From: Gammaproteobacteria bacterium | GTDB lineage: Bacteria > Pseudomonadota > Gammaproteobacteria > Pseudomonadales > JAUIET01 | Direction: 5' to 3' | Assembly (NCBI GenBank): GCA_030429735.1 | Contig: JAUIET010000007.1 | Coordinates: forward strand, 1 to 64,000 | Length of the DNA stretch: 64,000 nucleotides | Shown here: positions 1 to 64,000 of the stretch, one piece after another | Numbering within the stretch: position 1 is the first letter of the stretch | How the letters are laid out: every line of letters begins with the position of its first letter | Position numbers and translations under genes: made by a program | Notes under the pieces: generated by a model | What the model was told of the DNA's origin: nothing | Databases searched by the model: none | What the model saw: the letters and a program-made list of their open reading frames with translations, nothing else

Positions 1-118
1 GTCCACTCCTTCAAGGTAATCTCCCGGCCAAAGGTCGGGAAGAATAAGGGCAACAGTGCCCATTCCAGTCAGGGGTGGGTCAAAATTATTGGCCGATAGT
101 GGGTCAGTTTAATTGGCC
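1..118. repeat. IS21-like terminal repeats (element end)
   Basis: Two 20-bp direct copies of a GTGGGTCA...ATTGGCC motif lie at 75-94 and 99-118, 24 bp apart. Serial internal repeats of this look are typical of IS21-family ends. Frame 1 is open from base 1 to a TAG at 97-99, so the upstream part could be the last codons of an istB-type gene that lies mostly outside the window. The family assignment is from memory of such ends, and no transposase is visible here. Confidence 0.4.
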
Positions 119-143
119 ATTAACAAGAGCTGGAGTAGCCGTT

Positions 144-398
144 ATGGAGCTATTCATAAATGGCGTTGACGAAGGCATAGAGCTCGCTGGGCTCAATGTT
201 ACTGGCGAAGCTGAGTTTTTTGAGGAATTTAGTCTGGGGCTGATTCGTGCATCTGCAGAGCTAGGCCATAAGGAGGCTCAAGAGCTATTCAGTGATTTTT
301 ACGCCCGTGGTTTCGGGGTATCGAAATCGCCAGACCGGTCAAAGTACTGGTCTGATAGAGCGCGGAGAAACATCAATATTGATCAGACAGCGAACTAG
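144..398 (+). CDS. Small Sel1-like repeat protein
   Basis: An 84-residue protein read from the ATG at 144. A longer frame starts at 75, but it would run through the IS-like repeat, so the internal start is preferred. The second half, GHKEAQELFSDFYARGFGV followed by a DRSKYW segment, has the alternating Ala/Leu/Gly pattern of one Sel1-like (TPR-type) helix pair. Such repeats usually mediate protein contacts. There is no signal peptide or membrane segment. The protein may be the 3' remnant of a longer Sel1 protein cut by the neighbouring insertion-sequence end, since one repeat alone is unusual. It is followed by a 13-bp motif, GAAGTCGGGGTCA, repeated twice at 398-423. Confidence 0.5.
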   Translation: MELFINGVDEGIELAGLNVTGEAEFFEEFSLGLIRASAELGHKEAQELFSDFYARGFGVSKSPDRSKYWSDRARRNINIDQTAN

Positions 399-421
399 AA
401 GTCGGGGTCAAGAAGTCGGGG

Positions 422-1246
422 TCATATCATGCTGCACTTTCTCTTCAGCGACTCCAAGGTTATCGAGAAATGTAATTTCTCAACCATGAAGTTCAGCAAT
501 TCAGGCCATGGCCTGGCGCAATTGTTGTGCCCGCAGTTGCTTGTAATCAGTACTGAGTTTTTCGCGGCGCGATCTAGGCGTTCGCTATGACCAACTGGAA
601 TTAGTTCGTCGCCACTTCCGTGGTAAAGAAATACTGGTATGTCTAAGTCGCGCACAATAGCTTCATTTTCATAATGCTCACGCAACAGAAATTTGGGAAA
701 CCCTTTTTCAGCAACCAGCGCATCAAGGCTAGAAAAAGTAGACTCCATGCACAGAGCGATAACAGGGCGATGTTTCGCTAACAAGCTGGCGGCACCGCCG
801 CCTATAGAGCGGCCGTAGGCAATAATTCGATTGGCATCTATACCTGGGCGCGCTGCCATATGGTCGTAGGCAGACAGAATGCCGCGCTCAATATCCTTTC
901 TATTTGGCTTCCCGGATGCGCCGCCATAACCCGGATACTCAAACAACAATACAGACAGCCCATGCCCTGTTAGTCGCTCAAACTCCTGAATCCAAAAATA
1001 GGCGAGTTCGCCATTACCGTGGGTAAACACTAATAGAGGTGTTGGCCCGCCAATCGGCTCATTCGGCGTAAGCAGCAGGCCATAGCCTTGTTCGAAATCG
1101 ATCCGTTCAACATTGGGCGGAAGATTTGCCGGTATAGATTGAACCGGCGCCGGGTAAAGAAGTTTGTATTGTCCCAGGTAAAGTAAGGCAAAAGCCAAAC
1201 CGAGTAAGCCTAGTAGAATAGCAGCGCTGGACAGTACGAATTTCAT
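422..1246 (-). CDS. Membrane-anchored alpha/beta hydrolase (BEM46/YfhR-like)
   Basis: An alpha/beta-hydrolase of about 274 residues. Residues 1-25 form one hydrophobic segment (signal anchor), so the catalytic domain is probably periplasmic. The oxyanion region reads FTHGNGE, the nucleophile elbow is GRSIGGG (Ser in GxSxG), the acid lies in YHGSGDELIP, and a C-terminal GHNN supplies the His. This order matches the BEM46/ABHD13/YfhR group, whose substrates are poorly known. The frame also opens with a TTG at 1258 directly abutting the upstream stop. The ATG at 1246, preceded by a GGA, is preferred. It lies 12 bp downstream of the other hydrolase, so the two are probably co-transcribed. Confidence 0.8.
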   Translation of the reverse strand: MKFVLSSAAILLGLLGLAFALLYLGQYKLLYPAPVQSIPANLPPNVERIDFEQGYGLLLTPNEPIGGPTPLLVFTHGNGELAYFWIQEFERLTGHGLSVLLFEYPGYGGASGKPNRKDIERGILSAYDHMAARPGIDANRIIAYGRSIGGGAASLLAKHRPVIALCMESTFSSLDALVAEKGFPKFLLREHYENEAIVRDLDIPVFLYHGSGDELIPVGHSERLDRAAKNSVLITSNCGHNNCARPWPELLNFMVEKLHFSITLESLKRKCSMI

Positions 1247-1258
1247 TCCTGAAGACAA

Positions 1259-2140
1259 TCACGCATTGTCAATGAACGCTTTAATCGCCGCCCAGGCGTC
1301 AATAGCCTCCGGCACTCCGGTATTCACTAAGCCTTGCCAACCTTGAACCATACCGGGCCAGAACTCTTCGGTAACCTGCACGTCATCTCTGCGTGCTGCC
1401 TCAGCAAAGCGCTTGGCGCCCACTCTGACGGTATCGAGCTCACCTATTTGCAGATAGAGTGGTGGCAAGCCATGAAGTTCTGCATAGGCGGGTGAAATTC
1501 GAGGGTCGTCCAATGCCATCTGATCGCCCACATAATCTCGCCCGCGTTGGCGCACCCATTCGGGCGTTAAAAAGGGGTCGCCCTTCGGCACAGCAGCCCC
1601 TTTAACCGCCAGGTCAAACCAGCCGGTGAGTGACACGAAGCACAAAGGCATTGGTAAACCTTCATCTCGCGCCCGCAACAAGGCGCCGACGGCCAGTGCG
1701 CCTCCACAAGACTCACCCATCATCACGATACTTTTCGGGTCGCGGCCAGAATCTAACAATCCGCGGTAGGCGTTAAAACAATCGTCATGAGCAGCCGGGT
1801 ATGGGTTTTCGGGGGCCAAACGATAATCGGGCATAATAACGTCGCAACCCGCCTGGCTAGCAATCATCTCTCCGTAAAAATGGTACTCATCAAGCGGGCA
1901 GGAAACCAACGCGCCACCATGGCAGTGGAATGCCAGTAGGTCAGCGTTTCTATTCGAAAGCGTGTAATAGCCACAACCCACACCGCCAAACGCTTCAATG
2001 CTTACGCGGCAATCCTCGCCCAGCGGGTGTCCGTGAAAAGGCGCAAACATCTTGCGCACGGCGAGATAGTCGGCGCCGGGTGCGGCGAAATCCGGCGGGA
2101 TGGCTTTGATGACTGACTGAAATTCTTTGCTGGTGCTCAT
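1259..2140 (-). CDS. Alpha/beta hydrolase, hormone-sensitive-lipase family, catalytic His apparently lost
   Basis: A 293-residue esterase/lipase-like protein. The HSL-type oxyanion motif CHGGAL is near residue 75, DYRLAPENPYPAAHDD follows, and the nucleophile elbow is GESCGG near residue 145. The acid is probably the Asp of GELDTVRVGAKRF. Where the family normally has the catalytic His (a WPGMxH-type motif), the sequence reads WPGMVQGWQ, with Gln encoded by CAA, one base from CAT or CAC. The protein may therefore be inactive, or another His may serve. It is cytoplasmic, with no signal peptide. It shares an apparent operon with the membrane-anchored hydrolase downstream. Short acyl esters are the usual substrates of the family; the actual substrate is unknown. 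Confidence 0.8.
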   Translation of the reverse strand: MSTSKEFQSVIKAIPPDFAAPGADYLAVRKMFAPFHGHPLGEDCRVSIEAFGGVGCGYYTLSNRNADLLAFHCHGGALVSCPLDEYHFYGEMIASQAGCDVIMPDYRLAPENPYPAAHDDCFNAYRGLLDSGRDPKSIVMMGESCGGALAVGALLRARDEGLPMPLCFVSLTGWFDLAVKGAAVPKGDPFLTPEWVRQRGRDYVGDQMALDDPRISPAYAELHGLPPLYLQIGELDTVRVGAKRFAEAARRDDVQVTEEFWPGMVQGWQGLVNTGVPEAIDAWAAIKAFIDNA

Positions 2141-2165
2141 AGTATCTGGATACAGTTTACCTAAT

Positions 2166-3137
2166 AAACGGGGTCAGGTCGCACACCGCACATCCTGGTT
2201 GCGGTTGGACTTGTGCGATTATGATGGTATAAAAACGGCTGTACTTTGTTTGCTAATTGGATTTCAAGGATGAGACCATGGCCAGACCACTTCGTATAGA
2301 ATTCGCCGGCGCGCTTTATCACATCACCTCCAGGGGGAACGCGCGCGGTGACATTTATTTTGATGATGCCGACCGGCGTCAATTCCTTTCTTTACTCGAT
2401 GACACTTGTGCGGAATTTCATTGGTTGTGCCATTCGTATTGCCTTATGTCGAATCACTACCACCTATTGGTGGAAACAGGCAGGCCAACACTATCCTCCG
2501 GCATGCGTTTCCTAAATGGTACCTATACTCAACGCTTCAACAAGCGCCATCAACGGGTTGGCCATCTTCTCCAGGGGCGATTCAAAGCAATACTGGTGGA
2601 CAGCGACCCGTATTTACTCGAGCTCGCGCGCTACATTGTTCTCAATCCGGTAAGAGCAGGCATAGTGCACTCCGCAGAACACTGGCCCTGGAGCAGTTAT
2701 CGCGCAACAGCAGGGTTGTATGCGCCTGAAAGATGTTTAACCACGGATACCATTCTGGCCAGATTCTCCGATAGCCGTGTTCAAGCGCAGGTAGCTTACA
2801 GGCGGTTTGTGGCGGCCGGACTGCGACAACACTCGCCTATGAAGAACCTAAAAAACCAGGTGTATTTGGGGTCAGCCGCATTTGTCAGCGCTAGCCAGGA
2901 AAAAATTCGTACCGAGCAATCACTGGCAGATATTCCCAAGATACAAAAAATAGCGCCATTCGTGCCATTGGAGGCCATAGCCGTGAACTACGAAAACCCT
3001 AAATCTGGAATGGTGGCGGCCTACCAAACCGGTCATCATTCTTTGTCGGCCATCGGAAGGTACTACGGCGTGAGCAGAATGACGGTTCGCAGAGCGGTGG
3101 ATGAAGCAAATGTGCGATGTGCGACCTGACCCCGGTT
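2166..3137. mobile_element. RAYT unit with 28-bp inverted ends
   Basis: The transposase gene is bracketed by an inverted pair at 2166-2193 and 3110-3137, which match at 26 of 28 positions and contain the core GGGGTCAGGTCGCACA. The right copy overlaps the last codons of the transposase gene. Next to the left copy, a TCGCACA...TGTGCGA pair could fold into a hairpin, as REP sequences do. The GGGGTCAGG start is shared with the palindromic repeats at 9.5, 16.2, 17.3 and 19.0 kb, which suggests that this enzyme family acts on them. Confidence 0.7.
2278..3129 (+). CDS. REP-associated tyrosine transposase (RAYT, Y1_Tnp)
   Basis: A 283-residue single-domain Y1 transposase with a C-terminal helix-turn-helix. 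Counting from the ATG at 2278 (MARPLRI), the HUH metal motif is NHYHLL (H60, H62) and the catalytic Tyr is Y119 in ELARYIVLNPVRAG. The end of the protein (HHSLSAIGRYYGVSRMTVRRAV) is an HTH that probably binds DNA. RAYT enzymes cut and join single strands at REP hairpins and are thought to spread them. The frame also opens at 2257, but MARPLRIEF is the usual start of the family. The catalytic residues are intact, so it may be active. Confidence 0.9.
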   Translation: MARPLRIEFAGALYHITSRGNARGDIYFDDADRRQFLSLLDDTCAEFHWLCHSYCLMSNHYHLLVETGRPTLSSGMRFLNGTYTQRFNKRHQRVGHLLQGRFKAILVDSDPYLLELARYIVLNPVRAGIVHSAEHWPWSSYRATAGLYAPERCLTTDTILARFSDSRVQAQVAYRRFVAAGLRQHSPMKNLKNQVYLGSAAFVSASQEKIRTEQSLADIPKIQKIAPFVPLEAIAVNYENPKSGMVAAYQTGHHSLSAIGRYYGVSRMTVRRAVDEANVRCAT

Positions 3138-3337
3138 ACACACTGCGCTATAAAGCCCCCCGTGTTAATCCAATTTGCTCAATAAACCGACAAGTGGGTG
3201 AAAAATTCTTCGCGACTATTTACGCTCACAAGCGACAAAGGGTGGCTATGGTTACGCGCTATCTATGCTAAATTTTATAGTGCGATTCAATCACTTAGCA
3301 GCCTATTTCCCCACACCTTTAGCTGGAGCCTGATACC

Positions 3338-4699
3338 TTGAACGTTGACGTCATTATTCTCGCGGCCGGGCAGGGCACGCGCATGCGCTCTGCGTTACCC
3401 AAAGTACTGCACCCAATTGCCGGCAAGCCCATGCTGGCTCACGTGATCAGTACGGCCAGGCAGCTTCCCAATGCTCAGCTTAATATCGTGATAGGCCACG
3501 GTGCCGACAAAGTAAAAGCCCTGGATAGCGGCAGTGATATACAGTTTTCATTACAGGAAGAGCAACTGGGTACCGGTCATGCTGTGCAGCAAGCCGTAGC
3601 AAATTTGAGAGACAATAGTACCAGTATCATCCTCTACGGCGACGTACCGCTGATTCATGCCAGCACATTACAAAAACTGCTGGAGCAAACCGCGGACGGC
3701 AGTATGGGCCTGCTTACAGCCATCTTCGATAACCCCACCGGCTATGGACGCATTATTCGAAACGATCAGGGCGAGGTAATTGCCAACGTCGAACAGAAAG
3801 ACGCAAACCCTGAGCAGCTTAAGGTTCAGGAAATCAACACGGGGTTTATGGCACTGCCCACTGAGCGCCTGAAAGAATGGTTGCCCAAATTATCGAATGA
3901 CAACGCCCAGGGCGAATACTATCTTACCGACCTGATTGCAATGGCCGCCGACAGCGGCGCCGGAGTAAAAGCCGTACATGCTGACGACCATAGCGAAGTG
4001 GAAGGAGTGAACAGCCGCACGCAACTGATCGCTTTGGAGCGTGTGTACCAAAGCCAACAAGCAGCCGCATTGCTGGCGGGTGGTCTAGCGATTATGGACC
4101 CAGCCAGGTTTGATCTTCGTGGCTCCTTAAGCCACGGCCAAGACAGTACGGTAGACGTAAATTGCGTATTTGAAGGCAGTGTGGAACTTGGTTCAAACGT
4201 TAGTATTGGCCCAAATTGTGTGATCAGTAATTCGCGCATTGGTGATGATGTGGAAATCAAAGCCAACAGCGTACTTGAAGACGCCGTAGTAGAAAGTAAT
4301 TGTGTGGTAGGGCCATTTGCTCGATTGCGACCTGGCAGCGTGTTAAAACCCGGCGCCAAAGTAGGTAACTTCGTGGAAATGAAAAAATCCACTCTGGGTG
4401 CTGGCAGCAAAGTAAACCACCTGTCATACGTTGGTGACGCCGTGATTGGTGACAACTGCAATATTGGTGCAGGTACCATTACGTGTAATTACGACGGTGC
4501 GAATAAATTCAAAACGACCCTGGGCGATGACGTATTTGTTGGCTCAAACAGCACTTTAGTCGCCCCGTTAGATATTGAGACAGGCGGCTTTGTGGGCGCA
4601 GGTTCAACCATTACCAGAAAAATTGAAACCGACCAGCTGGCCGTAGGCCGTGGCAAACAACGCAATATCGATGGCTGGAAACGGCCAAGCAAGGACTAA
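3338..4699 (+). CDS. glmU: Bifunctional GlmU: GlcN-1-P acetyltransferase / GlcNAc-1-P uridyltransferase
   Basis: Full-length GlmU (453 residues), which makes UDP-GlcNAc for peptidoglycan and lipopolysaccharide in the cytoplasm. The N-terminal nucleotidyltransferase has LAAGQGTRMRSALPKVLHP at residues 8-26. The C-terminal half is a left-handed beta-helix acetyltransferase with many hexapeptide repeats (for example IGPNCVISNSRIGDDV) and the conserved NFVEMKKS and GAGTITCNYDG stretches. It starts with TTG at 3338, and a GGAG lies 10 bases upstream. glmS follows after 3 bases, giving the common glmU-glmS order. The atp operon that often precedes glmU is absent here and a RAYT unit takes its place. 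Confidence 0.97.
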   Translation: MNVDVIILAAGQGTRMRSALPKVLHPIAGKPMLAHVISTARQLPNAQLNIVIGHGADKVKALDSGSDIQFSLQEEQLGTGHAVQQAVANLRDNSTSIILYGDVPLIHASTLQKLLEQTADGSMGLLTAIFDNPTGYGRIIRNDQGEVIANVEQKDANPEQLKVQEINTGFMALPTERLKEWLPKLSNDNAQGEYYLTDLIAMAADSGAGVKAVHADDHSEVEGVNSRTQLIALERVYQSQQAAALLAGGLAIMDPARFDLRGSLSHGQDSTVDVNCVFEGSVELGSNVSIGPNCVISNSRIGDDVEIKANSVLEDAVVESNCVVGPFARLRPGSVLKPGAKVGNFVEMKKSTLGAGSKVNHLSYVGDAVIGDNCNIGAGTITCNYDGANKFKTTLGDDVFVGSNSTLVAPLDIETGGFVGAGSTITRKIETDQLAVGRGKQRNIDGWKRPSKD

Positions 4700-4702
4700 A
4701 GT

Positions 4703-6535
4703 ATGTGTGGAATTGTTGGCGCGGTAGCGCAACGCGACGTATCTGAATTATTGCTGCTGGGGCTGCAACGCCTGGAGTACCGCGGCTATGATTCCGCCGG
4801 CCTTGCGGTTGTAGACAACAAAGGTGAGCTGCACCGGGTACGGCGTGTGGGCAAAGTGAAATCACTAGTTGACGCCGTAGAGGAACAAGGCGTACCCGGC
4901 GGCACAGGCATCGCACACACGCGCTGGGCCACGCACGGCCAGCCCAACGAAACCAACGCCCATCCGCACACCTCCAGCGACCGAATTGTGATTGTGCACA
5001 ACGGCATTATTGAAAACCATGCCGAACTGCGAGAACGCCTTCAGGAGCGCGGCTATGATTTCGTTACGGAAACTGACAGTGAAGTTATCGCCCATCTGAT
5101 TGAAAGCGAACTGAAATCATCAAGCAGCCTGGTCGAAGCGGTGCAAAAAACCGTTAAGCAACTGGAAGGTGCCTACGGTACGGTGGTGATGGACACCGCG
5201 CAACCGGAGCGCCTGGTTGTTGCGCGCTCCGGCAGTCCGCTAGTAGTAGGTTACGGCATCGGCGAAAATTTTGTGGCATCTGATCAGTTGGCGCTATTGC
5301 CGGTAACACGCCGCTTCTCGTTTCTGGAAGAAGGTGATGTGGCGGAAGTAACCCGCCGCAAAGTAACTATCTATGATGACCAGGGTAATGAAGTAGAGCG
5401 TGAAGTACGTGAGTCAGACATAGATCACGACGCCGGCGGCAAAGGCAAATTCCGCCACTACATGCTGAAAGAAATTTACGAGCAACCACTCGCGATACAA
5501 AACACGCTCGAAAACCGCATTGTCAACGGCAGAGTGCAAGACAGCGCGTTTGGCGAAAATGCTTCCGAGTTGTTGCCCACTATTGAGCACGTACAAATCA
5601 TTGCCTGTGGCACCAGCTATCACTCGGCCATGACCGCCCGCTACTGGTTTGAAAGCTTCGCCAATGTTAGCTGCAACGTAGAGATAGCCTCTGAGTATCG
5701 TTACAGGCACTCGTTTGTGCGCCCGAACAGTTTGCTGGTCACCATTTCACAATCTGGCGAAACAGCCGACACACTCGCCGCACTGCGCCTGGCCAAAGAC
5801 CAGGGCTACGCGGCCAGCCTGACCATCTGCAACGTACCCGGCTCCTCGCTTACGCGTGAGTCAGACATGAGCTACATGATGAAAGCCGGCGCTGAAATTG
5901 GCGTGGCTTCAACCAAAGCGTTCACCGTGCAGCTGGCAGCACTCATGATGCTGGGCGTAGCCATAGGCCGCCACAAAGGCATGAACGACATGCAAGAGCA
6001 GTCGATTGCTGCAGCGTTGCAAAGCCTGCCTTCCAAAATAGAACAAGCGCTGACAATGGACGAAGCCATTCAAGACCTGGCCGAAGACTTTGCGGATAAA
6101 CACCACAGCCTGTTTCTTGGCCGTGGTGATCAATACCCGATTGCGATGGAGGGGGCGTTAAAGCTCAAGGAAATTTCCTACATACACGCCGAAGCGTATG
6201 CGGCGGGTGAACTGAAACACGGGCCACTCGCGTTGATAGACGCAGACATGCCGGTGATTGTGGTAGCACCGAATAACGAGCTGGTTGAAAAACTCAAATC
6301 CAATGTGGAAGAAGTGCGCGCCCGTGGCGGCTTAATGTATGTGTTTGCTGATAAAGACGCAGCGTTTAAGAGTGATGACACCATGAAAGTGCTGCAGGTG
6401 CCGCATTGTGATCCGTTAATTGCCCCTATTGTGTATACCATTCCATTGCAGCTGCTGAGTTATCATGTGGCGATAATCAAGGGGACTGATGTGGATCAGC
6501 CCAGGAATTTGGCTAAGTCGGTCACGGTGGAATAA
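4703..6535 (+). CDS. glmS: Glutamine-fructose-6-phosphate aminotransferase (isomerizing)
   Basis: Full-length GlmS (610 residues). It converts fructose-6-phosphate and glutamine to glucosamine-6-phosphate, the first committed step of amino-sugar synthesis. The mature protein begins with the catalytic Cys of MCGIVGA. The class-II glutaminase domain occupies about the first 240 residues (THTRWATHG-type motif read as [18 protein letters not shown]). Two SIS sugar-isomerase domains follow ([17 protein letters not shown]; then [21 protein letters not shown]). The C-terminus is the usual [13 protein letters not shown]. It is in an operon with glmU, 3 bases apart. I see no upstream ribozyme or small-RNA site. 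Confidence 0.98.
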
Positions 6536-6547
6536 AGGGCATTAACT

Positions 6548-7711
6548 TCACACGGTAAGGCTTGCTCCATCTCCACCTCGCGTATCTGGTGCTTTGCGTT
6601 TCGGTTCCTCAAGCACAATACCGCCCGCCTTTTCGGCGTGCACGATAAGAGAATCTCCTCCGCGACCGGGGTCTCGTACCAGAGTATCAGCGCCCGGACC
6701 AACCGCTATTCCTGACTTGCCGCCAGAGCTGCATTGAGCCGCTGCACTATCACGCCCAAATGCATATGCATCCAAACTGCGGCCACCAGAGCCAAGCGTC
6801 ACACATGCTTGACCCGCTATTTGCGGTGTTGTCGGCGCGTAACGCCATACAATTTCAAATTGACCGCCGTTAGCGGGATCACCGGACTCTGCGTTGGAGT
6901 GAACACCTCCTGAGGCGCTCGCACCGCCGGAATCTCCGCCCTTCCCGGTTTCGATCATGGCCGCTGAACGCGCTTCCAGATAATACGCCTCAATAAACAC
7001 GTTGCCACCAGCGCCGCCATTACCGCCGCGCGCTCTGGCAAGCGCTATACGCCCGCCAAACTCGTCGCCTTCAATGTCATCTACCCCCCAGGTTGGACCG
7101 ACGAACCCGCCTGGCGGACCGGGCGGAGGTGGTGGGTCTACCAAAGGCCCTATGTCGATATTGATCGGCGGCACGGGTGGGCCGGGTGGCTGGGGTTCGG
7201 GCGGTACAGGTAAGGGCAGTGGAGAAGCCTCAGGCAGATTAACGGGCAATTCATTATGAAACCCATTGCCACCATTACCCCCCGCGCCTGCCTTGACCTG
7301 ACCGCGAATAAAGACAGCCAGACCTCTTAGCTCTATGTTGCCACCCAAAGCGCCATGGCCACCGAATTGAGCCGGCCTGCCATCGCCCCCAGTTCCGGCG
7401 CTTAAAGAGCCCGAGATAGTTAAAGACCCATAATCAGAGCGCAACATAATGTTACCACCCGCGCTCTCCGTGCCACTGTTGGCGACAGTAATGGAGCCAC
7501 GTACGTTTATAGGCCCGTTTTGAGACTGTATGCGCACCGAGTTACCCGCCGCAACAGCAAGCTTACCGCCAATGTGGATATTTCCGGTGGCCTCGATATT
7601 TACTGTACCCAGAACGCTAATCTCTGCATCACCCTGGATGATCACCTGATCAAATTGCCCGTTGAGATCAGCCAGGGTTTGGGTGCCGTGGAGTATCAAA
7701 TGGTTGGGCAT
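6548..7711 (-). CDS. Glycine-rich beta-helix-like protein with proline hinge
   Basis: A 387-residue protein with strong composition bias that I do not recognise as a named family. Residues 15-150 are a run of short beta-strand units (INIEATGNIHIGG, INVRGSITV, LTISGSLSAGTGGDG), the pattern of right-handed beta-helix or filamentous-haemagglutinin-like proteins. A Pro-rich stretch near 160-205 (repeated PP and PPGPP) acts as a hinge before a second Gly-rich segment containing two Cys (QACVTL, AAQCSS). There is no signal peptide at the proposed start, which is odd for a beta-helix surface protein, so it may be exported by an unseen route or start elsewhere. It converges on glmS with a 12-base gap. 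Function unknown. Confidence 0.6.
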   Translation of the reverse strand: MPNHLILHGTQTLADLNGQFDQVIIQGDAEISVLGTVNIEATGNIHIGGKLAVAAGNSVRIQSQNGPINVRGSITVANSGTESAGGNIMLRSDYGSLTISGSLSAGTGGDGRPAQFGGHGALGGNIELRGLAVFIRGQVKAGAGGNGGNGFHNELPVNLPEASPLPLPVPPEPQPPGPPVPPINIDIGPLVDPPPPPGPPGGFVGPTWGVDDIEGDEFGGRIALARARGGNGGAGGNVFIEAYYLEARSAAMIETGKGGDSGGASASGGVHSNAESGDPANGGQFEIVWRYAPTTPQIAGQACVTLGSGGRSLDAYAFGRDSAAAQCSSGGKSGIAVGPGADTLVRDPGRGGDSLIVHAEKAGGIVLEEPKRKAPDTRGGDGASLTV

Positions 7712-8593
7712 GGCGGGCGGGATCGGTTTGTAATTACTATTCAGCGGAGACGATACAGTGTGAAACAGAGAGTGTGCAATGGGTACTGATCGATCGATTG
7801 ATATAAGCCACAGTGCCTTATAGGAGGCTTGTGTGTTTGACCTTGAAGTCAGCAGTCAGCACTGTGCGCAGGCAGCCATCATCAATTGCTCATCTAAGCA
7901 TGACGCATTCAATTTTGCAGATGCCTCACCACCGGCAGCGTCTCCGCTCGCCGATCAATCAACCGTTAAGATAATGCGGCAATGATGCGAAAGCAATATC
8001 ATTCGGTGGGTTTTTCGATAATTAAATTGTGTGACTAATAACGAGTAATTCTGGCCTCAACCTACTCAACAACTTCGACTGTCGCTCACCAGTTCACACT
8101 GTTATAGAAAGAACGCAAGAACTGGTGGAAGTGCCCTAAGTATCAGCCATATAGCAAAAAGAACTGCGACGATGATGCAGCGCCAGGAAGTCGCAACCTC
8201 CAGGCACCGAAGAAAAGTCTTTGAAGCTAAGAATTTCATAATCTACTTAAGAGATACTGTTAACCAGACCGCATATTTACGATTCAACAAACCTTGCTTT
8301 GTGATGCTGCCCGCAAAAATAAAAACTAGCACTTGCCAATGAATCATAGAGCATCTTCCTGGATACTATTTGTGCAAGTTCTAAAAATGAGAACTAAACG
8401 AGATGTAAATCACAGAAAGCAGCTGTAATTCCTCGAAACAATCTAAGCGATTAGGTCAAACCTGCAAAAAACTTTCGTTGTTTTGAATAATCTGCTCTAT
8501 TTGGGATACGTAACCTAATCCAAAGAGTGCGTCAAGAAAGCGGAGTCATCCTTGGAAGCCCGTGTAATTCCGGGTGGGGCCAGTCAAGGTCAT
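7712..8593. other. Gene-free, AT-rich stretch
   Basis: No reading frame with recognisable coding character, no RNA gene and no repeat could be supported here. The base composition is richer in A+T than the flanking glm region, and this is where the window passes from core genes into accessory genes (toxin-antitoxin pairs, paralogous lipoproteins). It may hold the promoter of the glycine-rich gene on the left side, but no clear -35/-10 pair was found. Confidence 0.4.
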
Positions 8594-8637
8594 TTGACAG
8601 AAAAGGACGATTTAATTACATTGTATACAGATGTAAT
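8594..8637 (+). promoter_or_regulatory. Toxin-antitoxin promoter with overlapping palindromic operator
   Basis: A perfect -35 hexamer TTGACA is at 8594-8599, with a weak -10 (TACATT) 17 bases on. The inverted repeat ATTACAT (8615-8621) / ATGTAAT (8631-8637), centred on GTATAC, covers the -10 region and ends 18 bases before the antitoxin start. Ribbon-helix-helix antitoxins typically autorepress through such a palindrome. The role is inferred from its position and symmetry. Confidence 0.6.
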
Positions 8638-8655
8638 CACATTAACTTATTTGGT

Positions 8656-8943
8656 ATGAACATGGCCACTGCCCCATTCACGCTTCGTCTTGATACGAAG
8701 CTCAAGAAACGACTCGAAAAAGAAGCGAAGCAACAAGAACGCTCCGCTGGGTTCATTGCTGCTAAAGCTATAGAGCGATTTCTTGATGCCAAACAAGCGG
8801 AACTGAGAATTATAAATGCAGCATTGAAGGAAGCTGACAAGGGAGACTTTGTGTCTTCTGAAGCTGTTGATGCTTGGATGCAATCGTGGGGTACAGAAAA
8901 CGAATTGCTAATGCCAAAGGCAGACAGACACTTTAAGTCTTAG
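8656..8943 (+). CDS. Ribbon-helix-helix antitoxin (ParD/CopG-like)
   Basis: A 95-residue antitoxin candidate. The N-terminal strand APFTLRLDTKLKKRLEKEAK followed by the helices of SAGFIAAKAIERFL is the ribbon-helix-helix DNA-binding fold. The C-terminal half (DKGDFVSSEAVDAWMQSWG) is the usual toxin-wrapping tail. The ATG at 8656 is chosen because the operator palindrome lies just upstream; another ATG is two codons later, and a longer frame from 8527 would run through the promoter. The toxin gene begins 3 bases after the stop. The protein probably represses its own operon and neutralises the ParE-like toxin. Confidence 0.85.
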   Translation: MNMATAPFTLRLDTKLKKRLEKEAKQQERSAGFIAAKAIERFLDAKQAELRIINAALKEADKGDFVSSEAVDAWMQSWGTENELLMPKADRHFKS

Positions 8944-8946
8944 TCT

Positions 8947-9237
8947 ATGCAAATAGTCTACCTTGAGAGTACTCTGGAAGGATTGAACTGGCTACTCCAT
9001 TACTACTCAAAAGTATTTCCTGAAGGCGCGGCAAAAGCCTATGAGCATCGTAAAAAAGCTGAAGCGATCTTGATGCTTCAGCCAGATATTGGTGTTCGGA
9101 TTGAGGGTGCACCCCGGGCGCGCAAGTATGTAATACCCCAACCCCCCTTTTCATTTGTCTATCGTGTGAAGCCCGACCGCATTGAAATCGTATATGTACA
9201 TGATGAGCGCAGTGATCCGCGTAAGAGTAATTTGTAA
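8947..9237 (+). CDS. ParE/RelE-family toxin
   Basis: A 96-residue protein with the ParE/RelE superfamily layout: an N-terminal strand (MQIVYLES), two helices (LNWLLHYYSKVFPEGAAKAY), and the C-terminal strand pairs RKYVIPQPPFSFVYRV and RIEIVYVHDERSDP. ParE members poison DNA gyrase and RelE members cleave mRNA on the ribosome; sequence alone does not decide between them, although pairing with an RHH antitoxin favours ParE. It follows the antitoxin after 3 bases and shares its promoter. Confidence 0.85.
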   Translation: MQIVYLESTLEGLNWLLHYYSKVFPEGAAKAYEHRKKAEAILMLQPDIGVRIEGAPRARKYVIPQPPFSFVYRVKPDRIEIVYVHDERSDPRKSNL

Positions 9238-9248
9238 ATACTCAAGAG

Positions 9249-9431
9249 ATGAAAACACTAAGTACAGCAATGGAAGTCAAAAATGCGCACGGTGATGCGG
9301 TAAAGACTGGCATCGATCGAGGCTTAGAAGACATCAGGAACAGACAATTTCGAAAGTTGAATCAACAGTCGATTCGTGAAATTCTTGCCGGATTTAAGAA
9401 GGAACACAAGAAAGAGAAAAAACGCCCCTGA
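9249..9431 (+). CDS. Third small gene of the toxin-antitoxin operon
   Basis: A 60-residue basic protein, mostly helical by composition (REILAGFKKEHKKEKKRP at the end), starting 11 bases after the toxin. I do not recognise the family. The last codons form the 5' arm of the intrinsic terminator, so the frame ends exactly where transcription should stop; this fits either a real third cistron or a chance frame. Its ATG is 7 bases after an AGAG. Without homologues the coding call stays tentative. Confidence 0.4.
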   Translation: MKTLSTAMEVKNAHGDAVKTGIDRGLEDIRNRQFRKLNQQSIREILAGFKKEHKKEKKRP

Positions 9432-9448
9432 GTATTCGGGGCGTTTTT
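9417..9448 (+). terminator. Rho-independent terminator of the TA operon
   Basis: The arms AAAAAACGCCCC and GGGGCGTTTTT surround a 9-base loop, giving a GC-rich stem followed by a T run. It ends the parD/parE-like operon and overlaps the stop region of the third small frame. Confidence 0.9.
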
Positions 9449-9494
9449 GGTTGCACAGCCGAATCCTATTGCCGGAAGCGAACATACAGCTCAA

Positions 9495-9572
9495 GGGTCA
9501 GGCCTTACAACCGACATTGAAAAGGCAAGCAAAGCCCCTGTAGATTGTAAGACCTGACCCCGGGGCTTGCTT
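9495..9572. repeat. Palindromic REP-like repeat, copy 1
   Basis: The outer inverted repeat is GGGTCAGGCCTTACAA (9495-9510) with TTGTAAGACCTGACCC (9545-9560). A second, interlocked pair is AAGCAAAGCCCC (9527-9538) with GGGGCTTGCTT (9562-9572). The two pairs cannot form together, so alternative hairpins are possible. Copies 2-4 lie within 10 kb and partial copies at 50.6 and 51.0 kb. The flanks up to the next gene (9573-9777) show nothing else. Confidence 0.85.
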
Positions 9573-9777
9573 CAGCCCGAACCAGGTTCAGTGCATATGC
9601 CGTCTTTGAAACACAGTTTGATACAGCGTTCCTCGGATGAACTCAAACGCCAACACATTTAAAAAGAAAATGCATCAATACTCTAGGGGACTAATAGGGG
9701 AAGGACACTAGCCCTTGATCTAGCCGCCTAAAATAGTTCCCACCTCCTGCAACACCGACATAAAACTCTTTAGATTG

Positions 9778-12700
9778 TCACTGGGGTAAGGTTTCTGGCG
9801 GCTTTGTTAGAGAAAGCTCCAAGGAGGCTATCTTCCCGTCGCCAAGCAGCCACGCCGTAGATCCAGACAGCTCCATATTGTAGTAGGTTTCGCTAAACGG
9901 TATGACTGAAACCAGGTCCCAGTAAGCGATTGGGCGCAGCCGTGGATAGCGATATGATCGCAGTACATGGGCATCGAGAGAAAGGAGGTGCTCGTTGTAT
10001 ACCGCCAATTTTTGGCTAAGCAAATTCTGGGCAGGTAGTTCAAAGGCAGTAATTTCTGATAGCTCCGTATGTTCTCTTGATAGCGAGAATAAACGTAAGC
10101 CAGGGTCAAATGGCCAGTTCGATAGAAAAGTGTCCTCCGAACGACGCAAATAAGGCGTAGCGGATTTTAGCCAAGCAGTGTTCCCATCAAAGACGAAATA
10201 CGCGGGAATATTCGACGAGCTGTAGTCAACAAATTCTTCCAGCAGCATTGGGTTCTCTGCTTGAGTGACATCAATCACCAAGATCTTCTTATCGTAATGC
10301 CAGAGGTCTGGAACGGCGTATCCGCCGGTAACATAAAGTTTGCCACTGTGAAATTGAATCACTGAGTAGCAGGGTACACAGGTTGGAACAGCCAATTCAC
10401 TTAAATGGGCGTTGGCTAATTCGGGGGCAGATACATCATAAATTCGCAACACATCAGGTTTCGATGGATCGGGATAGTATGAACTGTAGGTATATAGCGT
10501 ATTTTCGTGGAGCGCTACGCTTTCCACATTGCTTGCCGGAATGTTTGCGATCACCAGAGGATTGTACGGATTCGAAATATCAAATACCTTCAACCGCTTT
10601 GATACGTTGCCCTCAAAGATCTCATCTTCATCGACAATGACAGCGAGAAGCTCCTCTTCTAGAGCTATGGGAGATCTTGTTGAATCTATACTGCTGACAA
10701 GGTTTAACTCGTTATTATCGGCAATCTCGTAAAGAAAAACCCGGTTTCGCAGTTGCGCTACCAAAGCGCGATCACTTACTAGAATATTCGTGCCTGACTC
10801 TGGCAACAAAGCCTGAACCACTGGCTTTGTGTAATCCAAATGCGCCAGGCCCAGGACGCTACTGATTGCATCGTCTGTTCGAATTTTTTCCCCAGCTCTA
10901 ATTATTGACGCTATGTAATATTTCAGAGTAAAGCCGTTAATGGTTCTACCGTCGTAGCGTAAATCCTCGAACAAATTCATTTCATCAACTGCTGGCGAGT
11001 ATTCTAATGATGGGCTAAGTGGCACAGCTAGCTTCAGCGCGGCTAATCGAATGGCGCTGAACTCATCCACATCAATATTGCCCCCCATACTGGCCAAACG
11101 TTCCGCAACAAGATTGAAGACAACCTCGGTCCCAAGGTTAACGTACCAAGTATCATGGAATTGATCTTGCGTGAGCAAAGCTCGAATCTTACCGGCATTC
11201 GGGATCCTGCCTGCTGGACCGGTGTCGTCGATGTTTGTTGCTGTGTCAAAGCCTCCTTCTACCGTAACAAGGTACAGGCCAGGCTCTGCCACGCACTCCT
11301 CCGGAAAACGAATACCACCCCGAGGGTAATTCAACGTGGTGGTAGAACACAGAGGTTCACCGTCAACTGCTGGATAGCGATGCAGGGTTGCCGTTGCTTC
11401 GATCAGATAATCCGAAATGCTTGCAATCCCATTGGTTGTTGGTGTGAAGTCTAGTTTCTCGAGCGTCTTGTTATATTTTAGGTAACCAGTGCCATCTGCC
11501 AATAGGCGTGTATCCGCACTGCTCGGCCCTTTGTGTTCAGTCTTTACCAGATCAGGTAGCGCATAACTATTGACGCCATTGTTTGAACTTGTGATCAGTT
11601 GTCGAATAGGCCGCTTCGTGTGCGTATCGAAGTCCGTGATGGAAACACTAGTATTCTCAACGTGTAGAGGCGCTTCGGTCACCAATTCGAAACGTGCAAT
11701 TGGCGGCGTGTTCACGGGCATATGCGGAGACCGGCGGCGATAGACCACAACATCATGTTTGTATTGCTCACTTTCGGTCAGGCTAGCATGCCCCACTAAT
11801 GTGACGTACCAGCCGTCGGTGAGAACTAGTCCAGGAAGCGGTGTGTTCTCGTCAAACTCGAGCCGATCTTCGCGAAATTCAAGCCGGTCATGTGACGCTC
11901 CTGCGGTGACCTGACGCAATTCGCCTGTGCCGTCCGGTCGCGAATCGAGAAGGTAGGTATAGCTGTCATATTCGCTTCCAACCATCTCGCTGTATTCAAA
12001 ACCGGTATCAAGCCTACTCAGTATCGACGGGCTGGAATTGTCAGCAATGTCGATCAAAAGGAGCTCTTGCGTGGAGCCTGTTTCGCGCGAGGTAAGGGCA
12101 ATGAAGCGCCCCAATGGTGCTCTCAGTTGCCTGACATCATAATTTACGGTGCCAATCGAGCTCAGCAAGTTGTTGTCTGTATACTCATAGATTTGAATGC
12201 CACGTGCGCCCAACGCAAGAGCAACTCGATTTCCAAGTACAGCTAAGTCGTAAATCTTGGGGCTCGGGACTGATGTGACAATCACCATCGGCCCGCCATC
12301 ACGATTCTCCACTACCAGCAGTCTTGTCGCCGTTGCCACCGCGAAGTGTTGCGCATCCATTCGTTGTACGAAGAGTATTTCCTCCGCAAGAGTCAGTGTA
12401 TCGTTTTCTACACCATCAAGCGGCTCACTGGATGAGATTGGAGAAAACACAGCGCGCAATGCTGGCATTTCCTTCGGCCAGTTTTCATGCACAAGATTTG
12501 CCGACAGTTTGAAACTACAACTACTACTACTTTCCAGACAGTAGTTGTCCCAGTGACTGAACTTCCAACCTGGTCGCGCGATTGCGGTATAGGTTTCTTC
12601 ATAGGCATTCACTACTTCGTTAGCGCACGGTTGCTGTTCAAGCCCGCAGTTTCTGGTGCCGCTACTGGAGCGGATGTCGCCAGAACCCACTATCTCAAGC

Positions 12701-12984
12701 GAATGTGAACCAGGTTGGATGTCGCCCGAATCCGCGATTTCAGACGGATTTGAACAAGCCACGAGGTATAGAAGTAAAAGGACAATGATTGGCCTTCGGG
12801 CCGATGTGCCCAATTCGCAAAGTCGAAGCTGTGGCGAAAGAGGTTGACTGAGATGACCCAATGATTTGCTCAGTGGAGCGATTTCCATGCGAATAATCCT
12901 GTGTGTTCGCGGCCCGCGCCTGACATGTTCCGTTTGCATGATTATCGCACTGGGGTGACTTTGAAAGCCAGCGGAGATCGACAA
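9778..12984 (-). CDS. Large outer-membrane lipoprotein with two beta-propeller-like regions
   Basis: The longest frame has 1068 residues, but a start near 12888 (MEIAPLSK) or a later TTG is likelier because the hydrophobic run and lipobox (LLLLYLVACS) sit near residue 76. The mature N-terminus has a Cys-rich module (NCGLEQQPCANEVV, NYCLESSSSCSF). A block of short repeated strands follows (about 190-480, of the LVIVD/propeller type: EQELLLIDIADNSSPSIL). The middle is helical, with YVNLGTEVVFNLVAERLA near 630. A second propeller-like block fills the end (RLKVFDISNPYNPLVIANI, KKILVIDVTQAENPMLLEE). It is paralogous to the divergent neighbour. Probably anchored in the outer membrane; role unknown. 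Confidence 0.75.
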   Translation of the reverse strand: MSISAGFQSHPSAIIMQTEHVRRGPRTHRIIRMEIAPLSKSLGHLSQPLSPQLRLCELGTSARRPIIVLLLLYLVACSNPSEIADSGDIQPGSHSLEIVGSGDIRSSSGTRNCGLEQQPCANEVVNAYEETYTAIARPGWKFSHWDNYCLESSSSCSFKLSANLVHENWPKEMPALRAVFSPISSSEPLDGVENDTLTLAEEILFVQRMDAQHFAVATATRLLVVENRDGGPMVIVTSVPSPKIYDLAVLGNRVALALGARGIQIYEYTDNNLLSSIGTVNYDVRQLRAPLGRFIALTSRETGSTQELLLIDIADNSSPSILSRLDTGFEYSEMVGSEYDSYTYLLDSRPDGTGELRQVTAGASHDRLEFREDRLEFDENTPLPGLVLTDGWYVTLVGHASLTESEQYKHDVVVYRRRSPHMPVNTPPIARFELVTEAPLHVENTSVSITDFDTHTKRPIRQLITSSNNGVNSYALPDLVKTEHKGPSSADTRLLADGTGYLKYNKTLEKLDFTPTTNGIASISDYLIEATATLHRYPAVDGEPLCSTTTLNYPRGGIRFPEECVAEPGLYLVTVEGGFDTATNIDDTGPAGRIPNAGKIRALLTQDQFHDTWYVNLGTEVVFNLVAERLASMGGNIDVDEFSAIRLAALKLAVPLSPSLEYSPAVDEMNLFEDLRYDGRTINGFTLKYYIASIIRAGEKIRTDDAISSVLGLAHLDYTKPVVQALLPESGTNILVSDRALVAQLRNRVFLYEIADNNELNLVSSIDSTRSPIALEEELLAVIVDEDEIFEGNVSKRLKVFDISNPYNPLVIANIPASNVESVALHENTLYTYSSYYPDPSKPDVLRIYDVSAPELANAHLSELAVPTCVPCYSVIQFHSGKLYVTGGYAVPDLWHYDKKILVIDVTQAENPMLLEEFVDYSSSNIPAYFVFDGNTAWLKSATPYLRRSEDTFLSNWPFDPGLRLFSLSREHTELSEITAFELPAQNLLSQKLAVYNEHLLSLDAHVLRSYRYPRLRPIAYWDLVSVIPFSETYYNMELSGSTAWLLGDGKIASLELSLTKPPETLPQ

Positions 12985-13247
12985 GATGACGGCGTTTCGT
13001 CGCGTTTTAGTGACCGCCGGTCAAGTATGGATGCTCGCAAGCAGCGCAATTTAATGCTTCAGTCCGTAACGACTATCCCGTTGTTCCGTTGTTAGAAAAA
13101 GAACAATTATGTAAAATTATCCGACAACTTACAGGATTTCCCTGATTAATTTTGCGCTCTGAGCGCCGCTCATCAACTTCACGTTTACCGCTTTAAATCA
13201 GTCGTGTAGATTCAGGTGCATATCCTCGATGCAAGAACTCATGCGCG

Positions 13248-15239
13248 ATGAAAAGGAATTCCGGCTTCATATCAAATGCCATGAAAAACTACCAGATACT
13301 ACTTAGCAGCCTCGCGATTTTGTCTTCGATAATCGCATGCTCGCATCCCCTAGAGATAAATGGCAAAGGCAGTATTTACTCCGAGAGTGGTTTGAGAAAC
13401 TGCCCGTACGAGAATCAGCCCTGTGAGAATACTGTTGTAGGGGCTTATACAGAAACTTACCGTACCTGGGCGTGGCAAGGGTGGCGTTTTAGCGGTTGGA
13501 GCAATTATTGCCTGGATAGCGCGGATGAATGCAGTTTCGATGTCGATGCAAACACCGTAAGAAAGCACTGGTCTCGTGTAATGCCACCGTTGGTTGCCAA
13601 TTTCGAACAGGTGACTTCAGAAGGCTCTGTAGGAGTACATCGTCCGGTATCCAATTCTGAGGTAACGCTGTCTCACATCAGCAATATTAATACACCCATC
13701 TGCTCCGGTACCTCTGGCATCCTGCACGGCACACTGGCCTTCGAAACGGAGTGCTTCGAACAGGAAGGGCTCTACGTTATTGCGGCTGAAAATGGCTCGG
13801 ATGATATAAGGGGTGCCGATACCCCTGTCAAGGGGCGCATGCGAGCCATATTGCCGAGGAAGCAGCTTGAGACAGGCTGGTCGGTTAATCCGCTGTCGGA
13901 AACTGCCGCCTTACTTATGCAGGAGCAAATAGAAGAGCAAGTTGCATCCCCTGATGATAATCGTTTTTGGCAGCAATACATTGCGATTGCGAAGCTGATG
14001 ATGCCACGGCTTTTCTATACTCGATATCAGTCCCGGATTGATGGGGTAGAAATGAGTAGAGGTCCTCACGATCTTCCGTATTCCAGTGTTGGTGTATTTG
14101 GGCATAGAGAAGGGTTTTACTCTGCCGCAATTGAGGCCATTCACAATGGGGAAAGTATTGCTGATATCTCCCCGCTGAAAGAAATACTGACCGGCAATCT
14201 TCTTGATATTGAGCAGCCGGTTGTGCAGGCGAAGCTGACCTCTGCAGGCAGCGATTTGCAGTTGTCTGGCAACATACTTTCTGTCACCACTGACGAAGGG
14301 GTTAATCTGTATGAAATTCGCGAAGATTCGACGCTGGCATTGGCAAGTACCATTCAATTGGAGTCGGTTCGCTTTGTTAGTTTGCAGGGTGATCGATTGG
14401 CAGTTGCGCAGAGTTTGGATGATCCGGGATCATACTCATACTCATACTCATTCTCAGCAAATAAGATTGCTATTTACGATATTTCGGATACCCGATCACC
14501 AAGGTTGATGGGGCGCGTGGTTGATCAGAACATAACTGGAATGTTAGTAGATGGTTTTCGAATTTTCTTTCATGTACAGCCGGCTAATATGGCTGGTGAG
14601 CTTCACGTCATTGACGCCTCGCCAAACACAACATTTAGTGAGGCAGGACGAGTCGATATTGAGCGGTGTGGGGGGTGCGTTAGCACAATGCAAATACATA
14701 ACGATATCTTATATGTTTTGCAGCGCCTGATAGGTGGCGATGGCGGCCCACTATTCACCAACATACAAACGATTGACGTGCGAGATGAAACTGACATGAG
14801 GCCGTTGGGTACACTTCCCGATGCCCCAAACTCCAGGCCAGAATACTTTGTGTTTGCCGGAGAATTTGCGTGGTTGAAGGCCTGGAACCCTGAATTCAAA
14901 CGGAACGGAGGTTCATTTTTACTGAACTGGCCTGGCTCACCGGAAATACGACTGATGGATCTCAGAGACCCTGCTGACTTGAAGGAGATTGAACTACCAG
15001 CACCGCCACCATTGGATATTTTAAGCAGAGACATCGCTGTGCTGAATAGATCGCTGGTAACGCTGGATGCTCACGCTATTCGAGCTTATGCCTATCCTGA
15101 ACCCCGTTCGGGAAACAATGAACACGCGTTGAGCTATCTCAACCCCTTGCATCAGACCTACTACGAAATGAAGCTTCATGGGAACACAGCATTTCTGCTG
15201 GGCGATGGCCATATTGCAACACGCGATTTGAATTTCTGA
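13248..15239 (+). CDS. Lipoprotein with beta-propeller-like repeats, paralogue of the divergent neighbour
   Basis: A 663-residue paralogue of the gene on the opposite strand. A start at 13281 (MKNYQILLSS) gives a normal signal peptide ending in the lipobox LSSIIACS. The shared Cys module follows (NCPYENQPCENTVV, NYCLDSADECSF), then the helical region (SVNPLSETAALLMQEQIEEQ) and the C-terminal propeller-like block (NKIAIYDISDTRSPRLMG, ETYYNM-like ending read as QTYYEMKLHGNTAFLLGDG). Compared with the longer paralogue it lacks the first propeller-like block of roughly 300 residues. At 14431-14455 a hexanucleotide repeat (ATACTC-type) encodes SYSYSYSFS. The 263-bp divergent gap should hold both promoters. 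Confidence 0.75.
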   Translation: MKRNSGFISNAMKNYQILLSSLAILSSIIACSHPLEINGKGSIYSESGLRNCPYENQPCENTVVGAYTETYRTWAWQGWRFSGWSNYCLDSADECSFDVDANTVRKHWSRVMPPLVANFEQVTSEGSVGVHRPVSNSEVTLSHISNINTPICSGTSGILHGTLAFETECFEQEGLYVIAAENGSDDIRGADTPVKGRMRAILPRKQLETGWSVNPLSETAALLMQEQIEEQVASPDDNRFWQQYIAIAKLMMPRLFYTRYQSRIDGVEMSRGPHDLPYSSVGVFGHREGFYSAAIEAIHNGESIADISPLKEILTGNLLDIEQPVVQAKLTSAGSDLQLSGNILSVTTDEGVNLYEIREDSTLALASTIQLESVRFVSLQGDRLAVAQSLDDPGSYSYSYSFSANKIAIYDISDTRSPRLMGRVVDQNITGMLVDGFRIFFHVQPANMAGELHVIDASPNTTFSEAGRVDIERCGGCVSTMQIHNDILYVLQRLIGGDGGPLFTNIQTIDVRDETDMRPLGTLPDAPNSRPEYFVFAGEFAWLKAWNPEFKRNGGSFLLNWPGSPEIRLMDLRDPADLKEIELPAPPPLDILSRDIAVLNRSLVTLDAHAIRAYAYPEPRSGNNEHALSYLNPLHQTYYEMKLHGNTAFLLGDGHIATRDLNF

Positions 15240-15538
15240 GCGAACTGATTATGTAAGGATGAATTAGACACGAAAAATAAGATTAGAATAGGCCGAAGCT
15301 CCCCAAGTTTAACGGCTACAAAAAATAGGCGACATTGTCGTCCAGAAGAAAAACTATAGCTAACGGAAAAATTGACAGCAGGTCACTAACGGTGTCACGT
15401 CGGGCAATGCGTATTCTGCCGAAGGTCTTCAATATCCATAGTGCCTAATACCAGACTTGGCTCCAGCTAGTGCATCTTGACAACCATGATCGATCAAACT
15501 ATCGTAATACGCCACTTAGATCGATAACCGGTTCTCAA

Positions 15539-15745
15539 ATGACATCAGTAACTGTCTCCCCAAAATTCCAGGTAGTCATACCAAAGGAAGTCCGCGAAGC
15601 AATGGGCATTGTTTCAGGGCAAAAAATTCAGGTGCTCACCTATAAAAATCGAATAGAGCTTGTTCCCATAAAGCCAATGAAAAAATTGAAAGGATTTTTA
15701 AAGGGTATTGATACAAACGTTCGAAGGGACAGTGATCGCATATGA
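15539..15745 (+). CDS. AbrB/MazE-fold antitoxin (VapB-like)
   Basis: A 68-residue swapped-hairpin AbrB protein: VTVSPKFQVVIPKEVREAMG, then GQKIQVLTYKNRIELVPI. The ATG at 15539 puts the domain at the very N-terminus, as usual; the frame is open further upstream to 15470 but without a better start. The tail after residue 45 (KLKGFLKGIDTNVRRD) should bind the toxin. Its stop overlaps the toxin start by 4 bases (ATGA), which implies translational coupling. The 299 bases upstream hold its promoter and no other feature I could support. Confidence 0.88.
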   Translation: MTSVTVSPKFQVVIPKEVREAMGIVSGQKIQVLTYKNRIELVPIKPMKKLKGFLKGIDTNVRRDSDRI

Positions 15746-16131
15746 ACGTGGTGGACTCTTCCGCCTGGCTTTCCTATTTCGCTGGTGATACCAACGCTGG
15801 CAAATTTGCAAAGCCCATTGAAGATATTGAAAAACTCCTTGTCCCGAGCATAACACTGACCGAGGTATTTAAATGCGTGCTCAGGCAGCGGGATGAAGAA
15901 TCTGCGTTCCTGGCCATTGCGCACATGGAGCAAGGTAAAATCATCCCGTTGGATGAGGAGCTCGCCCTCAATGCGGCCAGTTTTGGCGTGGCGCTTAAGC
16001 TGCCTCTCGCTGACAGCATAATCTATGCCAGCGCACGAAAGTACAATGCCGTGGTTTGGACGCAGGACACTGACTTCCAAAACCTGGAGCGTGTTAAGTT
16101 CTTCCCAAAGGCGAAAAAAGCAAAGTCGTAA
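15742..16131 (+). CDS. vapC: PIN-domain toxin VapC
   Basis: A 129-residue PIN-domain ribonuclease. The acidic metal site is visible: D5 in MNVVDSSAWLSYF, Glu in TLTEVFKCVL, Asp in LADSIIYASA, and the C-terminal Asp in WTQDTDF. VapC toxins cleave tRNA or rRNA and are held inactive by VapB. It overlaps the antitoxin by 4 bases. Downstream is a copy of the palindromic repeat family. Confidence 0.9.
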   Translation: MNVVDSSAWLSYFAGDTNAGKFAKPIEDIEKLLVPSITLTEVFKCVLRQRDEESAFLAIAHMEQGKIIPLDEELALNAASFGVALKLPLADSIIYASARKYNAVVWTQDTDFQNLERVKFFPKAKKAKS

Positions 16132-16164
16132 ACGAAATCACCTGCGCAACTGGGTCGAAAATTC

Positions 16165-16250
16165 GGGTTCAGGCCTTAAAATCGACATAGAAAAGGTAAA
16201 CAAAGCCCCTGTAGCCTGAAGGTTGTAAGGCCTGACCCCGGGGCTCGCTC
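16165..16250. repeat. Palindromic REP-like repeat, copy 2
   Basis: The same unit as at 9.5 kb: a GGGTTCAGGCCTTAAAA arm, the AACAAAGCCCCTGTAG centre, then GTTGTAAGGCCTGACCCC and GGGGCTCGCT. It lies between vapC and the convergent metallopeptidase remnant, and carries a short insertion (CCTGAAG) in the centre relative to copy 1. Confidence 0.85.
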
Positions 16251-16270
16251 CGAGTGTTTTAGCAGAGTGG

Positions 16271-17203
16271 CTAGCTGCCAGAAAATACCTTTTTACTAAG
16301 TTCGAGGTAATTCATGATTCTTCTATATTCCACGTCAGTCGCTTTTCGAACACTGTGGCGGGTGTTCACTTTGGAGGCATCAAACGGGAACGAGTAGTTA
16401 GGTATTGAGCGCTTGTATTTCTGTAGTTCCATGTTATCAAGCTCTGAGGGCGTTTTTCCAAATACCGTCGTGAAAGCAGCCAAAGAGCTGATGTCTTGTC
16501 TCAACAGTTCAAGATAATTTCGCAGTTTGTGCACGTGTTTTTGATCATCTCCTAAGGTCACAAAGTGTGTTAGCAGCCAGGCTCTTATGTACGCTGAATT
16601 TAGTAGATTCTTGTTACTGATAGAGTCCATTCTAAAACCGTCAGACACAATTTCATCCATTGGTAAATCATGCATATAGGTCGTCTTGGCTCGAGTGGTT
16701 ATCTTACCAACTCGCATAGTGCTACGCTCTGCATCAATCTTTACATTTGAGAGTAGCTCCGCCAAGCCCTCCCAGTACCACGCGAGATAGGGAATATTCG
16801 CTTAATGCTGCAGAGAATGGATGTACTCGTGCCTAACGGACACAGGCTCCGTTCGCATTCTAAAGCTAGACGGAACAACCATGAATGAGTCGTTACCTCG
16901 GGCAATAAAGAATGCTGACAGCCGGGAACCTCCTGACAATTTTTTAAACTGTCGCCTGCTTTCCAAATAGATTACAACCGTCTTTTCACTGCTCTGGAAA
17001 GAAGCGATAGTAGGGAGTTGCAAAATGCCGGCGTGAAATTGTTCCAGCTCGACTATTAACTGTTTTGACATTCGCTCAGATGCGTCGCTGTAAACGATCA
17101 GGTGGGGTGATTCATAGATGAACCACGATCGCGCTAACGAGGTGTCTGAGAGGAGCAAAAAGAAAATTACAGCCGAGAAACAGGTTTTGTTCTTACTTGG
17201 CAT
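16271..17203 (-). pseudogene. Exported zinc-metallopeptidase-like gene split by an in-frame TAA
   Basis: Two frames in the same phase are separated only by a TAA at 16802-16804. The upstream part (133 residues) has a signal peptide (CFSAVIFFLLLSDTSLA) and ends VRHEYIHSLQH, an HExxH zinc motif. Directly after the stop the same frame reads ANIPYLAWYWEGLAELLSN, the usual continuation of this protease-like fold, in which a Glu of the EGLAE stretch is the third ligand. It then runs to the stop at 16271. Read through, the protein would be about 310 residues. One base change (for example CAA to TAA) explains the break. A pseudogene is likeliest; stop-codon readthrough is a remote alternative. Confidence 0.75.
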
Positions 17204-17278
17204 GACTATTGTCGTATCTAAGCGGTCAGACGCATAGTATATACAATTACGACATTTGATTGATGTAACGGGTTCGAT

Positions 17279-17354
17279 GGCCAGGCCTTACAACCGACAT
17301 TGAAAGGGCAAGCAAAGCCCCTGCAGCTTGTAAGGCCTGATCGTGGGGCTCTTC
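17279..17354. repeat. Palindromic REP-like repeat, copy 3
   Basis: Arms CCAGGCCTTACAA and TTGTAAGGCCTGA with the conserved GCAAGCAAAGCCCCTG centre and a GGGGCTCTT tail. The tail touches the stop codon of the dehydratase-like gene (17354-17356). Placed between two genes on the minus strand, it could act as an RNA hairpin at the 3' end of that transcript. Confidence 0.85.
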
Positions 17355-18868
17355 TAATCAGCATCCGTCGCAATGATTCCAGCAAGCTCTCTTGCATACG
17401 CTTTCTTGCGTTCCACATCCATCTGACGTTGAATTTGAATACGCTGGGCCTGAGGGCTGCCGGCGCCATGAAGCGATTCGGTTAGATAGCCCACGGCGTT
17501 GCGACCCAGTGTCATATTTTCAATGAGACGCAATATTCGTTGACGATGTTCAACCGGTATGTCGCTCTTGCCCTTCATGTACTTCTTAAGGATCGGGCCG
17601 GCAACCTCGTGCTCAAAATCAGCCTCCGACGGCATGGTAACCATGATGCCACCCGCTAAATCTTGTGTGAGCCGGGAGATTTCGTACGGGAATCGAGTGA
17701 CGTTGTGCTTGCACACGTTGGCGAGCATTTCGTCGTTCATGAAAATACCGGAGTCCAATTGCTTGGCTTCGTGGCTGGACGCTATCGCTGACGAATAGAT
17801 CGTTTCATTCAAATGGGTGATCTCCACCAGCTTATCCTTAATATGGCTGGCCTTCTCTGCGCCATTGTATTCGGCAATTTGCGCCGCGGCGCCCGTCATA
17901 ACATCGCCTAACCCTGTTTTGCACACATAGGATGCACGGTGGTAGGCCGTGAAACGGCTGACCAGAAGCTGGGCGAACTCGTACTCGCCATCCATCAAAA
18001 CGTGCTCATAGGGAATGAACACATTGTCGAACACAACGAGTGTTTCCTGACCACCGTATTGTGCATTTCCCTGGTCAATTTCACCTTGCTCCAGCGCACG
18101 TGTATCACAGGACTGACGGCCGTAGATAAACGTCATACCGGCTGCATCGGCCGGCACCAGGCCAATCACGGCGTAGTCTTTGTCCGCCTCAGTGAGGTTC
18201 TGGGTTGGCATCACACAGATCCAGTGGGAATTTAAACCACCTGTCATATGCGCTTTCGCGCCTGTCACGTAAATCCCCTTGTCTGTGCGTTTGGCAATAT
18301 GCATAAACATATCGGGGTCTTCTTGCTCACTCGGTCGCTTTGAGCGGTCTCCCTTGGGGTCTGTCATGCCGGCCCCAAGCACAATATTATTGCGTTGTGC
18401 CTGCTTCATAAACTCCAGGTAGCGCTGGTGATAGTCTGTGCCGTACTTCGCATCAATATCGTAAGTGACGGAATGCAGTACGCTGATGTTATCCAGCCCT
18501 GCGCAGCGCTGGAAACAAGTGCCAGTAAGCTGACCCATGCGGCGCTGCATTTTGTTTTTCATCACCAGGTCGTCCGGTGAGCCGACAATATGCAGAAATC
18601 GATTAACCGGTGCATCGATCAGTTCGCTGTGAGCAGTGGCAAGTTCGGGTTCCTCCAGTGCCAGCTCATAGCTGCGTTTTAATGCGTTGACTGATGGTCG
18701 GATAACCGGGTGATCCACCGGCTCATCGATACGCTCGCCAAACAGGTACACCTCGAGATTACGGCCGCGAAGCGAATCGAGATAGTCGTCGCCGCTTACA
18801 ATGGGGCTAAAACGCGACCAGCGCTCTGACGCAGTTTCGTCTATCTTTTTTGTCGTTTTATCCAACAT
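17354..18868 (-). CDS. 4-hydroxybutyryl-CoA dehydratase-like flavoprotein (HpaB fold)
   Basis: A 504-residue protein of the 4-hydroxyphenylacetate 3-hydroxylase (HpaB) superfamily. Several features point to the 4-hydroxybutyryl-CoA dehydratase/vinylacetyl-CoA isomerase branch. TCFQRCAG gives two Cys four residues apart (C118, C122), and AYHRASYVCKTGLGDV supplies the His and Cys expected as [4Fe-4S] ligands. MTGGLNSHWICVMPT, GRQSCDTRALE and GNAQYGGQE resemble clostridial AbfD as I remember it. The His-to-Cys spacing here is six, perhaps one shorter than AbfD, so the cluster should be checked. A plain flavin monooxygenase is the alternative. Cytoplasmic. No pathway partner is adjacent. Confidence 0.7.
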   Translation of the reverse strand: MLDKTTKKIDETASERWSRFSPIVSGDDYLDSLRGRNLEVYLFGERIDEPVDHPVIRPSVNALKRSYELALEEPELATAHSELIDAPVNRFLHIVGSPDDLVMKNKMQRRMGQLTGTCFQRCAGLDNISVLHSVTYDIDAKYGTDYHQRYLEFMKQAQRNNIVLGAGMTDPKGDRSKRPSEQEDPDMFMHIAKRTDKGIYVTGAKAHMTGGLNSHWICVMPTQNLTEADKDYAVIGLVPADAAGMTFIYGRQSCDTRALEQGEIDQGNAQYGGQETLVVFDNVFIPYEHVLMDGEYEFAQLLVSRFTAYHRASYVCKTGLGDVMTGAAAQIAEYNGAEKASHIKDKLVEITHLNETIYSSAIASSHEAKQLDSGIFMNDEMLANVCKHNVTRFPYEISRLTQDLAGGIMVTMPSEADFEHEVAGPILKKYMKGKSDIPVEHRQRILRLIENMTLGRNAVGYLTESLHGAGSPQAQRIQIQRQMDVERKKAYARELAGIIATDAD

Positions 18869-18956
18869 GGCTACCTCTGGAGATTTTGTAAGTGAAAGAC
18901 GATAGCAGCATGGCTATCCATTCGATTTCCGTGCTCAATATAGCACTTGCAGATAG

Positions 18957-19030
18957 CGGGGTCAGGCCTTACAGCCGACATTGCATACGAACGTAGGGTC
19001 TACAACGAATGTAGAGTGTAAGGCCTGACC
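18957..19030. repeat. Palindromic REP-like repeat, copy 4 (divergent centre)
   Basis: The outer arms CGGGGTCAGGCCTTACA and TGTAAGGCCTGACCG match copies 1-3, but the centre (GCATACGAACGTAGGGTC...) differs and lacks the GCAAAGCCCC block. Only the outer arms are conserved, as expected if they are the recognised part. It lies in the divergent gap before the nitroreductase gene. Confidence 0.8.
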
Positions 19031-19084
19031 GCCACGATTTATTCCCGTAGACTGTTGCTACATTCACGCAGAGAGAGTCCAAAC

Positions 19085-19762
19085 GTGCAGTATGATGATG
19101 TCATTCTCGGGCGCCGCAGTATTCGCGGGTATAAACCCGACCCGGTGCCGAAAGCACTGATTAAGGAGATTCTAACATTAGCGATGCGCTCTCCATCGTC
19201 GATGAACACTCAGCCATGGAATTTTACGGTCGTTTCCGGCGAACCCTTAAACCGCATCCGCGCCGGTAACACCGAACGCAATCTTAACGGCGTGCCGCAC
19301 TCGCGCGAGTTTCGCATCGGCAAGGCGTTTGCGGGCCACCATCGCGACCGTCAGGTGGGTGTGGCTAAGCAATTATTCGCTGCCATGGGTATCGAGCGTG
19401 AGGATAAAGAAGGGCGTCAGAATTGGGTGCTGCGCGGTTTCCGCCAGTTTGATGCGCCGGTGTGCGTGATTATTACGTACGACAAAGTACTGGCAGACAG
19501 CGATGACACGGCGTTTGACTGTGGAGCTGTTACAACAGCGCTAGTAAATGCCGCGTGGTCGCGTGGTTTGGGTGCAGTAATCAACAGCCAGGGCATTATG
19601 CAGTCACCGGTAGTGCGCGAGCATGCGAATATTGCTGATGATCAGGTGATTATGAAGGCTGTTGCACTGGGCTGGCCAGATGAAAATTTCCCGGCGAATG
19701 CGGTAGTGTCTGAGCGTAAAAGTGTTGAAGAGGCTGCTACTTTCTTGGGGTTTAATGACTGA
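19085..19762 (+). CDS. Nitroreductase-family FMN oxidoreductase
   Basis: About 225 residues from a GTG at 19085, which follows an AGAGAG at a sensible distance; a TTG at 19055 in the same frame is the alternative. The FMN-binding N-terminus is clear (RRSIRGYKPDPVPKAL, then MRSPSSMNTQPWNF), and the C-terminus has the ALGWPDE segment of the family. These enzymes use NAD(P)H to reduce nitroaromatics, quinones or related compounds; the natural substrate cannot be read from sequence. It is a cytoplasmic homodimer by family. It stands alone between a repeat and the broken DUF1287 gene. Confidence 0.88.
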   Translation: MQYDDVILGRRSIRGYKPDPVPKALIKEILTLAMRSPSSMNTQPWNFTVVSGEPLNRIRAGNTERNLNGVPHSREFRIGKAFAGHHRDRQVGVAKQLFAAMGIEREDKEGRQNWVLRGFRQFDAPVCVIITYDKVLADSDDTAFDCGAVTTALVNAAWSRGLGAVINSQGIMQSPVVREHANIADDQVIMKAVALGWPDENFPANAVVSERKSVEEAATFLGFND

Positions 19763-19795
19763 CACCTAAAAGCCCTACACTAGCCGCAAGCAACC

Positions 19796-20707
19796 ATGAA
19801 AACAAAGCCAATCAGAACTACCCTACAAGCAGCGCTAACAGGCTTCATTCTCTCCATCGCTTTGACCGCGAACGGTTCAACATTCGAAACTGATCTGGTT
19901 GCAGCGGCCTATGAAAGAACACAGAGCTCTGTATCTTACGATGGAAGGTATTTCTCCATTTCGTACCCGGGCGGAGACGTACCATCTCACATAGGCGTTT
20001 GTACCGATGTTATTATCAGGTCGTATCGAAAAATTGGCACTGACCTGCAGAAGCTGGTGCATGAAGATATGACGATGAACTTTGACCGCTACCCTTCAAA
20101 TAGAATTTGGGGCCTAACAACGCCAGACAAAAATATTGATCACAGACGGGTTCCCAATCTGCAGGTGTTTTTTTCCAGGCGGGGCGAACAGCTCAGAATA
20201 TCCTTTAGGGAAGCTCTGAAAAATACCCGATGCCTCTGGCTTACAGGCGAATCCAGAGTTGAGGCGCGAGTTCGCCGGCTTACTGGTGGTAAGTCAAGAA
20301 CTTGCAACGACAAGGCTGGATTCGCCTGTAAGCCCCGCAGGGCGCGGCCTGTAGCGCACCATGGCTTCGTTGCGCCGCTCGCCAAGGACACCCAGCCTTG
20401 GCCTTCTCGACGCGCCTCACCACGGCACGCTACAGGTCACGCAGAGGCATTGGGTATTTTTTAGAGCTTCCCTAGCCCGGAAGAGTATGCGCCAGGAAAC
20501 CTGGTCACCTGGATGCTGCCCGGTAACTTGCCACATATAGGAATTGTCATTGATTCGGTCAATCCTGAAACGGGCAACCCAGTGGTGGTGCACAACATAG
20601 GTCGGGGTCCGGTGGTGGAGGACATGCTGTTCAAGTACCAGATTACTGGTCATTATCGCTTTGTGCCGGAAAAATACGAAGAGCCGGCTCGCAACGAGCA
20701 GCAGTAA
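19796..20707 (+). pseudogene. DUF1287 (YijF-like) gene interrupted by a 265-bp element, in frame
   Basis: The 5' part has a signal peptide (LTGFILSIALTANGS) and the DUF1287 signature: GVCTDVIIRSYRKIGTDLQ, VHEDM, YPSNRIWGL, NIDHRRVPNL. At 20208 it enters the mobile element; beyond it the same frame resumes as SPEEYAPGNLVTW, LPHIGIVIDS, VVHNIGRGP, ITGHYRF. Element plus target duplication is 267 bp, or 89 codons, so phase is kept. The only stop inside is a TAG at 20462-20464 in the right inverted end. Without the insert the protein would be about 214 residues, normal for the family. DUF1287 proteins are secreted NlpC/P60-like proteins of unknown activity. Confidence 0.85.
20208..20472. mobile_element. 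MITE-like 265-bp element, copy 1, TA target duplication
   Basis: Terminal inverted repeats of about 30 bp (GGGAAGCTCTGAAAAATACC at the left, the near-complement at the right) are flanked by TA at 20206-20207 and 20473-20474. Inside is a perfect 19-bp pair at 20238-20256 and 20316-20334, and a second pair based on CCTGTAGCG/CGCTACAGG. No transposase is encoded. TA duplication suggests mobilisation by an IS630/Tc1-mariner-type enzyme. It is 97% identical (7 differences) to the copy at 59.1 kb and of exactly equal length. Confidence 0.9.
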
Positions 20708-20757
20708 GCCGCGATCATCTGCACCTGAAAGCCAGGGTAATGCAGGCCGGCGTCAGA

Positions 20758-20832
20758 CCCCAATGCCCCTTACCCCAATGCCCCTTACCCCAATGCCCCT
20801 TACCCCAATGCCCCTTACCCCAATGCCCCTTG
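20758..20832. repeat. 15-bp tandem repeat, five copies
   Basis: CCCCAATGCCCCTTA is repeated five times head to tail, with one change (final A to G) in the last unit. It starts 51 bases after the stop of the DUF1287 remnant. The unit length is a multiple of 3, so a frame through it would read as a PMPLT repeat, but no convincing gene covers it. From here to 21198 I see nothing else except the upstream region of the envelope operon. Confidence 0.95.
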
Positions 20833-21198
20833 ATAGATGCGACGTCAACTGCGAAACCAATGCCTATCCTCTTGTATTCGCCATGATTTAATAGTTAGAA
20901 ACATTGTTTGAACGAAAAAACGCGTCGTCAACACCCTCAGCCATACTCCGCCTTTTCTTCATAAATATTTCACCATTTCTGCAACGTTAACCCGTTTCGT
21001 TCAGCTCAGGTTTAGTAAACGCCCCTTAAAGTGAATCTCAAGGTCCCTCTTAGCATGTCCGAGGAAGGAAGCGATGCAGGCTCTAACATTTATCTATTCA
21101 TCGCCGGTTCAGATTTCGGTAAACGCCAAGCGCGCTGCCAAAAAAGTCGTCAGACAACCGTTCTGCCGCAACCCCCTAAAAGCAAAAGGAGAACCCTG

Positions 21199-22011
21199 AT
21201 GTCACTTTTACCCAACCCGCAGAGCGTAATCGCCTGTGCAATACTGTTATTTGCCTCCACCGCATTCGCCAGTCCTTCCGGGCCCGTGGTGCGACTGTTT
21301 CCAACCACCGTGCTCGAAGACATTCGTGAAACGAGCCAAGTGGCGGAAGAGATGGAGAACAACTTGCAGGAGATCATCCACCGCCTGGACATGCAACGCG
21401 AAATGCACCAGGAAAGCCTCTGTCAGGGCGCAGACTCGGACCAGGGTTGCGCGCGAATCGCCAAGCAGCTGGGTGATACTTACCTGGAGATGCTGAACGC
21501 CATGAGCGAGCGACTGCCGGAAATGGAGCGCGCTGTTACCAACACTCGCCAAAGCCTGGAAAAACGCTTACGAAGCGAACTCGGTCACCGCACGACGCCC
21601 ACAACGCTGCAGAACTCTCTGCTCGGTGAGGCGGCCAGCACCGTAAGCACCACCAAACCTGAACTGCGTGGGCGGTCCGGCGTGCGCTTGTCTAATCGAT
21701 TCAAGCAGTACTACAACCTGGTTGCCGCGCATCGTGAGGGGCCAGCGAAGTCGCTCGCCGTGGTTGCTGCAGACATTTATCTCGACATGGAGGAAGCCGC
21801 GCAGCTTATCGCTGCAACGCAAGAAGAGATTGGTCGCGCCACCCTCATGGGGCAGCTCAACCAATCGTTCGGTGCCATTACCCCGGAGATGGCCAATGTG
21901 GTGGAGGGTGTGAAAGAAATACTGTTCGGCGAAAGCAGCGAGATAATCGCCATTCCGTCGTCGCCCACACTCGCAAGCCAAACCGAATACGTTAGCCCAC
22001 TTGATATGTAG
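21199..22011 (+). CDS. Envelope operon gene 1: exported helical protein
   Basis: About 270 residues from the ATG at 21199, which follows AAGGAGA; a longer frame from 21031 would add an unlikely leader. A signal peptide ends near AFASPSG. The rest is almost all charged, heptad-like helix (VLEDIRETSQVAEEMENNLQEIIHRLDMQ, MLNAMSERLPEMERAVTNTRQSLEKRL), with one Cys pair (LCQGADSDQGCARI). It should be a periplasmic coiled-coil protein. It heads a seven-gene run in which neighbours overlap or nearly touch. I do not recognise the family; it could be a periplasmic scaffold or sensor for the channel proteins downstream. Confidence 0.75.
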   Translation: MSLLPNPQSVIACAILLFASTAFASPSGPVVRLFPTTVLEDIRETSQVAEEMENNLQEIIHRLDMQREMHQESLCQGADSDQGCARIAKQLGDTYLEMLNAMSERLPEMERAVTNTRQSLEKRLRSELGHRTTPTTLQNSLLGEAASTVSTTKPELRGRSGVRLSNRFKQYYNLVAAHREGPAKSLAVVAADIYLDMEEAAQLIAATQEEIGRATLMGQLNQSFGAITPEMANVVEGVKEILFGESSEIIAIPSSPTLASQTEYVSPLDM

Positions 22012-22024
22012 CAGGAGTATAGAC

Positions 22025-22564
22025 ATGAAATCACTTATCATTGCACTCGGCACACTCATCGTCCTCGGCGGTTGTGCCAACCAAACACCCGTGGCCACGT
22101 CTTGTAACATCGACGTGAGCAACAAGCTTGTCAGCGCCATCCATGAAGTGGAGGAACGGCTTGCTTCTGGGTGCGCTTATCACTTCGATGCGTACTTTCA
22201 GCAACTTATGAAAGTAGCTGAGGAGAATGCGGCGCCCGAGAATAAGCAGCTCTTCTCCGAGCACCTGGTGCGCGTGAGCGACGCGGGGCTTATCAACAAA
22301 CGCCAGGCGAAGGCGCTGTACAACCGCTACTTCAATGTGAAGTTCGTGTCTTTCACTGGCGACTACAACACCTGCTCGCAAGCGTGCCCGGTGCACAGCG
22401 AAGTGGTGAGCAACATGCGCCATGAGCTCAAGGACAAAGAGCGCGGCCTTATGCACGCATCGCTTGACCAGGGCAGCTACTATCGCGCTGACCACCTCTT
22501 GAAGGAAGCGCAACTGGTACTCGAAGCCACCTGCCGAGCGTGCGCGAATGGCGACCAAAACTAA
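22025..22564 (+). CDS. Envelope operon gene 2: small lipoprotein
   Basis: A 179-residue lipoprotein from the ATG at 22025, preceded by CAGGAG. The signal peptide ends with the lipobox VLGGCANQ. Asn/Gln after the Cys rather than Asp favours outer-membrane sorting. The mature part has five or more Cys (TSC, GCAY, TCSQAC, TCRAC), pointing to disulfides in the periplasm, and is helical otherwise. Its last 17 bases overlap the channel gene. No family recognised. Confidence 0.75.
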   Translation: MKSLIIALGTLIVLGGCANQTPVATSCNIDVSNKLVSAIHEVEERLASGCAYHFDAYFQQLMKVAEENAAPENKQLFSEHLVRVSDAGLINKRQAKALYNRYFNVKFVSFTGDYNTCSQACPVHSEVVSNMRHELKDKERGLMHASLDQGSYYRADHLLKEAQLVLEATCRACANGDQN

Positions 22565-23174
22565 AGGCGGCTTCACTCTGGGAGCGCTGACGGGCGTGGC
22601 GCTGGTTGCATTGCTTATGCTCGGAAGCGCTCCAGAGTCGAGCCTAGGCGGTGGCACGGCCCTCATTTGGGTGCAACAAAATCTGGGTGCCTCGCTCTGG
22701 TTCTTTGCCACAGTATCGGCCCTCTTTGTGTTCGACCTCACCCGTTTGAAGCACCACCTATTCAACCACGAGGGCCGCCATGAGCACTCAGCGCTACGCG
22801 ATGTTGTGGGCCTCGACCAAAGACTCGATGTGTGGGCGCATTTGTTTGTGGGTATTGGCGTGGTGTGGACTGCGATCGGTATGCGCAGTGCGCTTCAAAC
22901 AGCCCTGGGTGGTGGCGACTTAAGTGGTTCTGCCAACTCCGTGTTAAAAAACCTTGTAGATGGTGGCATCTTGCTCGCGCTCACCACCACCATCGTCGGC
23001 GGTGTGGGTGGGTACCTCATGCGCCTTGTTAAAACGGTGTGTGTGGGGGCCGCCTTGCAGGCGTTTTACGAGGTGCTGAATCAGGCCGGGGTAAGGGAGT
23101 TGATAGTCGCCACCGAGCGCATCGAATCGCAGCTGAAGAGCTTGTCACACGCCGAGGGGCCAACAAGCTCATGA
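22548..23174 (+). CDS. Envelope operon gene 3: MotA/TolQ/ExbB-like membrane protein
   Basis: A 208-residue protein with four predicted membrane spans: TLGALTGVALVALLMLG, LWFFATVSALFVFDL, WAHLFVGIGVVWTAIGM, and LVDGGILLALTTTIVGGVGG. The last two resemble the channel-forming TM2-TM3 pair of MotA/TolQ/ExbB proteins (GLLGTVxGM and EALxxTaxGLxxAIP types), with a charged loop after TM2. Such proteins form a pentamer that takes up protons or Na+ and drives a partner with one membrane span. The next gene encodes such a partner. The similarity is remote; a profile search would settle it. Confidence 0.65.
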   Translation: MATKTKGGFTLGALTGVALVALLMLGSAPESSLGGGTALIWVQQNLGASLWFFATVSALFVFDLTRLKHHLFNHEGRHEHSALRDVVGLDQRLDVWAHLFVGIGVVWTAIGMRSALQTALGGGDLSGSANSVLKNLVDGGILLALTTTIVGGVGGYLMRLVKTVCVGAALQAFYEVLNQAGVRELIVATERIESQLKSLSHAEGPTSS

Positions 23175-23830
23175 ACACACGCTACAGTCTCCGCCACTTC
23201 GAAGACGACGGTTTACAAACCGACGTGATGCGGTTCATGGCCATCATCGCGTTTTGCCTGGTGGCGGTACTAGCGCTCGTGCGCGATATGGAACCTACCG
23301 AAACGCCAACAGCCGCGGAACCGAAAGCGGTTGAGCCGGTGAAGCCAGTGCCGGAAGTCACTGTGGAAAAGCCGGCAGCGCCCGCCCCCGCGGAAGCGTT
23401 GGCTGAACCGGGGCCAACGCCGCTGACGCCACCCGAAGAGATCGACGTTGGCGAGGCGGCGCCTTTGCCGGTAGCCAGTTCTACATCCGAGGATCAGGGC
23501 CTCAGCCTGCGTTTTGCGAGCGATGCCGCGTTCGTCAACCTGATCCGCCGAGGTAAGGTGCGAGTGTACGCGTTTCAACAAAACCGCTTTCTGATGCTGG
23601 ACCGAGGCTTTGCCTTCCATCCTACAAGCCCGCCGCAGTCCATCCATGAGTTAGAAACGGTACCCAGCCGTGTGCAAGCGGCACTTGCCGGAAAACTTAA
23701 CAATAACCAGTGGGGGGTGCGCCTACCGAAACCCACCGCTGCATCCATCCAACAGCTCGCCAACCGCTTTCAATCCGGGCAGTTAGTGATCGATCAAACC
23801 GGAGCCGTGCGTCATGTTCCGCTTCCCTAG
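23171..23830 (+). CDS. Envelope operon gene 4: ExbD/MotB-like single-span protein
   Basis: A 219-residue protein starting with ATG at 23171, overlapping the channel gene by 4 bases. A short cytoplasmic start is followed by one membrane helix, TDVMRFMAIIAFCLVAVLAL. D18 sits at its cytoplasmic edge, the place of the ion-carrying Asp in ExbD/TolR/MotB (DVMxxLLIxFM type). A Pro/Ala/Glu-rich linker (about 40-110) would cross the periplasm, then comes a folded C-terminal domain (LSLRFASDAAFVNLIRRGKV onward). This topology fits a stator-rod protein that carries force across the envelope. No peptidoglycan-binding OmpA motif was seen. Confidence 0.7.
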   Translation: MNTRYSLRHFEDDGLQTDVMRFMAIIAFCLVAVLALVRDMEPTETPTAAEPKAVEPVKPVPEVTVEKPAAPAPAEALAEPGPTPLTPPEEIDVGEAAPLPVASSTSEDQGLSLRFASDAAFVNLIRRGKVRVYAFQQNRFLMLDRGFAFHPTSPPQSIHELETVPSRVQAALAGKLNNNQWGVRLPKPTAASIQQLANRFQSGQLVIDQTGAVRHVPLP

Positions 23831-24824
23831 CATTCTACTTTTCCTGCTTGCGGGTATTAGCCATGCAAGCGCGCAACAGAGCCCGCTCGAGCACTGGCTC
23901 TCGGGCACGGTCGCGCCCAGGCTTGCGATGAAGCTGGAGAAACATCCCAAGTTCAGCGGCGAAGTGATTCGGCTCAGCGCCATGCAGGGTGGTCGTTTAA
24001 CGGAAACGAGTAACGATCTCGTGCGCATGATCGAGCGCGATCTAACAGTACGTCTAATGCGCTATGAAGGCATTCGCATTCGCTACCACGGTCAGCCATT
24101 CAAACCCACTGATCGCCCGGTACACTACGTGCTCGGCGTGGATGTGCACAAACACCACGGTTCCGAGCATCGCGTTACAGTCGCTATGGTTGATCTAACC
24201 GAGGGCATTTGGGTGGGCGGCACCGCGTTTCGTTGGCAAGGTCGGTTGTCGCGGGCGGAGCGGGCGCTACTTGGCAATCAAACTACTGCTCGGCGTGCCT
24301 CAGCACCGATTGCCTCGGCGCAAAGCGTGCCCACCCAGACTACGCCTGTTAGTCTGCAGCGCACACGGACTGAGCCTACCACTCTGCTTAGCGCCTTGAC
24401 TTACAGAAAAGTCTCAGGTGAAGGTGTGTGCGAGGGCCAGACCGGTTCGGTGTGCGTTGAGGTTCAAGTACCGTTGCAACAGCATGCCAATCTGCTCGTG
24501 TTTGCTAAACGCGACAGTAAGGTGATTCCGGCCTGCAACTCCGGCGCAAAACTTCGCAGCCCCGGTACCTACCACTTCCGACTGCCGGTAACTGTACAAA
24601 AAAGCTCTCGCGCACGCGCGGATGCAGACGCGGACTTCTATGCGATCGCCACCCAGGATCCACGTGCCGCTGCGTCGCTGGGGTATTTACTTGAAGCAGC
24701 GTGTTCTCAGCAATCAGCGCTGTGGCAAATAAGCTTCAAACAGGCACTCGAAAAAGTAAAACCCAGCACTGAGTGGCAAGTGCTACGCCTCCGCCGCAGT
24801 GGCCGGGGCGTGCGCGCACTTTGA
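23814..24824 (+). CDS. Envelope operon gene 5: exported protein
   Basis: A 336-residue protein with a clear signal peptide (FPSILLFLLAGISHASA) that overlaps the rod-protein gene by 17 bases. The first domain (about 25-150) contains GEVIRLSAMQGGRLTETSN and DDLVRMIERDLTVRL-like helix, then HYVLGVDVHKHHGS and IWVGGTAFRW, a mixed alpha/beta pattern like that of secreted proteins that oppose a FlgO/LpoB-type fold. A linker rich in Thr/Ser follows, then a second beta domain with three or four Cys (GVCEGQTGSVCVEV, IPACNSG, EAACSQ). I assign no function. It is expected in the periplasm or at the outer membrane with the rest of the operon. Confidence 0.65.
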   Translation: MFRFPSILLFLLAGISHASAQQSPLEHWLSGTVAPRLAMKLEKHPKFSGEVIRLSAMQGGRLTETSNDLVRMIERDLTVRLMRYEGIRIRYHGQPFKPTDRPVHYVLGVDVHKHHGSEHRVTVAMVDLTEGIWVGGTAFRWQGRLSRAERALLGNQTTARRASAPIASAQSVPTQTTPVSLQRTRTEPTTLLSALTYRKVSGEGVCEGQTGSVCVEVQVPLQQHANLLVFAKRDSKVIPACNSGAKLRSPGTYHFRLPVTVQKSSRARADADADFYAIATQDPRAAASLGYLLEAACSQQSALWQISFKQALEKVKPSTEWQVLRLRRSGRGVRAL

Positions 24825-24840
24825 CAAAGGAGTACACACC

Positions 24841-25335
24841 ATGCGATTTCTTTTAGGTCTTCTCGTTGGCGCGAGTCTCACCCACCTCGCCATTTGCACT
24901 TACCAGGGAAAGCCGCCTTTTCAGTTTGACGTCATCGCCTGGCAGAACTTGATCGCGCGTGTGCAAGCACCACTTCGCGAGCAGCTGCCCGCTACGCCAA
25001 AAAAGCAGCACGAGCCTACCGTGTATAAAGCCGAGTCCTTAGAGCATGACGCGCCTTTGCACACCGCCACCAGCGCACCGGAAGCAGTGAAAAAGTCGGA
25101 GCCCGCCGTGCAAGCCGTCCAGGTTTCAGGGCAGCAGGTGGTGTGGACACCGTTCCACAGCGAAGCTTCCGCTAACGGCTTCGCCGGCCGCTTAACTGCC
25201 CAGCTCGGCCCACGATTCGCCGTGGATAAGCTCGCTCCGCACACTTACGTAGTGACATTCAGCTACGACAGTGAACGCGAGCGGGCCTATCTACAGGCTC
25301 AGGTTAACGCGCTCACAGGAGGGTCCGACTTATGA
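24841..25335 (+). CDS. Envelope operon gene 6: membrane-anchored SPOR-like protein
   Basis: A 164-residue protein from the ATG at 24841 after CAAAGGAG. One N-terminal hydrophobic segment (FLLGLLVGASLTHLAI) anchors it in the inner membrane. A charged linker leads to a C-terminal domain, VVWTPFHSEASANGFAGRL then FAVDKLAPHTYVVTFSY, with the beta-alpha-beta layout and length of SPOR domains, which bind denuded peptidoglycan glycan strands. It overlaps the transglycosylase gene by 4 bases, so both wall-related proteins are translationally coupled. The SPOR call is by pattern and moderately sure. Confidence 0.65.
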   Translation: MRFLLGLLVGASLTHLAICTYQGKPPFQFDVIAWQNLIARVQAPLREQLPATPKKQHEPTVYKAESLEHDAPLHTATSAPEAVKKSEPAVQAVQVSGQQVVWTPFHSEASANGFAGRLTAQLGPRFAVDKLAPHTYVVTFSYDSERERAYLQAQVNALTGGSDL

Positions 25336-26012
25336 AAGCCATTCTCATCGTTATATTGCTATCAATAAGCACCATCGTGAACGCGGCGGCGCAACGCTAC
25401 CCCTACCAACGCTGTTTTGAGATTGCTGCTACCCTGCACGACCTGCCAATCGATTTGGTGCTGGCCGTTGCCGCCACGGAAAGCAACTGGGATCCCGACG
25501 CGCGCTCACATGCCAACGCGCACGGTATTATGCAAATCCAGTGGCCAGGCACCGCAAAAGATCTCGGTGTGGAGCGGGTTTCAGAGTTGTACAACCCCTG
25601 TCTTAATATCGAACTTGGCAGTCGCTACCTCAAAGAGCTGCTCGGCCGCTTCGATGGCGACGAGACTAAAGCCCTTGCCGCCTATAACTACGGACCGGGT
25701 CGGATCGAGCGTTCAAGCTCCATCCCCGAAGGCGCGCTCAAGTACGTGGCAACGGTGCGAAAGCACCGCAAGCGTGTTCGCGGCGGTAATCTACCGAAGC
25801 GCCTGCAAGCCAACAAAAACGCCACGCTGATGGTGTTTGATTCCGCCACCCGCGCAAAGCGCCTGGCCAGCAAACTCAGCAATGCGCTGGACGGGGCAAC
25901 TGCCCGTTACGCGAAGGTGAGCAGTGGTCATGCCGTGAACCTCGTTGTTGGTCAAGCGGGGCTGACGATGAGCGATAGAGTAATGTTACAAGGCTTGGGG
26001 TTGGCGCAATGA
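25332..26012 (+). CDS. Envelope operon gene 7: lytic transglycosylase (SLT/GH23)
   Basis: A 226-residue periplasmic protein with a signal peptide (AILIVILLSISTIVNAAA). The SLT core is complete: catalytic E50 in VAATESNWDP, GIMQIQ, LNIELGSRYLKELL and AAYNYGPGRI. The last 70 residues (TLMVFDSATRAKRLASKLS, VNLVVGQAGL) look like a SPOR-type tail similar to the neighbour. Lytic transglycosylases cut the glycan backbone to make 1,6-anhydroMurNAc ends; here it probably opens or remodels the wall for the envelope machine encoded upstream. Confidence 0.9.
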   Translation: MKAILIVILLSISTIVNAAAQRYPYQRCFEIAATLHDLPIDLVLAVAATESNWDPDARSHANAHGIMQIQWPGTAKDLGVERVSELYNPCLNIELGSRYLKELLGRFDGDETKALAAYNYGPGRIERSSSIPEGALKYVATVRKHRKRVRGGNLPKRLQANKNATLMVFDSATRAKRLASKLSNALDGATARYAKVSSGHAVNLVVGQAGLTMSDRVMLQGLGLAQ

Positions 26013-26047
26013 AGCTGTTCGAGGTTTTACAGCAGGATTTCAGTTGA
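26009..26047 (+). other. Possible truncated start of an eighth operon gene
   Basis: An ATG overlaps the transglycosylase stop (ATGA), as between other genes of this operon, and opens a frame of only 12 residues (MKLFEVLQQDFS) before a TGA. The coupling looks like that of a true cistron whose remainder was lost, perhaps when the DUF1993 gene arrived. It may equally be chance. Confidence 0.3.
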
Positions 26048-26072
26048 ACGGCAGTGAACGACCTGACACCAG

Positions 26073-26657
26073 CTACTTTTTAGTGGCTTTAGATTTTGCC
26101 TTGGGTTTAACCCCCATCATCTTCGCAACCTTACCACTCATTTCCATACCAGGTACGGTACCCAGAAAATCAATTTTACCCAGGCTCACCCCGTTATGGC
26201 GCAGTATGTTGTAAGCAGTTGTAAAGTGGAAATAGAAGTTAGGTAAGGCCCAACCATTCAGGTAATCACTGCCACTGAACTTAAGTTTGCCGATGGGTAT
26301 GGTCATGACTACTTCACGGGCCGCGGCATCAGCGAATTGACTGGCCTTTAAGGTTCGAATAAAGGCAAGGGTACGCTTGATCCGTTCTTGCAGCTCGGCG
26401 AAGGAGGTTTCGTTGTCTTCAAATACAGGCGGTGCAACGCCAGCTAAACGAGCGCAGCAACCTTTCGCATTATCGGTGATCATTTGCACCTGCTTCGTAA
26501 GGGGCAGCATGTCCGGAGCCAGCCGAGCGTTCAATAACACGCTGGGCTCGATACCCCGGGTTTTGGCATCTTTCGCAGCGGTTTTCAAAATGGCCGCCAG
26601 ATTCTTCAGATTGTGCACATATACTCGGGCGGAGGATTGATACATAAAATATGACAT
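26073..26657 (-). CDS. DUF1993 family protein
   Basis: A 194-residue cytoplasmic protein of the DUF1993 family, related to the DinB-like four-helix fold. Typical segments are VYVHNLKNLAAILKTAAKDA at the start, ARLAPDMLPLTKQVQMITDN, and a C-terminal PNFYFHFTTAYNILRHNGV. Family members are about 165-175 residues; the Lys-rich tail here (KPKAKSKATKK) is an extension. The biochemical role is unknown. It converges with the envelope operon and has a GGAGTG-like site before the ATG. Confidence 0.85.
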   Translation of the reverse strand: MSYFMYQSSARVYVHNLKNLAAILKTAAKDAKTRGIEPSVLLNARLAPDMLPLTKQVQMITDNAKGCCARLAGVAPPVFEDNETSFAELQERIKRTLAFIRTLKASQFADAAAREVVMTIPIGKLKFSGSDYLNGWALPNFYFHFTTAYNILRHNGVSLGKIDFLGTVPGMEMSGKVAKMMGVKPKAKSKATKK

Positions 26658-26862
26658 TTTGGTTCACTCCTGGTGAATTTTGCTATTAAAGGCAAGTGAA
26701 TTCTAATTGGTTTTCAGCGTTCAGAGGGCCTTTTCGCGTGGCGCCAATTATGCAGACTTTCGTTATTAATCGCTATAACGTACTCAAAGTAGCTCGGGCC
26801 GAGTTTCTCAATCCCCAGGGAGGTAGACCCTGCTATGACATAGTAAAGGCAATCCACAACTT

Positions 26863-27050
26863 GGCTCAATACCTGCGCAGCTTGCTTTGCTTGGAACCAT
26901 CTATGCGCTCATGGCACTCATAACAGACAGTGGCTATGCCCTTTTTGCAGGACGCTTGCGTTCCCGGTTATTGCATAAGTCACGGCATCCTATAGCACGG
27001 TATTTAGGAGGCGGGATTTATCTGGGGTTAGGAGTGAATACGGCAATTCA
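26863..27050 (+). pseudogene. LysE/RhtB transporter C-terminal fragment
   Basis: Translating around 26878-27040 gives QLALLGTIYALMALITDSG, YALFAGRLRSRLL and ARYLGGGIYLGLGVNTAI, the end of a LysE-family exporter (last two membrane spans). No start or N-terminal two thirds are present, and the reading frame is lost upstream. Between the DUF1993 gene and this remnant (26658-26862) nothing is recognised. Confidence 0.7.
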
Positions 27051-27059
27051 ACCCATACA

Positions 27060-27512
27060 AAACTGGCAACCTTCGCTTTTGGGCTGTGTCACGGGTTTGG
27101 TCTGTCGAGCAAAATTCTCGATTACAACATTGCACCAGACGGTTTACTTGCTAATTTATTGGCGTTCAACTTAGGTGTTGAAGTGGGTCAGATACTGGGT
27201 TTGACTGAGATGGGGGAAATAAAGGCCTAGCTTGAGCAGGAAGCTGAAGCTGACCAGATCGCACGGTCTGAACAGGTTTCCCCGGTTAAGGAGAAATCAG
27301 CTGACAAAGCGTTCTCTCCAAATACAGACTCGTCAGAAATTAAGGAGTCCTTAGCCGATAAAAAACCAGTGGGAACCACTGTAATCGAAGAGGCAACAAC
27401 TGAAATTGATCACCATCCACAGCAGGAACAGCTGTGGAAAGACGAATTAACCTTCGTTCTAACACCAGGGCAAGGGCGTGAGTACAAACTGGTAATGGAT
27501 AAGGGACTAGCG
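27060..27512 (+). pseudogene. HupE/UreJ fragment fused to a transmembrane-anchor-protein fragment
   Basis: One frame reads FAFGLCHGFGLSSKILDYN, APDGLLANLLAFNLGVEVG, typical of HupE/UreJ_2 membrane proteins, and then passes into LGLTEMGEIKA, a TAG at 27228-27230, and LEQEAEADQIARSEQ ... DELTFVLTPGQGREYKLVMDKG. The second half matches the transmembrane anchor protein that, as I recall it, is found next to HupE in metal-resistance clusters. A deletion fused the two, and the stop broke the result. The frame loses similarity where the P450 gene ends on the other strand. Confidence 0.65.
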
Positions 27513-28865
27513 ACGATTCTGCACCGTTACCGGCAAGCCATCCGTAGGCATACGCAACGGAATCAAAGTGTGCTTGGGCTGATAATCCGGCGCTACACTC
27601 AGTTCGCATTTGCTTAAAAACAGACTGAGAAAAAGCTTCACCTGTATTTCCGCGAAATTTAGCCCAAGGCATTTGTGGGCGCCGCCACCAAATGGCACAA
27701 ATTGATAAGAGTGGCGTTTGTGTTCTGCACGCGCCGTTGAGAATCGCTCGGGGTCGAATTGCTTTGGCTTATCCCAGTAATCGTTCATGTAATGGGTAAA
27801 CAAAGGAGACAAAGCAACACCGGCATTGCGAGGTATTCGGTGGCCAAGTACGTCTGTTTCCCTAAGGCAACGCCTGGGAATCACAGGCAATGGTGGGTAC
27901 ATACGCAATGCTTCACGAAATACCCAGCCGGTTTTCTCCATTGCGGAAATCTCGTCGTAACTGGGTATTCGCTCGCCAAGCGCGGCGTATTCAGCGCGCA
28001 GCTCTTCCTGCCACTGCGGGTTCTTGGCCAAAGCATAGGCAACCGAACACAGGGTACTGGTGGTGGTGTCGTGTGCTGCAAACAGTAAAAATATAATATG
28101 GTCGATAACCGCCTGATCATCCAGTTGCTGCCCGTGCTCATCTTGCGCACGACAAATTTGGGCGAAGAAATCGAGATCATCTGATACTTTTTTATTTGGC
28201 AATTGTCGCCGCATAAAAGTCTCGAGCAATTCACGACCGGCCATACCTCGCGCCCAGCGTGTGCCTGGTATGCGTCTTTGTATTATGGCAATACTGGCAT
28301 CGGCCGCATCTACGAAAGCCTTATTCACAGCTTCAGCGTCGTCGCCCAGGTGCACACCAAGAAAGGTTTGCGCGGCAATATCCAGTAACAATGACTTTAT
28401 CGCCGGCAAAAACGGCATGGTTTGGTTTCTAGGCCAATGCGAAACGCCCTCTTTAATGTGTTGGCCCATGGGTTGCAAATAGCTTTCAATAGCAGGCTTT
28501 TTAAATGCTGACTGAAGAATACGGCGGTGATAGCGGTGGTCTGAAAAGTCCTTCAGCATTAAGCCGTTTGGAAAAATTCGCTCCAGAACGGTGTTCCACG
28601 CCAGATAGTTGGAAAAGCACTGCTCGGAATCAAGCAACACCTGCTGGTTAGCATCCGGACCAAGCAAAGAAATGCCGTTCTGAAACAAGACCCTGCGTCT
28701 GTACACTAAACCATACTTAGCGTAACCACGATTCACTAAGGCATGATTGTCACGCAGAAACTCAAGGGTGTGCCCCAATACTGGCAAGCCCTTGTCGCCA
28801 GGTATGTGGTTGAGGTTGGTTGTTGGTTGCCTTGAATATTGGGTGTAGTCTATTGATTGCTGCAT
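27507..28865 (-). CDS. Cytochrome P450
   Basis: A 452-residue P450 from the ATG at 28865 (an upstream in-frame ATG at 28940 is less likely). Landmarks in order: proline-rich start (HIPGDKGLPVLG), I-helix oxygen-activation motif AAHDTTTS, ExxR helix (EALRMYPPLPVIPR), the PERF segment, and the haem loop FGGGAHKCLGLNFA with the Cys ligand. It inserts one oxygen into a substrate using electrons from a reductase. The sequence style (AxDTTT, FGxGxHxCLG) is that of the class whose members act on sterols, fatty acids or alkane-like molecules. No ferredoxin or reductase gene is adjacent. The last residues run up to the HupE/anchor remnant on the plus strand. Confidence 0.93.
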   Translation of the reverse strand: MQQSIDYTQYSRQPTTNLNHIPGDKGLPVLGHTLEFLRDNHALVNRGYAKYGLVYRRRVLFQNGISLLGPDANQQVLLDSEQCFSNYLAWNTVLERIFPNGLMLKDFSDHRYHRRILQSAFKKPAIESYLQPMGQHIKEGVSHWPRNQTMPFLPAIKSLLLDIAAQTFLGVHLGDDAEAVNKAFVDAADASIAIIQRRIPGTRWARGMAGRELLETFMRRQLPNKKVSDDLDFFAQICRAQDEHGQQLDDQAVIDHIIFLLFAAHDTTTSTLCSVAYALAKNPQWQEELRAEYAALGERIPSYDEISAMEKTGWVFREALRMYPPLPVIPRRCLRETDVLGHRIPRNAGVALSPLFTHYMNDYWDKPKQFDPERFSTARAEHKRHSYQFVPFGGGAHKCLGLNFAEIQVKLFLSLFLSKCELSVAPDYQPKHTLIPLRMPTDGLPVTVQNRR

Positions 28866-29006
28866 GGGGTTTAAAGCGTTGTATTCTGAAACGAGTTTAC
28901 AGTGTAAGTCGTACAATACACTAGCAAGGACAGGACGCACACTGCATCAACACGCTGTGTTTTCTAAGCAGCGTACAACCTGGCCTCAGTATTTTGCAAA
29001 CACAAA

Positions 29007-29699
29007 TCAAAACAGCGAATACCACTTGCCTCTTGGCTTAGGTAGCTTATGCCCCTGGGGCAAATAACAGATTCGATCCATTCTCGTCGTGCTTCCATCT
29101 ATGTAATCCCAAATCAGTTGGTTACCCTCCAGATACCGTTTTACCACAACAGGCCCCCACCCAAACACATGAAAATTGAGCACGCCCTGCTCCCAAACCA
29201 TGGCGGCTGACGTTCGCATGCAATAGGGTTTGTCGCCGATAGTGAATAACACTGACCCTTCGGTGTCATTGGTATTCAAGCCCGCTGTGCTGTTGGGACC
29301 ATAGTCGTGAATGATCCCGCTTGACGTCACAACAACGCGGCTTCCGCATTGCTCGACGCGCTCGACGTGGCCCACGTGGCCACCTGCAACGCCCAGCCAT
29401 AGGCCACGGATATCGGCGGCCTGATCGGGCAGTGCTTCTGTACACTGCGCAAGTATGGGAAGAGGGAAATGCGAATAACCGCAGCCGGGTGTGTTGCCCT
29501 TGGGGATCTCAGCGGCCGACTTGCCAGGGCCACCGAGTTCGGGAAGCGTGCAGTAATTGATTACACTGCCATCTCCGTGCAGCGTAGCGGGGTCTGTTGT
29601 CAGTGCGGGGCGCGAAGAGAAGAACGCCAACCAAAACAAAAATAGTGCGAGGCATAGTGCCAGAAAGACAGCAAGGCTCAGCAATTTTTTCATGATCAA
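29007..29699 (-). CDS. Membrane-anchored or exported protein of unknown function
   Basis: A 230-residue protein with an N-terminal hydrophobic segment (LLSLAVFLALCLALFLFWLAFF), probably an anchor, and a periplasmic domain with five Cys (NYCTLPE, GCGYS, AQCTEAL, EQCGSR, YCMRT, ICYLP). The domain is beta-rich, with short motifs IRGLWLGVAGG, VVVTSSGIIHDYG and GVLNFHVFGWGPVVVKRYLE. I do not recognise it. The dehalogenase gene is upstream on the same strand, with a 49-base gap, so they may be co-transcribed. Confidence 0.6.
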   Translation of the reverse strand: MIMKKLLSLAVFLALCLALFLFWLAFFSSRPALTTDPATLHGDGSVINYCTLPELGGPGKSAAEIPKGNTPGCGYSHFPLPILAQCTEALPDQAADIRGLWLGVAGGHVGHVERVEQCGSRVVVTSSGIIHDYGPNSTAGLNTNDTEGSVLFTIGDKPYCMRTSAAMVWEQGVLNFHVFGWGPVVVKRYLEGNQLIWDYIDGSTTRMDRICYLPQGHKLPKPRGKWYSLF

Positions 29700-29748
29700 C
29701 AGGCCCTACGATACTTGTTCCAGATCAGGGTGAGAAACGTGCCTGGCG

Positions 29749-30750
29749 TTAGCGGCCCGTGATATCCAGTATGGCCTGCACACATTGCTGCGGTTGTTCC
29801 TGCTGCAGAAAATGTCCAGCTGGTGCAATGGTTCGGTGCTTGACGCCCTGACACCCGGGCACTTTGTCGAGAAACGGCTTATCTCCGCCCGCGGTAACCG
29901 GGTCGTCATCTGAAAAAGCACAGAGGAAGGGCTTATCGAACTGCCCCAACACCTTCCAGGCGGCACGGTTTTCAGCCACTTCAGGTTCATCATGAAATAT
30001 TGGCACCAGTGAAGGAAACCGCCGCGCACCGGCTAGGTAGGTTTCGTCGGGAAAAGGCGCATTAAACGCCGCTTTTTCTTCTTCCAGCAGTGTCTTGCTG
30101 CTGGTGACATTGGCAATCACGGTGTGGCCGGGGCGAAGCAATTCCGGGCTGTCTTGACAGAACTTGCGCCAGTACAGCATGCCCGGCATACCGGAGGTAT
30201 CTCTAAAGCGCGCATTCAGTTCGCTGGCCTTTACAGCAGGCAAATGTTGGTAGGCTTCCTTCAGGGTGTCGGCAAATGCTTCGGGCACTGGGCCAGTAGG
30301 AAGTCCGCCATTGGATAACACAACACCAGAGAATCGTTCAGGAAAGGCTGCGACCAGCCGCAAACCAATAAGGCTGCCCCAGTCCTGCAGAAATACGGTG
30401 ATGTCGTGCAAATTCAGTTGCAGCAGCCAGTCACTCATCCAGGCCACATGCCGCGCGTATGTGTAGTCATCGCCCTGCGTGGGCTTGTCAGACCGACCGA
30501 ATCCGACAAGATCGGGTGCAATCACGCGAAAGCCCGCCTCGACCAGTGGCGGGATCATATGGCGGTACAGGTAGCTCCAAGCGGGCTGCCCGTGCAGTAA
30601 AAGCACCACCTCTCCATCGGTCGCACCCTCATCGAGATAATGCACGCGCAGACTACCGCCTTGGGTGTCATCCACCTGTAAATAGTGCGGTGCAAATGGA
30701 TAGTCCAGCAGATTTTCAAAATGCTCATCGGGAGTACGCTTGTATTGCAC
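29749..30750 (-). CDS. Haloalkane dehalogenase-like alpha/beta hydrolase (HLD-I type)
   Basis: A 333-residue alpha/beta hydrolase. The nucleophile is Asp123 in FLQDWGSLIGL, not Ser, and the next Trp124 is the first halide-binding residue. HGQPAWSYLYR forms the oxyanion region, FSDDDPVT supplies the acid and APAGHFLQQEQ the His. This Asp/Trp pattern and length match subfamily HLD-I enzymes (DhlA/DhmA type), which hydrolyse carbon-halogen bonds in the cytoplasm. Epoxide hydrolases share the fold and are the alternative. Together with the P450 and the SDR it suggests use or detoxification of hydrophobic or halogenated compounds. Confidence 0.85.
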   Translation of the reverse strand: MQYKRTPDEHFENLLDYPFAPHYLQVDDTQGGSLRVHYLDEGATDGEVVLLLHGQPAWSYLYRHMIPPLVEAGFRVIAPDLVGFGRSDKPTQGDDYTYARHVAWMSDWLLQLNLHDITVFLQDWGSLIGLRLVAAFPERFSGVVLSNGGLPTGPVPEAFADTLKEAYQHLPAVKASELNARFRDTSGMPGMLYWRKFCQDSPELLRPGHTVIANVTSSKTLLEEEKAAFNAPFPDETYLAGARRFPSLVPIFHDEPEVAENRAAWKVLGQFDKPFLCAFSDDDPVTAGGDKPFLDKVPGCQGVKHRTIAPAGHFLQQEQPQQCVQAILDITGR

Positions 30751-31205
30751 AGTCGATTGCTCTCAAATTTATAAGTTGTTCGTTTGTGCTGTTGGCAGAG
30801 TCGAAACAGACTCTATGCTTTTGGCCTAAGCACCTGGAATATTATGACATATATACTGCCATAATAAAGCAATCTCCTTATTATATTGGCGCGCGCGGTG
30901 CTTACAGTTTCACAATCACCAACTGAATACTCCCGACTCGCACGCCCACGCCCGCCGTGATACCAATCAAGACCAAAAAAAGGGTGAGGTACCGTAGCAT
31001 GCGCTGGCGAGGTCCTGGAATAAACAGGTGCGGCGCCTAGGCCTCTTTTTCCAGATTCCATACACACGCAGAATGCCTGCTGCCCTAGCACCGCGTCAAT
31101 GCTGTTGGCCTGCGCATTGAACTCAGAAAGAGTGCCGCGAGCAAAACAGATATTCTTTATACCCTCTTCTTTCGCTTTTCTGCGCGACAGTCCGCCCGCT
31201 CTGAG
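30751..31205. other. Gene-free region with a perfect 6-bp hairpin
   Basis: Immediately upstream of the dehalogenase gene, AGAGTC and GACTCT (30797-30814) are separated by 6 bases, a size fitting a small operator. It is followed by an A+T-rich stretch. A reading frame on the minus strand (92 residues) has no coding character that I recognise. Nothing else is seen before the SDR gene. Confidence 0.35.
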
Positions 31206-32039
31206 CTATAAACGGGCGTTCTCAAACGCCGCATATTCTTCTTCGTAATCCGGATGCCAACGCGAAAGCGCTGGCCGATTATGTATTAAATCGCCCATTG
31301 CCCACTCCATGCGCTTGTTATCCAGTTCGCGGTCTACGTCATTGTCCGGGCATAGTATGTAGAAATCGCCCAGATCAATTTTTTCCAGCATAAAATCCAC
31401 AACCTGCTCAGCTGTCCACGCTGACGGCGGCTGCTCAGGTAAAAAGCGACGAATCATCCCTGTAAAGGTGAAACCCGGTACCAGCAAGTGGGCACTGAGT
31501 TTACAGCCCTCTTGCGAGCGCAAGCTGTACGCCAGCGCTTCGGTAAACGACTTGATTCCTGCCTTGCTCACGTTATAGGCCGGATTGCCGGGGGGCGTTG
31601 TGATGCCCTGTTTCGAGCCGGTGTTAATGATTAAGCCAGGTGTATTCTGAGCCAGCATAGACTCAGTGAACGCTTGAACACCATTGATAACACCCCACAA
31701 ATTGGTGCCAAGTGTCTTTTGCCATACATCGTAATCGGTCCAACAATTGTTGGCGCCCCCCGTGCCGGCGTTATTCATCAACACGTCTACCTGACCCAAC
31801 TCGGTGAAGACTTTGTCTTTCAATGCGCGCATTGCTTCAATGCTACCAACATCAACGCAGACAGACATTGCGCCATCTATATCGCTGGCGGCCACTTCCA
31901 GATTTTCTTTGTAGATGTCTACCAGGCAAACACGCATTCCCATGCTGGAAAAACGCCTCGCCGCGGCAAGGCCAATTCCATCTGCACCGCCGGTAATCAC
32001 AGCTACATTATTGGCTACAAATATACCGTTATTGTTCAT
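31206..32039 (-). CDS. Short-chain dehydrogenase/reductase
   Basis: A 277-residue classical-type SDR. The NAD(P) site is ITGGADGIG (residues 15-23), with Asp41 region LVDIYKEN favouring NAD. VLMNNAGTGG is the structural motif, the catalytic Ser is in IINTGSKQG, and YNVSKAG gives the Tyr and Lys. The C-terminus extends about 25 residues past the common length. Substrate unknown; oxidation or reduction of a hydroxyl group on a lipid-like molecule is typical. It is a lone gene. Confidence 0.92.
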   Translation of the reverse strand: MNNNGIFVANNVAVITGGADGIGLAAARRFSSMGMRVCLVDIYKENLEVAASDIDGAMSVCVDVGSIEAMRALKDKVFTELGQVDVLMNNAGTGGANNCWTDYDVWQKTLGTNLWGVINGVQAFTESMLAQNTPGLIINTGSKQGITTPPGNPAYNVSKAGIKSFTEALAYSLRSQEGCKLSAHLLVPGFTFTGMIRRFLPEQPPSAWTAEQVVDFMLEKIDLGDFYILCPDNDVDRELDNKRMEWAMGDLIHNRPALSRWHPDYEEEYAAFENARL

Positions 32040-32240
32040 TCGCTTAGGTTCAGTAAAGAATATAAGGCTGAAAGTATAACAAGTTGGTTAACGATTACGG
32101 GGTAGTGTTTTGTTCGAACTTATCCAGCAAGACAAGTGCACCTGAGATAAACCCAGCGGCTGGCGCTAACGTTTCTTTGATTGAAACGGGCGGGACCAAA
32201 CCCTACATCTGATAGTCGTCGACAGAGCGTATAACGATGT

Positions 32241-33185
32241 TCAGCTGCTCACGCCCAATCGAGCGGGTCGGACAGGTCTGCGTGCGCGCAGTATTCTGGC
32301 ATTTCGCGGTATGTACGAAACCGCAGCGACGGGCGCTTTCTGCTCAGTACCTGTTTTTGCTGTCTCCTCCGCCATCAACTCGGCGTTCGCTTGCAAAAGG
32401 TCGGCTTTAAAACTGTCGAATACGGAAAGTGCAGGCGCTTGCTTCAGTCCGATTTTCTGCTCTACTTCTTCAAATAACGCCTGGTAGGCTGCTGCAGCGG
32501 TTGATACACCGGCATACTTAGCTAATGGTCGCTTCTTCACACTCATGCGTTCAACGACTGCAGAGTAGGGTACAACCGAGCTTAGCAGCTCATCACCATC
32601 TACCTTTTGGTGATACTCAACGATGCTTTTATGCGAGGACCTTCGAGAATCCTGCATGCAGAAGAAAGGTAAGAGTTTGGTGTCGATGTGCTCTTGATTC
32701 AGATACTTCCGCAAATGGCGTACTGTCCTGACCGATAGCGGTGCCGGAATGGTAGGTACTACGGTGTGATCTGCTGCTGTTAGCGCATTGTCAACCAGGG
32801 ATGAAATACCCGGTGGGCAATCCAGTATGATGAGGTCATAGTCTTTCATTATCGGAAAGAGAATGGCTTTCAAACGGGTTTTGACGGAGCCATCGTCAGT
32901 CAGTATCTCGTCCAGCCGTTGGTTGCTGAACTTATTGGGAATAACGTCCAGGTTATCATAGTCGCTGGGTACCACGTACTTGCCCAACTGCTTGACATCG
33001 TTTGCCATAGACCAGTCAAACTGCTTGCTGTTACGGGCGTTCAAATAAAATGATGCAGCACCTTGCGAATCAAGGTCCCATAACAACGTTCGATAGCCTT
33101 TTGCGGCTGCAATGTGAGCAAGACTAACAGCAGTTGTTGTTTTCCCTACGCCACCTTTAATACTAAAACAAGCGAGTACAGACAT
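32241..33185 (-). CDS. ParA-family partition ATPase (orphan)
   Basis: A 314-residue P-loop ATPase with the deviant Walker A KGGVGKTTTAV at residues 10-20, WDLDSQGAASFYL (Walker A') and LIILDCPPGISSL (Walker B). This is the ParA/Soj fold used to position plasmids, chromosomes or protein complexes. No parB gene or parS-like repeat is adjacent, so a chromosomal cargo or a diverged mobile-element role is possible. The last 45 residues are basic and Ala/Pro-rich. The 238-bp upstream gap shows no feature I can support. Confidence 0.85.
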   Translation of the reverse strand: MSVLACFSIKGGVGKTTTAVSLAHIAAAKGYRTLLWDLDSQGAASFYLNARNSKQFDWSMANDVKQLGKYVVPSDYDNLDVIPNKFSNQRLDEILTDDGSVKTRLKAILFPIMKDYDLIILDCPPGISSLVDNALTAADHTVVPTIPAPLSVRTVRHLRKYLNQEHIDTKLLPFFCMQDSRRSSHKSIVEYHQKVDGDELLSSVVPYSAVVERMSVKKRPLAKYAGVSTAAAAYQALFEEVEQKIGLKQAPALSVFDSFKADLLQANAELMAEETAKTGTEQKAPVAAVSYIPRNARILRARRPVRPARLGVSS

Positions 33186-33423
33186 AGATCACTCGAACTC
33201 CATGTAAACAGCATTGGTGAATGATAGCGCAGAAGCATGCGCACTCCGTTTATCGAAAAGCGTGAATTGTTCTCATATTGCGGAAATTTTTAAAAATTGG
33301 TCTACCGCATTTATGGAAACAATTACATTTGTTAGATTTAATTGCCACGCTGACCGTTCCCATTTTGTTGTTGCAGCGCGTTCATTAATAACTCAGGCCA
33401 ACACCCTGCGCTTTCAGCATGAC

Positions 33424-34149
33424 TTAACCTCGAGTGGTGTGCGAACTGTCGCCTGACTCCACCGCCATAAGGCTTTCAAGAATCTCATTCTGAATGATAA
33501 GTTCCTGCTCATGGGTTTGTAGCGACCTTTTTAGGTTCTCCAGCTCGTTCTCAAGATCCATCTGTTTGCTTTCATAAGCAATATATTCTTTACCGCCTCG
33601 GCTCAAAACATCTGCGTTGGTTTTGGTAATGGCGAACCAGCTCAGCGCAAGAAAGCCTAATACGATCAGCGCAATGTCACCGCTTATAATCATTGCTATG
33701 GCGCCGGGTATGATGGCAGGTATGGCGAAATACGAATGGCTATTGGGAAAGCTGTAGAAATTAAGGCTTGGCGCAGCTGTTAGGCCGCTGATGATCATTA
33801 CAATGTACGGAAGAAGTTCCAGGGGAACACTATAAGTCGCATAGATGAGCATTAAGGCCCATGCAACTCCGTTAAGCAACGCGTTGTTGAAGTAGTACTG
33901 CCGCCAGGCGTTTGGATTGAATTGGTCCGGTGTTTTTTGAAACTGTCTTATTTTATCTATTCGCAGCAGCAAGCTAAACGTTGATAAGAGAGCCCAGGGC
34001 AGAATGAAATGAGGGCTAATATAGGGCCAGTACAATATGCTAACAATAACAATACCCATGATATTGCCGCAGGTATCTGATATACCAATTGCACACAGCT
34101 GCTCTATACGGCGGCTCTCCAGACTGGCCTGCATGCTCTGCTTGGTCAT
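33424..34149 (-). CDS. Membrane sensor-like protein with coiled-coil tail (second of tandem pair)
   Basis: A 241-residue protein with about five or six hydrophobic segments (NIMGIVIVSILYWPYI, LPWALLSTFSLLL, LLPYIVMIISGLTA, YFAIPAIIPGAIAMIIS, IALIVLGFLALSWF), followed by a coiled-coil (MDLENELENLKRSLQTHEQEL). The layout is that of the membrane module found at the N-terminus of diguanylate cyclases and histidine kinases, but the output domain is missing. It overlaps the upstream paralogue by 4 bases. It may associate with a separate signalling protein, or be a remnant of a fused sensor. Confidence 0.65.
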   Translation of the reverse strand: MTKQSMQASLESRRIEQLCAIGISDTCGNIMGIVIVSILYWPYISPHFILPWALLSTFSLLLRIDKIRQFQKTPDQFNPNAWRQYYFNNALLNGVAWALMLIYATYSVPLELLPYIVMIISGLTAAPSLNFYSFPNSHSYFAIPAIIPGAIAMIISGDIALIVLGFLALSWFAITKTNADVLSRGGKEYIAYESKQMDLENELENLKRSLQTHEQELIIQNEILESLMAVESGDSSHTTRG

Positions 34150-34868
34150 GCGCCCGGCCCTGGCTTAGGTTCAGATCCGGGGAGTACGTCTGCAGTTGCG
34201 ATTATGTCTACGCCCTGCAGTGCGGATATGCATTGCTTTATTCGCTGTATCTCTAAGCGTTTTTCCTCGTTAAGAGCTGTGAGCTTGTCTATTTCGGCGA
34301 GTATATTCTGGTGGTTATCATGTCTATAGGCGGCAAGTTTTTCTCGCTGCTCCGTCAGTTGATAACCATTTTGATTGGTCACAACATACCAACCCAGGGT
34401 TAGCAGCGCCAATACAGCCTTTAGCGGCTCTGCCGTTGCCAGTAGCACAATAATGGGTATCAGCATTGCCGGTGTAGAAAACCGAACGTATACGGACCAT
34501 TGCGAGAAATAGGTAGCCAAGGGTACAGCAACAAGTGCTCCCAAAATCAGCGTGAACGCGGGCAAGTGTTGCGCTGGTAAGGTGATAGCCGAGTAACTGT
34601 ATATAAACCCCCACGCTATGCCCGAACACAGCGCACTGGTTTCATATTTTTGTAGCCAAAGAGCTTGTGTTTCGGTATTGCTTGTTGAACGAAATTCGCG
34701 AACCAGCAGGGCTCTATGTGCGAGGATGAGCGTATTGATCGTCAACCAGGTCAGCAGCAATCGATGATCTAATAAAGACCAGTACAAGGCAGCTACCAAC
34801 ACCATCGTCACAATGTGGCAGGCGATATCAAGCGGGGCGCCTGAGTACAGCTCTTTTAAACGCAGCAT
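34146..34868 (-). CDS. Membrane sensor-like protein with coiled-coil tail (first of tandem pair)
   Basis: A 240-residue paralogue of the following gene with the same plan: membrane segments (ACHIVTMVLVAALYWSLL, HLPAFTLILGALVAVPLA, FSTPAMLIPIIVLLATAEP, ALLTLGWYVVTNQ) and a coiled-coil tail (NILAEIDKLTALNEEKRLEIQ). Similar hydrophobic spacing and the WxxxxT..L..A loop (IAWGFIYSYS / VAWALMLIYAT) show common descent by tandem duplication. No catalytic domain is present. It is translationally coupled to the next gene and divergent from the propeller lipoprotein across a 200-bp gap. Confidence 0.65.
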   Translation of the reverse strand: MLRLKELYSGAPLDIACHIVTMVLVAALYWSLLDHRLLLTWLTINTLILAHRALLVREFRSTSNTETQALWLQKYETSALCSGIAWGFIYSYSAITLPAQHLPAFTLILGALVAVPLATYFSQWSVYVRFSTPAMLIPIIVLLATAEPLKAVLALLTLGWYVVTNQNGYQLTEQREKLAAYRHDNHQNILAEIDKLTALNEEKRLEIQRIKQCISALQGVDIIATADVLPGSEPKPGPGA

Positions 34869-35068
34869 TTACACAGTTCTTCTTACCCAAACCCGCATTG
34901 GGAGTACGAGGGCTGGAAAGCTGCAGTGTACACTCTTTGCTCAGCTCTACCCAGCTGGTTTGTCATGGCTTGTGGTTTGCGCGCTGGACAAGTCTTTTTA
35001 TCACGACGGGATAAAAAGCAGCCTGGCGCTGTCAGAACAATCGTTGAGCCAAGTGGAGAAATCATCTC

Positions 35069-36904
35069 GTGAGTATAAAAATCATCAACATACGGGCCAA
35101 TCAACGTCGCGCTATCACAACGCTGATTAGCGTGGTGACCACAGCGCTAATGAGCTGTGCAGGCGCGCAGGAAACGGTGCCGGCCAGCGCCGAACTCGAA
35201 AATCAAGCTGGACTGACTCTTAGCCCAAATGGCAACACAGCGTTCTGGGTTGAATGGAGCGGCAAATGGGGAAGTCCGGCAACCGGTAGACGGGTTATTT
35301 ACACTGCCCGCCGAAAAGATAACGTATGGGGTGAGGCTAAACCAGCGTCATTCTTCCAACAGCATTCCAACGACGATCCATTTGTTTCACCAGACGGGCA
35401 ATGGCTGTACTTTGTCTCTGACCGGCCCAGTGACGCCGCAGACCAAACGCGCGATGCCAACATCTGGCGCTACAATCTGCGCACTGCTGGCGCGCCGGAA
35501 TATCTGGCGGTCAATTCAGACGCGGAGGAATACTCCCCGGTAGTCACAGCATCCGGTGCCTTGTATTTTGCGTCGGACCGAAACGGGGGTGTGGGCCGGG
35601 GCGATTTGTACAGAGCGGCTGTTAAAGACAGCAGTTTTGCTCAGCCGGCCCTACTTGGGCCGGCAGTAAACAGTGAAACCGGCGAATGGAATCTATGGGT
35701 ATCTGCCGGTGAAACTGATCTCATTTTCGAAGCCTCCTCGCGCACTACAAACGTGTCGGTTCCAGGAGATCTTTACTACAGCTGGCAAACAAGCAGCGGT
35801 TGGACGCCAGCGTTACCGATAAAGCAGCTGAATACCACCAACAGCGACCTGTTGCCGCGCCTTCACCCGAACGGTGAGACGCTTTTTTATACATCAGCAC
35901 CCATTGGCGGGCACGCACGCATCAAGCACGCAGAGTGGTCAGGCCTTCGCGCAACCATGCGTGCTACTTTTGCGCCGACATTGCTGGTGGCGAATCGATC
36001 CTCTCATGAAGTCAAGTTTGTTGACCTTGCAAGTGGTCAAGTCGTGGCGTCAGTAAGCACAGGTGAAGGCCCTCACCTGTTGTCGAACGTTTCCAGTGGC
36101 CGAGTGGCTGTTACAGGTTATGGCGAGTTTCCGGAACCACACGCTAAACCAGTCGCCAAGCGGCCGACGTTCTTGCAAAGGCTGAATGCCCGCATGACTC
36201 TCATAGACATCAACAAGCAAACAGCGGTATTGGACAAGAAAATGGATGACTGCTCCAAGCCGCACGCCAGCTGGATTGTAGAGCAGCGAGTCTTTATGAC
36301 TTGTGAAAACGAAAAACACCTACTTGTATTCGACCTTAAAAATAAGGCGATCGTCGGTAAATTCGATACGCTACAGAATGGTTCGCATGTTTTGAGCTTT
36401 GATGGCGGTACCCGACAGCTTGCGGTGTCTAACACCGACTCGAATTCATTGTCGTTAATCAATATCGACAACGGCAGTACGCGCGTAGTGCCTCTGGCAG
36501 CAGGCAGTGAAGGCTTGCTTGCTGATCAGGGGGTGTTCTGGGTGAGTAATGCAATGGACGGTTCTATTTCCATAGTTGACGCAAAATCTGCAACAGAAAC
36601 AAAACGCATCAACGCCGTTTGCGACTTTCCCATCGCGTTTGGTCGGGATAATAGTAAGAGGGTTTGGGTCGCCTGTTTCGCATCTGCGGAGCTGGTGGCA
36701 TTCAATACGGATACTTATACTGAAGAGCGCCGCTATTCTCTAACGAGTCAACCGCTCAATATTTTGCTGCACCCAAGTCGCGCGCTCGCGTATTTATCGA
36801 TGCCAAGGCAAAATGCAGTGTCTGAGATTGATCTGCAGTCCGGTAAAGAGGTGCGTCGGATTTCAGTGGGCATTGAGCCCGATGGGTTGCGTTGGAGCAA
36901 GTGA
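35069..36904 (+). CDS. Lipoprotein with two propeller-like domains (PD40 and YVTN type)
   Basis: A 611-residue exported protein. The leader is long (about 30 residues) and ends in a lipobox-like LMSCAGA. The first half carries WD40-like (PD40) strands (DPFVSPDGQWLYFVSDR, EYSPVVTASGALYFASDR, DLLPRLHPNGETLFYTS). The second half has YVTN-type strands (VANRSSHEVKFVDLASGQ, LAVSNTDSNSLSLINID, VWVACFASAELVAFNTD, RALAYLSMPRQNAVSEIDL). It probably folds as two seven-bladed propellers in the periplasm and binds a ligand or protein partner there. The DUF2784 gene starts 24 bases later, so the two may be one transcript. Confidence 0.8.
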   Translation: MSIKIINIRANQRRAITTLISVVTTALMSCAGAQETVPASAELENQAGLTLSPNGNTAFWVEWSGKWGSPATGRRVIYTARRKDNVWGEAKPASFFQQHSNDDPFVSPDGQWLYFVSDRPSDAADQTRDANIWRYNLRTAGAPEYLAVNSDAEEYSPVVTASGALYFASDRNGGVGRGDLYRAAVKDSSFAQPALLGPAVNSETGEWNLWVSAGETDLIFEASSRTTNVSVPGDLYYSWQTSSGWTPALPIKQLNTTNSDLLPRLHPNGETLFYTSAPIGGHARIKHAEWSGLRATMRATFAPTLLVANRSSHEVKFVDLASGQVVASVSTGEGPHLLSNVSSGRVAVTGYGEFPEPHAKPVAKRPTFLQRLNARMTLIDINKQTAVLDKKMDDCSKPHASWIVEQRVFMTCENEKHLLVFDLKNKAIVGKFDTLQNGSHVLSFDGGTRQLAVSNTDSNSLSLINIDNGSTRVVPLAAGSEGLLADQGVFWVSNAMDGSISIVDAKSATETKRINAVCDFPIAFGRDNSKRVWVACFASAELVAFNTDTYTEERRYSLTSQPLNILLHPSRALAYLSMPRQNAVSEIDLQSGKEVRRISVGIEPDGLRWSK

Positions 36905-36928
36905 TCCCGTGGCTATGCGACAGTAGAC

Positions 36929-37270
36929 ATGTTTTATCAAATTGCTGCAGATCTGGTTTTGTTTGCCCATGTACTTTTTGTCTTTTTTGTCGTGTTTAGC
37001 CTGTTTGCGATTATTCTGGGTAAGCTTCGCAACTGGCTCTGGGTTCGAAATCCTTGGTTTCGGCTGACGCATTTGCTTGCAATCATCGTAGTCACAGCAC
37101 AATCGTGGCTGGGTCTGATATGCCCTTTGACCACACTGGAAATGACACTTCGAGCAAAGGCGGGCGACATAATATACGCCGGAAGCTTTGTATCGCATTG
37201 GATGGAGACGTTATTGTATTATGACGCACCATCTTGGGTGTTTGCTCTTGTATATACGAGCTTTGGCTAG
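36929..37270 (+). CDS. DUF2784 membrane protein, 3' end truncated
   Basis: A 113-residue membrane protein with DUF2784 features: LVLFAHVLFVFFVVFSLF, a central SWLGLICPLTTLEMTLR, and SFVSHWMETLLYYDAPSWVF. Family members continue for about 15 more residues with another hydrophobic run; here the stop is a TAG at 37268-37270, exactly where the 24-bp direct repeat of the downstream element begins. The gene therefore looks cut by the insertion of that element. Function unknown. Confidence 0.75.
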   Translation: MFYQIAADLVLFAHVLFVFFVVFSLFAIILGKLRNWLWVRNPWFRLTHLLAIIVVTAQSWLGLICPLTTLEMTLRAKAGDIIYAGSFVSHWMETLLYYDAPSWVFALVYTSFG

Positions 37271-37332
37271 ATCCAAAAGGACAGGCACTTAACGACAATC
37301 CAAAATAAGATCCAAAAGGACAGGCACTTAAC
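37270..37332. repeat. Two 24-bp direct repeats at the left end of the second Y1 element
   Basis: GATCCAAAAGGACAGGCACTTAAC occurs at 37270-37293 and again at 37309-37332. The core AAGGACAGGCAC is found inverted at 38599-38611 on the other side of the transposase gene. The first copy supplies the stop codon of the DUF2784 gene. Confidence 0.85.
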
Positions 37333-37545
37333 TATACGGAACCATCTCATCGCCCGTTGCCCCGTCGAATCAGTTACTCCGCTGAGCCAGTTGTTTACGA
37401 GCTGAGAAACAGCCCGTGTTCAGCGAAAAACGGGCTACGGCACGCTCTGAAATGAGCAAACAAAATAACTGAGAATTATCTGAACTATCGGGTACGGCTG
37501 CGAGGTGCACTTATGGAGCGTACATCTGAGTTGTTTGTCAATCTG

Positions 37546-38517
37546 TCAAGTTAGTGACGTTTGCCTATGGCGTCGACCTCTATGTGCTTCATAGTTTAGG
37601 GCGCGTTGCAGCCAATCCTCGGGCGGCATTCGAATTCGATCAAGAATAGGCGGTGCTGTTGAGGTAATGCGACCGTGTTTATCCTCGCGCGCAATGCGCC
37701 CCGTCCAATCGACAAGGCTCAGGTACTCCTTCTCGGTGAATGGTAGGCAGTGAGCTTTGTAATCGCCGCGCCTTTGAGCCTCGCTGTGATTGCGAAACGG
37801 TAGTAGCGGCTTCAACATTAACTGAGCATGCATCAAACTGTATTCTGTAATATGGTCACAGACGGCACGCTGCCAAGACAATGACGGTTTAATGCGTTCT
37901 CGAACGCTGGTGTATTCGGATGATTCCGGTGTGGGCGCCATGGTGGCCCGCACAGGATTCAGATCTACGTAGGCCATACACGCCATCAGATCGGCTTCGC
38001 TGCGAATCGCTTGTGATTTAAAGCGGGCTTCCCAGAAATGACCGGTGCAGCCGTCTTCTCGGTTGGCCCGCCGTGCAATCGGCTCATTTAGGCATTTCAT
38101 GAACCAGCTCAAGCTGCATAAGCGCTTTCGATAGACCCGCAGCATATCATTCAGTGTTTCACGGCAGTCCGGAGCAACAGCGCCTTCGTTCACCCATCCT
38201 TGCAGCAGGATTGGGCCCTTGAAAAGCGCGGTCCACCGTAGGGCAACCTCATAATCGGACCAATCCTCCGCCTGGGAACTGTCAAGCTTCAATACCAGAT
38301 GATAGTGATTGCTCATCACCGCATAAGCGCAGACATCAACTGCAAACACAGAGCTTAGAATACGTACCCGGTCTTCAACCCAATGGCGCCTGTGTTCATA
38401 GTTCTTACCGCTCTGCTGGTCTTTGCCACAAAGAAAGGCGCGGCGTACGCAACGAGAGACAATATGATAGTAAGGCGTGTCTGATTCACAGACCAGCATC
38501 CTGCGTGGTGACGTCAT
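37546..38517 (-). CDS. Y1_Tnp (IS200-like / RAYT-type) transposase
   Basis: A 323-residue Y1 transposase of a different subgroup from the RAYT at 2.3 kb. The metal motif is MSNHYHLVLK (H71, H73), the catalytic Tyr is in ACMAYVDLNPVRA, and a TGHFWEARFKSQAI motif precedes it. An N-terminal RCVRRAFLCG segment, and a long C-terminal extension with a WxxR-type IPPE-like end (DRIRMPPEDWLQRAL), are typical of the larger proteobacterial version. Such enzymes nick and join single-stranded ends at hairpins. The gene lies within a 1.3-kb unit with matching inverted ends and seems complete. Confidence 0.88.
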   Translation of the reverse strand: MTSPRRMLVCESDTPYYHIVSRCVRRAFLCGKDQQSGKNYEHRRHWVEDRVRILSSVFAVDVCAYAVMSNHYHLVLKLDSSQAEDWSDYEVALRWTALFKGPILLQGWVNEGAVAPDCRETLNDMLRVYRKRLCSLSWFMKCLNEPIARRANREDGCTGHFWEARFKSQAIRSEADLMACMAYVDLNPVRATMAPTPESSEYTSVRERIKPSLSWQRAVCDHITEYSLMHAQLMLKPLLPFRNHSEAQRRGDYKAHCLPFTEKEYLSLVDWTGRIAREDKHGRITSTAPPILDRIRMPPEDWLQRALNYEAHRGRRHRQTSLT

Positions 38518-38700
38518 CGTTATTCCTTTAACGACCTGTTAGTTGCAGGCTACCGGATTCGATTTGAGTGTGTCAAATGTTTTGTGTCCAATGTTTTGTG
38601 CCTGTCCTTATACTTCCGTCCTGATACTTCATTTTCTGATACTTCCACTGGTGCTCGGTGACGCGATAGAATAGAAATATAAAACATACGGGAATAAGAC

Positions 38701-39153
38701 ATGAATCTTAGAGGTATTAATCGAGTTATTGTTGCGGTCCATGATTTGGAGGAATCAAAGCGTTTCTATGAGCAGCTGCTTGGTGCGAGCTTTAATGACG
38801 CCAACTGGACTGGAGAGGATTATGGCATAAATGTTGCGATAAGCTGGAATGCGGGCATCGAGCTTTGTGCGCCAATGAAGGGTCGGGAGAATGACAGCGC
38901 GGTATCCCCGTTTCTAAAAAAAAATGGCGAGGGTGTTTTGAATGTTGTATTCAATTACAACGATCCAGCGAAAATGGTCAGCCATGCAAACTCTATGGGT
39001 GTTGAGTGTCTACATTCTCTTGACTATACGCAGGAGGAAATAGACGCAAATCTTGATGGCATGTTCCAGAAGTATGAGGAGCATGTATTGAACACTTCTG
39101 GTGATCGCGGCTTTTCTGTAACTGTTGCACAGATAGACGAGAAAGCGCCATAG
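38701..39153 (+). CDS. VOC (glyoxalase/bleomycin-resistance) family protein
   Basis: A 150-residue VOC-fold protein (INRVIVAVHDLEESKRFYEQLLG at the start, typical of the first beta-alpha-beta-beta-beta module; VLNVVFNYNDPAKMVSHANSMG at the start of the second). The second module ends GDRGFSVTVAQ. It may bind a metal, but the ligands are not obvious. Fold members include glyoxalases, epimerases and dioxygenases; I cannot assign the activity. The rof-like gene follows 80 bases later. Confidence 0.85.
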   Translation: MNLRGINRVIVAVHDLEESKRFYEQLLGASFNDANWTGEDYGINVAISWNAGIELCAPMKGRENDSAVSPFLKKNGEGVLNVVFNYNDPAKMVSHANSMGVECLHSLDYTQEEIDANLDGMFQKYEEHVLNTSGDRGFSVTVAQIDEKAP

Positions 39154-39232
39154 CCTAACGAATTTAAAGCAGGTCTATCGGTTCATTGTTTCGCTATAAG
39201 GTTGGGACCGTGCACAATACGATGGAGCCCGT

Positions 39233-39478
39233 ATGATTTCCTGCGATCAGCATGACTACATTGAGATCGTCTGTACGTTTAATTACCCTGTTAAGTTAAC
39301 GATGAAAGCAGGCAACGTAATAGTGTGTACTGCACTTGATACTGCGCTAAATGACAAAAGAGCAGAGTGCATCAAGGTACGCCTGGAGGAGGATGAGTGT
39401 CTGATAGTTTTGGATGATGTTTCCATGCTTGAAGTTTGTGTAGATAACCCACACTTCCATTCGATTTGTTTCAGCTGA
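39233..39478 (+). CDS. rof: Rho-binding antiterminator (Rof/YaeO family)
   Basis: An 81-residue protein with the Rof pattern: ISCDQHDYIEIVC at the start, VKLTMKAGNVIVCTALDTALN, ECIKVRLEEDECLIVLDDV, and a closing VCVDNPHFHS. Rof (E. coli YaeO) binds Rho and reduces Rho-dependent termination in the cytoplasm. Length and start fit the family exactly. It stands alone after the VOC gene and is preceded by a weak GGAG-type site. The following 244 bases to the next gene hold nothing recognised. Confidence 0.85.
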   Translation: MISCDQHDYIEIVCTFNYPVKLTMKAGNVIVCTALDTALNDKRAECIKVRLEEDECLIVLDDVSMLEVCVDNPHFHSICFS

Positions 39479-39722
39479 ACGTCATTCTATACAGGGAAGT
39501 TAGCAATGAAGTTTTTCCCGACTCGGCTATTTGTTCGATGGTTTGACAGTCTAAACGCCGGGCGTACAACCGGCGTGTTCTATGTACGCTTGTTTTTATT
39601 CTCACTGATCACTTGAGTGCTTAACCAGGAATAGGCAAACCGTTACCTCGAACGCTCCTCGTGTTTGAGCTCGAAGACAGAGGCGGCACAGTGCTTAATA
39701 AAGTCTGCCAGACTCAAGCTTT

Positions 39723-40775
39723 TCACGCGAACCCTTTCGCGGTAGTCAGCGGCAGCTCACTGTACGTTCTTATACCGGCGGCTGCCTCACAAATCGCCGG
39801 TATCGCATTCACCACCGGCAACCCTGTAATCACCATGCCCAGCTGCATGTACTCCAGCGGATCTTTTGGCCTGAAGTCAGGCGGGGGTTTAATCTCCATG
39901 CGCAACTTAAGTGTGGGCATGCCATGCACTTCCAGAAGATAAGCATGTTCTATTGGCCAGGTGCCCTCAACCGGCCCCCCCATTATCCAGCGAAAGCCAA
40001 CGTCGAACAGTACCCGGCCCTCGACCACCCCAAGCCAACGACCCGCAACACCGCCCACATGACCCTTGCGAATAGTCATGAAGCCCAGGTCAGTGTCTTG
40101 TTTCGCTGCTGCAAACTCGGCTTCGAATCTAATATCGTCCAGCGTTACCCCCAGCGCTTGTGCCATCATATGGATACCATCCACAAACACCAGCGAGCCG
40201 TCTCGAACCATGTTGGCAAGCCCGGGTGCGTCCATCGGCGAATCGAACCCGACGCTGCGCTGTGTGTCGGGTGATGCATAGCCAGAAGCGTCCTGTGATT
40301 CTGTAATAACAATTTTATCAATTCGACTGCACGCGTTGCTTGCCGCCAGCGCCATCAAATTGCTGAACCCCGGGTGCATACCGGACCCGAAGATTGAGCT
40401 GTTGCCTTGCGTGCACGCCGCTTCGATCTGAGCGCGCTTGTCACCGCCAAAGTAGGCATCCCCGGTGATGAAGTGCGCGCTGGTTGCTATGTTCACACCG
40501 GATTGCAGTATGCGGCACATATGTTCAACATCAGGCCACAAAGGCGTGTAACAAACACAATCAGGCTTCAGGTCCAGAAGCGCATCTATGTTGCGCGTTG
40601 CGCAAACGCCTATCGGCTCTGTGCCAACAATCGTACCTGCATCAAGCCCCTCTTTGTCCTCGTTCCACGCGTAGCACCCGACAAGCTCCAGCAGCGGATT
40701 GCTCACAATGGCTCGTAAGGTTTGTGTTCCTACATTGCCGGTGTTCCATTGAACCACTCTGTATTGTTTACTCAT
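39723..40775 (-). CDS. DapB-like NAD(P)H dehydrogenase (amine/diaminopimelate dehydrogenase-related)
   Basis: A 350-residue protein with an N-terminal Rossmann fold (VVQWNTGNVGTQTLRAI), then CVCYTPLWPDVEHMCRIL and SGVNIATSAHFITGD, followed by GSGMHPGFSNLMAL. This matches the family annotated as dihydrodipicolinate reductase-like or NAD(P)H-dependent amine dehydrogenase in actinobacteria and proteobacteria; members of this particular type are found in steroid- and lipid-degrading bacteria. The physiological substrate is unknown. It begins with ATG and lies downstream of the molybdopterin enzyme (78 bases apart, same strand), so they may be one operon. Confidence 0.75.
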   Translation of the reverse strand: MSKQYRVVQWNTGNVGTQTLRAIVSNPLLELVGCYAWNEDKEGLDAGTIVGTEPIGVCATRNIDALLDLKPDCVCYTPLWPDVEHMCRILQSGVNIATSAHFITGDAYFGGDKRAQIEAACTQGNSSIFGSGMHPGFSNLMALAASNACSRIDKIVITESQDASGYASPDTQRSVGFDSPMDAPGLANMVRDGSLVFVDGIHMMAQALGVTLDDIRFEAEFAAAKQDTDLGFMTIRKGHVGGVAGRWLGVVEGRVLFDVGFRWIMGGPVEGTWPIEHAYLLEVHGMPTLKLRMEIKPPPDFRPKDPLEYMQLGMVITGLPVVNAIPAICEAAAGIRTYSELPLTTAKGFA

Positions 40776-40853
40776 CTCTCGTGCGCTCCGCGGGTGTATT
40801 TATAGGATGACGGCGTAAGTGACCGTAGGCTCTTTTTTCTACACAACATGCGC

Positions 40854-43061
40854 TCACGCCAACGGCAAAACCTGCACCGGAATGTTGCTCATGCGTGGCA
40901 TGCCAGTGTACTTCTCATAATCACTGTCCACCGAGCTTAAACGCCCGGTATTGGCGCCAATATTGACGTAGTCCTCGTCTTCCTCCGGTCTGCCGCCCCA
41001 ACAATGAGTCATCGACACCAGCCCGCGGCGCAGGTTATCGTCTTTGGCAACTATTCCTCGAATGCTTGCCCGTGCTGAACGTATGACTACCGTTTGGCCG
41101 GTGTGCAGGCCAAGCGCATCAATATCTTTGCTGTGCATGTAAGCAGGGTTATAGGTTTTGCCATGCGATTGCGACGGTATGTCCATGCCGGTTGAGTTGA
41201 GTACGTTAATTTGCCGCCTGCAAACCATACGCATAGCTAAGTTGTTTTGCCGGGGTGTCTGTTCTAACTGATCCGCCAAATCCTGCATCATTTGTGCGTT
41301 GCCAATATCCAGCCGCGCTGTGCAGTCGGGGTCTTTGGGCAGCACGTATACGGCGGGGTCGGGATACAGCCTGCCCCCACGTGCCTGGCGAACCTGCGCT
41401 AGCGGAATTCGGCTGCCCTCGGTCAGCATATCCAGTAGCTCATCAGAGCTGGGAGGCTTGTGCATATCCAGCTTGTGGCCTGGCACACGAACCGTGCCGT
41501 TAAACGAGATGGGTTTGAACGTAAGCTGCAGATTCATGCGTTGAGCCAGGCCGTAAAAAAACTCCCAGTCTTCGATCAGGTCACTGCCTGCCGGTGGGGA
41601 AACGATCGCCGGTGTGTAGTGTGCATACGCGGCTGTGGCACCAAACCCAACGGCATAACCACTTAAATACTCTTGAGCCAATGACGTGCCAGGCGTTTCA
41701 AGCGGGTGCTTAACGGCGATCACATAGTCTGCCATTTTGGCGGTTGCCGACATGGTGACATCAATCTGTACCAGCAACTCCAGTGCCCGCATTGCATCAA
41801 TGGTTTTCAGCTGATCCGGCCACGCGGCCACCGGGTTTCCGCCGTGGCTGATAAGGGCTTTTACCTGGCCTTCGCCGGGCTTGAGTATTTCGTCCGCGAG
41901 GGCAGCCGTGGGTAAACCTGCCGCAGTGTTGCTTAAGTTGCGCACGCGAATGCGTTCGCCAAAGTCGTAGGCATAGTCAGGGTACGGAGCGATCGCCTGC
42001 GCTTTGGCCAGCGTTGGCTGGCCTAAGGTCGCCGGCTCGTGTACGCGCTCACCCGCGCGTTGCCAGCGGCCGCACAAAGTATTCAGAGATAAAACCAGAT
42101 ACTCAAGCAATGTGGTGTTGCCCGACATGTTCGGGCCTGTGCCGGCCGTAACAACGCCTTTAGACGAACCTGCAAACAGGCGCGCTGCGGTTTCAATGTC
42201 AGCCGCATCCAGACCCACACGCTCAGCCACCTTGTGTGGAGAGAAAGGAGCCACTGCATCGCTCAGTGTCGCCAGGCCATCCACTTCTTCAGCGACAAAT
42301 GCGTTGTCGAATAACTGCTCATTGATGATGGTATGTACGATGGCCGCCAACAGAGGAATGTCTTCACCTGGCTTTGATTGCAAATGCAGCCTGGCGCGCC
42401 GGGCCGTCTCACTACGACGTGGATCGATCACGATGAGTGTCAGGCCGGCGTTCAACGCGTCGGTAAGCGTACGTCCCGGGTTGCTATGCGGCACTCCACC
42501 CGACATGGATACCAGGGGGTTTGCGCCAACCAGAAGCAATACGTCGGCCTCGGCAAAATTATTGGATGGCGCCATCCAGTGGCCGTGCAGCGCAGCCGCA
42601 ACCATCTTGCCCGGCTGGTCGATGGTATTGGAATTAAACCCCATGCGCGAACCGGTCGCTTTCAGCCACGCGGATGACATCGCCCCATTGGCCGCGCTCG
42701 CATTTGCTGCCATGGTGCCAGAGTAGGTCGCCAGTGTGCGCGGGCCCTGTTTCCCAATCAGCGCTGTTATTTTATCGGCAATCTCATCCATCGCCTGGGC
42801 GACCGGAATAGTGCGATAGCTGCCATCGGCCTGACGCTTCTGTGAGTGCAGCAGGCGTTTTGGGCTGCTGCGCGTTTTGTGAAAATTCTGCCCTTTAATG
42901 CAGCAAAAGCCTTTGAATAAAGGGTCGTCGGGGTCGCCCTTCACGGCAACGGGCTCACCGTTGTCCAGCTCAACTAAAACACCACAACCAGCATGGCAGG
43001 CGCGGCAAATGGTGTGATGAGTATCGGTCACAGGATAGACTTCCTCTTGCTGCACAACCAA
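40854..43061 (-). CDS. Molybdopterin-dependent oxidoreductase with [4Fe-4S] cluster
   Basis: A 735-residue member of the molybdopterin oxidoreductase (DMSO reductase) superfamily. The N-terminal cluster motif reads CRACHAGCGVLV with the fourth Cys in KGFCCIKGQN. The bis-MGD binding halves follow (ADVLLLVGANPLVSMSG, LIVIDPRRSETARRA, VLTAGTGPNMSG-like, VKALISHGGNPVAAW), and the C-terminal beta-barrel domain (NPAYMHSKDIDALGLHTGQ) is complete. There is no twin-arginine signal, so it is cytoplasmic. Electrons pass to an unknown partner. The start is uncertain: TTG at 43061 or a GTG near 43028. Its substrate is not predictable from sequence. Confidence 0.85.
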   Translation of the reverse strand: MVVQQEEVYPVTDTHHTICRACHAGCGVLVELDNGEPVAVKGDPDDPLFKGFCCIKGQNFHKTRSSPKRLLHSQKRQADGSYRTIPVAQAMDEIADKITALIGKQGPRTLATYSGTMAANASAANGAMSSAWLKATGSRMGFNSNTIDQPGKMVAAALHGHWMAPSNNFAEADVLLLVGANPLVSMSGGVPHSNPGRTLTDALNAGLTLIVIDPRRSETARRARLHLQSKPGEDIPLLAAIVHTIINEQLFDNAFVAEEVDGLATLSDAVAPFSPHKVAERVGLDAADIETAARLFAGSSKGVVTAGTGPNMSGNTTLLEYLVLSLNTLCGRWQRAGERVHEPATLGQPTLAKAQAIAPYPDYAYDFGERIRVRNLSNTAAGLPTAALADEILKPGEGQVKALISHGGNPVAAWPDQLKTIDAMRALELLVQIDVTMSATAKMADYVIAVKHPLETPGTSLAQEYLSGYAVGFGATAAYAHYTPAIVSPPAGSDLIEDWEFFYGLAQRMNLQLTFKPISFNGTVRVPGHKLDMHKPPSSDELLDMLTEGSRIPLAQVRQARGGRLYPDPAVYVLPKDPDCTARLDIGNAQMMQDLADQLEQTPRQNNLAMRMVCRRQINVLNSTGMDIPSQSHGKTYNPAYMHSKDIDALGLHTGQTVVIRSARASIRGIVAKDDNLRRGLVSMTHCWGGRPEEDEDYVNIGANTGRLSSVDSDYEKYTGMPRMSNIPVQVLPLA

Positions 43062-43354
43062 ACATTAACAAGCGCGAGTAAGCTTATATTACCTAAGGTC
43101 TGGGGTCATGCGGCACGCTGTTAAAGCAAGGAAAAAGAAACTGTAGATCACACGCAGCACATTGGGTAAAGCCGGAAGGTATGTTTTGTGCAATGCTCGA
43201 CCTGTCATCGAACACATAGTCGAACAGAGTAAGCTGCTGCTATCATTTGATCCAACGTTTGCGTTTTCACTGCAGCAACTAATCCAGCCAGCCAATCTAA
43301 TGCAGCTACCGTTTGGTGTGGATATGGCGATATCCGGGCGGTGAAGGATTTATC

Positions 43355-44353
43355 ATGAATCAACATCAGCAGTGGCTGAATCAGGTCGTCGAAGAGGTGA
43401 TTGACCCTGACAGACCTATTATCGATCCGCACCATCACCTGTGGCGGCGCTCGCCGGTATATGAGCTGGATGACCTGTGGGCTGATACACGCACTGGCCA
43501 CAATATTGTTGGTACGGTGTTTGTTGAATGCGGCGCCGAGTATCGCAAGCAGGGCCCGCGCGAACTGCGGCCGGTGGGTGAAACAGAATACGTTACCGCT
43601 ATTGCCGCGCAGGCGCGCATTGCTTCAGGCCCGGGGCGACCACCCATTTTAGGGATGATTTGTCACGCAGACCTGCTGCTGGGAGCGGCTGTTGTTGATG
43701 TTCTTGAAGCACAGCGAGAGGCAGCTGATGGTCTGTTGCGAGGTGTGCGTTATTCAACCGCGTACTATCCAGATCCGCCGGCTGTGAAACGGTATGCCGG
43801 CCGCAGGGAAGGCGTGATGATGGAGCGAGTGTTTAGGGAAGGCTTTTCTCGGTTGGCACCTCAAGGTCTGAACTTTGATGCCTGGGTACTGCATCCGCAG
43901 ATTAAAGAGCTCATTGATCTGGCGCGCGCGTTTCCGGAGACCACCATAATATTCGATCACTTTGGCGGCCCTTTGGGAATAGGCCCTTACCAGAACAAGC
44001 AGGCAGAGGTGTTTCCGGAATGGAAACGCGATGTAGCGGAGTTGGCAAAGAATCCAAACGTGGTAGCAAAGCTGGGCGGTTTGGCCATGGTGATTAATGG
44101 TTGGGGCTGGGATCAACAAAGCTACCCAGCCAGTTCCGATGACATTGTTGCCACTCACCGAGATTACTACCTGCACACCATTGACTGCTTTGGTCCTGAG
44201 CGCTGCATGTTTGAAAGCAACTTCCCGGTCGACAAAGAGTCGGTGTCGTACGCTGTACTATGGAATGCGTTCAAGAAAATAGCAGCAGATTTCAGTGAAA
44301 GTGAAAAGAACGATTTGTTCCTAGCAACAGCGGCACGGGTCTATCGGCTGTAG
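43355..44353 (+). CDS. Amidohydrolase family 2 protein (TIM barrel)
   Basis: About 332 residues from the ATG at 43355, which follows GAAGGA. The metal-binding start is IIDPHHHLW, DGLLRGVRYST follows, and TIIFDHFGGP and MFESNFPVDK match strands 6-8 of the amidohydrolase-2 fold, which contains hydrolases and decarboxylases such as ACMSD. The typical His and Asp ligands are in place. Reaction unknown. It is divergent from the molybdopterin gene across a 293-bp gap, which probably holds both promoters. Confidence 0.85.
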   Translation: MNQHQQWLNQVVEEVIDPDRPIIDPHHHLWRRSPVYELDDLWADTRTGHNIVGTVFVECGAEYRKQGPRELRPVGETEYVTAIAAQARIASGPGRPPILGMICHADLLLGAAVVDVLEAQREAADGLLRGVRYSTAYYPDPPAVKRYAGRREGVMMERVFREGFSRLAPQGLNFDAWVLHPQIKELIDLARAFPETTIIFDHFGGPLGIGPYQNKQAEVFPEWKRDVAELAKNPNVVAKLGGLAMVINGWGWDQQSYPASSDDIVATHRDYYLHTIDCFGPERCMFESNFPVDKESVSYAVLWNAFKKIAADFSESEKNDLFLATAARVYRL

Positions 44354-44474
44354 CGCGCTGTCCAGAACGCAGCTCATCACTCAGTTTTCGAAACACAGAA
44401 ACTCGATAGCTCCTATGCCCGCCATGGAATCACCGCCAGCGAGCCGCAAATAGCAGGATTGATCTGATGCACAG

Positions 44475-44523
44475 TTGACTTGCATCAAGTTTCCTCTGTG
44501 CGTTTAGACCTATGATCTCGTTG
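44475..44523 (+). promoter_or_regulatory. FNR/DNR-type activator site and -10 box of the NO reductase gene
   Basis: TTGACttgcATCAA (44475-44488) differs by one base from the FNR/DNR consensus TTGAT-N4-ATCAA. A TATGAT -10 box lies at 44511-44516. If transcription starts at about 44523, the activator site is centred at -41.5, the class II position. This is the expected control for an NO reductase: induced under low oxygen or by NO through a CRP/FNR-family regulator. Confidence 0.75.
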
Positions 44524-44576
44524 GGTTCTTGGGTTCTTGGGTTCTTGGGTTCTTGGGTTCTTGGGTTCTTGGGTTT
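44521..44576. repeat. Octanucleotide tandem repeat (TTGGGTTC)x7 in the norB leader
   Basis: Seven head-to-tail copies of TTGGGTTC, the last ending in T instead of C. The tract begins within about two bases of the predicted transcription start and ends 56 bases before the gene. Its position in the leader means that changes in copy number would alter the 5' untranslated RNA. Confidence 0.97.
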
Positions 44577-44632
44577 TCAGTCGGAAGCGCGATGAGCAGT
44601 TACAAGCACGTTTTAGTGGCTAAGGAATAATA

Positions 44633-46921
44633 ATGGAAAGCTATCAGGTGACATTCACGATCAGCAGGCTGTGGAAAATTCTGGTCGCCACTATGCTGAT
44701 CATGTTTTCGGTTCTGCTGTATTTCGGTGGCGAGATTTACCAGAAGATGCCGCCGATACCGGGAGTGGTTCGCAGTGACGACGGCGCGGAAATATTTACC
44801 CGTGAGCAAATACAGCGCGGTCAAAATGTCTGGCAATCGCTGGGCGGTATGCAGAAGGGTTCCATTTGGGGGCACGGCAGTTATCTGGCGCCAGACTGGA
44901 GCGCCGACTGGTTACATCGCGAAGTTGTCGCAATGCTGAACATTGTTGCATTGGCAGAATTTGATGTGCCGTACGAGGCTCTCAGTGAAAGTGATCAGAT
45001 GGTGCTACAGGCCACGGTAAGCTGGGCAATGCGGCAAAATCGCTGGAACGAAGCAAACGACCGTTTAACCATCAGTAACGAACGGGTTGACGCAATCGAT
45101 ACAGTAGCACAGCACTACTCGAATGTTTTTCAGGCCCGCGACAATGACTATTCGCGCACTATTCGTGAGCAATATGCCTTTTCACCCTCTATTTCACTGA
45201 ACGAGGAAGATTTTCACGCGCTTACCGCGTTTATCTTCTGGACCAGCTGGAGTACGGTAACACAGCGGCCAGATGACACCATTTCCTACACCAGTAACTG
45301 GCCCTACGAACCTCTGGTTGGCAATACGCCGTCAGCCAGCCTGCTCATCTGGACCATTCTGAGTATCATGCTGTTGCTGGGCGGGGTTGGCGCGCTGGTG
45401 TGGTTTTATGCGGCGCAATACGATATCTGGCGAGACGACCTGGCCCCGGTGGAAGGCGTTTCCAGCGAAAATCTGCTCGCAAAGCTTGCGCTTACGCCGT
45501 CAATGCGAGCCAGCGCCAAATACTTTTGGACAGTGATTGCACTGTTTGGCCTGCAAATCGTGCTGGGTATTATTGTTGCCCACTACGCTGTTGAAGGTCA
45601 GCAACTCTACGGCCTGCCCATAGCTGAATATCTGCCCTACAGCGTGGCGCGCACCTGGCACACACAACTGGCCGTGTTCTGGATAGCCACAGCCTGGCTG
45701 GCCACCGGTTTGTTCGTTGCACCTTTGATATCTGGCCATGAGCCAAAATTTCAGCGCGCCGGTGTTAATTTTCTGTTCGTTTGCCTGCTCATTATTGTTC
45801 TTGGTTCCTTTGTTGGCGAATGGCTGGGCGTGAACCAGAAATTCACTGACCTGGGTATGAATTTCTGGTTCGGCCATCAGGGTTACGAATACGTTGATCT
45901 CGGCCGCTTCTGGCAGATATTCCTGTTTATCGGCTTACTGTTGTGGCTGGTACTTATGTTCAGGGCTTTGCTGCCGGCACTTAAGTCGGAAAAAAACAAT
46001 TCGTTGATCATGCTCGTTATTCTGGCTTCTGTTGCGATTGGCTTACTGTACGGTGCCGGCTTGAGCTGGGGGCAGCACACCCATATCAGTGTGATGGAGT
46101 ACTGGCGCTGGTGGGTTGTGCACCTTTGGGTAGAGGGCGTATTCGAAGTGTTCGCTACGGCGATTATTGCCCTGCTGTTCGTGAAAATGGGTTTATTGCG
46201 CAACACCACGGCAACCGTTTCCGTGCTGTTTGCCACCATTATTTTCCTCAGCGGCGGTGTACTGGGGACCTTTCATCACTTGTACTGGAGTGGTACACCT
46301 ATTGGTGTTATCGCCCTGGGTGGTGTGTTTTCGGCGCTGGAAGTGGTACCGCTAACCGTTATCGGTTTTGAGGCTTATCAGCACGCCAAGCTGGAGCACC
46401 AGGCCAAATGGACCGAGCAATATCACTGGCCGCTGCGTTTCTTCGCGGCGGTATTGTTCTGGAATCTGGTAGGCGCGGGACTTCTCGGGTTTCTTATTAA
46501 CCCGCCTTTGGCGCTTTACTATATGCAGGGCCTGAACACCACGGCCACACACGGCCACGCGGCAATGTTTGGCGTGTATGGCATGCTCGGCATTGGTCTG
46601 ATGTTGTTCTGTTTGCGCGGCCTGACCGAACCAGACGAGCACAGTGATCGGTGGATGGGGCGTGCGTTCTGGAGTCTGAACATCGGGCTTGGCATGATGG
46701 TCTTTCTATCACTATTGCCAGCTGGATTGTGGCAAACCTGGAATGCGTACACGTATGGCTACTGGTTCGCCCGTTCGGCAGAGTTTATTCACAGCCCCAT
46801 TATGGAAGGTTTGGTGTGGGCCCGCGTACCCGGAGATATTGTGTTTGCCTTTGGAGCGTTTTCATTGGCCTTCGCGGTGATACTTGCGTATCGCAAGGCG
46901 CCAGTCGCCAGAGCTCTTTGA
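44633..46921 (+). CDS. norB: Quinol-dependent nitric oxide reductase (qNor)
   Basis: A 762-residue fused NorB of the qNor (norZ) type. An N-terminal anchor (RLWKILVATMLIMFSVLLYF) is followed by a periplasmic domain with REQIQRGQNVWQSLGGMQ, WGHGSYLAPDW and WLHRE, which stands for the NorC-like part without haem c. The twelve-span oxidase-like core contains RTWHTQLAVFWIATAW, WGQHTHISVMEYWRWWVVHL, GTFHHLYWSGTP and HGHAAMFGVYG, the haem and non-haem iron His ligands. It reduces two NO to N2O with electrons from quinol in the inner membrane, giving detoxification or denitrification. RBS AAGGA lies six bases before the ATG. No norQ/norD neighbour is seen, as expected for qNor. Confidence 0.95.
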   Translation: MESYQVTFTISRLWKILVATMLIMFSVLLYFGGEIYQKMPPIPGVVRSDDGAEIFTREQIQRGQNVWQSLGGMQKGSIWGHGSYLAPDWSADWLHREVVAMLNIVALAEFDVPYEALSESDQMVLQATVSWAMRQNRWNEANDRLTISNERVDAIDTVAQHYSNVFQARDNDYSRTIREQYAFSPSISLNEEDFHALTAFIFWTSWSTVTQRPDDTISYTSNWPYEPLVGNTPSASLLIWTILSIMLLLGGVGALVWFYAAQYDIWRDDLAPVEGVSSENLLAKLALTPSMRASAKYFWTVIALFGLQIVLGIIVAHYAVEGQQLYGLPIAEYLPYSVARTWHTQLAVFWIATAWLATGLFVAPLISGHEPKFQRAGVNFLFVCLLIIVLGSFVGEWLGVNQKFTDLGMNFWFGHQGYEYVDLGRFWQIFLFIGLLLWLVLMFRALLPALKSEKNNSLIMLVILASVAIGLLYGAGLSWGQHTHISVMEYWRWWVVHLWVEGVFEVFATAIIALLFVKMGLLRNTTATVSVLFATIIFLSGGVLGTFHHLYWSGTPIGVIALGGVFSALEVVPLTVIGFEAYQHAKLEHQAKWTEQYHWPLRFFAAVLFWNLVGAGLLGFLINPPLALYYMQGLNTTATHGHAAMFGVYGMLGIGLMLFCLRGLTEPDEHSDRWMGRAFWSLNIGLGMMVFLSLLPAGLWQTWNAYTYGYWFARSAEFIHSPIMEGLVWARVPGDIVFAFGAFSLAFAVILAYRKAPVARAL

Positions 46922-46957
46922 ACGCTGGACTGACCGGATCGGCATGAGAATCTGAGC

Positions 46958-48307
46958 TTGATTGCCGAAGTCAGTGAGGGGCTGGCGCCACTGCTAGCGG
47001 AGTCTCCGATGTTGCTGCAGTGGGAGTTGCTGGTGCGAATCGTCGTTCAGATACTGCTGTTTACTGCTTCGGCGTTCTTTTCCGGGTCAGAGACGGCGCT
47101 GTTTGCAATGTCGAGATTCGACCTGCAGCGTCTCAGCCGAAGACGAAACCCTATCGCTCCGGTGGTGCATTCCCTGCTTGAGCAACCGCGCCGTTTGATT
47201 GTTTCCATTTTGTGCGGCAATGAATTGGTCAATATTGCGGCCGCGGCAAACATGACGGCAATTCTGGTGATGCTTTACGGTGTTGAAACCGCCGCATGGG
47301 TTTCGGCACTGCTGATGATTCCGCTCATTCTGTTGCTGGGTGAGGTAACCCCGAAAACACTTGCGGTCAGCAACCCCGTCTGGGCCAGCACTCATATAGT
47401 TGCCAGGCCAATGAGCTGGTGGGTGCGCTTCGTGGCACCGCTGGCATTTGTGGTTCGGGCAATAGCCGATCGAACAACCACCTTGCTGGTGGGACCGGAA
47501 CGCGCCCAGGAAAACATTCTGCACGTAGAGGAGCTGCAAACACTCGTTGAGGAAGGGGTAGCGTCAGGAGAAATATCGGCCACTGAGCGATCGCTGGTGA
47601 ACAGCCTGATCCGGGCTGGAACCACCGAGGTCGGTGAGATAATGACGCCGCGTACGCAAATAGTGTTTATTGATGGCGAGCAAAGCAGCGACGCGATTCG
47701 CAAGGAATTTCTGGCAGCCCGCCATGCTAGGGTTCCGGTCTACATAGACCACAGAGATAACGTTATAGGCTTTCTGTATGCCGAAGACGTTGTCAACTGG
47801 AGCACTGGGATGTTAGCCGATTTTGACATACGTACTCACGTGCATCAGGCGATGGCTGTGCCTGCTACCCGCGAGGTTGATGAAATGCTGGATTTCTTCG
47901 ACAGCCAAAATGTTCGCGCAGCATTGGTCGTCAGCGAGCACGGTGGCACCGAGGGGATCGTCACTCTGACAGATGTGACTCGCTACCTGTTTGCCGGCGT
48001 ATTTGATGAGGCGGCCATTGGGCGGCCACAGATTACTGCCGTTGGCACGGCCTATGAGCTGGACGGAGACACATTATTGTCGGCAATCCGCCGAATCACA
48101 GGTCTGGAACTTCGAGACCCTACGATGACGACCATTGCCGGTCTGGCGCTGAGACACTTCGGCCAGGTTCCTGCAGTGGGAGACAGTGTTGAGATTGAAG
48201 ATTTCGTTCTACGCGTACTGGATATGAACGGGCTGCAGATAAAACGATTGCGCCTTGAGAGAAGCAGCGATGGGGCATCAGTAGAAGACGAGCAGGAGGA
48301 CACCTGA
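46958..48307 (+). CDS. CNNM/HlyC-CorC family transporter, first of tandem pair
   Basis: A 449-residue protein beginning with TTG at 46958. An N-terminal DUF21/CNNM membrane domain (AFFSGSETALFAMSR, the conserved GSE motif; LIVSILCGNELVNIAAAAN; LLGEVTPKTLAV) is followed by two CBS domains (VGEIMTPRTQIVFID, RHARVPVYID, GIVTLTDVTRYLF) and the C-terminal CorC_HlyC transporter-associated domain. Family members are linked to Mg2+/Co2+ efflux or Na+-driven Mg2+ transport. Its last base overlaps the start of the second gene (TGATGG), so the pair is translationally coupled and may form a heterodimer. Confidence 0.9.
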   Translation: MIAEVSEGLAPLLAESPMLLQWELLVRIVVQILLFTASAFFSGSETALFAMSRFDLQRLSRRRNPIAPVVHSLLEQPRRLIVSILCGNELVNIAAAANMTAILVMLYGVETAAWVSALLMIPLILLLGEVTPKTLAVSNPVWASTHIVARPMSWWVRFVAPLAFVVRAIADRTTTLLVGPERAQENILHVEELQTLVEEGVASGEISATERSLVNSLIRAGTTEVGEIMTPRTQIVFIDGEQSSDAIRKEFLAARHARVPVYIDHRDNVIGFLYAEDVVNWSTGMLADFDIRTHVHQAMAVPATREVDEMLDFFDSQNVRAALVVSEHGGTEGIVTLTDVTRYLFAGVFDEAAIGRPQITAVGTAYELDGDTLLSAIRRITGLELRDPTMTTIAGLALRHFGQVPAVGDSVEIEDFVLRVLDMNGLQIKRLRLERSSDGASVEDEQEDT

Positions 48308-49569
48308 TGGACATCGCCTTTCTCATACCTGTAATGATTGTGCTGCTTCTGGCCAAAGGCTTCTTCTCGGGAACCGAGATAGCACTGGTCAGTTCAAACA
48401 AGCTGAAACTGCGCGGTGACGCAGAGCGTGGCAACCAGGGTGCTGCTCTGGTTTTGAAGCTGTACGAAAAGCCCGAGTCACTGCTGGCTACCACGCTGAT
48501 AGGCACGAACATCGCGACCATGACGCTTACCGTGCTGGGCACCGTCACAATGATCGTTGTGTTCGGCCACGGCGGAGACTTCTATGCCACGCTGTTGTTG
48601 ACACCGCTGATGTTAATATTCGGCGAGATCGTACCAAAAAGCGTTTTTCAACAACGTGCAGACACAATTGCCCCGATAGCGGTCAAACCACTGGCCGTGT
48701 TTCGAACCCTGGTGCTGCCTATTGCATGGGGCTTCGGCCGGATAGGAAGCCAACTGGCGAAGAGGTTTGGGCCTGAAGGTGTGGCAGTCAGCCCCTACAT
48801 TACTCGCCAGCGCCTGCGACTTATGCTGCAGACCACGACCGAGGAAACGGCTGATATTAAAGTGTTTGATCGCGACCGTATTCGCAGAGCAATTCGACTG
48901 TCCGATATGACGGTTGGAGAAGCGATGATTCCGATGGCCCAGGTAACGGGCGCACCTAACTCCGCCACGATGGCCGATCTGCTAACACTCAGCCACCACA
49001 TTGGTCACCGGCGCATACCACTGTATGAAGGCAATATCGGCAACATTATTGCTATTGCCAGCTGGTCGATCTGGGACGAGGCAGGCGAGCAATTTAGCAC
49101 GGCTGATACAGGCAGTGTTACAGTGGCGCCGCATTTTGCATCAACCATTCAACGACTGGATGATCTGTTACCTGTGCTGCTTGCGCGGCCGGACCACATG
49201 GTGGTTGCGGTAGATGAATTCGGCACGGCGGCCGGCATTGTCACGATTGATGACCTGATGTTTATTCTGCTGGGCGATGTGGCCCGCGGTGCGCATTTAG
49301 GCCCGCAGGTTTACAAGTCTCTAGCCCAAATAGAGATTTGCGAAAACGACGTTTTGCTGCTGGATGCCCGAACCCGGCTGGCGGAGCTGGCTGAATTGCT
49401 GGATGTGGAATTGCCAACCAGAGAATTCCACACCGTGGGTGGTTTACTTACCAGCCGGCTGCGGCGAATTCCCACTATCGGTGATTCTCTGGAAGAAGGC
49501 GGATATCAATTCACAGTGGTTGATTCTACGGAAAGAGCGCCCACCCGTATCCGCGTTCAGCCCGCCTGA
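48307..49569 (+). CDS. CNNM/HlyC-CorC family transporter, second of tandem pair
   Basis: A 420-residue paralogue of the preceding gene with the same domains: DUF21 (GFFSGTEIALVSSNKLKLR, LIGTNIATMTLTVLGT, FGEIVPKSVFQQ), CBS pair (VGEAMIPMAQVTG, GHRRIPLYEG, FGTAAGIVTIDDLMF) and C-terminal CorC_HlyC domain. Compared with the first copy it has a shorter N-terminus, and the two are clearly diverged, so an old duplication. Likely a partner in a heterodimeric cation transporter of the inner membrane. It converges with the methyltransferase gene. Confidence 0.9.
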   Translation: MDIAFLIPVMIVLLLAKGFFSGTEIALVSSNKLKLRGDAERGNQGAALVLKLYEKPESLLATTLIGTNIATMTLTVLGTVTMIVVFGHGGDFYATLLLTPLMLIFGEIVPKSVFQQRADTIAPIAVKPLAVFRTLVLPIAWGFGRIGSQLAKRFGPEGVAVSPYITRQRLRLMLQTTTEETADIKVFDRDRIRRAIRLSDMTVGEAMIPMAQVTGAPNSATMADLLTLSHHIGHRRIPLYEGNIGNIIAIASWSIWDEAGEQFSTADTGSVTVAPHFASTIQRLDDLLPVLLARPDHMVVAVDEFGTAAGIVTIDDLMFILLGDVARGAHLGPQVYKSLAQIEICENDVLLLDARTRLAELAELLDVELPTREFHTVGGLLTSRLRRIPTIGDSLEEGGYQFTVVDSTERAPTRIRVQPA

Positions 49570-49617
49570 GGTACCCCTGGCTCGCATTATTCATGAATCC
49601 GCGGCACACGGTGCTGC

Positions 49618-50346
49618 TTAGGCGGCGGCATTCTTGTAAACGCAAATTTCTACGGCGTCCGGTAACGAGGTGTACTCTATGGTGGCAACTCGATGTTCGC
49701 ACTGGTAACGGCCACAGGTGTGAACGTAATCCAGAAATTCCTCGGGAGAAAAGATTTTCCCAACGTTGTCGGCTACGACTATTGAGCCGGGTTCAATTAA
49801 CCGCCTTTGCTCAATCAGTTGCAAATCCGGCTTATACAGGTCTTTCCAATGGTCAAGAAAAACAAGATCAAACTTTGCCGTCAGCGTGCTAATCATCTCG
49901 GTTGACGGGCCAACAATAAACTCTATCTGTTCGCTCAGGCCGGCGTGTGCGACGATGGCCTTGGCGCTCTCTGCGTTCGTTCTGCTTATCTCAATGGACG
50001 TCACCCTGGCGCTTGCGCCAAAACGGCTTGCCAACAGTATTGCCGAGTAGCCGCAGTAAGCGCCCAACTCCAGAATGTTCGCACCGGCAGGCACTCGTGT
50101 GGCCAGCTCCTGAACCAGTGGACCCTTTTTGGGCCCAACACTCATCAGCCAACGCTCTTCACGAGCAAACCGATCCAGCGTGTTCAATACATCTCGGGCG
50201 TCCCCTTGCCTGGCATGCTTCTGCACGTAGTCAGCGGCTCTTTCTGGTCGACTGGGGGCGCCAGTCATTTTGTCCAGCGTGGTGTGCCATAGATTTTTCA
50301 GCGTAAACCCCAGTACTTTCGGAGCCAGGAATCTCCATGCTTGCAT
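49618..50346 (-). CDS. Catechol-O-methyltransferase-like SAM methyltransferase
   Basis: A 242-residue class-I methyltransferase resembling catechol O-methyltransferase. SAM motif I is NILELGAYCGYSAILLA, motif II TSIEISRTNAESA, and the acidic metal site is FDLVFLDHWKDLY with SIVVADNVG. COMT enzymes use Mg2+ to methylate catechols; the Asp of FLDHWKD and the DN pair fit that. The start (MQAWRFLAP) has an N-terminal hydrophobic-aromatic leader. Whether the substrate is a catechol is unknown. It converges with the CNNM pair. Confidence 0.8.
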   Translation of the reverse strand: MQAWRFLAPKVLGFTLKNLWHTTLDKMTGAPSRPERAADYVQKHARQGDARDVLNTLDRFAREERWLMSVGPKKGPLVQELATRVPAGANILELGAYCGYSAILLASRFGASARVTSIEISRTNAESAKAIVAHAGLSEQIEFIVGPSTEMISTLTAKFDLVFLDHWKDLYKPDLQLIEQRRLIEPGSIVVADNVGKIFSPEEFLDYVHTCGRYQCEHRVATIEYTSLPDAVEICVYKNAAA

Positions 50347-51004
50347 AGGCGAGTATCCAGATCAGTGAACTACGGGATCAATCCTCCCATGTGTTATGCG
50401 ACAGCCACGTTCGCCTTTATGCGTGAAGAACAGGGCACGGCCTCAGTGCTTTCGTAAAAATCATGGTAGGCCGAGACAATATATAGAGTATGCCTATAAA
50501 AGGCCAGACGGTAAGTAAAGGGAGCACTGAGCCGATGTCTGACCATGGAATCGATCATGATTAAGCAATGCTTACCTGTGAAAGCAGGCCATGTAAAATG
50601 TAAGACATGACCCAGCCGTGGTCACTGAACAATAATTCGGAGCGCAAGGTGATCAGCGAAAAATTTGACGTGGCATTAAGTACTGACGTTAACGAACGCA
50701 TCCTAAATGCCACGTCGCATTAGCGAAGACCGGATCAGAATTGAACCCGCTTGTGATCAGGGCTTGACTCGGCCAACGGGCAGCCAATACAAGGTATCGG
50801 CTACTTTCGCACTGACGCCCGTCATGGAATGACCGCCGGAGAACGGCGCCGCGCCATACAGGGTTAAGGGTAATATGCTGCTGTCTTGCATAGATAAACC
50901 CGCGCTATTGCTGGCCAGGGAATTGAACTCTGATTGTGCCATGCTTACTTATGAAAGTATGCCATGTAGAATGTAAGGCCTGACCCCAAACACCAGGAAA
51001 AAAC
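50347..51004. repeat. Gene-free region with two related 46-bp direct repeats
   Basis: A 46-bp unit starting ATGCTTAC and ending TGTAAG(GCC/ACA)TGACCC occurs at 50568-50613 and 50941-50986, 39 of 46 identical, about 330 bp apart. Its end repeats the right arm of the palindromic family (TGTAAGGCCTGACCCC). Between them is a 61-residue frame on the minus strand (50757-50942) whose protein I do not recognise and do not support as a gene. The second copy lies just upstream of the DUF3127 gene. Confidence 0.7.
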
Positions 51005-51388
51005 ATGTCAAAGAGCTTTGAGATCGAAGGCCAAATTCACTCGATTGGCGACACCAAAGAGTATGGCAATAATGGTTTTACCAAAAGAGAGTTTGTTCTC
51101 AAGCTCACTGGTCCGGATGAAAATCCCAGGTTCCCCAATCATGTTGCTCTGGAACTGATTAAAGACAAATGTTCTTTGATAGACGCGTATAACATCGGCG
51201 ATGAGCTTAAGGTGACGTTCAACCTGTCGGGGCGGCTATGGCAAGGCAATGATGGACCGGAGAAATGTTTCACCAGCCTGCAGGCCTGGAGAATCGAAGC
51301 CGCAGGTGCTGGCGATGACATGAGCGGCTCACACATGCAGAGTGAATACGACGAAAGCGGGTTTAGCGGGGACGATATTCCGTTTTAA
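51005..51388 (+). CDS. DUF3127 protein with SSB-like C-terminal tip
   Basis: A 127-residue protein of the DUF3127 family, an OB-like fold related to single-stranded DNA-binding proteins (FEIEGQIHSIGDTKEYG, FTKREFVLKLTG, VTFNLSGRLW). It ends in an acidic stretch and GDDIPF. This closely resembles the SSB C-terminal peptide (DDDIPF) that recruits many DNA-repair proteins, so it may bind nucleic acid and SSB partners. The internal region is Asp/Ser-rich. No signal peptide. The second copy of the 46-bp repeat is just upstream. Confidence 0.85.
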   Translation: MSKSFEIEGQIHSIGDTKEYGNNGFTKREFVLKLTGPDENPRFPNHVALELIKDKCSLIDAYNIGDELKVTFNLSGRLWQGNDGPEKCFTSLQAWRIEAAGAGDDMSGSHMQSEYDESGFSGDDIPF

Positions 51389-51477
51389 TGGGCTTGAATA
51401 GCGAGGCAAGATCAGCCCATATGCAGTAGCAACCTGTTAGATAAAAACTACCCTGGCAAGGAGATTCTTGCCCAACT

Positions 51478-51499
51478 GAGGTCAGATCAAGCTGACCTC
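51478..51499. other. Perfect 8-bp hairpin between convergent genes
   Basis: GAGGTCAG and CTGACCTC are separated by 6 bases, between the end of the DUF3127 gene and the end of the metalloprotease gene. There is no T run on either side, so it is a weak terminator candidate at most; it may stop or stabilise either transcript. Confidence 0.4.
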
Positions 51500-51532
51500 T
51501 CCACCCTCTTCGCTCTCCTACAATCCTATCTT

Positions 51533-54073
51533 CTACTCATCCAGGCCACGGCGAATGGTATAGCGAATGTTGTCCTTGTGCGCCCGCGTTTCTAGGGAAC
51601 CGCGGCGCGAGCTGCCAAGCAGTGACTCAATTTTTCGCAAGCTGTACAGCGCCGCGGATTGGGCCGGGTAGTCATACTGCTTCTTTGACGCACCGCTGAC
51701 CATCGCCAGTAAACGGTTCACGTATTCCAGCTGCACTTGCTGGCGGCGAGTGCTTATCTCTGTTTTGCTGTCGGCTGCAAACAGCGCATCGGTCAGGTCG
51801 TCCATCATGTCGGTCACGGAATAGCTGTTGCCGTACAGGCCGGAGTTGGTCATGCGTTGCTGAACATTAGGATGCAACAGATGCTCCAGCAAGCCGGCTT
51901 GTACGGCCAACAGGACCTGCTGAATTTTCGGGTCTTCAGGGGCATCATAAAAATCAAAGTCTCTTCGTTGCTGTTGAAGATGGCGATACAGAGCCTCGTC
52001 GCCAGCGAACGCACCCACAGCAAATACGTGGTCGGCCAGGGCTTGCATGGCGCGCTTTTGCTGTGCGGCCGCAACCGGTGTAAACGGCGTGACCGCGCCT
52101 GGCTGGCCGTGGGTTGCGCGGTCTACATGCACCCCGCCAATGTAGCGAGAAATCACATTGGCAGACGCCTGGAACTGACTGGCGAGTATCAGGTAAGAAT
52201 TATGCAGCTCCTGATAAAACTCGCCTTCTTTCGAATAGTTATCCAGTAATTGATCAAGCACGGTATTGATCAGTTCGATGCGCTCGATGGCATGGCCCAG
52301 ACCGTCGCTGCTTAAATCAAAAATATTGACCCGCGGGTCGATCGCCTTGCCGGGTGCGCGCATGTCATCGGCGTCGTTACCAAAGGCCAGCGCGGGTTCG
52401 GTTGAGCGCTGCAGCAAGGCATGGCGAGTGGCAGGGTCGTCAACATCCGGCGAATAGCCAAAGGTAATGGCCCAATCGTCATACGCACCGGGCCTGGTGG
52501 AAAAATAGCGCGTTTGTGTTTTACCGAGATGGGCAACATTGATTGCCGGGTAATCCATGATCGACGCCAGCAGCGCATTTTCTTCAACCACCTTCGGGTC
52601 AAAGATCTGCTGAGCGTCCAGTGAATTCGACGCACGCATATTATGATTCAAACCAAGCGTGTGCCCGATTTCATGAATAATCAAATAGTGCATGGCGTCT
52701 GAGCGCAACTGATCGACCTCCTCGGTCGGGGCGCCCTGAACCTGCAAAACCTGCTGACCAAACAAGGTGCTTAGTTGCAATGAATGACCCAGCGAACAGC
52801 GTATACCCGCTGCCGGTGCTGTCGTGCCTCCGGCATTGAGCGTCTGTAGCAGGCTTTCAAGTCGCACCCGATTCGTCATAAACGAATATTCCAGCATAAT
52901 GTCTGCGCCCAATATTTGCCCGGTCAGCGGGTTCACAAAGCTTGGGCCATAGCCGCCAAACGGTGGTTGGGGAGAAGAAGTCCAGCGCAAGACGTTGTAG
53001 CGAATATCGCCGGCGTCCCACTCGGCATCATCAGCTTGCACCTTTACCTCAATGGCATTTTTGAAGCCTGCTTTTTCGAACGACGAATTCCAGCTTAGAG
53101 CGGCATTTTTAATCAACTCACGCCACTCCAGCGGCGTGGTGTTTTCTATCCACCAGGTGATTGGCCTTATCGGCTCAGACAACTCAGCGCCCGGGTCTTT
53201 TTTCTCCAGATGCCAGCGTGTGATGAAATCTCTATACGGGGTATGACTGGTATCGGTGAGGTCATCACTGCGTGTCAGAAAATACCCCACTCTTGGGTCG
53301 TCCCGCCGTGGCACAAAATCATTGTGAGGCATGGCGATAAACATATGCTGCATACGAATACTGACGTAGCGGCTATCCACAATGTCGATGCCACCGTGCA
53401 CCATTGGCGCTGGATTTTCGAAAACGTACTCAACCCACACATCGGTATTGCCTGGGTAGTTTTTTATCGCGTAGATCTTGTTTTTGTCGCCACTGAGCTT
53501 GCCCAGGTCAAACGCTTTCTTTGGGTCAAAATCCGGCGCGGGCGTGGGTTTGATCGGGTGTAAGGCTTCCTTCAAAAAAATATCATCGGCCTTGATCAGC
53601 ATCTCGCCGCTGGTCTTATCCGTTGCGATAATTGTCTGTGTGGCAAGCACAGCGGAACTGATATTGGCATGAGCTGCTTTCGCAAGCGGACTGTCCGGGT
53701 TGAAATAGACATTGGTGTTTTCTTTTACAAACTCGATTCGGTCAAAGTGCCGGCGAAGCGTCAGAACCGTGTTTTCCCGGTACTGTCCGCGAAAGTGTCC
53801 GCCCTGCACCACGCCATCACTGGTCATCGTGACATAGATAAACTGTTGATTCAGCTGTTCGGGCCGAATACCCAAATGAACAGCACCAGACTCGCGGTGC
53901 CGATACACGCGAATCAAACCGTCGTGCAAATCGCTGTCTTTGACGGAATCTGAAAACGAAGCCTTGTCGTCTTTACCTGGCTTGTCTTCGTCTTTTTTGT
54001 CTGTTTCGGCAATGCTGCCAAACGACATAGAAAAAACAATGAGCGATAAAAAACTAAAACGGGCAAGGTTCAT
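51533..54073 (-). CDS. Large secreted zinc metalloprotease (DUF5117/DUF4953 type)
   Basis: About 846 residues from the ATG at 54073, which gives a good signal peptide (FSFLSLIVFSMSFGSIAET). The zinc motif is HEIGHTLGLNHN (HExxHxxGxxH), which defines a metzincin-type active site. Domains before it match the DUF5117 module (ELNQQFIYVTMTSDG; REYRENTVLTLRR-like), and after it the DUF4953-like half. Secreted or periplasmic. Substrates are unknown for this family. It is a lone gene with a run of acidic/basic residues (DKKDEDKPGKDDK) directly behind the signal peptide. Confidence 0.9.
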   Translation of the reverse strand: MNLARFSFLSLIVFSMSFGSIAETDKKDEDKPGKDDKASFSDSVKDSDLHDGLIRVYRHRESGAVHLGIRPEQLNQQFIYVTMTSDGVVQGGHFRGQYRENTVLTLRRHFDRIEFVKENTNVYFNPDSPLAKAAHANISSAVLATQTIIATDKTSGEMLIKADDIFLKEALHPIKPTPAPDFDPKKAFDLGKLSGDKNKIYAIKNYPGNTDVWVEYVFENPAPMVHGGIDIVDSRYVSIRMQHMFIAMPHNDFVPRRDDPRVGYFLTRSDDLTDTSHTPYRDFITRWHLEKKDPGAELSEPIRPITWWIENTTPLEWRELIKNAALSWNSSFEKAGFKNAIEVKVQADDAEWDAGDIRYNVLRWTSSPQPPFGGYGPSFVNPLTGQILGADIMLEYSFMTNRVRLESLLQTLNAGGTTAPAAGIRCSLGHSLQLSTLFGQQVLQVQGAPTEEVDQLRSDAMHYLIIHEIGHTLGLNHNMRASNSLDAQQIFDPKVVEENALLASIMDYPAINVAHLGKTQTRYFSTRPGAYDDWAITFGYSPDVDDPATRHALLQRSTEPALAFGNDADDMRAPGKAIDPRVNIFDLSSDGLGHAIERIELINTVLDQLLDNYSKEGEFYQELHNSYLILASQFQASANVISRYIGGVHVDRATHGQPGAVTPFTPVAAAQQKRAMQALADHVFAVGAFAGDEALYRHLQQQRRDFDFYDAPEDPKIQQVLLAVQAGLLEHLLHPNVQQRMTNSGLYGNSYSVTDMMDDLTDALFAADSKTEISTRRQQVQLEYVNRLLAMVSGASKKQYDYPAQSAALYSLRKIESLLGSSRRGSLETRAHKDNIRYTIRRGLDE

Positions 54074-54191
54074 TGACAGGCCTGAAGTGCTGTTGAGTGA
54101 GACAGGCAAGAATTAGAACATTACAGCCCGCAACAGCCAAGCGACCGGTGAGGATATGCGTAACTTTTTGCCTCCGCAGTCGAGAGCCAAG

Positions 54192-54371
54192 CTAAGTTGC
54201 TTTCGAATTCTCCAAACGTTGGATCTCTTTCAAAATCTCCTCTGCATCAAATGTTAACTGAGAGTAACTGGTGATATCGCCTTTACGTTGGGCCAGCATG
54301 GCCTGCTCCAGTTTTGCAGAGTACTGCTTTTTAAGCTTCTTGGTCGGGTCTGACTTAAATATCGACAGCAT
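54192..54371 (-). CDS. Small conserved protein, DUF6435 type
   Basis: A 59-residue basic-helical protein: MLSIFKSDPTKKLKKQYSA, then LEQAMLAQRKGDITSYSQL and a charged helix to the end. This is the pattern of the DUF6435 family, short proteins of unknown function common in marine bacteria. A GAGGA lies six bases before the ATG, supporting the start. It is short enough to be missed by many gene callers. It lies between two minus-strand genes, not coupled to either. Confidence 0.75.
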   Translation of the reverse strand: MLSIFKSDPTKKLKKQYSAKLEQAMLAQRKGDITSYSQLTFDAEEILKEIQRLENSKAT

Positions 54372-54498
54372 GTGAGTTCCTCTTCGTGCGAACCGATATA
54401 TACGGCATACGCTGACAAGAGGATCTCATCGAATTTGGAAACGTTCTAATTGGAACTGGCACCCAAACCGAATGCCAAGTTGCTTTCAGCAAAAAAGT

Positions 54499-55605
54499 TC
54501 ATCTCGCTGCATAGCGATTCATCACCGCATTGCCCTGTTCGAACAGGGTGGTAATATCGCCCGCCAGCATAGGGCTTGTTGCATCTAACAGGTAGTTTTT
54601 TCCGTCGTTGAGGCGTTTGAAGTCCACGTGGTATTGGGTGAAGGTCTCTTCGTATTGGTAGCGAATATACAGCACCTGTTCAGTCAGGTTATACGTGGCC
54701 GTGTATTGTGTGGCCGAGGTAATCGGACGACCGCCTACCACACGCCCCACAATACTGACCGGCACTACCGGCAACGCGCTGTTAATTCTGAGAATGCCAT
54801 TGATATGGCTGTTTGGCTGCGGCAGGGCTTCGAGCATGTACTTGCCGCGAATAAACCGGTGCTCACTGCTGGTGTTTCCGGGTATGGGGAAAGACCCAAC
54901 ATACATCGAGGGGTCTGCGGGTTTCACCTTTTCCCATGCTGCCAGGTGCTGATCATACGTTGGGCTGTTGGCGAGCACATTGTACTCCCTGCCGTGGTAG
55001 GCCTTGAATACGCCATCCACTATCTCAATCATTGCTGAATCACCAGTCGCGTCCTGAATCGCGTAATGGCCTTCGGCTTTCAGGTTGTCACTGAGATTGC
55101 CCCGAACGATTCGAAGCCTTTGCAAACCCTCGACCGCGTCTTTTACTGACGCAAAGTTATCCAGCACATACGGCACGATCATCACATTATTGAGCACGGG
55201 TTCATCATTACTTGCGGGTATTTCGTCGCTGTCTTCATCCAGGGAAAGCGCGCTGACTGATAACCCTTGCTCGTTAAACCCCTCTACAGATGTGATGTCC
55301 AGCAGCGTGATCATGATGCTGGAATACTTTGAGGTCCATTGAGCGCGGTTGGACTCAGCGCCCGGGCTGATATAGTGCTGGCCGCGTGCCCTCACTTCCA
55401 GCATCGGCTTGGTGTGAAAATCAAAATCTTCGCTTCGGGCGATAAACACGCCAAATTCATCTGTTGCCCATACCAGCTTTGTGCAGGCCAGCGCCGCCGG
55501 GGGAACACCAAGGCCGATGAGAGCGGCTAATAACAGGGTCAAAGCGCGCCTGTCTGGAATGTCAGCAAAAACGTGGCGTAAAATGTCGTTAGAATAGTGC
55601 AGCAT
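54499..55605 (-). CDS. Linear amide C-N hydrolase (choloylglycine hydrolase family, Ntn)
   Basis: About 368 residues from the ATG at 55605. A signal peptide ends ALACTKLVWATDEFG; cleavage before the Cys would leave it as the N-terminal nucleophile, as in Ntn hydrolases of the penicillin V acylase/bile-salt hydrolase group. ARSEDFDFHTKPM carries the conserved Arg and Asp, and AIQDATGDSAMIEI the later core motif. They split linear amides, bile-acid conjugates, penicillin V or acyl-homoserine lactones. Probably periplasmic. A longer frame exists upstream (from 55653), but the internal start gives a normal leader. Confidence 0.85.
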   Translation of the reverse strand: MLHYSNDILRHVFADIPDRRALTLLLAALIGLGVPPAALACTKLVWATDEFGVFIARSEDFDFHTKPMLEVRARGQHYISPGAESNRAQWTSKYSSIMITLLDITSVEGFNEQGLSVSALSLDEDSDEIPASNDEPVLNNVMIVPYVLDNFASVKDAVEGLQRLRIVRGNLSDNLKAEGHYAIQDATGDSAMIEIVDGVFKAYHGREYNVLANSPTYDQHLAAWEKVKPADPSMYVGSFPIPGNTSSEHRFIRGKYMLEALPQPNSHINGILRINSALPVVPVSIVGRVVGGRPITSATQYTATYNLTEQVLYIRYQYEETFTQYHVDFKRLNDGKNYLLDATSPMLAGDITTLFEQGNAVMNRYAAR

Positions 55606-55772
55606 ACTGATTCCACAAAAGCGAGATCGTAGCCCTGATTGTACGCACAGCACTCACGTGTTTCCATGACATGCCGGATTTTCGTTATTCTGATGTTCGT
55701 CTGTGCGGTGTGGTTGATCCATTCGCACAGAAATGCGCCAGTGAGCCCCCACTCTCAAGAGAGCAAGAATCC

Positions 55773-56378
55773 ATGCCTGAACTCAATACCGCAAAAACAA
55801 AAACGTTTAAGTCGTCGAAGGAACTGAGTAAATGGCTGCAAAAAAATCATGCCAAAGAAGATGAGCTCTGGGTGAAAATCTTTAAAAAGGGCTCTGGCAT
55901 TACCAGCGTAAGCTGGAACGATGTTGTGATTGAAACCCTGTGCTGGGGCTGGATTGACGGAGTCAAGAAGTCACTGGATGATACGGCCTATGCGCAGCGT
56001 ATTACGCCAAGAAAAGCACGCAGTAACTGGTCTAGAAAGAACACAGAGCATGTGGAACGATTAATCGCAGAAGGACGAATGCAGGAACCGGGGCTTGCAC
56101 ACGTTCACGCCGCAAAAGCCGATGGTCGCTGGGAAAACGCCTACGCACCGGCCAGCGAGATGACCGTTCCCCAGGATTTTCTGGACGCTCTGGAAAAAAA
56201 GCCTAAGGTAAAACAGTTCTATGCAACGCTGAACAAAACCAATCGTTATGCAATTGCCTATGGCCTGGAGACAGCGAAGAAAGCAGAAACCAGGCAAAGG
56301 CGTTTTGAAAAATTCATGGCCATGTTAATTCGCGAAGAAAAACCGGATTTCGGTTTTAAGAAAAAAACAAAATCGTAG
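55773..56378 (+). CDS. YdeI-family protein (DUF1905/OmdA-like)
   Basis: A 201-residue protein of the YdeI/OmpD-associated family, from the ATG at 55773; the frame upstream is unlikely to be used. Typical segments are SSKELSKWLQKNHAKEDELWV, ETLCWGWIDGVKKSLDD, RITPRKARSNWS and a C-terminal NKTNRYAIAYGLETAKKAETR. It is helical, cytoplasmic and very basic at its end (DFGFKKKTKS). Members protect against some bacteriocins or antimicrobial peptides, but the mechanism is unclear. It is divergent from the Ntn hydrolase. Confidence 0.85.
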   Translation: MPELNTAKTKTFKSSKELSKWLQKNHAKEDELWVKIFKKGSGITSVSWNDVVIETLCWGWIDGVKKSLDDTAYAQRITPRKARSNWSRKNTEHVERLIAEGRMQEPGLAHVHAAKADGRWENAYAPASEMTVPQDFLDALEKKPKVKQFYATLNKTNRYAIAYGLETAKKAETRQRRFEKFMAMLIREEKPDFGFKKKTKS

Positions 56379-56471
56379 CGATTGGCCGGCAATACTCAAG
56401 CAACGCGAGCTGGTCTTTGAGCTGTCAGCCGTCGCTGCATTCTCATCACCCGATTTACATAAGCCCGGCTG

Positions 56472-57752
56472 TCACAGAGCAATATTTTGCTGCTCATACA
56501 TTTCGTAGGCGGCTTGCACTTCAGGCAGCAGGGAAACGGCTTTCTCATGACCTTGTTGAGCAGCCAGCGACAGCCAGTAAACGCTCGCTTTTAAATCCCG
56601 AACGTGTTGGCTGCCTTTGTATTGCAGAACACCCAAATTATGTTGTGCTGCGGCGTGGCCAAGAACAGCCGCCTGCTCAAAGCGAGCAATGGCGGTTTTT
56701 TCGCTCTGCTTTACGCCATCGCCTTTTATAAACCGAACCCCTAATCGATATTTCTTATTGGCGATCGATAGGGTGTCATCAGCCTGTGATCCGAGCTCAC
56801 TAACGTCGGATGACTCATTAGCACTCGGCGGTAGTTCCGCCGGTTCATCTAGGTCCGTATTTGCAGATTTTGTATCGATAAACCGAGCGCGGGTTTCTAC
56901 ACCCTCAACTGGTGTATCAGCCGAGCCTCTTAGCGTGTTTTCCAGTGAGCGCACACGCTGCTTCAGAATCTGGTTTTCTCGAACAACAGCCTCACGTGCG
57001 TTATTAGCACTTTCAAGCTGGGCCTTAAGCACTGACTCAAGCTCAGCGTAACGTGCCTGCAGGGCGGCTAATTGAAGTCTCAGTTGATCTTTTTCATGCT
57101 CTGTTTCGGCGAGCACCAACTCCTTGGAATAGTGCATTCTGTGCAGATCGTTTAACAAGGTCAGCAGACGTGAGTGTTTCACGGTGACTGCGTCCATACC
57201 TTTTAAATCTGCTACACCAAGGCTGGCCCTCATCAACTCAGTTTCCTGCCGTTCAGCAGCCCGCTGTGACTGATCAATTTCCTGGTCGATCAGCGCAAGC
57301 TGGCTTTGCAGGGCGGCAACTTTGCGCTCATAGTCAGACATCTCGTCTGCTGAGGCCGCTGTATTCGTGCACGCTCTTAATCCGCCTTCATCAATGCGTT
57401 TATGCTCCGGGGAGCTGTCGAGCTCTTCGCACTCCGTGACTAGAATATTGTGATCACACGCGCGACATTGGTAGCGGCGTTGTATGTGGCGCTCCCTGTC
57501 CAGACGGGTAAGGTGCATGCGGATGATATCGGTCGACAGGCACTCGGCGCACTGCTCGGGCATGCGATTAAATACTGAAGGTGGTGATTTATTAATTAAG
57601 CGATTGAAAAACAATGCGTTACGACTCCCAATCCCCGGCTCGCCCGGCGCCCGCTCGTGCTGATTGAATTGCCAGAGGCCAGCCAATCCTAATAACAGGC
57701 AGCAGCTAAGATTCTGTTTAAAGAATAGAGCAAGACGGCTGAAATTGGGCAT
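56472..57752 (-). CDS. Membrane protein with zinc-ribbon, coiled-coil and Sel1 repeats
   Basis: About 426 residues from the ATG at 57752; an upstream in-frame ATG at 57839 exists. A membrane segment (SCCLLLGLAGLWQF) comes first, then a zinc-ribbon-like pair of CxxC (CAECLSTD; YQCRACDHN). Next is a long coiled coil (ERKVAALQSQLALIDQEIDQ; AALQARYAELESVLKAQLES) and finally Sel1-like repeats (YRLGVRFIKGDGV, AAVLGHAAAQHNLGVLQYKG, YWLSLAAQQGHEKAV). The order membrane-zinc-coil-Sel1 suggests an envelope scaffold. No known family named with confidence. Confidence 0.7.
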   Translation of the reverse strand: MPNFSRLALFFKQNLSCCLLLGLAGLWQFNQHERAPGEPGIGSRNALFFNRLINKSPPSVFNRMPEQCAECLSTDIIRMHLTRLDRERHIQRRYQCRACDHNILVTECEELDSSPEHKRIDEGGLRACTNTAASADEMSDYERKVAALQSQLALIDQEIDQSQRAAERQETELMRASLGVADLKGMDAVTVKHSRLLTLLNDLHRMHYSKELVLAETEHEKDQLRLQLAALQARYAELESVLKAQLESANNAREAVVRENQILKQRVRSLENTLRGSADTPVEGVETRARFIDTKSANTDLDEPAELPPSANESSDVSELGSQADDTLSIANKKYRLGVRFIKGDGVKQSEKTAIARFEQAAVLGHAAAQHNLGVLQYKGSQHVRDLKASVYWLSLAAQQGHEKAVSLLPEVQAAYEMYEQQNIAL

Positions 57753-58002
57753 AAGGTGACATATTTGATCTAAACACAACCATTGGCGCCGGGTGTGGTG
57801 TGAACCCCGGTCTTGAATGATTCGAGAAAGCCGATCCATGTATAAAAAATAAGCTGATTTTAATCTAACACCCCCCAGCTACTATTGATTCAAGGTGCTT
57901 AAAAATTGATCTGTTGGCAAGTCTGTTGAGGACGACTAACGGGCGCAAGCACCATAAAGTCGATGAACGGCTGTTGGTCCTTTAAACAATGAGCGAACAT
58001 AT

Positions 58003-59031
58003 ATGAAAAAAGTATATACAGATGAAGAGATTTGCCGTGTTTTGCAAGACTTGACCTCTCCTGAATCCATACGATTACACGACCGAACAGACAATTGGTT
58101 CAGCCGCTATAACGGTTTTCTCCATGACCCGCACAACACCGCAAAGTACGTTCGCGGTTTACGCAATACCCTGAAGCTTGAAGCAGACGAGAACCTGTTA
58201 GGCAAGACCGTACTTGACGTGGGTAGCGGGTTCGGAATGGCCTGCGTTGTTATGCACTTGCTGGGCGCCGAGCGAGTAGAAGGCATCGACACATTTGTAC
58301 CCATGGTGGAAACCACCCAGAGTTATTCGTCTGCCAGGCCTGAGTTGCGTGATATCAACTTCCAGAAGGGCTTGTCATACGACCTGCCGTTCGCAGATGG
58401 TACTTTTGACATCATTCTGAACTTTGAGGCTCTGTCGCACTTTGTGAATCAGGAGCAGTCGGTTGCGGAAGCCACCAGAGTGCTCAAGAAAGGCGGCAAA
58501 TATGTAATAGCCGACGACAACAATGGCGCTAACGCGCGCATAGTGAGAGAGAACCGGGAGATATGGGAGCGCTTTGAAAATGGCCCGCCAGGTGAGATCC
58601 ATGGCCACGATGCGAAGCTGCCCTACGTAGAATCGAGAGAGCAAATTCTGCGTGAGGCATTCCCTGAACTGTCAGACGGTGACGCAAAAGACCTGGCCCT
58701 GAATACCGCGTACATGCGTAAGCAAGACGTGATTGACGCAGGCGAACGCTTCCTGCGCGAAGGCGTCAAACCAGCGTCCAGATTTCAGGCAGACCGTTGC
58801 CCAGTAGAACCTCATGCCGGGCAAATGATGGAAAACCTGATTGACCCTCGTGAACTGGACAAAACCCTTATGGCGCTGGGCTGCAAATGCGAGACGGTAG
58901 CCTATTTCGGTGGTGATGGGGTAGGTGGCATCGTCAAGCTCGGCAATCGCATGCTCAACGCGCTGGTACCCAAAGAACTGCTGATTCAGCAGTCCGCCGG
59001 GTTTAAGATTCACGCAACTCGCGTAGCGTAG
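58003..59031 (+). CDS. SAM-dependent methyltransferase (type 11)
   Basis: A 342-residue class-I methyltransferase. Motif I is TVLDVGSGFGMACVV; then VEGIDTFV, DLPFADGTFDIILNFEALSHF, and LKKGGKYVIADD. The C-terminal 150 residues are an unusual extension (RMLNAL, VPKELLIQQSAGFKIHATRV), perhaps a substrate-binding or dimer domain. Cytoplasmic. The substrate is unknown; the AlSHF segment resembles methyltransferases for small molecules. It is followed directly by the second 265-bp element. Confidence 0.85.
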   Translation: MKKVYTDEEICRVLQDLTSPESIRLHDRTDNWFSRYNGFLHDPHNTAKYVRGLRNTLKLEADENLLGKTVLDVGSGFGMACVVMHLLGAERVEGIDTFVPMVETTQSYSSARPELRDINFQKGLSYDLPFADGTFDIILNFEALSHFVNQEQSVAEATRVLKKGGKYVIADDNNGANARIVRENREIWERFENGPPGEIHGHDAKLPYVESREQILREAFPELSDGDAKDLALNTAYMRKQDVIDAGERFLREGVKPASRFQADRCPVEPHAGQMMENLIDPRELDKTLMALGCKCETVAYFGGDGVGGIVKLGNRMLNALVPKELLIQQSAGFKIHATRVA

Positions 59032-59095
59032 TAAGCCCAGGTCCTCAGGTGCAGACGGACGCCCTGTTGGTACGAACTTATGTTAAGGGACACTA

Positions 59096-59360
59096 GTGAA
59101 GCTCTGAAAAATACCCGATGCCTCTGGCTTACAGGCGAATCCAGAGTTGAGGCGCGAGTTCGCAGGCTTACTGGTGGTAAGTCAAGAACTTGCAACGACA
59201 AGGCTGGGTTCGCCTGTAAGCCCCGCAGGGCGCGACCTGTAGCGCACCGTGGCTTCGTTGCGCCGCTCGCCAAGGACACCCAGCCTTGGCCTTCTCGACG
59301 CGCCTCACCACGGCACGCTACAGGTCACGCAGAGGCATTGGGTATTTTTCAGAGCTTCAC
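59096..59360. mobile_element. MITE-like 265-bp element, copy 2, TA target duplication
   Basis: Of the same length and ends as the copy at 20.2 kb, with TA at 59094-59095 and 59361-59362. The two copies differ at seven positions. Two of these are the paired second and second-last bases (GGG...CCC in copy 1, GTG...CAC here), so the ends changed together. Its frame corresponding to the DUF1287 insertion is open throughout, because CAG stands where copy 1 has TAG. It sits in an intergenic gap here. Confidence 0.92.
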
Positions 59361-59472
59361 TAGAACATCGTTGAATTGACGTAGCTCAACGCCTGTGTAC
59401 CTGTTCTGGTCTATATTGGCCGCCAATACCCACTGGCAAGCGGTAAAGCGCTTGCATTGAGCAGGAGTTAAT

Positions 59473-59694
59473 ATGGCAGGCGAATACGCGATGGCAACGC
59501 AAATTGTAGCGGACGCCTTGGCAACAGCGCAGGAACGTACCGATGTAGACGCAGAATCTCTGATGAATGCGCTACTCACAACGCTGTTAGGCACCATGAT
59601 GCAAACTCACACTCGTTCAGATGTAGAGCGGTTTGTGCAATATGCCTTGGAATCGCTCAATGAAGACGAGTTCTTAGTGACCAGAGGGTGCTAG
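59473..59694 (+). CDS. Small conserved-looking protein
   Basis: A 73-residue acidic protein (MAGEYAMATQIVADALATAQE, helical; ESLMNALLTTLLGTMMQTHT). A clear AGGAG lies eight bases before the ATG, which supports translation. Family not recognised. It stands between the second 265-bp element and the acyl-CoA dehydrogenase gene, alone in its unit. Confidence 0.55.
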   Translation: MAGEYAMATQIVADALATAQERTDVDAESLMNALLTTLLGTMMQTHTRSDVERFVQYALESLNEDEFLVTRGC

Positions 59695-59817
59695 CTTGCG
59701 TAATGCAGGTGGGCCGAAAACACGGTATCTTCGCTGAGCGACCTGCCGCTATCACTGCTAAAATACGCAGCGCTTTTTCATCCGATACCCGCTTATTGCC
59801 GCGATCAGGAACTCTCG

Positions 59818-60969
59818 ATGCGATTTACTGAACAACACGATGCTATACGGCATACCACTCAACAGCTGATAGACAAAGAAATAAACCCCTATTGGCACGA
59901 ATGGGAAGAAGCTGGCATTTTTCCGGCGCATGAAGTGTTCAAGAAGTTTGGTGACCTGGGGCTGCTGGGCATTACCAAACCCGAAGCCTATGGCGGCATG
60001 GGTCTGGATTACAGTTACGAGGTGGCGTTTTCCGAGGAGCTGGGCCTCATTCAAAGCGGTGGTGTGTCTATGGCCCTGGGCGTACAAACCGATATGGCTA
60101 CACCTGCATTGGCCAGGCACGGCAGTGACGAGCTACGTTCCGAGTTTCTGGCACCCGCTATTAGCGGTGATTATGTGGCGTCTATTGCTGTTAGCGAGCC
60201 GCATGCCGGGTCTGATGTAGCCGCTATAAAAACCACTGCTAAAAAAGACGGTGACGACTACGTGATCAACGGCTCCAAGATGTGGATTACCAATTCCACG
60301 CAGGCTGATTTTCTTTGCCTTCTGGCCAATACAGAAGGCGATAACAAGCACATGAACAAGTCACTGATCATAGTGCCGACCAACACCCCCGGTATTTCCT
60401 TTTCAGAACGTTTGAATAAACTGGGTATGCGTTCGTCTGATACAGCGCAAATATTTTTTGAGAACGTGCGCGTGCCGCAACGTTACCGAATTGGTGAAGA
60501 AGGCATGGGCTTTGTTTATCAAATGGAGCAGTTTCAGGAAGAGCGCCTGTACGCCGCTGCCGGCTTATTGAAGTCGATGGAAAACTGCATCAATAAAACC
60601 ATTGAATACACACGCGATCGATATATTTTTGGTAAACCGGTGCTGGACAGTCAGGTAGTTCATTTTCGCCTTGCCGAACTGCAAACTGAAGTAGAAGCCT
60701 TGCGAGCGCTTACCTATGACGCAGTGGAAGGGTATATAAACGGTGAAGACGTTACCCTCAAGGCCTCCATGGCAAAGTTAAAATCAGGCCGCTTGATTCG
60801 TGAGGTATCTGATTCCTGCCTGCAGTATTGGGGCGGCATGGGTTTTATGTGGGACAACCCGATCGCGCAGGTCTACAGAGACGGGCGTCTCACGTCGATT
60901 GGCGGTGGTGCTGATGAAGTTATGCTGAGTATTATCGCCAAGAAGATGGATATTTTTCCGGGCCGGTGA
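59818..60969 (+). CDS. Acyl-CoA dehydrogenase
   Basis: A 383-residue FAD enzyme of beta-oxidation. Conserved stretches: VSEPHAGSDVAAIKTTA (FAD/substrate loop), MWITNSTQADF, ARGIS-like, and EERLYAAAGLLKSMENCINKT. A catalytic Glu equivalent lies in the C-terminal helix near CLQYWGGMGFM. It introduces a trans-2 double bond into acyl-CoA and passes electrons to ETF. Chain-length preference is not readable. Cytoplasmic. The thioesterase and quinoprotein nearby fit lipid or alcohol degradation but are not in the same operon. Confidence 0.92.
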   Translation: MRFTEQHDAIRHTTQQLIDKEINPYWHEWEEAGIFPAHEVFKKFGDLGLLGITKPEAYGGMGLDYSYEVAFSEELGLIQSGGVSMALGVQTDMATPALARHGSDELRSEFLAPAISGDYVASIAVSEPHAGSDVAAIKTTAKKDGDDYVINGSKMWITNSTQADFLCLLANTEGDNKHMNKSLIIVPTNTPGISFSERLNKLGMRSSDTAQIFFENVRVPQRYRIGEEGMGFVYQMEQFQEERLYAAAGLLKSMENCINKTIEYTRDRYIFGKPVLDSQVVHFRLAELQTEVEALRALTYDAVEGYINGEDVTLKASMAKLKSGRLIREVSDSCLQYWGGMGFMWDNPIAQVYRDGRLTSIGGGADEVMLSIIAKKMDIFPGR

Positions 60970-61025
60970 TGACACCAAGGTCATAAAAACGCACTTTGCC
61001 AGAAAGCCTGCCATCCGACAGCCTT

Positions 61026-61106
61026 CCGGCCTGGGCAATCAGCAAGCTGGTCAAAAGCGCAGATGAGGCTTTGTATCAGGCTAAGGCTCCGGTAGTTCGA
61101 CCGTAA
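61026..61106 (+). pseudogene. C-terminal remnant of a GGDEF (diguanylate cyclase) domain
   Basis: Reading the plus strand gives ISKLVKSADEALYQAKAPVVRP and a TAA. The SADEALYQAK motif is the hallmark end of GGDEF domains. No other part of the domain is visible upstream. It overlaps the 3' end of the quinoprotein gene on the opposite strand, so both frames share these bases. Confidence 0.55.
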
Positions 61107-63201
61107 GTCTTCCGGCTTTCCTGGCGCGATCGATAATGTGGGCGCGGATCGCAAACGTGTCTTCGCTGCTCAAAGCATCGGCAAATGACGGCATACCCTT
61201 TGCCTCGTAGATACCTCCCAAGACAATACGCTCAAACAATTGATGCGTTGCCTCAGTCATACGTCTTAAATCCGGTAGCATGGGTATGCTGTCATACACC
61301 CCATGACAGGCACCACAATGCAAAACATACAGTTGACGACCGCGCTCTATTTGTTCGGCGCTGGCTGAGCTGACAGGCGGTTTGGGAAACGCCCCTGGTG
61401 GTTCACGAGTTAGCGGTAGGCTAACGGGTCCTCCATCCAGTTTGAACACCATCAACCGGCCGCGGTTTTCATATTCCAGCAGCGCTTCGTTGCCTTGCAA
61501 GGTATTGAACGCCGGCCCGCCCCAACCGGCCAGCACAGCGATGTATTGCTCGCCATCAATCAAGTAACTTATCGGTGGTGCAATGATACCGGTGCCAGTG
61601 TTGATCGTCTTAAGCAGGCTGCCCGAAGATGCGTCTACCAGCTGCAGGTCGCCCATTGCGGTGCCGAATGCAACGATACCGCCCCTGGTGGAAAGAACGC
61701 CGCCATTCCATATATTGGGGATGGCGATTTCCCATTCCAGACGCTGTTCTACAGGGTTCCAGGCTTTCAGGTAGCCGCTTGTTTCAGGTACAGATTGTTC
61801 ACCAATCAGTGCCTCCAGATTATCTGCACCGTAGGTAAACCATTTGTCTTCTGCCATACTGTGTACCCAGCCGATGTCCCGTGCTGTGAAATACACCAGG
61901 CCGGTGTCGGGGCTGAATGACATTGGCTGCCAATTGTGACCACCGGCCGCCGACGGGAAAACGTAGCGGTCTTGCTTTTCGTAGTCTGCCAAACCAGTTT
62001 CCACCGGCCTGCCAGTGTTCATATCAATGTGACTGGCCCAGTTCACGTACACGTAGTTCTGCGCAGACAACAGTCCACCAGTTTGGCGGTCAAGCACGTA
62101 AAAGAATCCGTTTTTAGGTGCCTGCATCAACACCTTGCGGGTCTGACCCTGAATATCCAGGTCAGCCAGTACCATATGTTGTGTTGCCGTAAAATCCCAG
62201 GTTTCGCCGGGGGTGGTCTGGTAATGCCATACAAGTTCACCCGAGGCCGGGTCGAGCGCCAGTATTGACGCAAGATACAAGTTATCGCCACCGCCCGGGC
62301 TGCGCGTGTACTTCGGCCAGGGTGAACCATTTCCAGTACCTACATACAGCAGATCAAGCGCTGGGTCATAGGCCATGGAGTCCCAAACGGTGCCGCCAGC
62401 GCCGTCAAGCGCGCTGGATTTGCTCCAGGTTTTGGCCGCCGTTTCCATCGCGGCGCTATCGAACGGGCCATCAACGCTATTCGGTACGGTGTAAAACCGC
62501 CACAACAGGTCGCCATTATTCAGGTCATATGCCGATACGTACCCACGAACCGAATATTCGGCTCCACCATTGCCAATAAATACCCTGTTGCCCACTATGC
62601 GCGGCGCACCCGTAATCGAATACCATTGCTCCCGGTCTGGCAGGGTATCTACTTCCCACAGCACCGAACCATCGTTAGCATTTAGCGCGATCAAGCGGCC
62701 ATCGAGTGAGCCAAACACTACTTTACCCGCAGCTACGGCCACGCCACGATTCACCACGTCGCAACACACCTTTCCTGCCCAGGCGCGCGGTACCTGTGGG
62801 TCGTAAGCCCACAACAGCTTGCCGGTTTTTGCATTCAGCGCACTTACGCGTGACCACGTGCTGGTTACATACATGACACCATCGATAACAATAGGCGTCG
62901 CCTCCAGGCCTCGCAGTGATGCCATGTTGTGCTCCCAGGCCAGACCCAGGCGTTCAACCGTGTTTTTATTGATTGCACTCAGTGGCGAAAAACGCTGCTC
63001 GAAGTGATTTCTGCCGTGCTTTGGCCAGTCGCCGAATGTGTTATCGGAATCTGGAATGGAGTGCTCGCCAATGTTGACCGACGTATCAATGGCCACTTCA
63101 GGCTCATTGACGGTACAGGAAATCAGTACAGCGAAACAGACCATCGCGATCACCACCGCGCGCAATGATCCGGCTGTGTCATTCTGTTGCGATGTTGGCA
63201 T
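61081..63201 (-). CDS. PQQ-dependent quinohaemoprotein alcohol dehydrogenase, lipoprotein
   Basis: About 706 residues from the ATG at 63201. The signal peptide carries a lipobox (AVLISCTV). The PQQ propeller shows the vicinal disulfide Cys pair in AGKVCCDVVNRG and the GETWDFTATQHMVLADLDI signature with the catalytic Asp. Eight W-motif blades are present. A C-terminal cytochrome-c domain has CGACHGVYDSIPMLP (CxxCH) with a later Met ligand. Such type II enzymes oxidise primary or secondary alcohols in the periplasm and pass electrons to the chain. PQQ synthesis genes are not in this window. Divergent from the thioesterase over 166 bases. Confidence 0.9.
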   Translation of the reverse strand: MPTSQQNDTAGSLRAVVIAMVCFAVLISCTVNEPEVAIDTSVNIGEHSIPDSDNTFGDWPKHGRNHFEQRFSPLSAINKNTVERLGLAWEHNMASLRGLEATPIVIDGVMYVTSTWSRVSALNAKTGKLLWAYDPQVPRAWAGKVCCDVVNRGVAVAAGKVVFGSLDGRLIALNANDGSVLWEVDTLPDREQWYSITGAPRIVGNRVFIGNGGAEYSVRGYVSAYDLNNGDLLWRFYTVPNSVDGPFDSAAMETAAKTWSKSSALDGAGGTVWDSMAYDPALDLLYVGTGNGSPWPKYTRSPGGGDNLYLASILALDPASGELVWHYQTTPGETWDFTATQHMVLADLDIQGQTRKVLMQAPKNGFFYVLDRQTGGLLSAQNYVYVNWASHIDMNTGRPVETGLADYEKQDRYVFPSAAGGHNWQPMSFSPDTGLVYFTARDIGWVHSMAEDKWFTYGADNLEALIGEQSVPETSGYLKAWNPVEQRLEWEIAIPNIWNGGVLSTRGGIVAFGTAMGDLQLVDASSGSLLKTINTGTGIIAPPISYLIDGEQYIAVLAGWGGPAFNTLQGNEALLEYENRGRLMVFKLDGGPVSLPLTREPPGAFPKPPVSSASAEQIERGRQLYVLHCGACHGVYDSIPMLPDLRRMTEATHQLFERIVLGGIYEAKGMPSFADALSSEDTFAIRAHIIDRARKAGRLTVELPEP

Positions 63202-63409
63202 AAGCACCTTGGGAGCTGCACGTAGAACGCTAGCCTGCCGCACAAACGTCAGTCTTTCAAGCTAAGGCTGGATGTGCCTCCAGCGGTTAAGGAGATTGCC
63301 GGATGAACGCACATAATTTTTAAGCGCACGCACAGCAATTTGAACGATAATAGCTGATTGGCAAATGCAGCCAGACTACAACCTTCAAACCATACCCCCA
63401 AGAGGCCTG

Positions 63410-64000
63410 ATGAGCAGTTATACGCAAATAATCGAATCACTCTTTGAGTCAGCACCCGAGTACAACATAGACTTACCCGCAAACTGGCTGCAAGGACGTA
63501 CAGCGTTTGGTGGCTTGACCAGTGCGCTATTGATAGAAGCCCTTCAGCACCACTACGCTGACTTACCTCCGTTGCGCACCATGCAGGTGAATTTCATTGG
63601 CCCGGCCGCAGGTCCGCTGACCGTTACGCATAAAGTACTGCGGCGTGGCAAAAATAACGTCACAATTGAAGCCAGACTTGATAGTGAACTGGGAGCTGGT
63701 ACGTATGGATACTTCACATTCGGCAATGGCCGAGAGATGCAGCAAGGCATGGACTACCCGTTGAATCTGCCGGATTTGCAACCGCAGGATGCAGAGCTAA
63801 TGGTGCCTGTCAGTGAGGAACTGAGCTTTCTGTATAATTTCGAACGGCGCTTAGTGTCGGGTCCGGCGATACTCTCAGGTTCAAAAAACCCAGATATGCT
63901 GCTATGGACACGCCATGTAGACCCAGACGCGCGTCAGGGACTCGGCCCATTGATAGTGTTAGGTGACGCACCGCCAGCGGCACTTTGCGCGCTTACTGAC
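63410..64000 (+). CDS. Acyl-CoA thioesterase-like protein (double hotdog), cut by window end
   Basis: At least 197 residues, running off the window without a stop. It begins MSSYTQIIESLFESAP and contains the hotdog core of the TesB/4HBT_3 type: WLQGRTAFGGLTSALLIEAL, PLRTMQVNFIGPAAGPLTV, NVTIEARLDSELGAGTYGYFTFG. A second half (LLWTRHVDPDARQGLGPL) follows. It hydrolyses acyl-CoA to free fatty acid and CoA, which goes with the neighbouring acyl-CoA dehydrogenase. The completeness cannot be judged here. Confidence 0.8.
   Translation, partial: MSSYTQIIESLFESAPEYNIDLPANWLQGRTAFGGLTSALLIEALQHHYADLPPLRTMQVNFIGPAAGPLTVTHKVLRRGKNNVTIEARLDSELGAGTYGYFTFGNGREMQQGMDYPLNLPDLQPQDAELMVPVSEELSFLYNFERRLVSGPAILSGSKNPDMLLWTRHVDPDARQGLGPLIVLGDAPPAALCALTD

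Follow-up and report, generated by a model that had tools for sequence, protein, structure and literature searches.

A patchily distributed seven-gene envelope operon that probably encodes an undescribed ion-driven motor with its own cell-wall-cutting enzyme

Bacteria use ion-driven ring-and-axle motors to turn flagella, take up nutrients, constrict the outer membrane and glide, and one phage defence also runs on such a motor. The systems closest to the locus described here are ExbBD-TonB, Tol-Pal (TolQRA, TolB, Pal and CpoB), Zorya (ZorAB) and the TolQ-vWA transpore-helix systems. One study describes an Asp-Thr ring as conserved among MotAB, ExbBD and TolQR and holds that further such motor systems remain undiscovered (PMC12204202), and another gives Asp25, Thr148 and Thr181 as essential residues of ExbBD (PMC12905483). 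Here we analyse a seven-gene operon in the window, the whole 64,000-nucleotide stretch of a Gammaproteobacteria contig that was studied, and conclude that it probably (at a rough probability of 0.6) encodes an ion-driven motor, not described before, that acts across the envelope and has a dedicated enzyme for cutting the cell wall. Such an operon would add a motor that standard libraries miss, its A subunit scoring too low for the Pfam cut-off. In addition, a motor and a wall-cutting enzyme within one operon offer a direct route to asking how force crosses peptidoglycan. A sequence-only reading of the window had found a gene order unlike those of Tol-Pal, Exb-Ton and Mot and had recognised in it no described system. 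Our Pfam, PADLOC and motif scans set the genes apart from Tol-Pal, Ton and Zorya, and a literature search found no published description of the seven-gene system.

The operon spans positions 21199-26012, where the ORF list of the window contains seven ORFs, g1 to g7, all on the + strand. These are the seven packed envelope genes that had been claimed from the sequence: g2/g3, g3/g4, g4/g5 and g6/g7 overlap, and the gaps between g1 and g2 and between g5 and g6 are each under 20 bases. A promoter and terminator scan gave results at chance level only. Relatives were gathered almost entirely through g3 alone (104 found, 80 retained), and 91 loci were examined, from which removal of six duplicate fetches left 85 distinct loci. 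A gene was scored as present when an HMM labelled it anywhere in the locus at E < 1e-4. By this measure g1 occurs in 79 of the 85 loci, g2 in 84, g4 in 83, g5 in 73, g6 in 67 and g7 in 66, with the presence of g3 given by construction, as the loci were collected through it. Among the 38 well-flanked loci, which have at least 4.5 kb to the left and at least 7 kb to the right of g3, the complete set is present in 35, with g1-g4 in all 38, g5 and g6 in 36 each and g7 in 35; the 85 and the 38 are not all independent, as L102, L103, L106, L108 and L113 are near-identical symbionts. The joint occurrence of the seven genes is far beyond chance, and the expectation that they are kept together in other genomes is thereby borne out. 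Of the three incomplete loci, L063 lacks g7, and L081 and L095 lack g5-g7, which could mean either that the system can do without the wall enzyme or that these two contigs are broken there. A single ORF carries both the g6 and the g7 label in four complete loci (L018, L079, L090 and L091). The gene order is mostly 1-7, with 5-6-7-1-2-3-4 in 6 of the 91 fetched loci and g1 and g2 on the opposite strand in L092, and median intergenic gaps range from -25 to +15 bases when starts are taken from the longest ORF. The alignments comprise 48 rows for g3, 44 for g4, 41 each for g1 and g2, 36 each for g5 and g6 and 37 for g7, after a script had left out ORFs cut off by a contig end, ORFs of unusual length and eleven loci that duplicated or nearly duplicated others, and further members had been removed by hand.

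The A-subunit-like putative ion channel protein of the operon is encoded by g3 (22548..23174, +; 208 aa). The window protein has no Pfam or NCBIfam match over a curated cut-off. Three of the 48 members match PF01618 at E up to 1, and the MotA_ExbB match of one member has E 0.0006 and 20.0 bits against the Pfam cut-off of 22.9. By profile-profile comparison (hhalign), g3 aligns over two pore helices with the MotA/TolQ/ExbB set of its own genome at 64.5% probability (P 6.3e-5), with a score of 38.6, while the highest of 100 column shuffles scored 16.3 (0/100 as high) and the reversed control gave 0.1%. T108 and T148 are invariant (48/48) and align with the Thr pair of the TolQ-type protein of the same genome. 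In a Foldseek search with the predicted g3 model, ExbB, TolQ, MotA/PomA or ZorA account for 36 among the best 50 of 289 matches and ranks 1-13 are all motor-type chains (best E 0.2), compared with about 5 motor rows among the 50 listed for the unrelated helical g1. VIA-align gives Z up to 10.5 with TolQ (24 among the 50 rows listed), with SNARE helical bundles at Z 9.3-9.9 in the same rows and a warning that for helical bundles a Z below about 13 may carry little meaning. These results make g3 a distant MotA/TolQ/ExbB relative and not a PF01618 member; the earlier likeness thus holds as a profile-profile relation and a fold ranking, while passing no curated cut-off.

Two other readings of g3 arise from its weaker matches. 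A phage-holin family is matched by 4 of the 48 members (best E 4.3e-5), which speaks for a holin-endolysin-like lysis cassette with g3 as holin and g7 as endolysin. However, the only such match located, that of L081 (E 0.022, not the best-scoring), covers just the N-terminal helix at residues 2-36, and the invariant pore threonines, the paired Asp protein and the seven-gene synteny misfit a lysis cassette, which we regard as having almost negligible probability. The second reading is that the operon defends against phage or kills its own cell on a principle akin to that of Zorya. It draws on a weak match of g3 to the PADLOC ZorA model (E 0.0012) and on a caspase-like cluster found in 4 loci, with Pfam caspase matches among the scanned neighbours of L091, L098, L107 and L112. 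Against it, g1, g2 and g4-g7 match no PADLOC model, and thus no ZorB, ZorC, ZorD or ZorE, just 2 of the 38 well-flanked loci have caspase-like matches nearby, and no g3 relatives were found in plasmid, phage and viral-contig collections. We hold a defence role to be highly improbable. As a system, Zorya shares the A/B pair, but g3 is without the long ZorA tail. Relatives of g4 were likewise not found in viral contigs, and one collected locus, L020, is a Zorya locus and was rejected as a member of the operon family.

A motor would also need a B subunit, for which g4 (23171..23830, +) is the candidate. Judged by eye, a single hydrophobic helix lies at the N terminus of the protein and has an Asp near its start (LQTDVMRF); it is followed by a long linker of 26-173 residues across members and a C-terminal domain. 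In the motif DxMRF, the D, M, R and F are each conserved in 44/44 members; the reference sequence used starts at 23168, one codon early, and alignment D19 is protein D18. The gene lies directly downstream of g3, with a median gap of -3 and 79/82 cases within the script limits of -400 to 60 bases. The single helix, the invariant Asp and the position after g3 would fit the needs of a MotB/ExbD-type subunit, but we do not file g4 as ExbD. ExbD (PF02472) is absent from the Pfam matches of the window protein and from the first 25 families listed for the 44 members, and hhalign against ExbD gives a probability of 1.3%, equal to the reversed control (0/100 shuffles as high). The proposed ExbD likeness therefore survives in topology and Asp and was not found as a profile relation. 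According to PMC12505986, ExbD, TolR and other B subunits typically escaped detection, and the B gene sits directly downstream of the A gene.

Like ExbBD-TonB, the operon has a divergent A subunit, marked by paired pore helices and two invariant Thr, and directly after it a one-helix B-type subunit with its Asp. It differs in that g3 has an extra N-terminal helix ahead of an ExbB-like three-helix core, whose first two helices are only about 5 residues apart, in its unrelated g1, g2 and g5 and dedicated SLT enzyme, and in having no recognised TonB, SHLS pattern or TonB-dependent transporter. A Pfam scan of all seven proteins found no TolB, Pal or TonB-dependent transporter, and the SHLS pattern, in the spacing of TolA/TonB, occurs in 0/36 g6 and 0/44 g4 members. 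In the TolQ-vWA transpore-helix systems (PMC12204202), an Asp-bearing pore subunit likewise carries a long periplasmic arm; g4 differs in having no vWA family among the Pfam matches listed, and the operon differs in its other partners and its wall enzyme.

The last two genes point to the cell wall. g7 (25332..26012, +) encodes an exported protein of 226 aa that by its sequence is an SLT lytic transglycosylase, as had been proposed, matching PF01464 at E 1.5e-26 and 92.7 bits against a cut-off of 21.3. E50 and S51 are present in 37/37 members, and E50 is presumably the catalytic Glu. g6 (24841..25335, +) encodes a protein anchored N-terminally by a GxxxG helix (G10 in 36/36), followed by a linker and a weakly SPOR-like C-terminal stretch. 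The window copy has no SPOR (PF05036) match, 3/36 members have one (best E 0.012), and hhalign against SPOR gives 12.8% (P 0.0022; 0/100 shuffles as high). What remains of the SPOR-like label is thus a weak resemblance, and a firm SPOR domain was not found.

SPOR domains bind denuded glycan, and a motor together with a lipoprotein, a SPOR-like protein and a lytic transglycosylase fits septal biology. The operon might accordingly be a Tol-Pal-like or division-associated system, in which a septal motor draws in the outer membrane or separates daughter cells and g6 and g7 are recruited to denuded glycan. Tol-Pal is itself comparable in being a seven-gene operon with an A/B motor pair, a lipoprotein and periplasmic partners. 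The operon differs in carrying its own lytic transglycosylase and no TolB or Pal family or SHLS pattern, and the host has a separate TolQ-type gene with a TolA-like neighbour (names by eye). Its patchy presence, in 4 genomes besides its own among 390 of its order (a Zorya match not counted), also argues against a core division role, and we consider the septal reading unlikely. Across dozens of mostly uncultured bacteria, the operon is scattered through Gammaproteobacteria and Desulfobacterales. The class search scored at most 8 candidates per genome and may have missed copies, as may a g1 profile search that was capped at 6 candidates per genome and, across 398 genomes of the phylum, found the own genome only.

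The remaining genes encode predicted periplasmic or outer-membrane partners. g1 (21199..22011, +; 270 aa) is an exported protein (signal peptide by eye), nearly all-helical and helical in its predicted structure. Its 41-member alignment has the highest mean column identity of the seven (44%), with C75 and C84 invariant, and it matches no Pfam or NCBIfam family over cut-off. Fold matches of g1 (designed bundles, ClyA, gp41 mimics and a few motor chains at E of at least 0.5) were uninformative. g2 (22025..22564, +; reference sequence used from 22028, one codon past the ATG) encodes a predicted lipoprotein with the lipobox LGGC, its Cys present in 41/41 members and followed by a residue other than Asp in 40/41. 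Under the Lol '+2 rule', a non-Asp residue after the Cys is expected for outer-membrane sorting, which we therefore predict for g2. A Pfam APP_E2 match of g2 (22.0 bits against a cut-off of 22.2) was taken as chance. g5 (23814..24824, +) encodes an exported protein of 336 aa in the window against a median of 477 in relatives. DUF4384 is matched by 2/36 g5 members (best E 6.9e-11), with a weak 3.6% probability against a small DUF4384 set, and a lipobox pattern is present in 11/36, at least one of them doubtful, and not in the window copy. A search relating g5 to FlgO gave a signal in no genome and was uninformative. Both g1 and g5 are members of no known family. Profiles of g1-g6 against solved structures returned nothing credible, the best rows being apparently low complexity or chance (for example capsid proteins for g4).

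From the observed composition, synteny and invariant residues of the operon and the distant relation of g3, we infer a working model. g3 would form an inner-membrane ring around a g4 axle in a 5:2 assembly, and protons (or Na+) would move through the space between the g3 threonine ring and the invariant Asp of g4. As nothing resembling a TolA/TonB-type transducer was recognised, force would reach the periplasm directly through the long-linkered arm of g4, which would act there together with g1, g5 and the lipoprotein g2. Local cutting or clearing of peptidoglycan by g7, the transglycosylase, and the anchored g6 would allow the arm to reach or pull the outer membrane.

The genomic neighbours bear on what such a motor would do. 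Near the 38 well-flanked loci, a glycine-zipper-type protein occurs at 24 and kinase or regulator matches at 13, counts that come from HMMs of single-linkage clusters and may include some false single matches; at the window copy, no zipper protein, kinase or regulator adjoins the operon. Because sensor-kinase/response-regulator genes and glycine-zipper-type proteins often adjoin it, the likeliest purpose would be envelope remodelling or maintenance in particular conditions. Alternatively, the motor might resemble AglRQS-Glt or GldLM and drive movement over surfaces, or assemble or secrete something through the envelope, while g7 opens a passage in the wall; this would also agree with the dedicated transglycosylase, as one often accompanies envelope-spanning assemblies. 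An A/B pair of this kind also underlies the known motors of gliding and type IX systems (PMC9389320). No dedicated export channel or adhesin is evident, however, and apart from g1-g7 and the zipper-type and two-component proteins no neighbour among the 45 largest clusters recurs in more than 5/85 loci (the identity of small clusters being mostly unchecked), so that we hold a motility or secretion role to be distinctly unlikely. Returning to the trans-envelope motor, we raise only tentatively, as a doubtful extension, that it is a separate class in which the axle is the force arm and force either gates a dedicated lytic transglycosylase or is mechanically coupled to it. Such a motor would open the wall at the site of its pull, would be turned on by signalling of envelope stress and would have spread between Gammaproteobacteria and Desulfobacterota.

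Named strains among the matches, which may make the system testable, are Exilibacterium tricleocarpae R142, Candidatus Litorirhabdus singularis IMCC14734 and Desulfobacter latus AcRS2. Sigma/anti-sigma-like neighbours in Desulfobacterales were set aside, the sigma-like cluster being without a Pfam match and the zinc-finger match under cut-off. In an empty-site comparison with one genome of the same genus, one 503-base match at 74% was seen besides short-repeat copies.

The candidate ion-motor operon occupies window 21199-26012 on the plus strand, where seven ORFs (g1-g7) overlap or almost abut their neighbours. When each protein was scanned, g7 alone exceeded a curated cut-off, as an SLT lytic transglycosylase (PF01464, 92.7 bits). 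No NCBIfam or Pfam family was found above cut-off for g1-g6, the nearest being APP_E2 for g2 (22.0 bits, cut-off 22.2), and a PHROGs scan of these six gave no match at E < 0.05. The seven genes together most likely encode an ion-driven motor.

Relatives of g3, the proposed motor A subunit, are patchily distributed. Among 95 closely related genomes searched initially, two gave a match, the source genome of the window and one later recognised as carrying Zorya; g3-type matches were present in 6 of 390 genomes of an order sample (both of these included) and in 6 of 369 of a class sample (source genome included). A Zorya-like locus in an order-mate (L020:5877-10151; PADLOC ZorA, ZorB and ZorC) surfaced through weak similarity of ZorA to g3. 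Running a five-row g3 profile over genome contigs gave 104 relatives, and the 80 loci retained, almost throughout from metagenome-assembled genomes, are labelled Gammaproteobacteria and Desulfobacterales. With the window and ten more, these made 91 loci (85 after removal of six duplicates) with 5763 ORFs, to which g1-g7 were assigned by iterated HMMs.

By these labels the complete set is present in 35 of the 38 well-flanked loci, defined by at least 4.5 kb to the left and 7 kb to the right of g3; the incomplete ones are L063, without g7, and L081 and L095, with g1-g4 only. The sequence-only reading of the seven genes as an operon thus holds in other genomes. The order g1-g7 is the most frequent (37/91). 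Six loci have g5-g7 ahead of g1-g4, indicating that these act as two blocks, and in four of the six g6 and g7 share one ORF. Single ORFs carry both labels in L018, L079, L090 and L091. Gene orders deviate from the usual ones in L098, L101 and L107, and in L092 g1 and g2 lie on the opposite strand. At L088:1119-2753, g3 and g4 are joined in one ORF of 544 aa, which could be a natural A-B fusion or a sequencing frameshift in the contig.

The g3 profile found no credible match among solved structures, and MotA_ExbB was matched by 3 of 48 g3 members at E up to 1, the member inspected fully being under the cut-off. Profile-profile comparison with eight MotA/TolQ/ExbB proteins of the source genome and one ZorA gave 64.5% (P 6.3e-5) over an alignment that spans both pore helices, against 0.1% for the reversed control, and 0 of 100 column shuffles reached the score. 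For the AlphaFold2 model (mean pLDDT 86.5), ExbB, TolQ, MotA/PomA or ZorA made up 36 of the best 50 of 289 Foldseek matches, including ranks 1-13, at a lowest E of just 0.2; the model of g1, helical but unrelated, served as an approximate control and had about 5 motor-family rows among its best 50. VIA-align, which carries its own warning on Z scores for helical bundles, gave TolQ at Z 10.5 and the motor family as 24 of the best 50, with SNARE bundles at 9.3-9.9. The model has an additional N-terminal helix (residues 8-26) ahead of an ExbB-like three-helix core. ExbB has a cytoplasmic loop at the position between the helices corresponding to 49-73 and 79-121, which about 5 residues separate in g3, indicating that this loop is almost missing. 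T108 and T148, which the alignment places on the threonines of a TolQ-type protein, do not vary in any of the 48 members, and neither do G102, G104, G111, T147 and G151. Passages of PMC12905483 name ExbB Thr148/Thr181 and TolQ Thr145/Thr178 as essential, and by our reading of the alignment the T108 and T148 columns would correspond to these.

The proposed B subunit, g4, has a single N-terminal hydrophobic helix that starts with LQTDVMRF; all 44 members share the D, M, R and F of this stretch. The helix is followed by a linker of 26-173 residues, proline-rich in some members and proline-poor in others, and by a conserved C-terminal domain; some members match coiled-coil families and one matches the TonB polyproline region. 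The ExbD relation claimed from sequence was not established by profile comparison, as the 1.3% obtained equals the reversed control; 0 of 100 shuffles matched the score. SHLS with a characteristic spacing marks TolA/TonB. Searched at one assumed spacing, it is missing from g4 (0/44) and from g6 (0/36), and thus no separate edge-bound transducer of the TolA/TonB kind is evident. According to PMC12505986, B subunits of the ExbD/TolR type typically escaped detection there and were assigned by position, immediately 3' of A; of 82 g3-g4 pairs, 79 lie within the spacing that the script accepted as adjacent.

Whether Asp follows the lipobox Cys bears on the outer-membrane destination of lipoproteins. 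In g2 this Cys is invariant (41/41) and Asp follows it in one member only, which points to a putative outer-membrane lipoprotein. The helical g1 has two invariant Cys and, judged by eye, a signal peptide at its start. A lipobox pattern occurs in 11 of 36 g5 members, at least one of these doubtful, and DUF4384 is matched in two of the 36. The g6 protein combines a GxxxG-type anchor (G10 in 36/36) with a weakly SPOR-like C-terminal end, and g7 retains E50 in 37/37.

In the motor that we propose, ions would pass between the Asp of g4 and the threonines of g3, so that a g4 dimer would rotate or shift inside a g3 ring. The g4 arm would hand force on to g1, g2 and g5, and g6 and g7 would trim or open the cell wall on site. 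Our first choice of purpose is on-demand envelope remodelling, ahead of division and then motility or secretion, with defence a distant fourth. We found no published account of such an operon in the open-licence literature, which does not prove its absence; the word "transglycosylase" is absent from the partial texts of PMC12505986, PMC9389320 and PMC12204202.

A glycine-zipper-type protein or relative is encoded close to the operon in 24 of the 38 loci with sufficient flanks, and in 13 of these a related pair brackets the operon on the same strand, at about -2000 and +4000 from g3; in Pfam, the single upstream representative scanned was Rick_17kDa_Anti and the downstream one had no match. Kinase/response-regulator models match near 13 of the 38, where some single matches may be false, and caspase-like matches lie near two. 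None of these gene types stands beside the window copy. Pfam confirmed caspase domains in four neighbours (in loci L091, L098, L107 and L112), two with DUF4384 and some with FHA or sulfatase-modifying-factor domains.

A MITE-like repeat of about 270 bp is present at window 20206-20474 and 59094-59363. The element has 33-nt terminal inverted repeats (94% complementary) and internal ones. The source genome holds 18 near-full-length copies at 82-100% identity, these two counted, and a same-genus genome holds four, plus partial ones. An ORF at 19796-20464 ends within the 20206-20474 copy and may be a gene interrupted by its insertion. Between this copy and the operon, a 15-bp unit stands in five perfect tandem copies (20757-20831).
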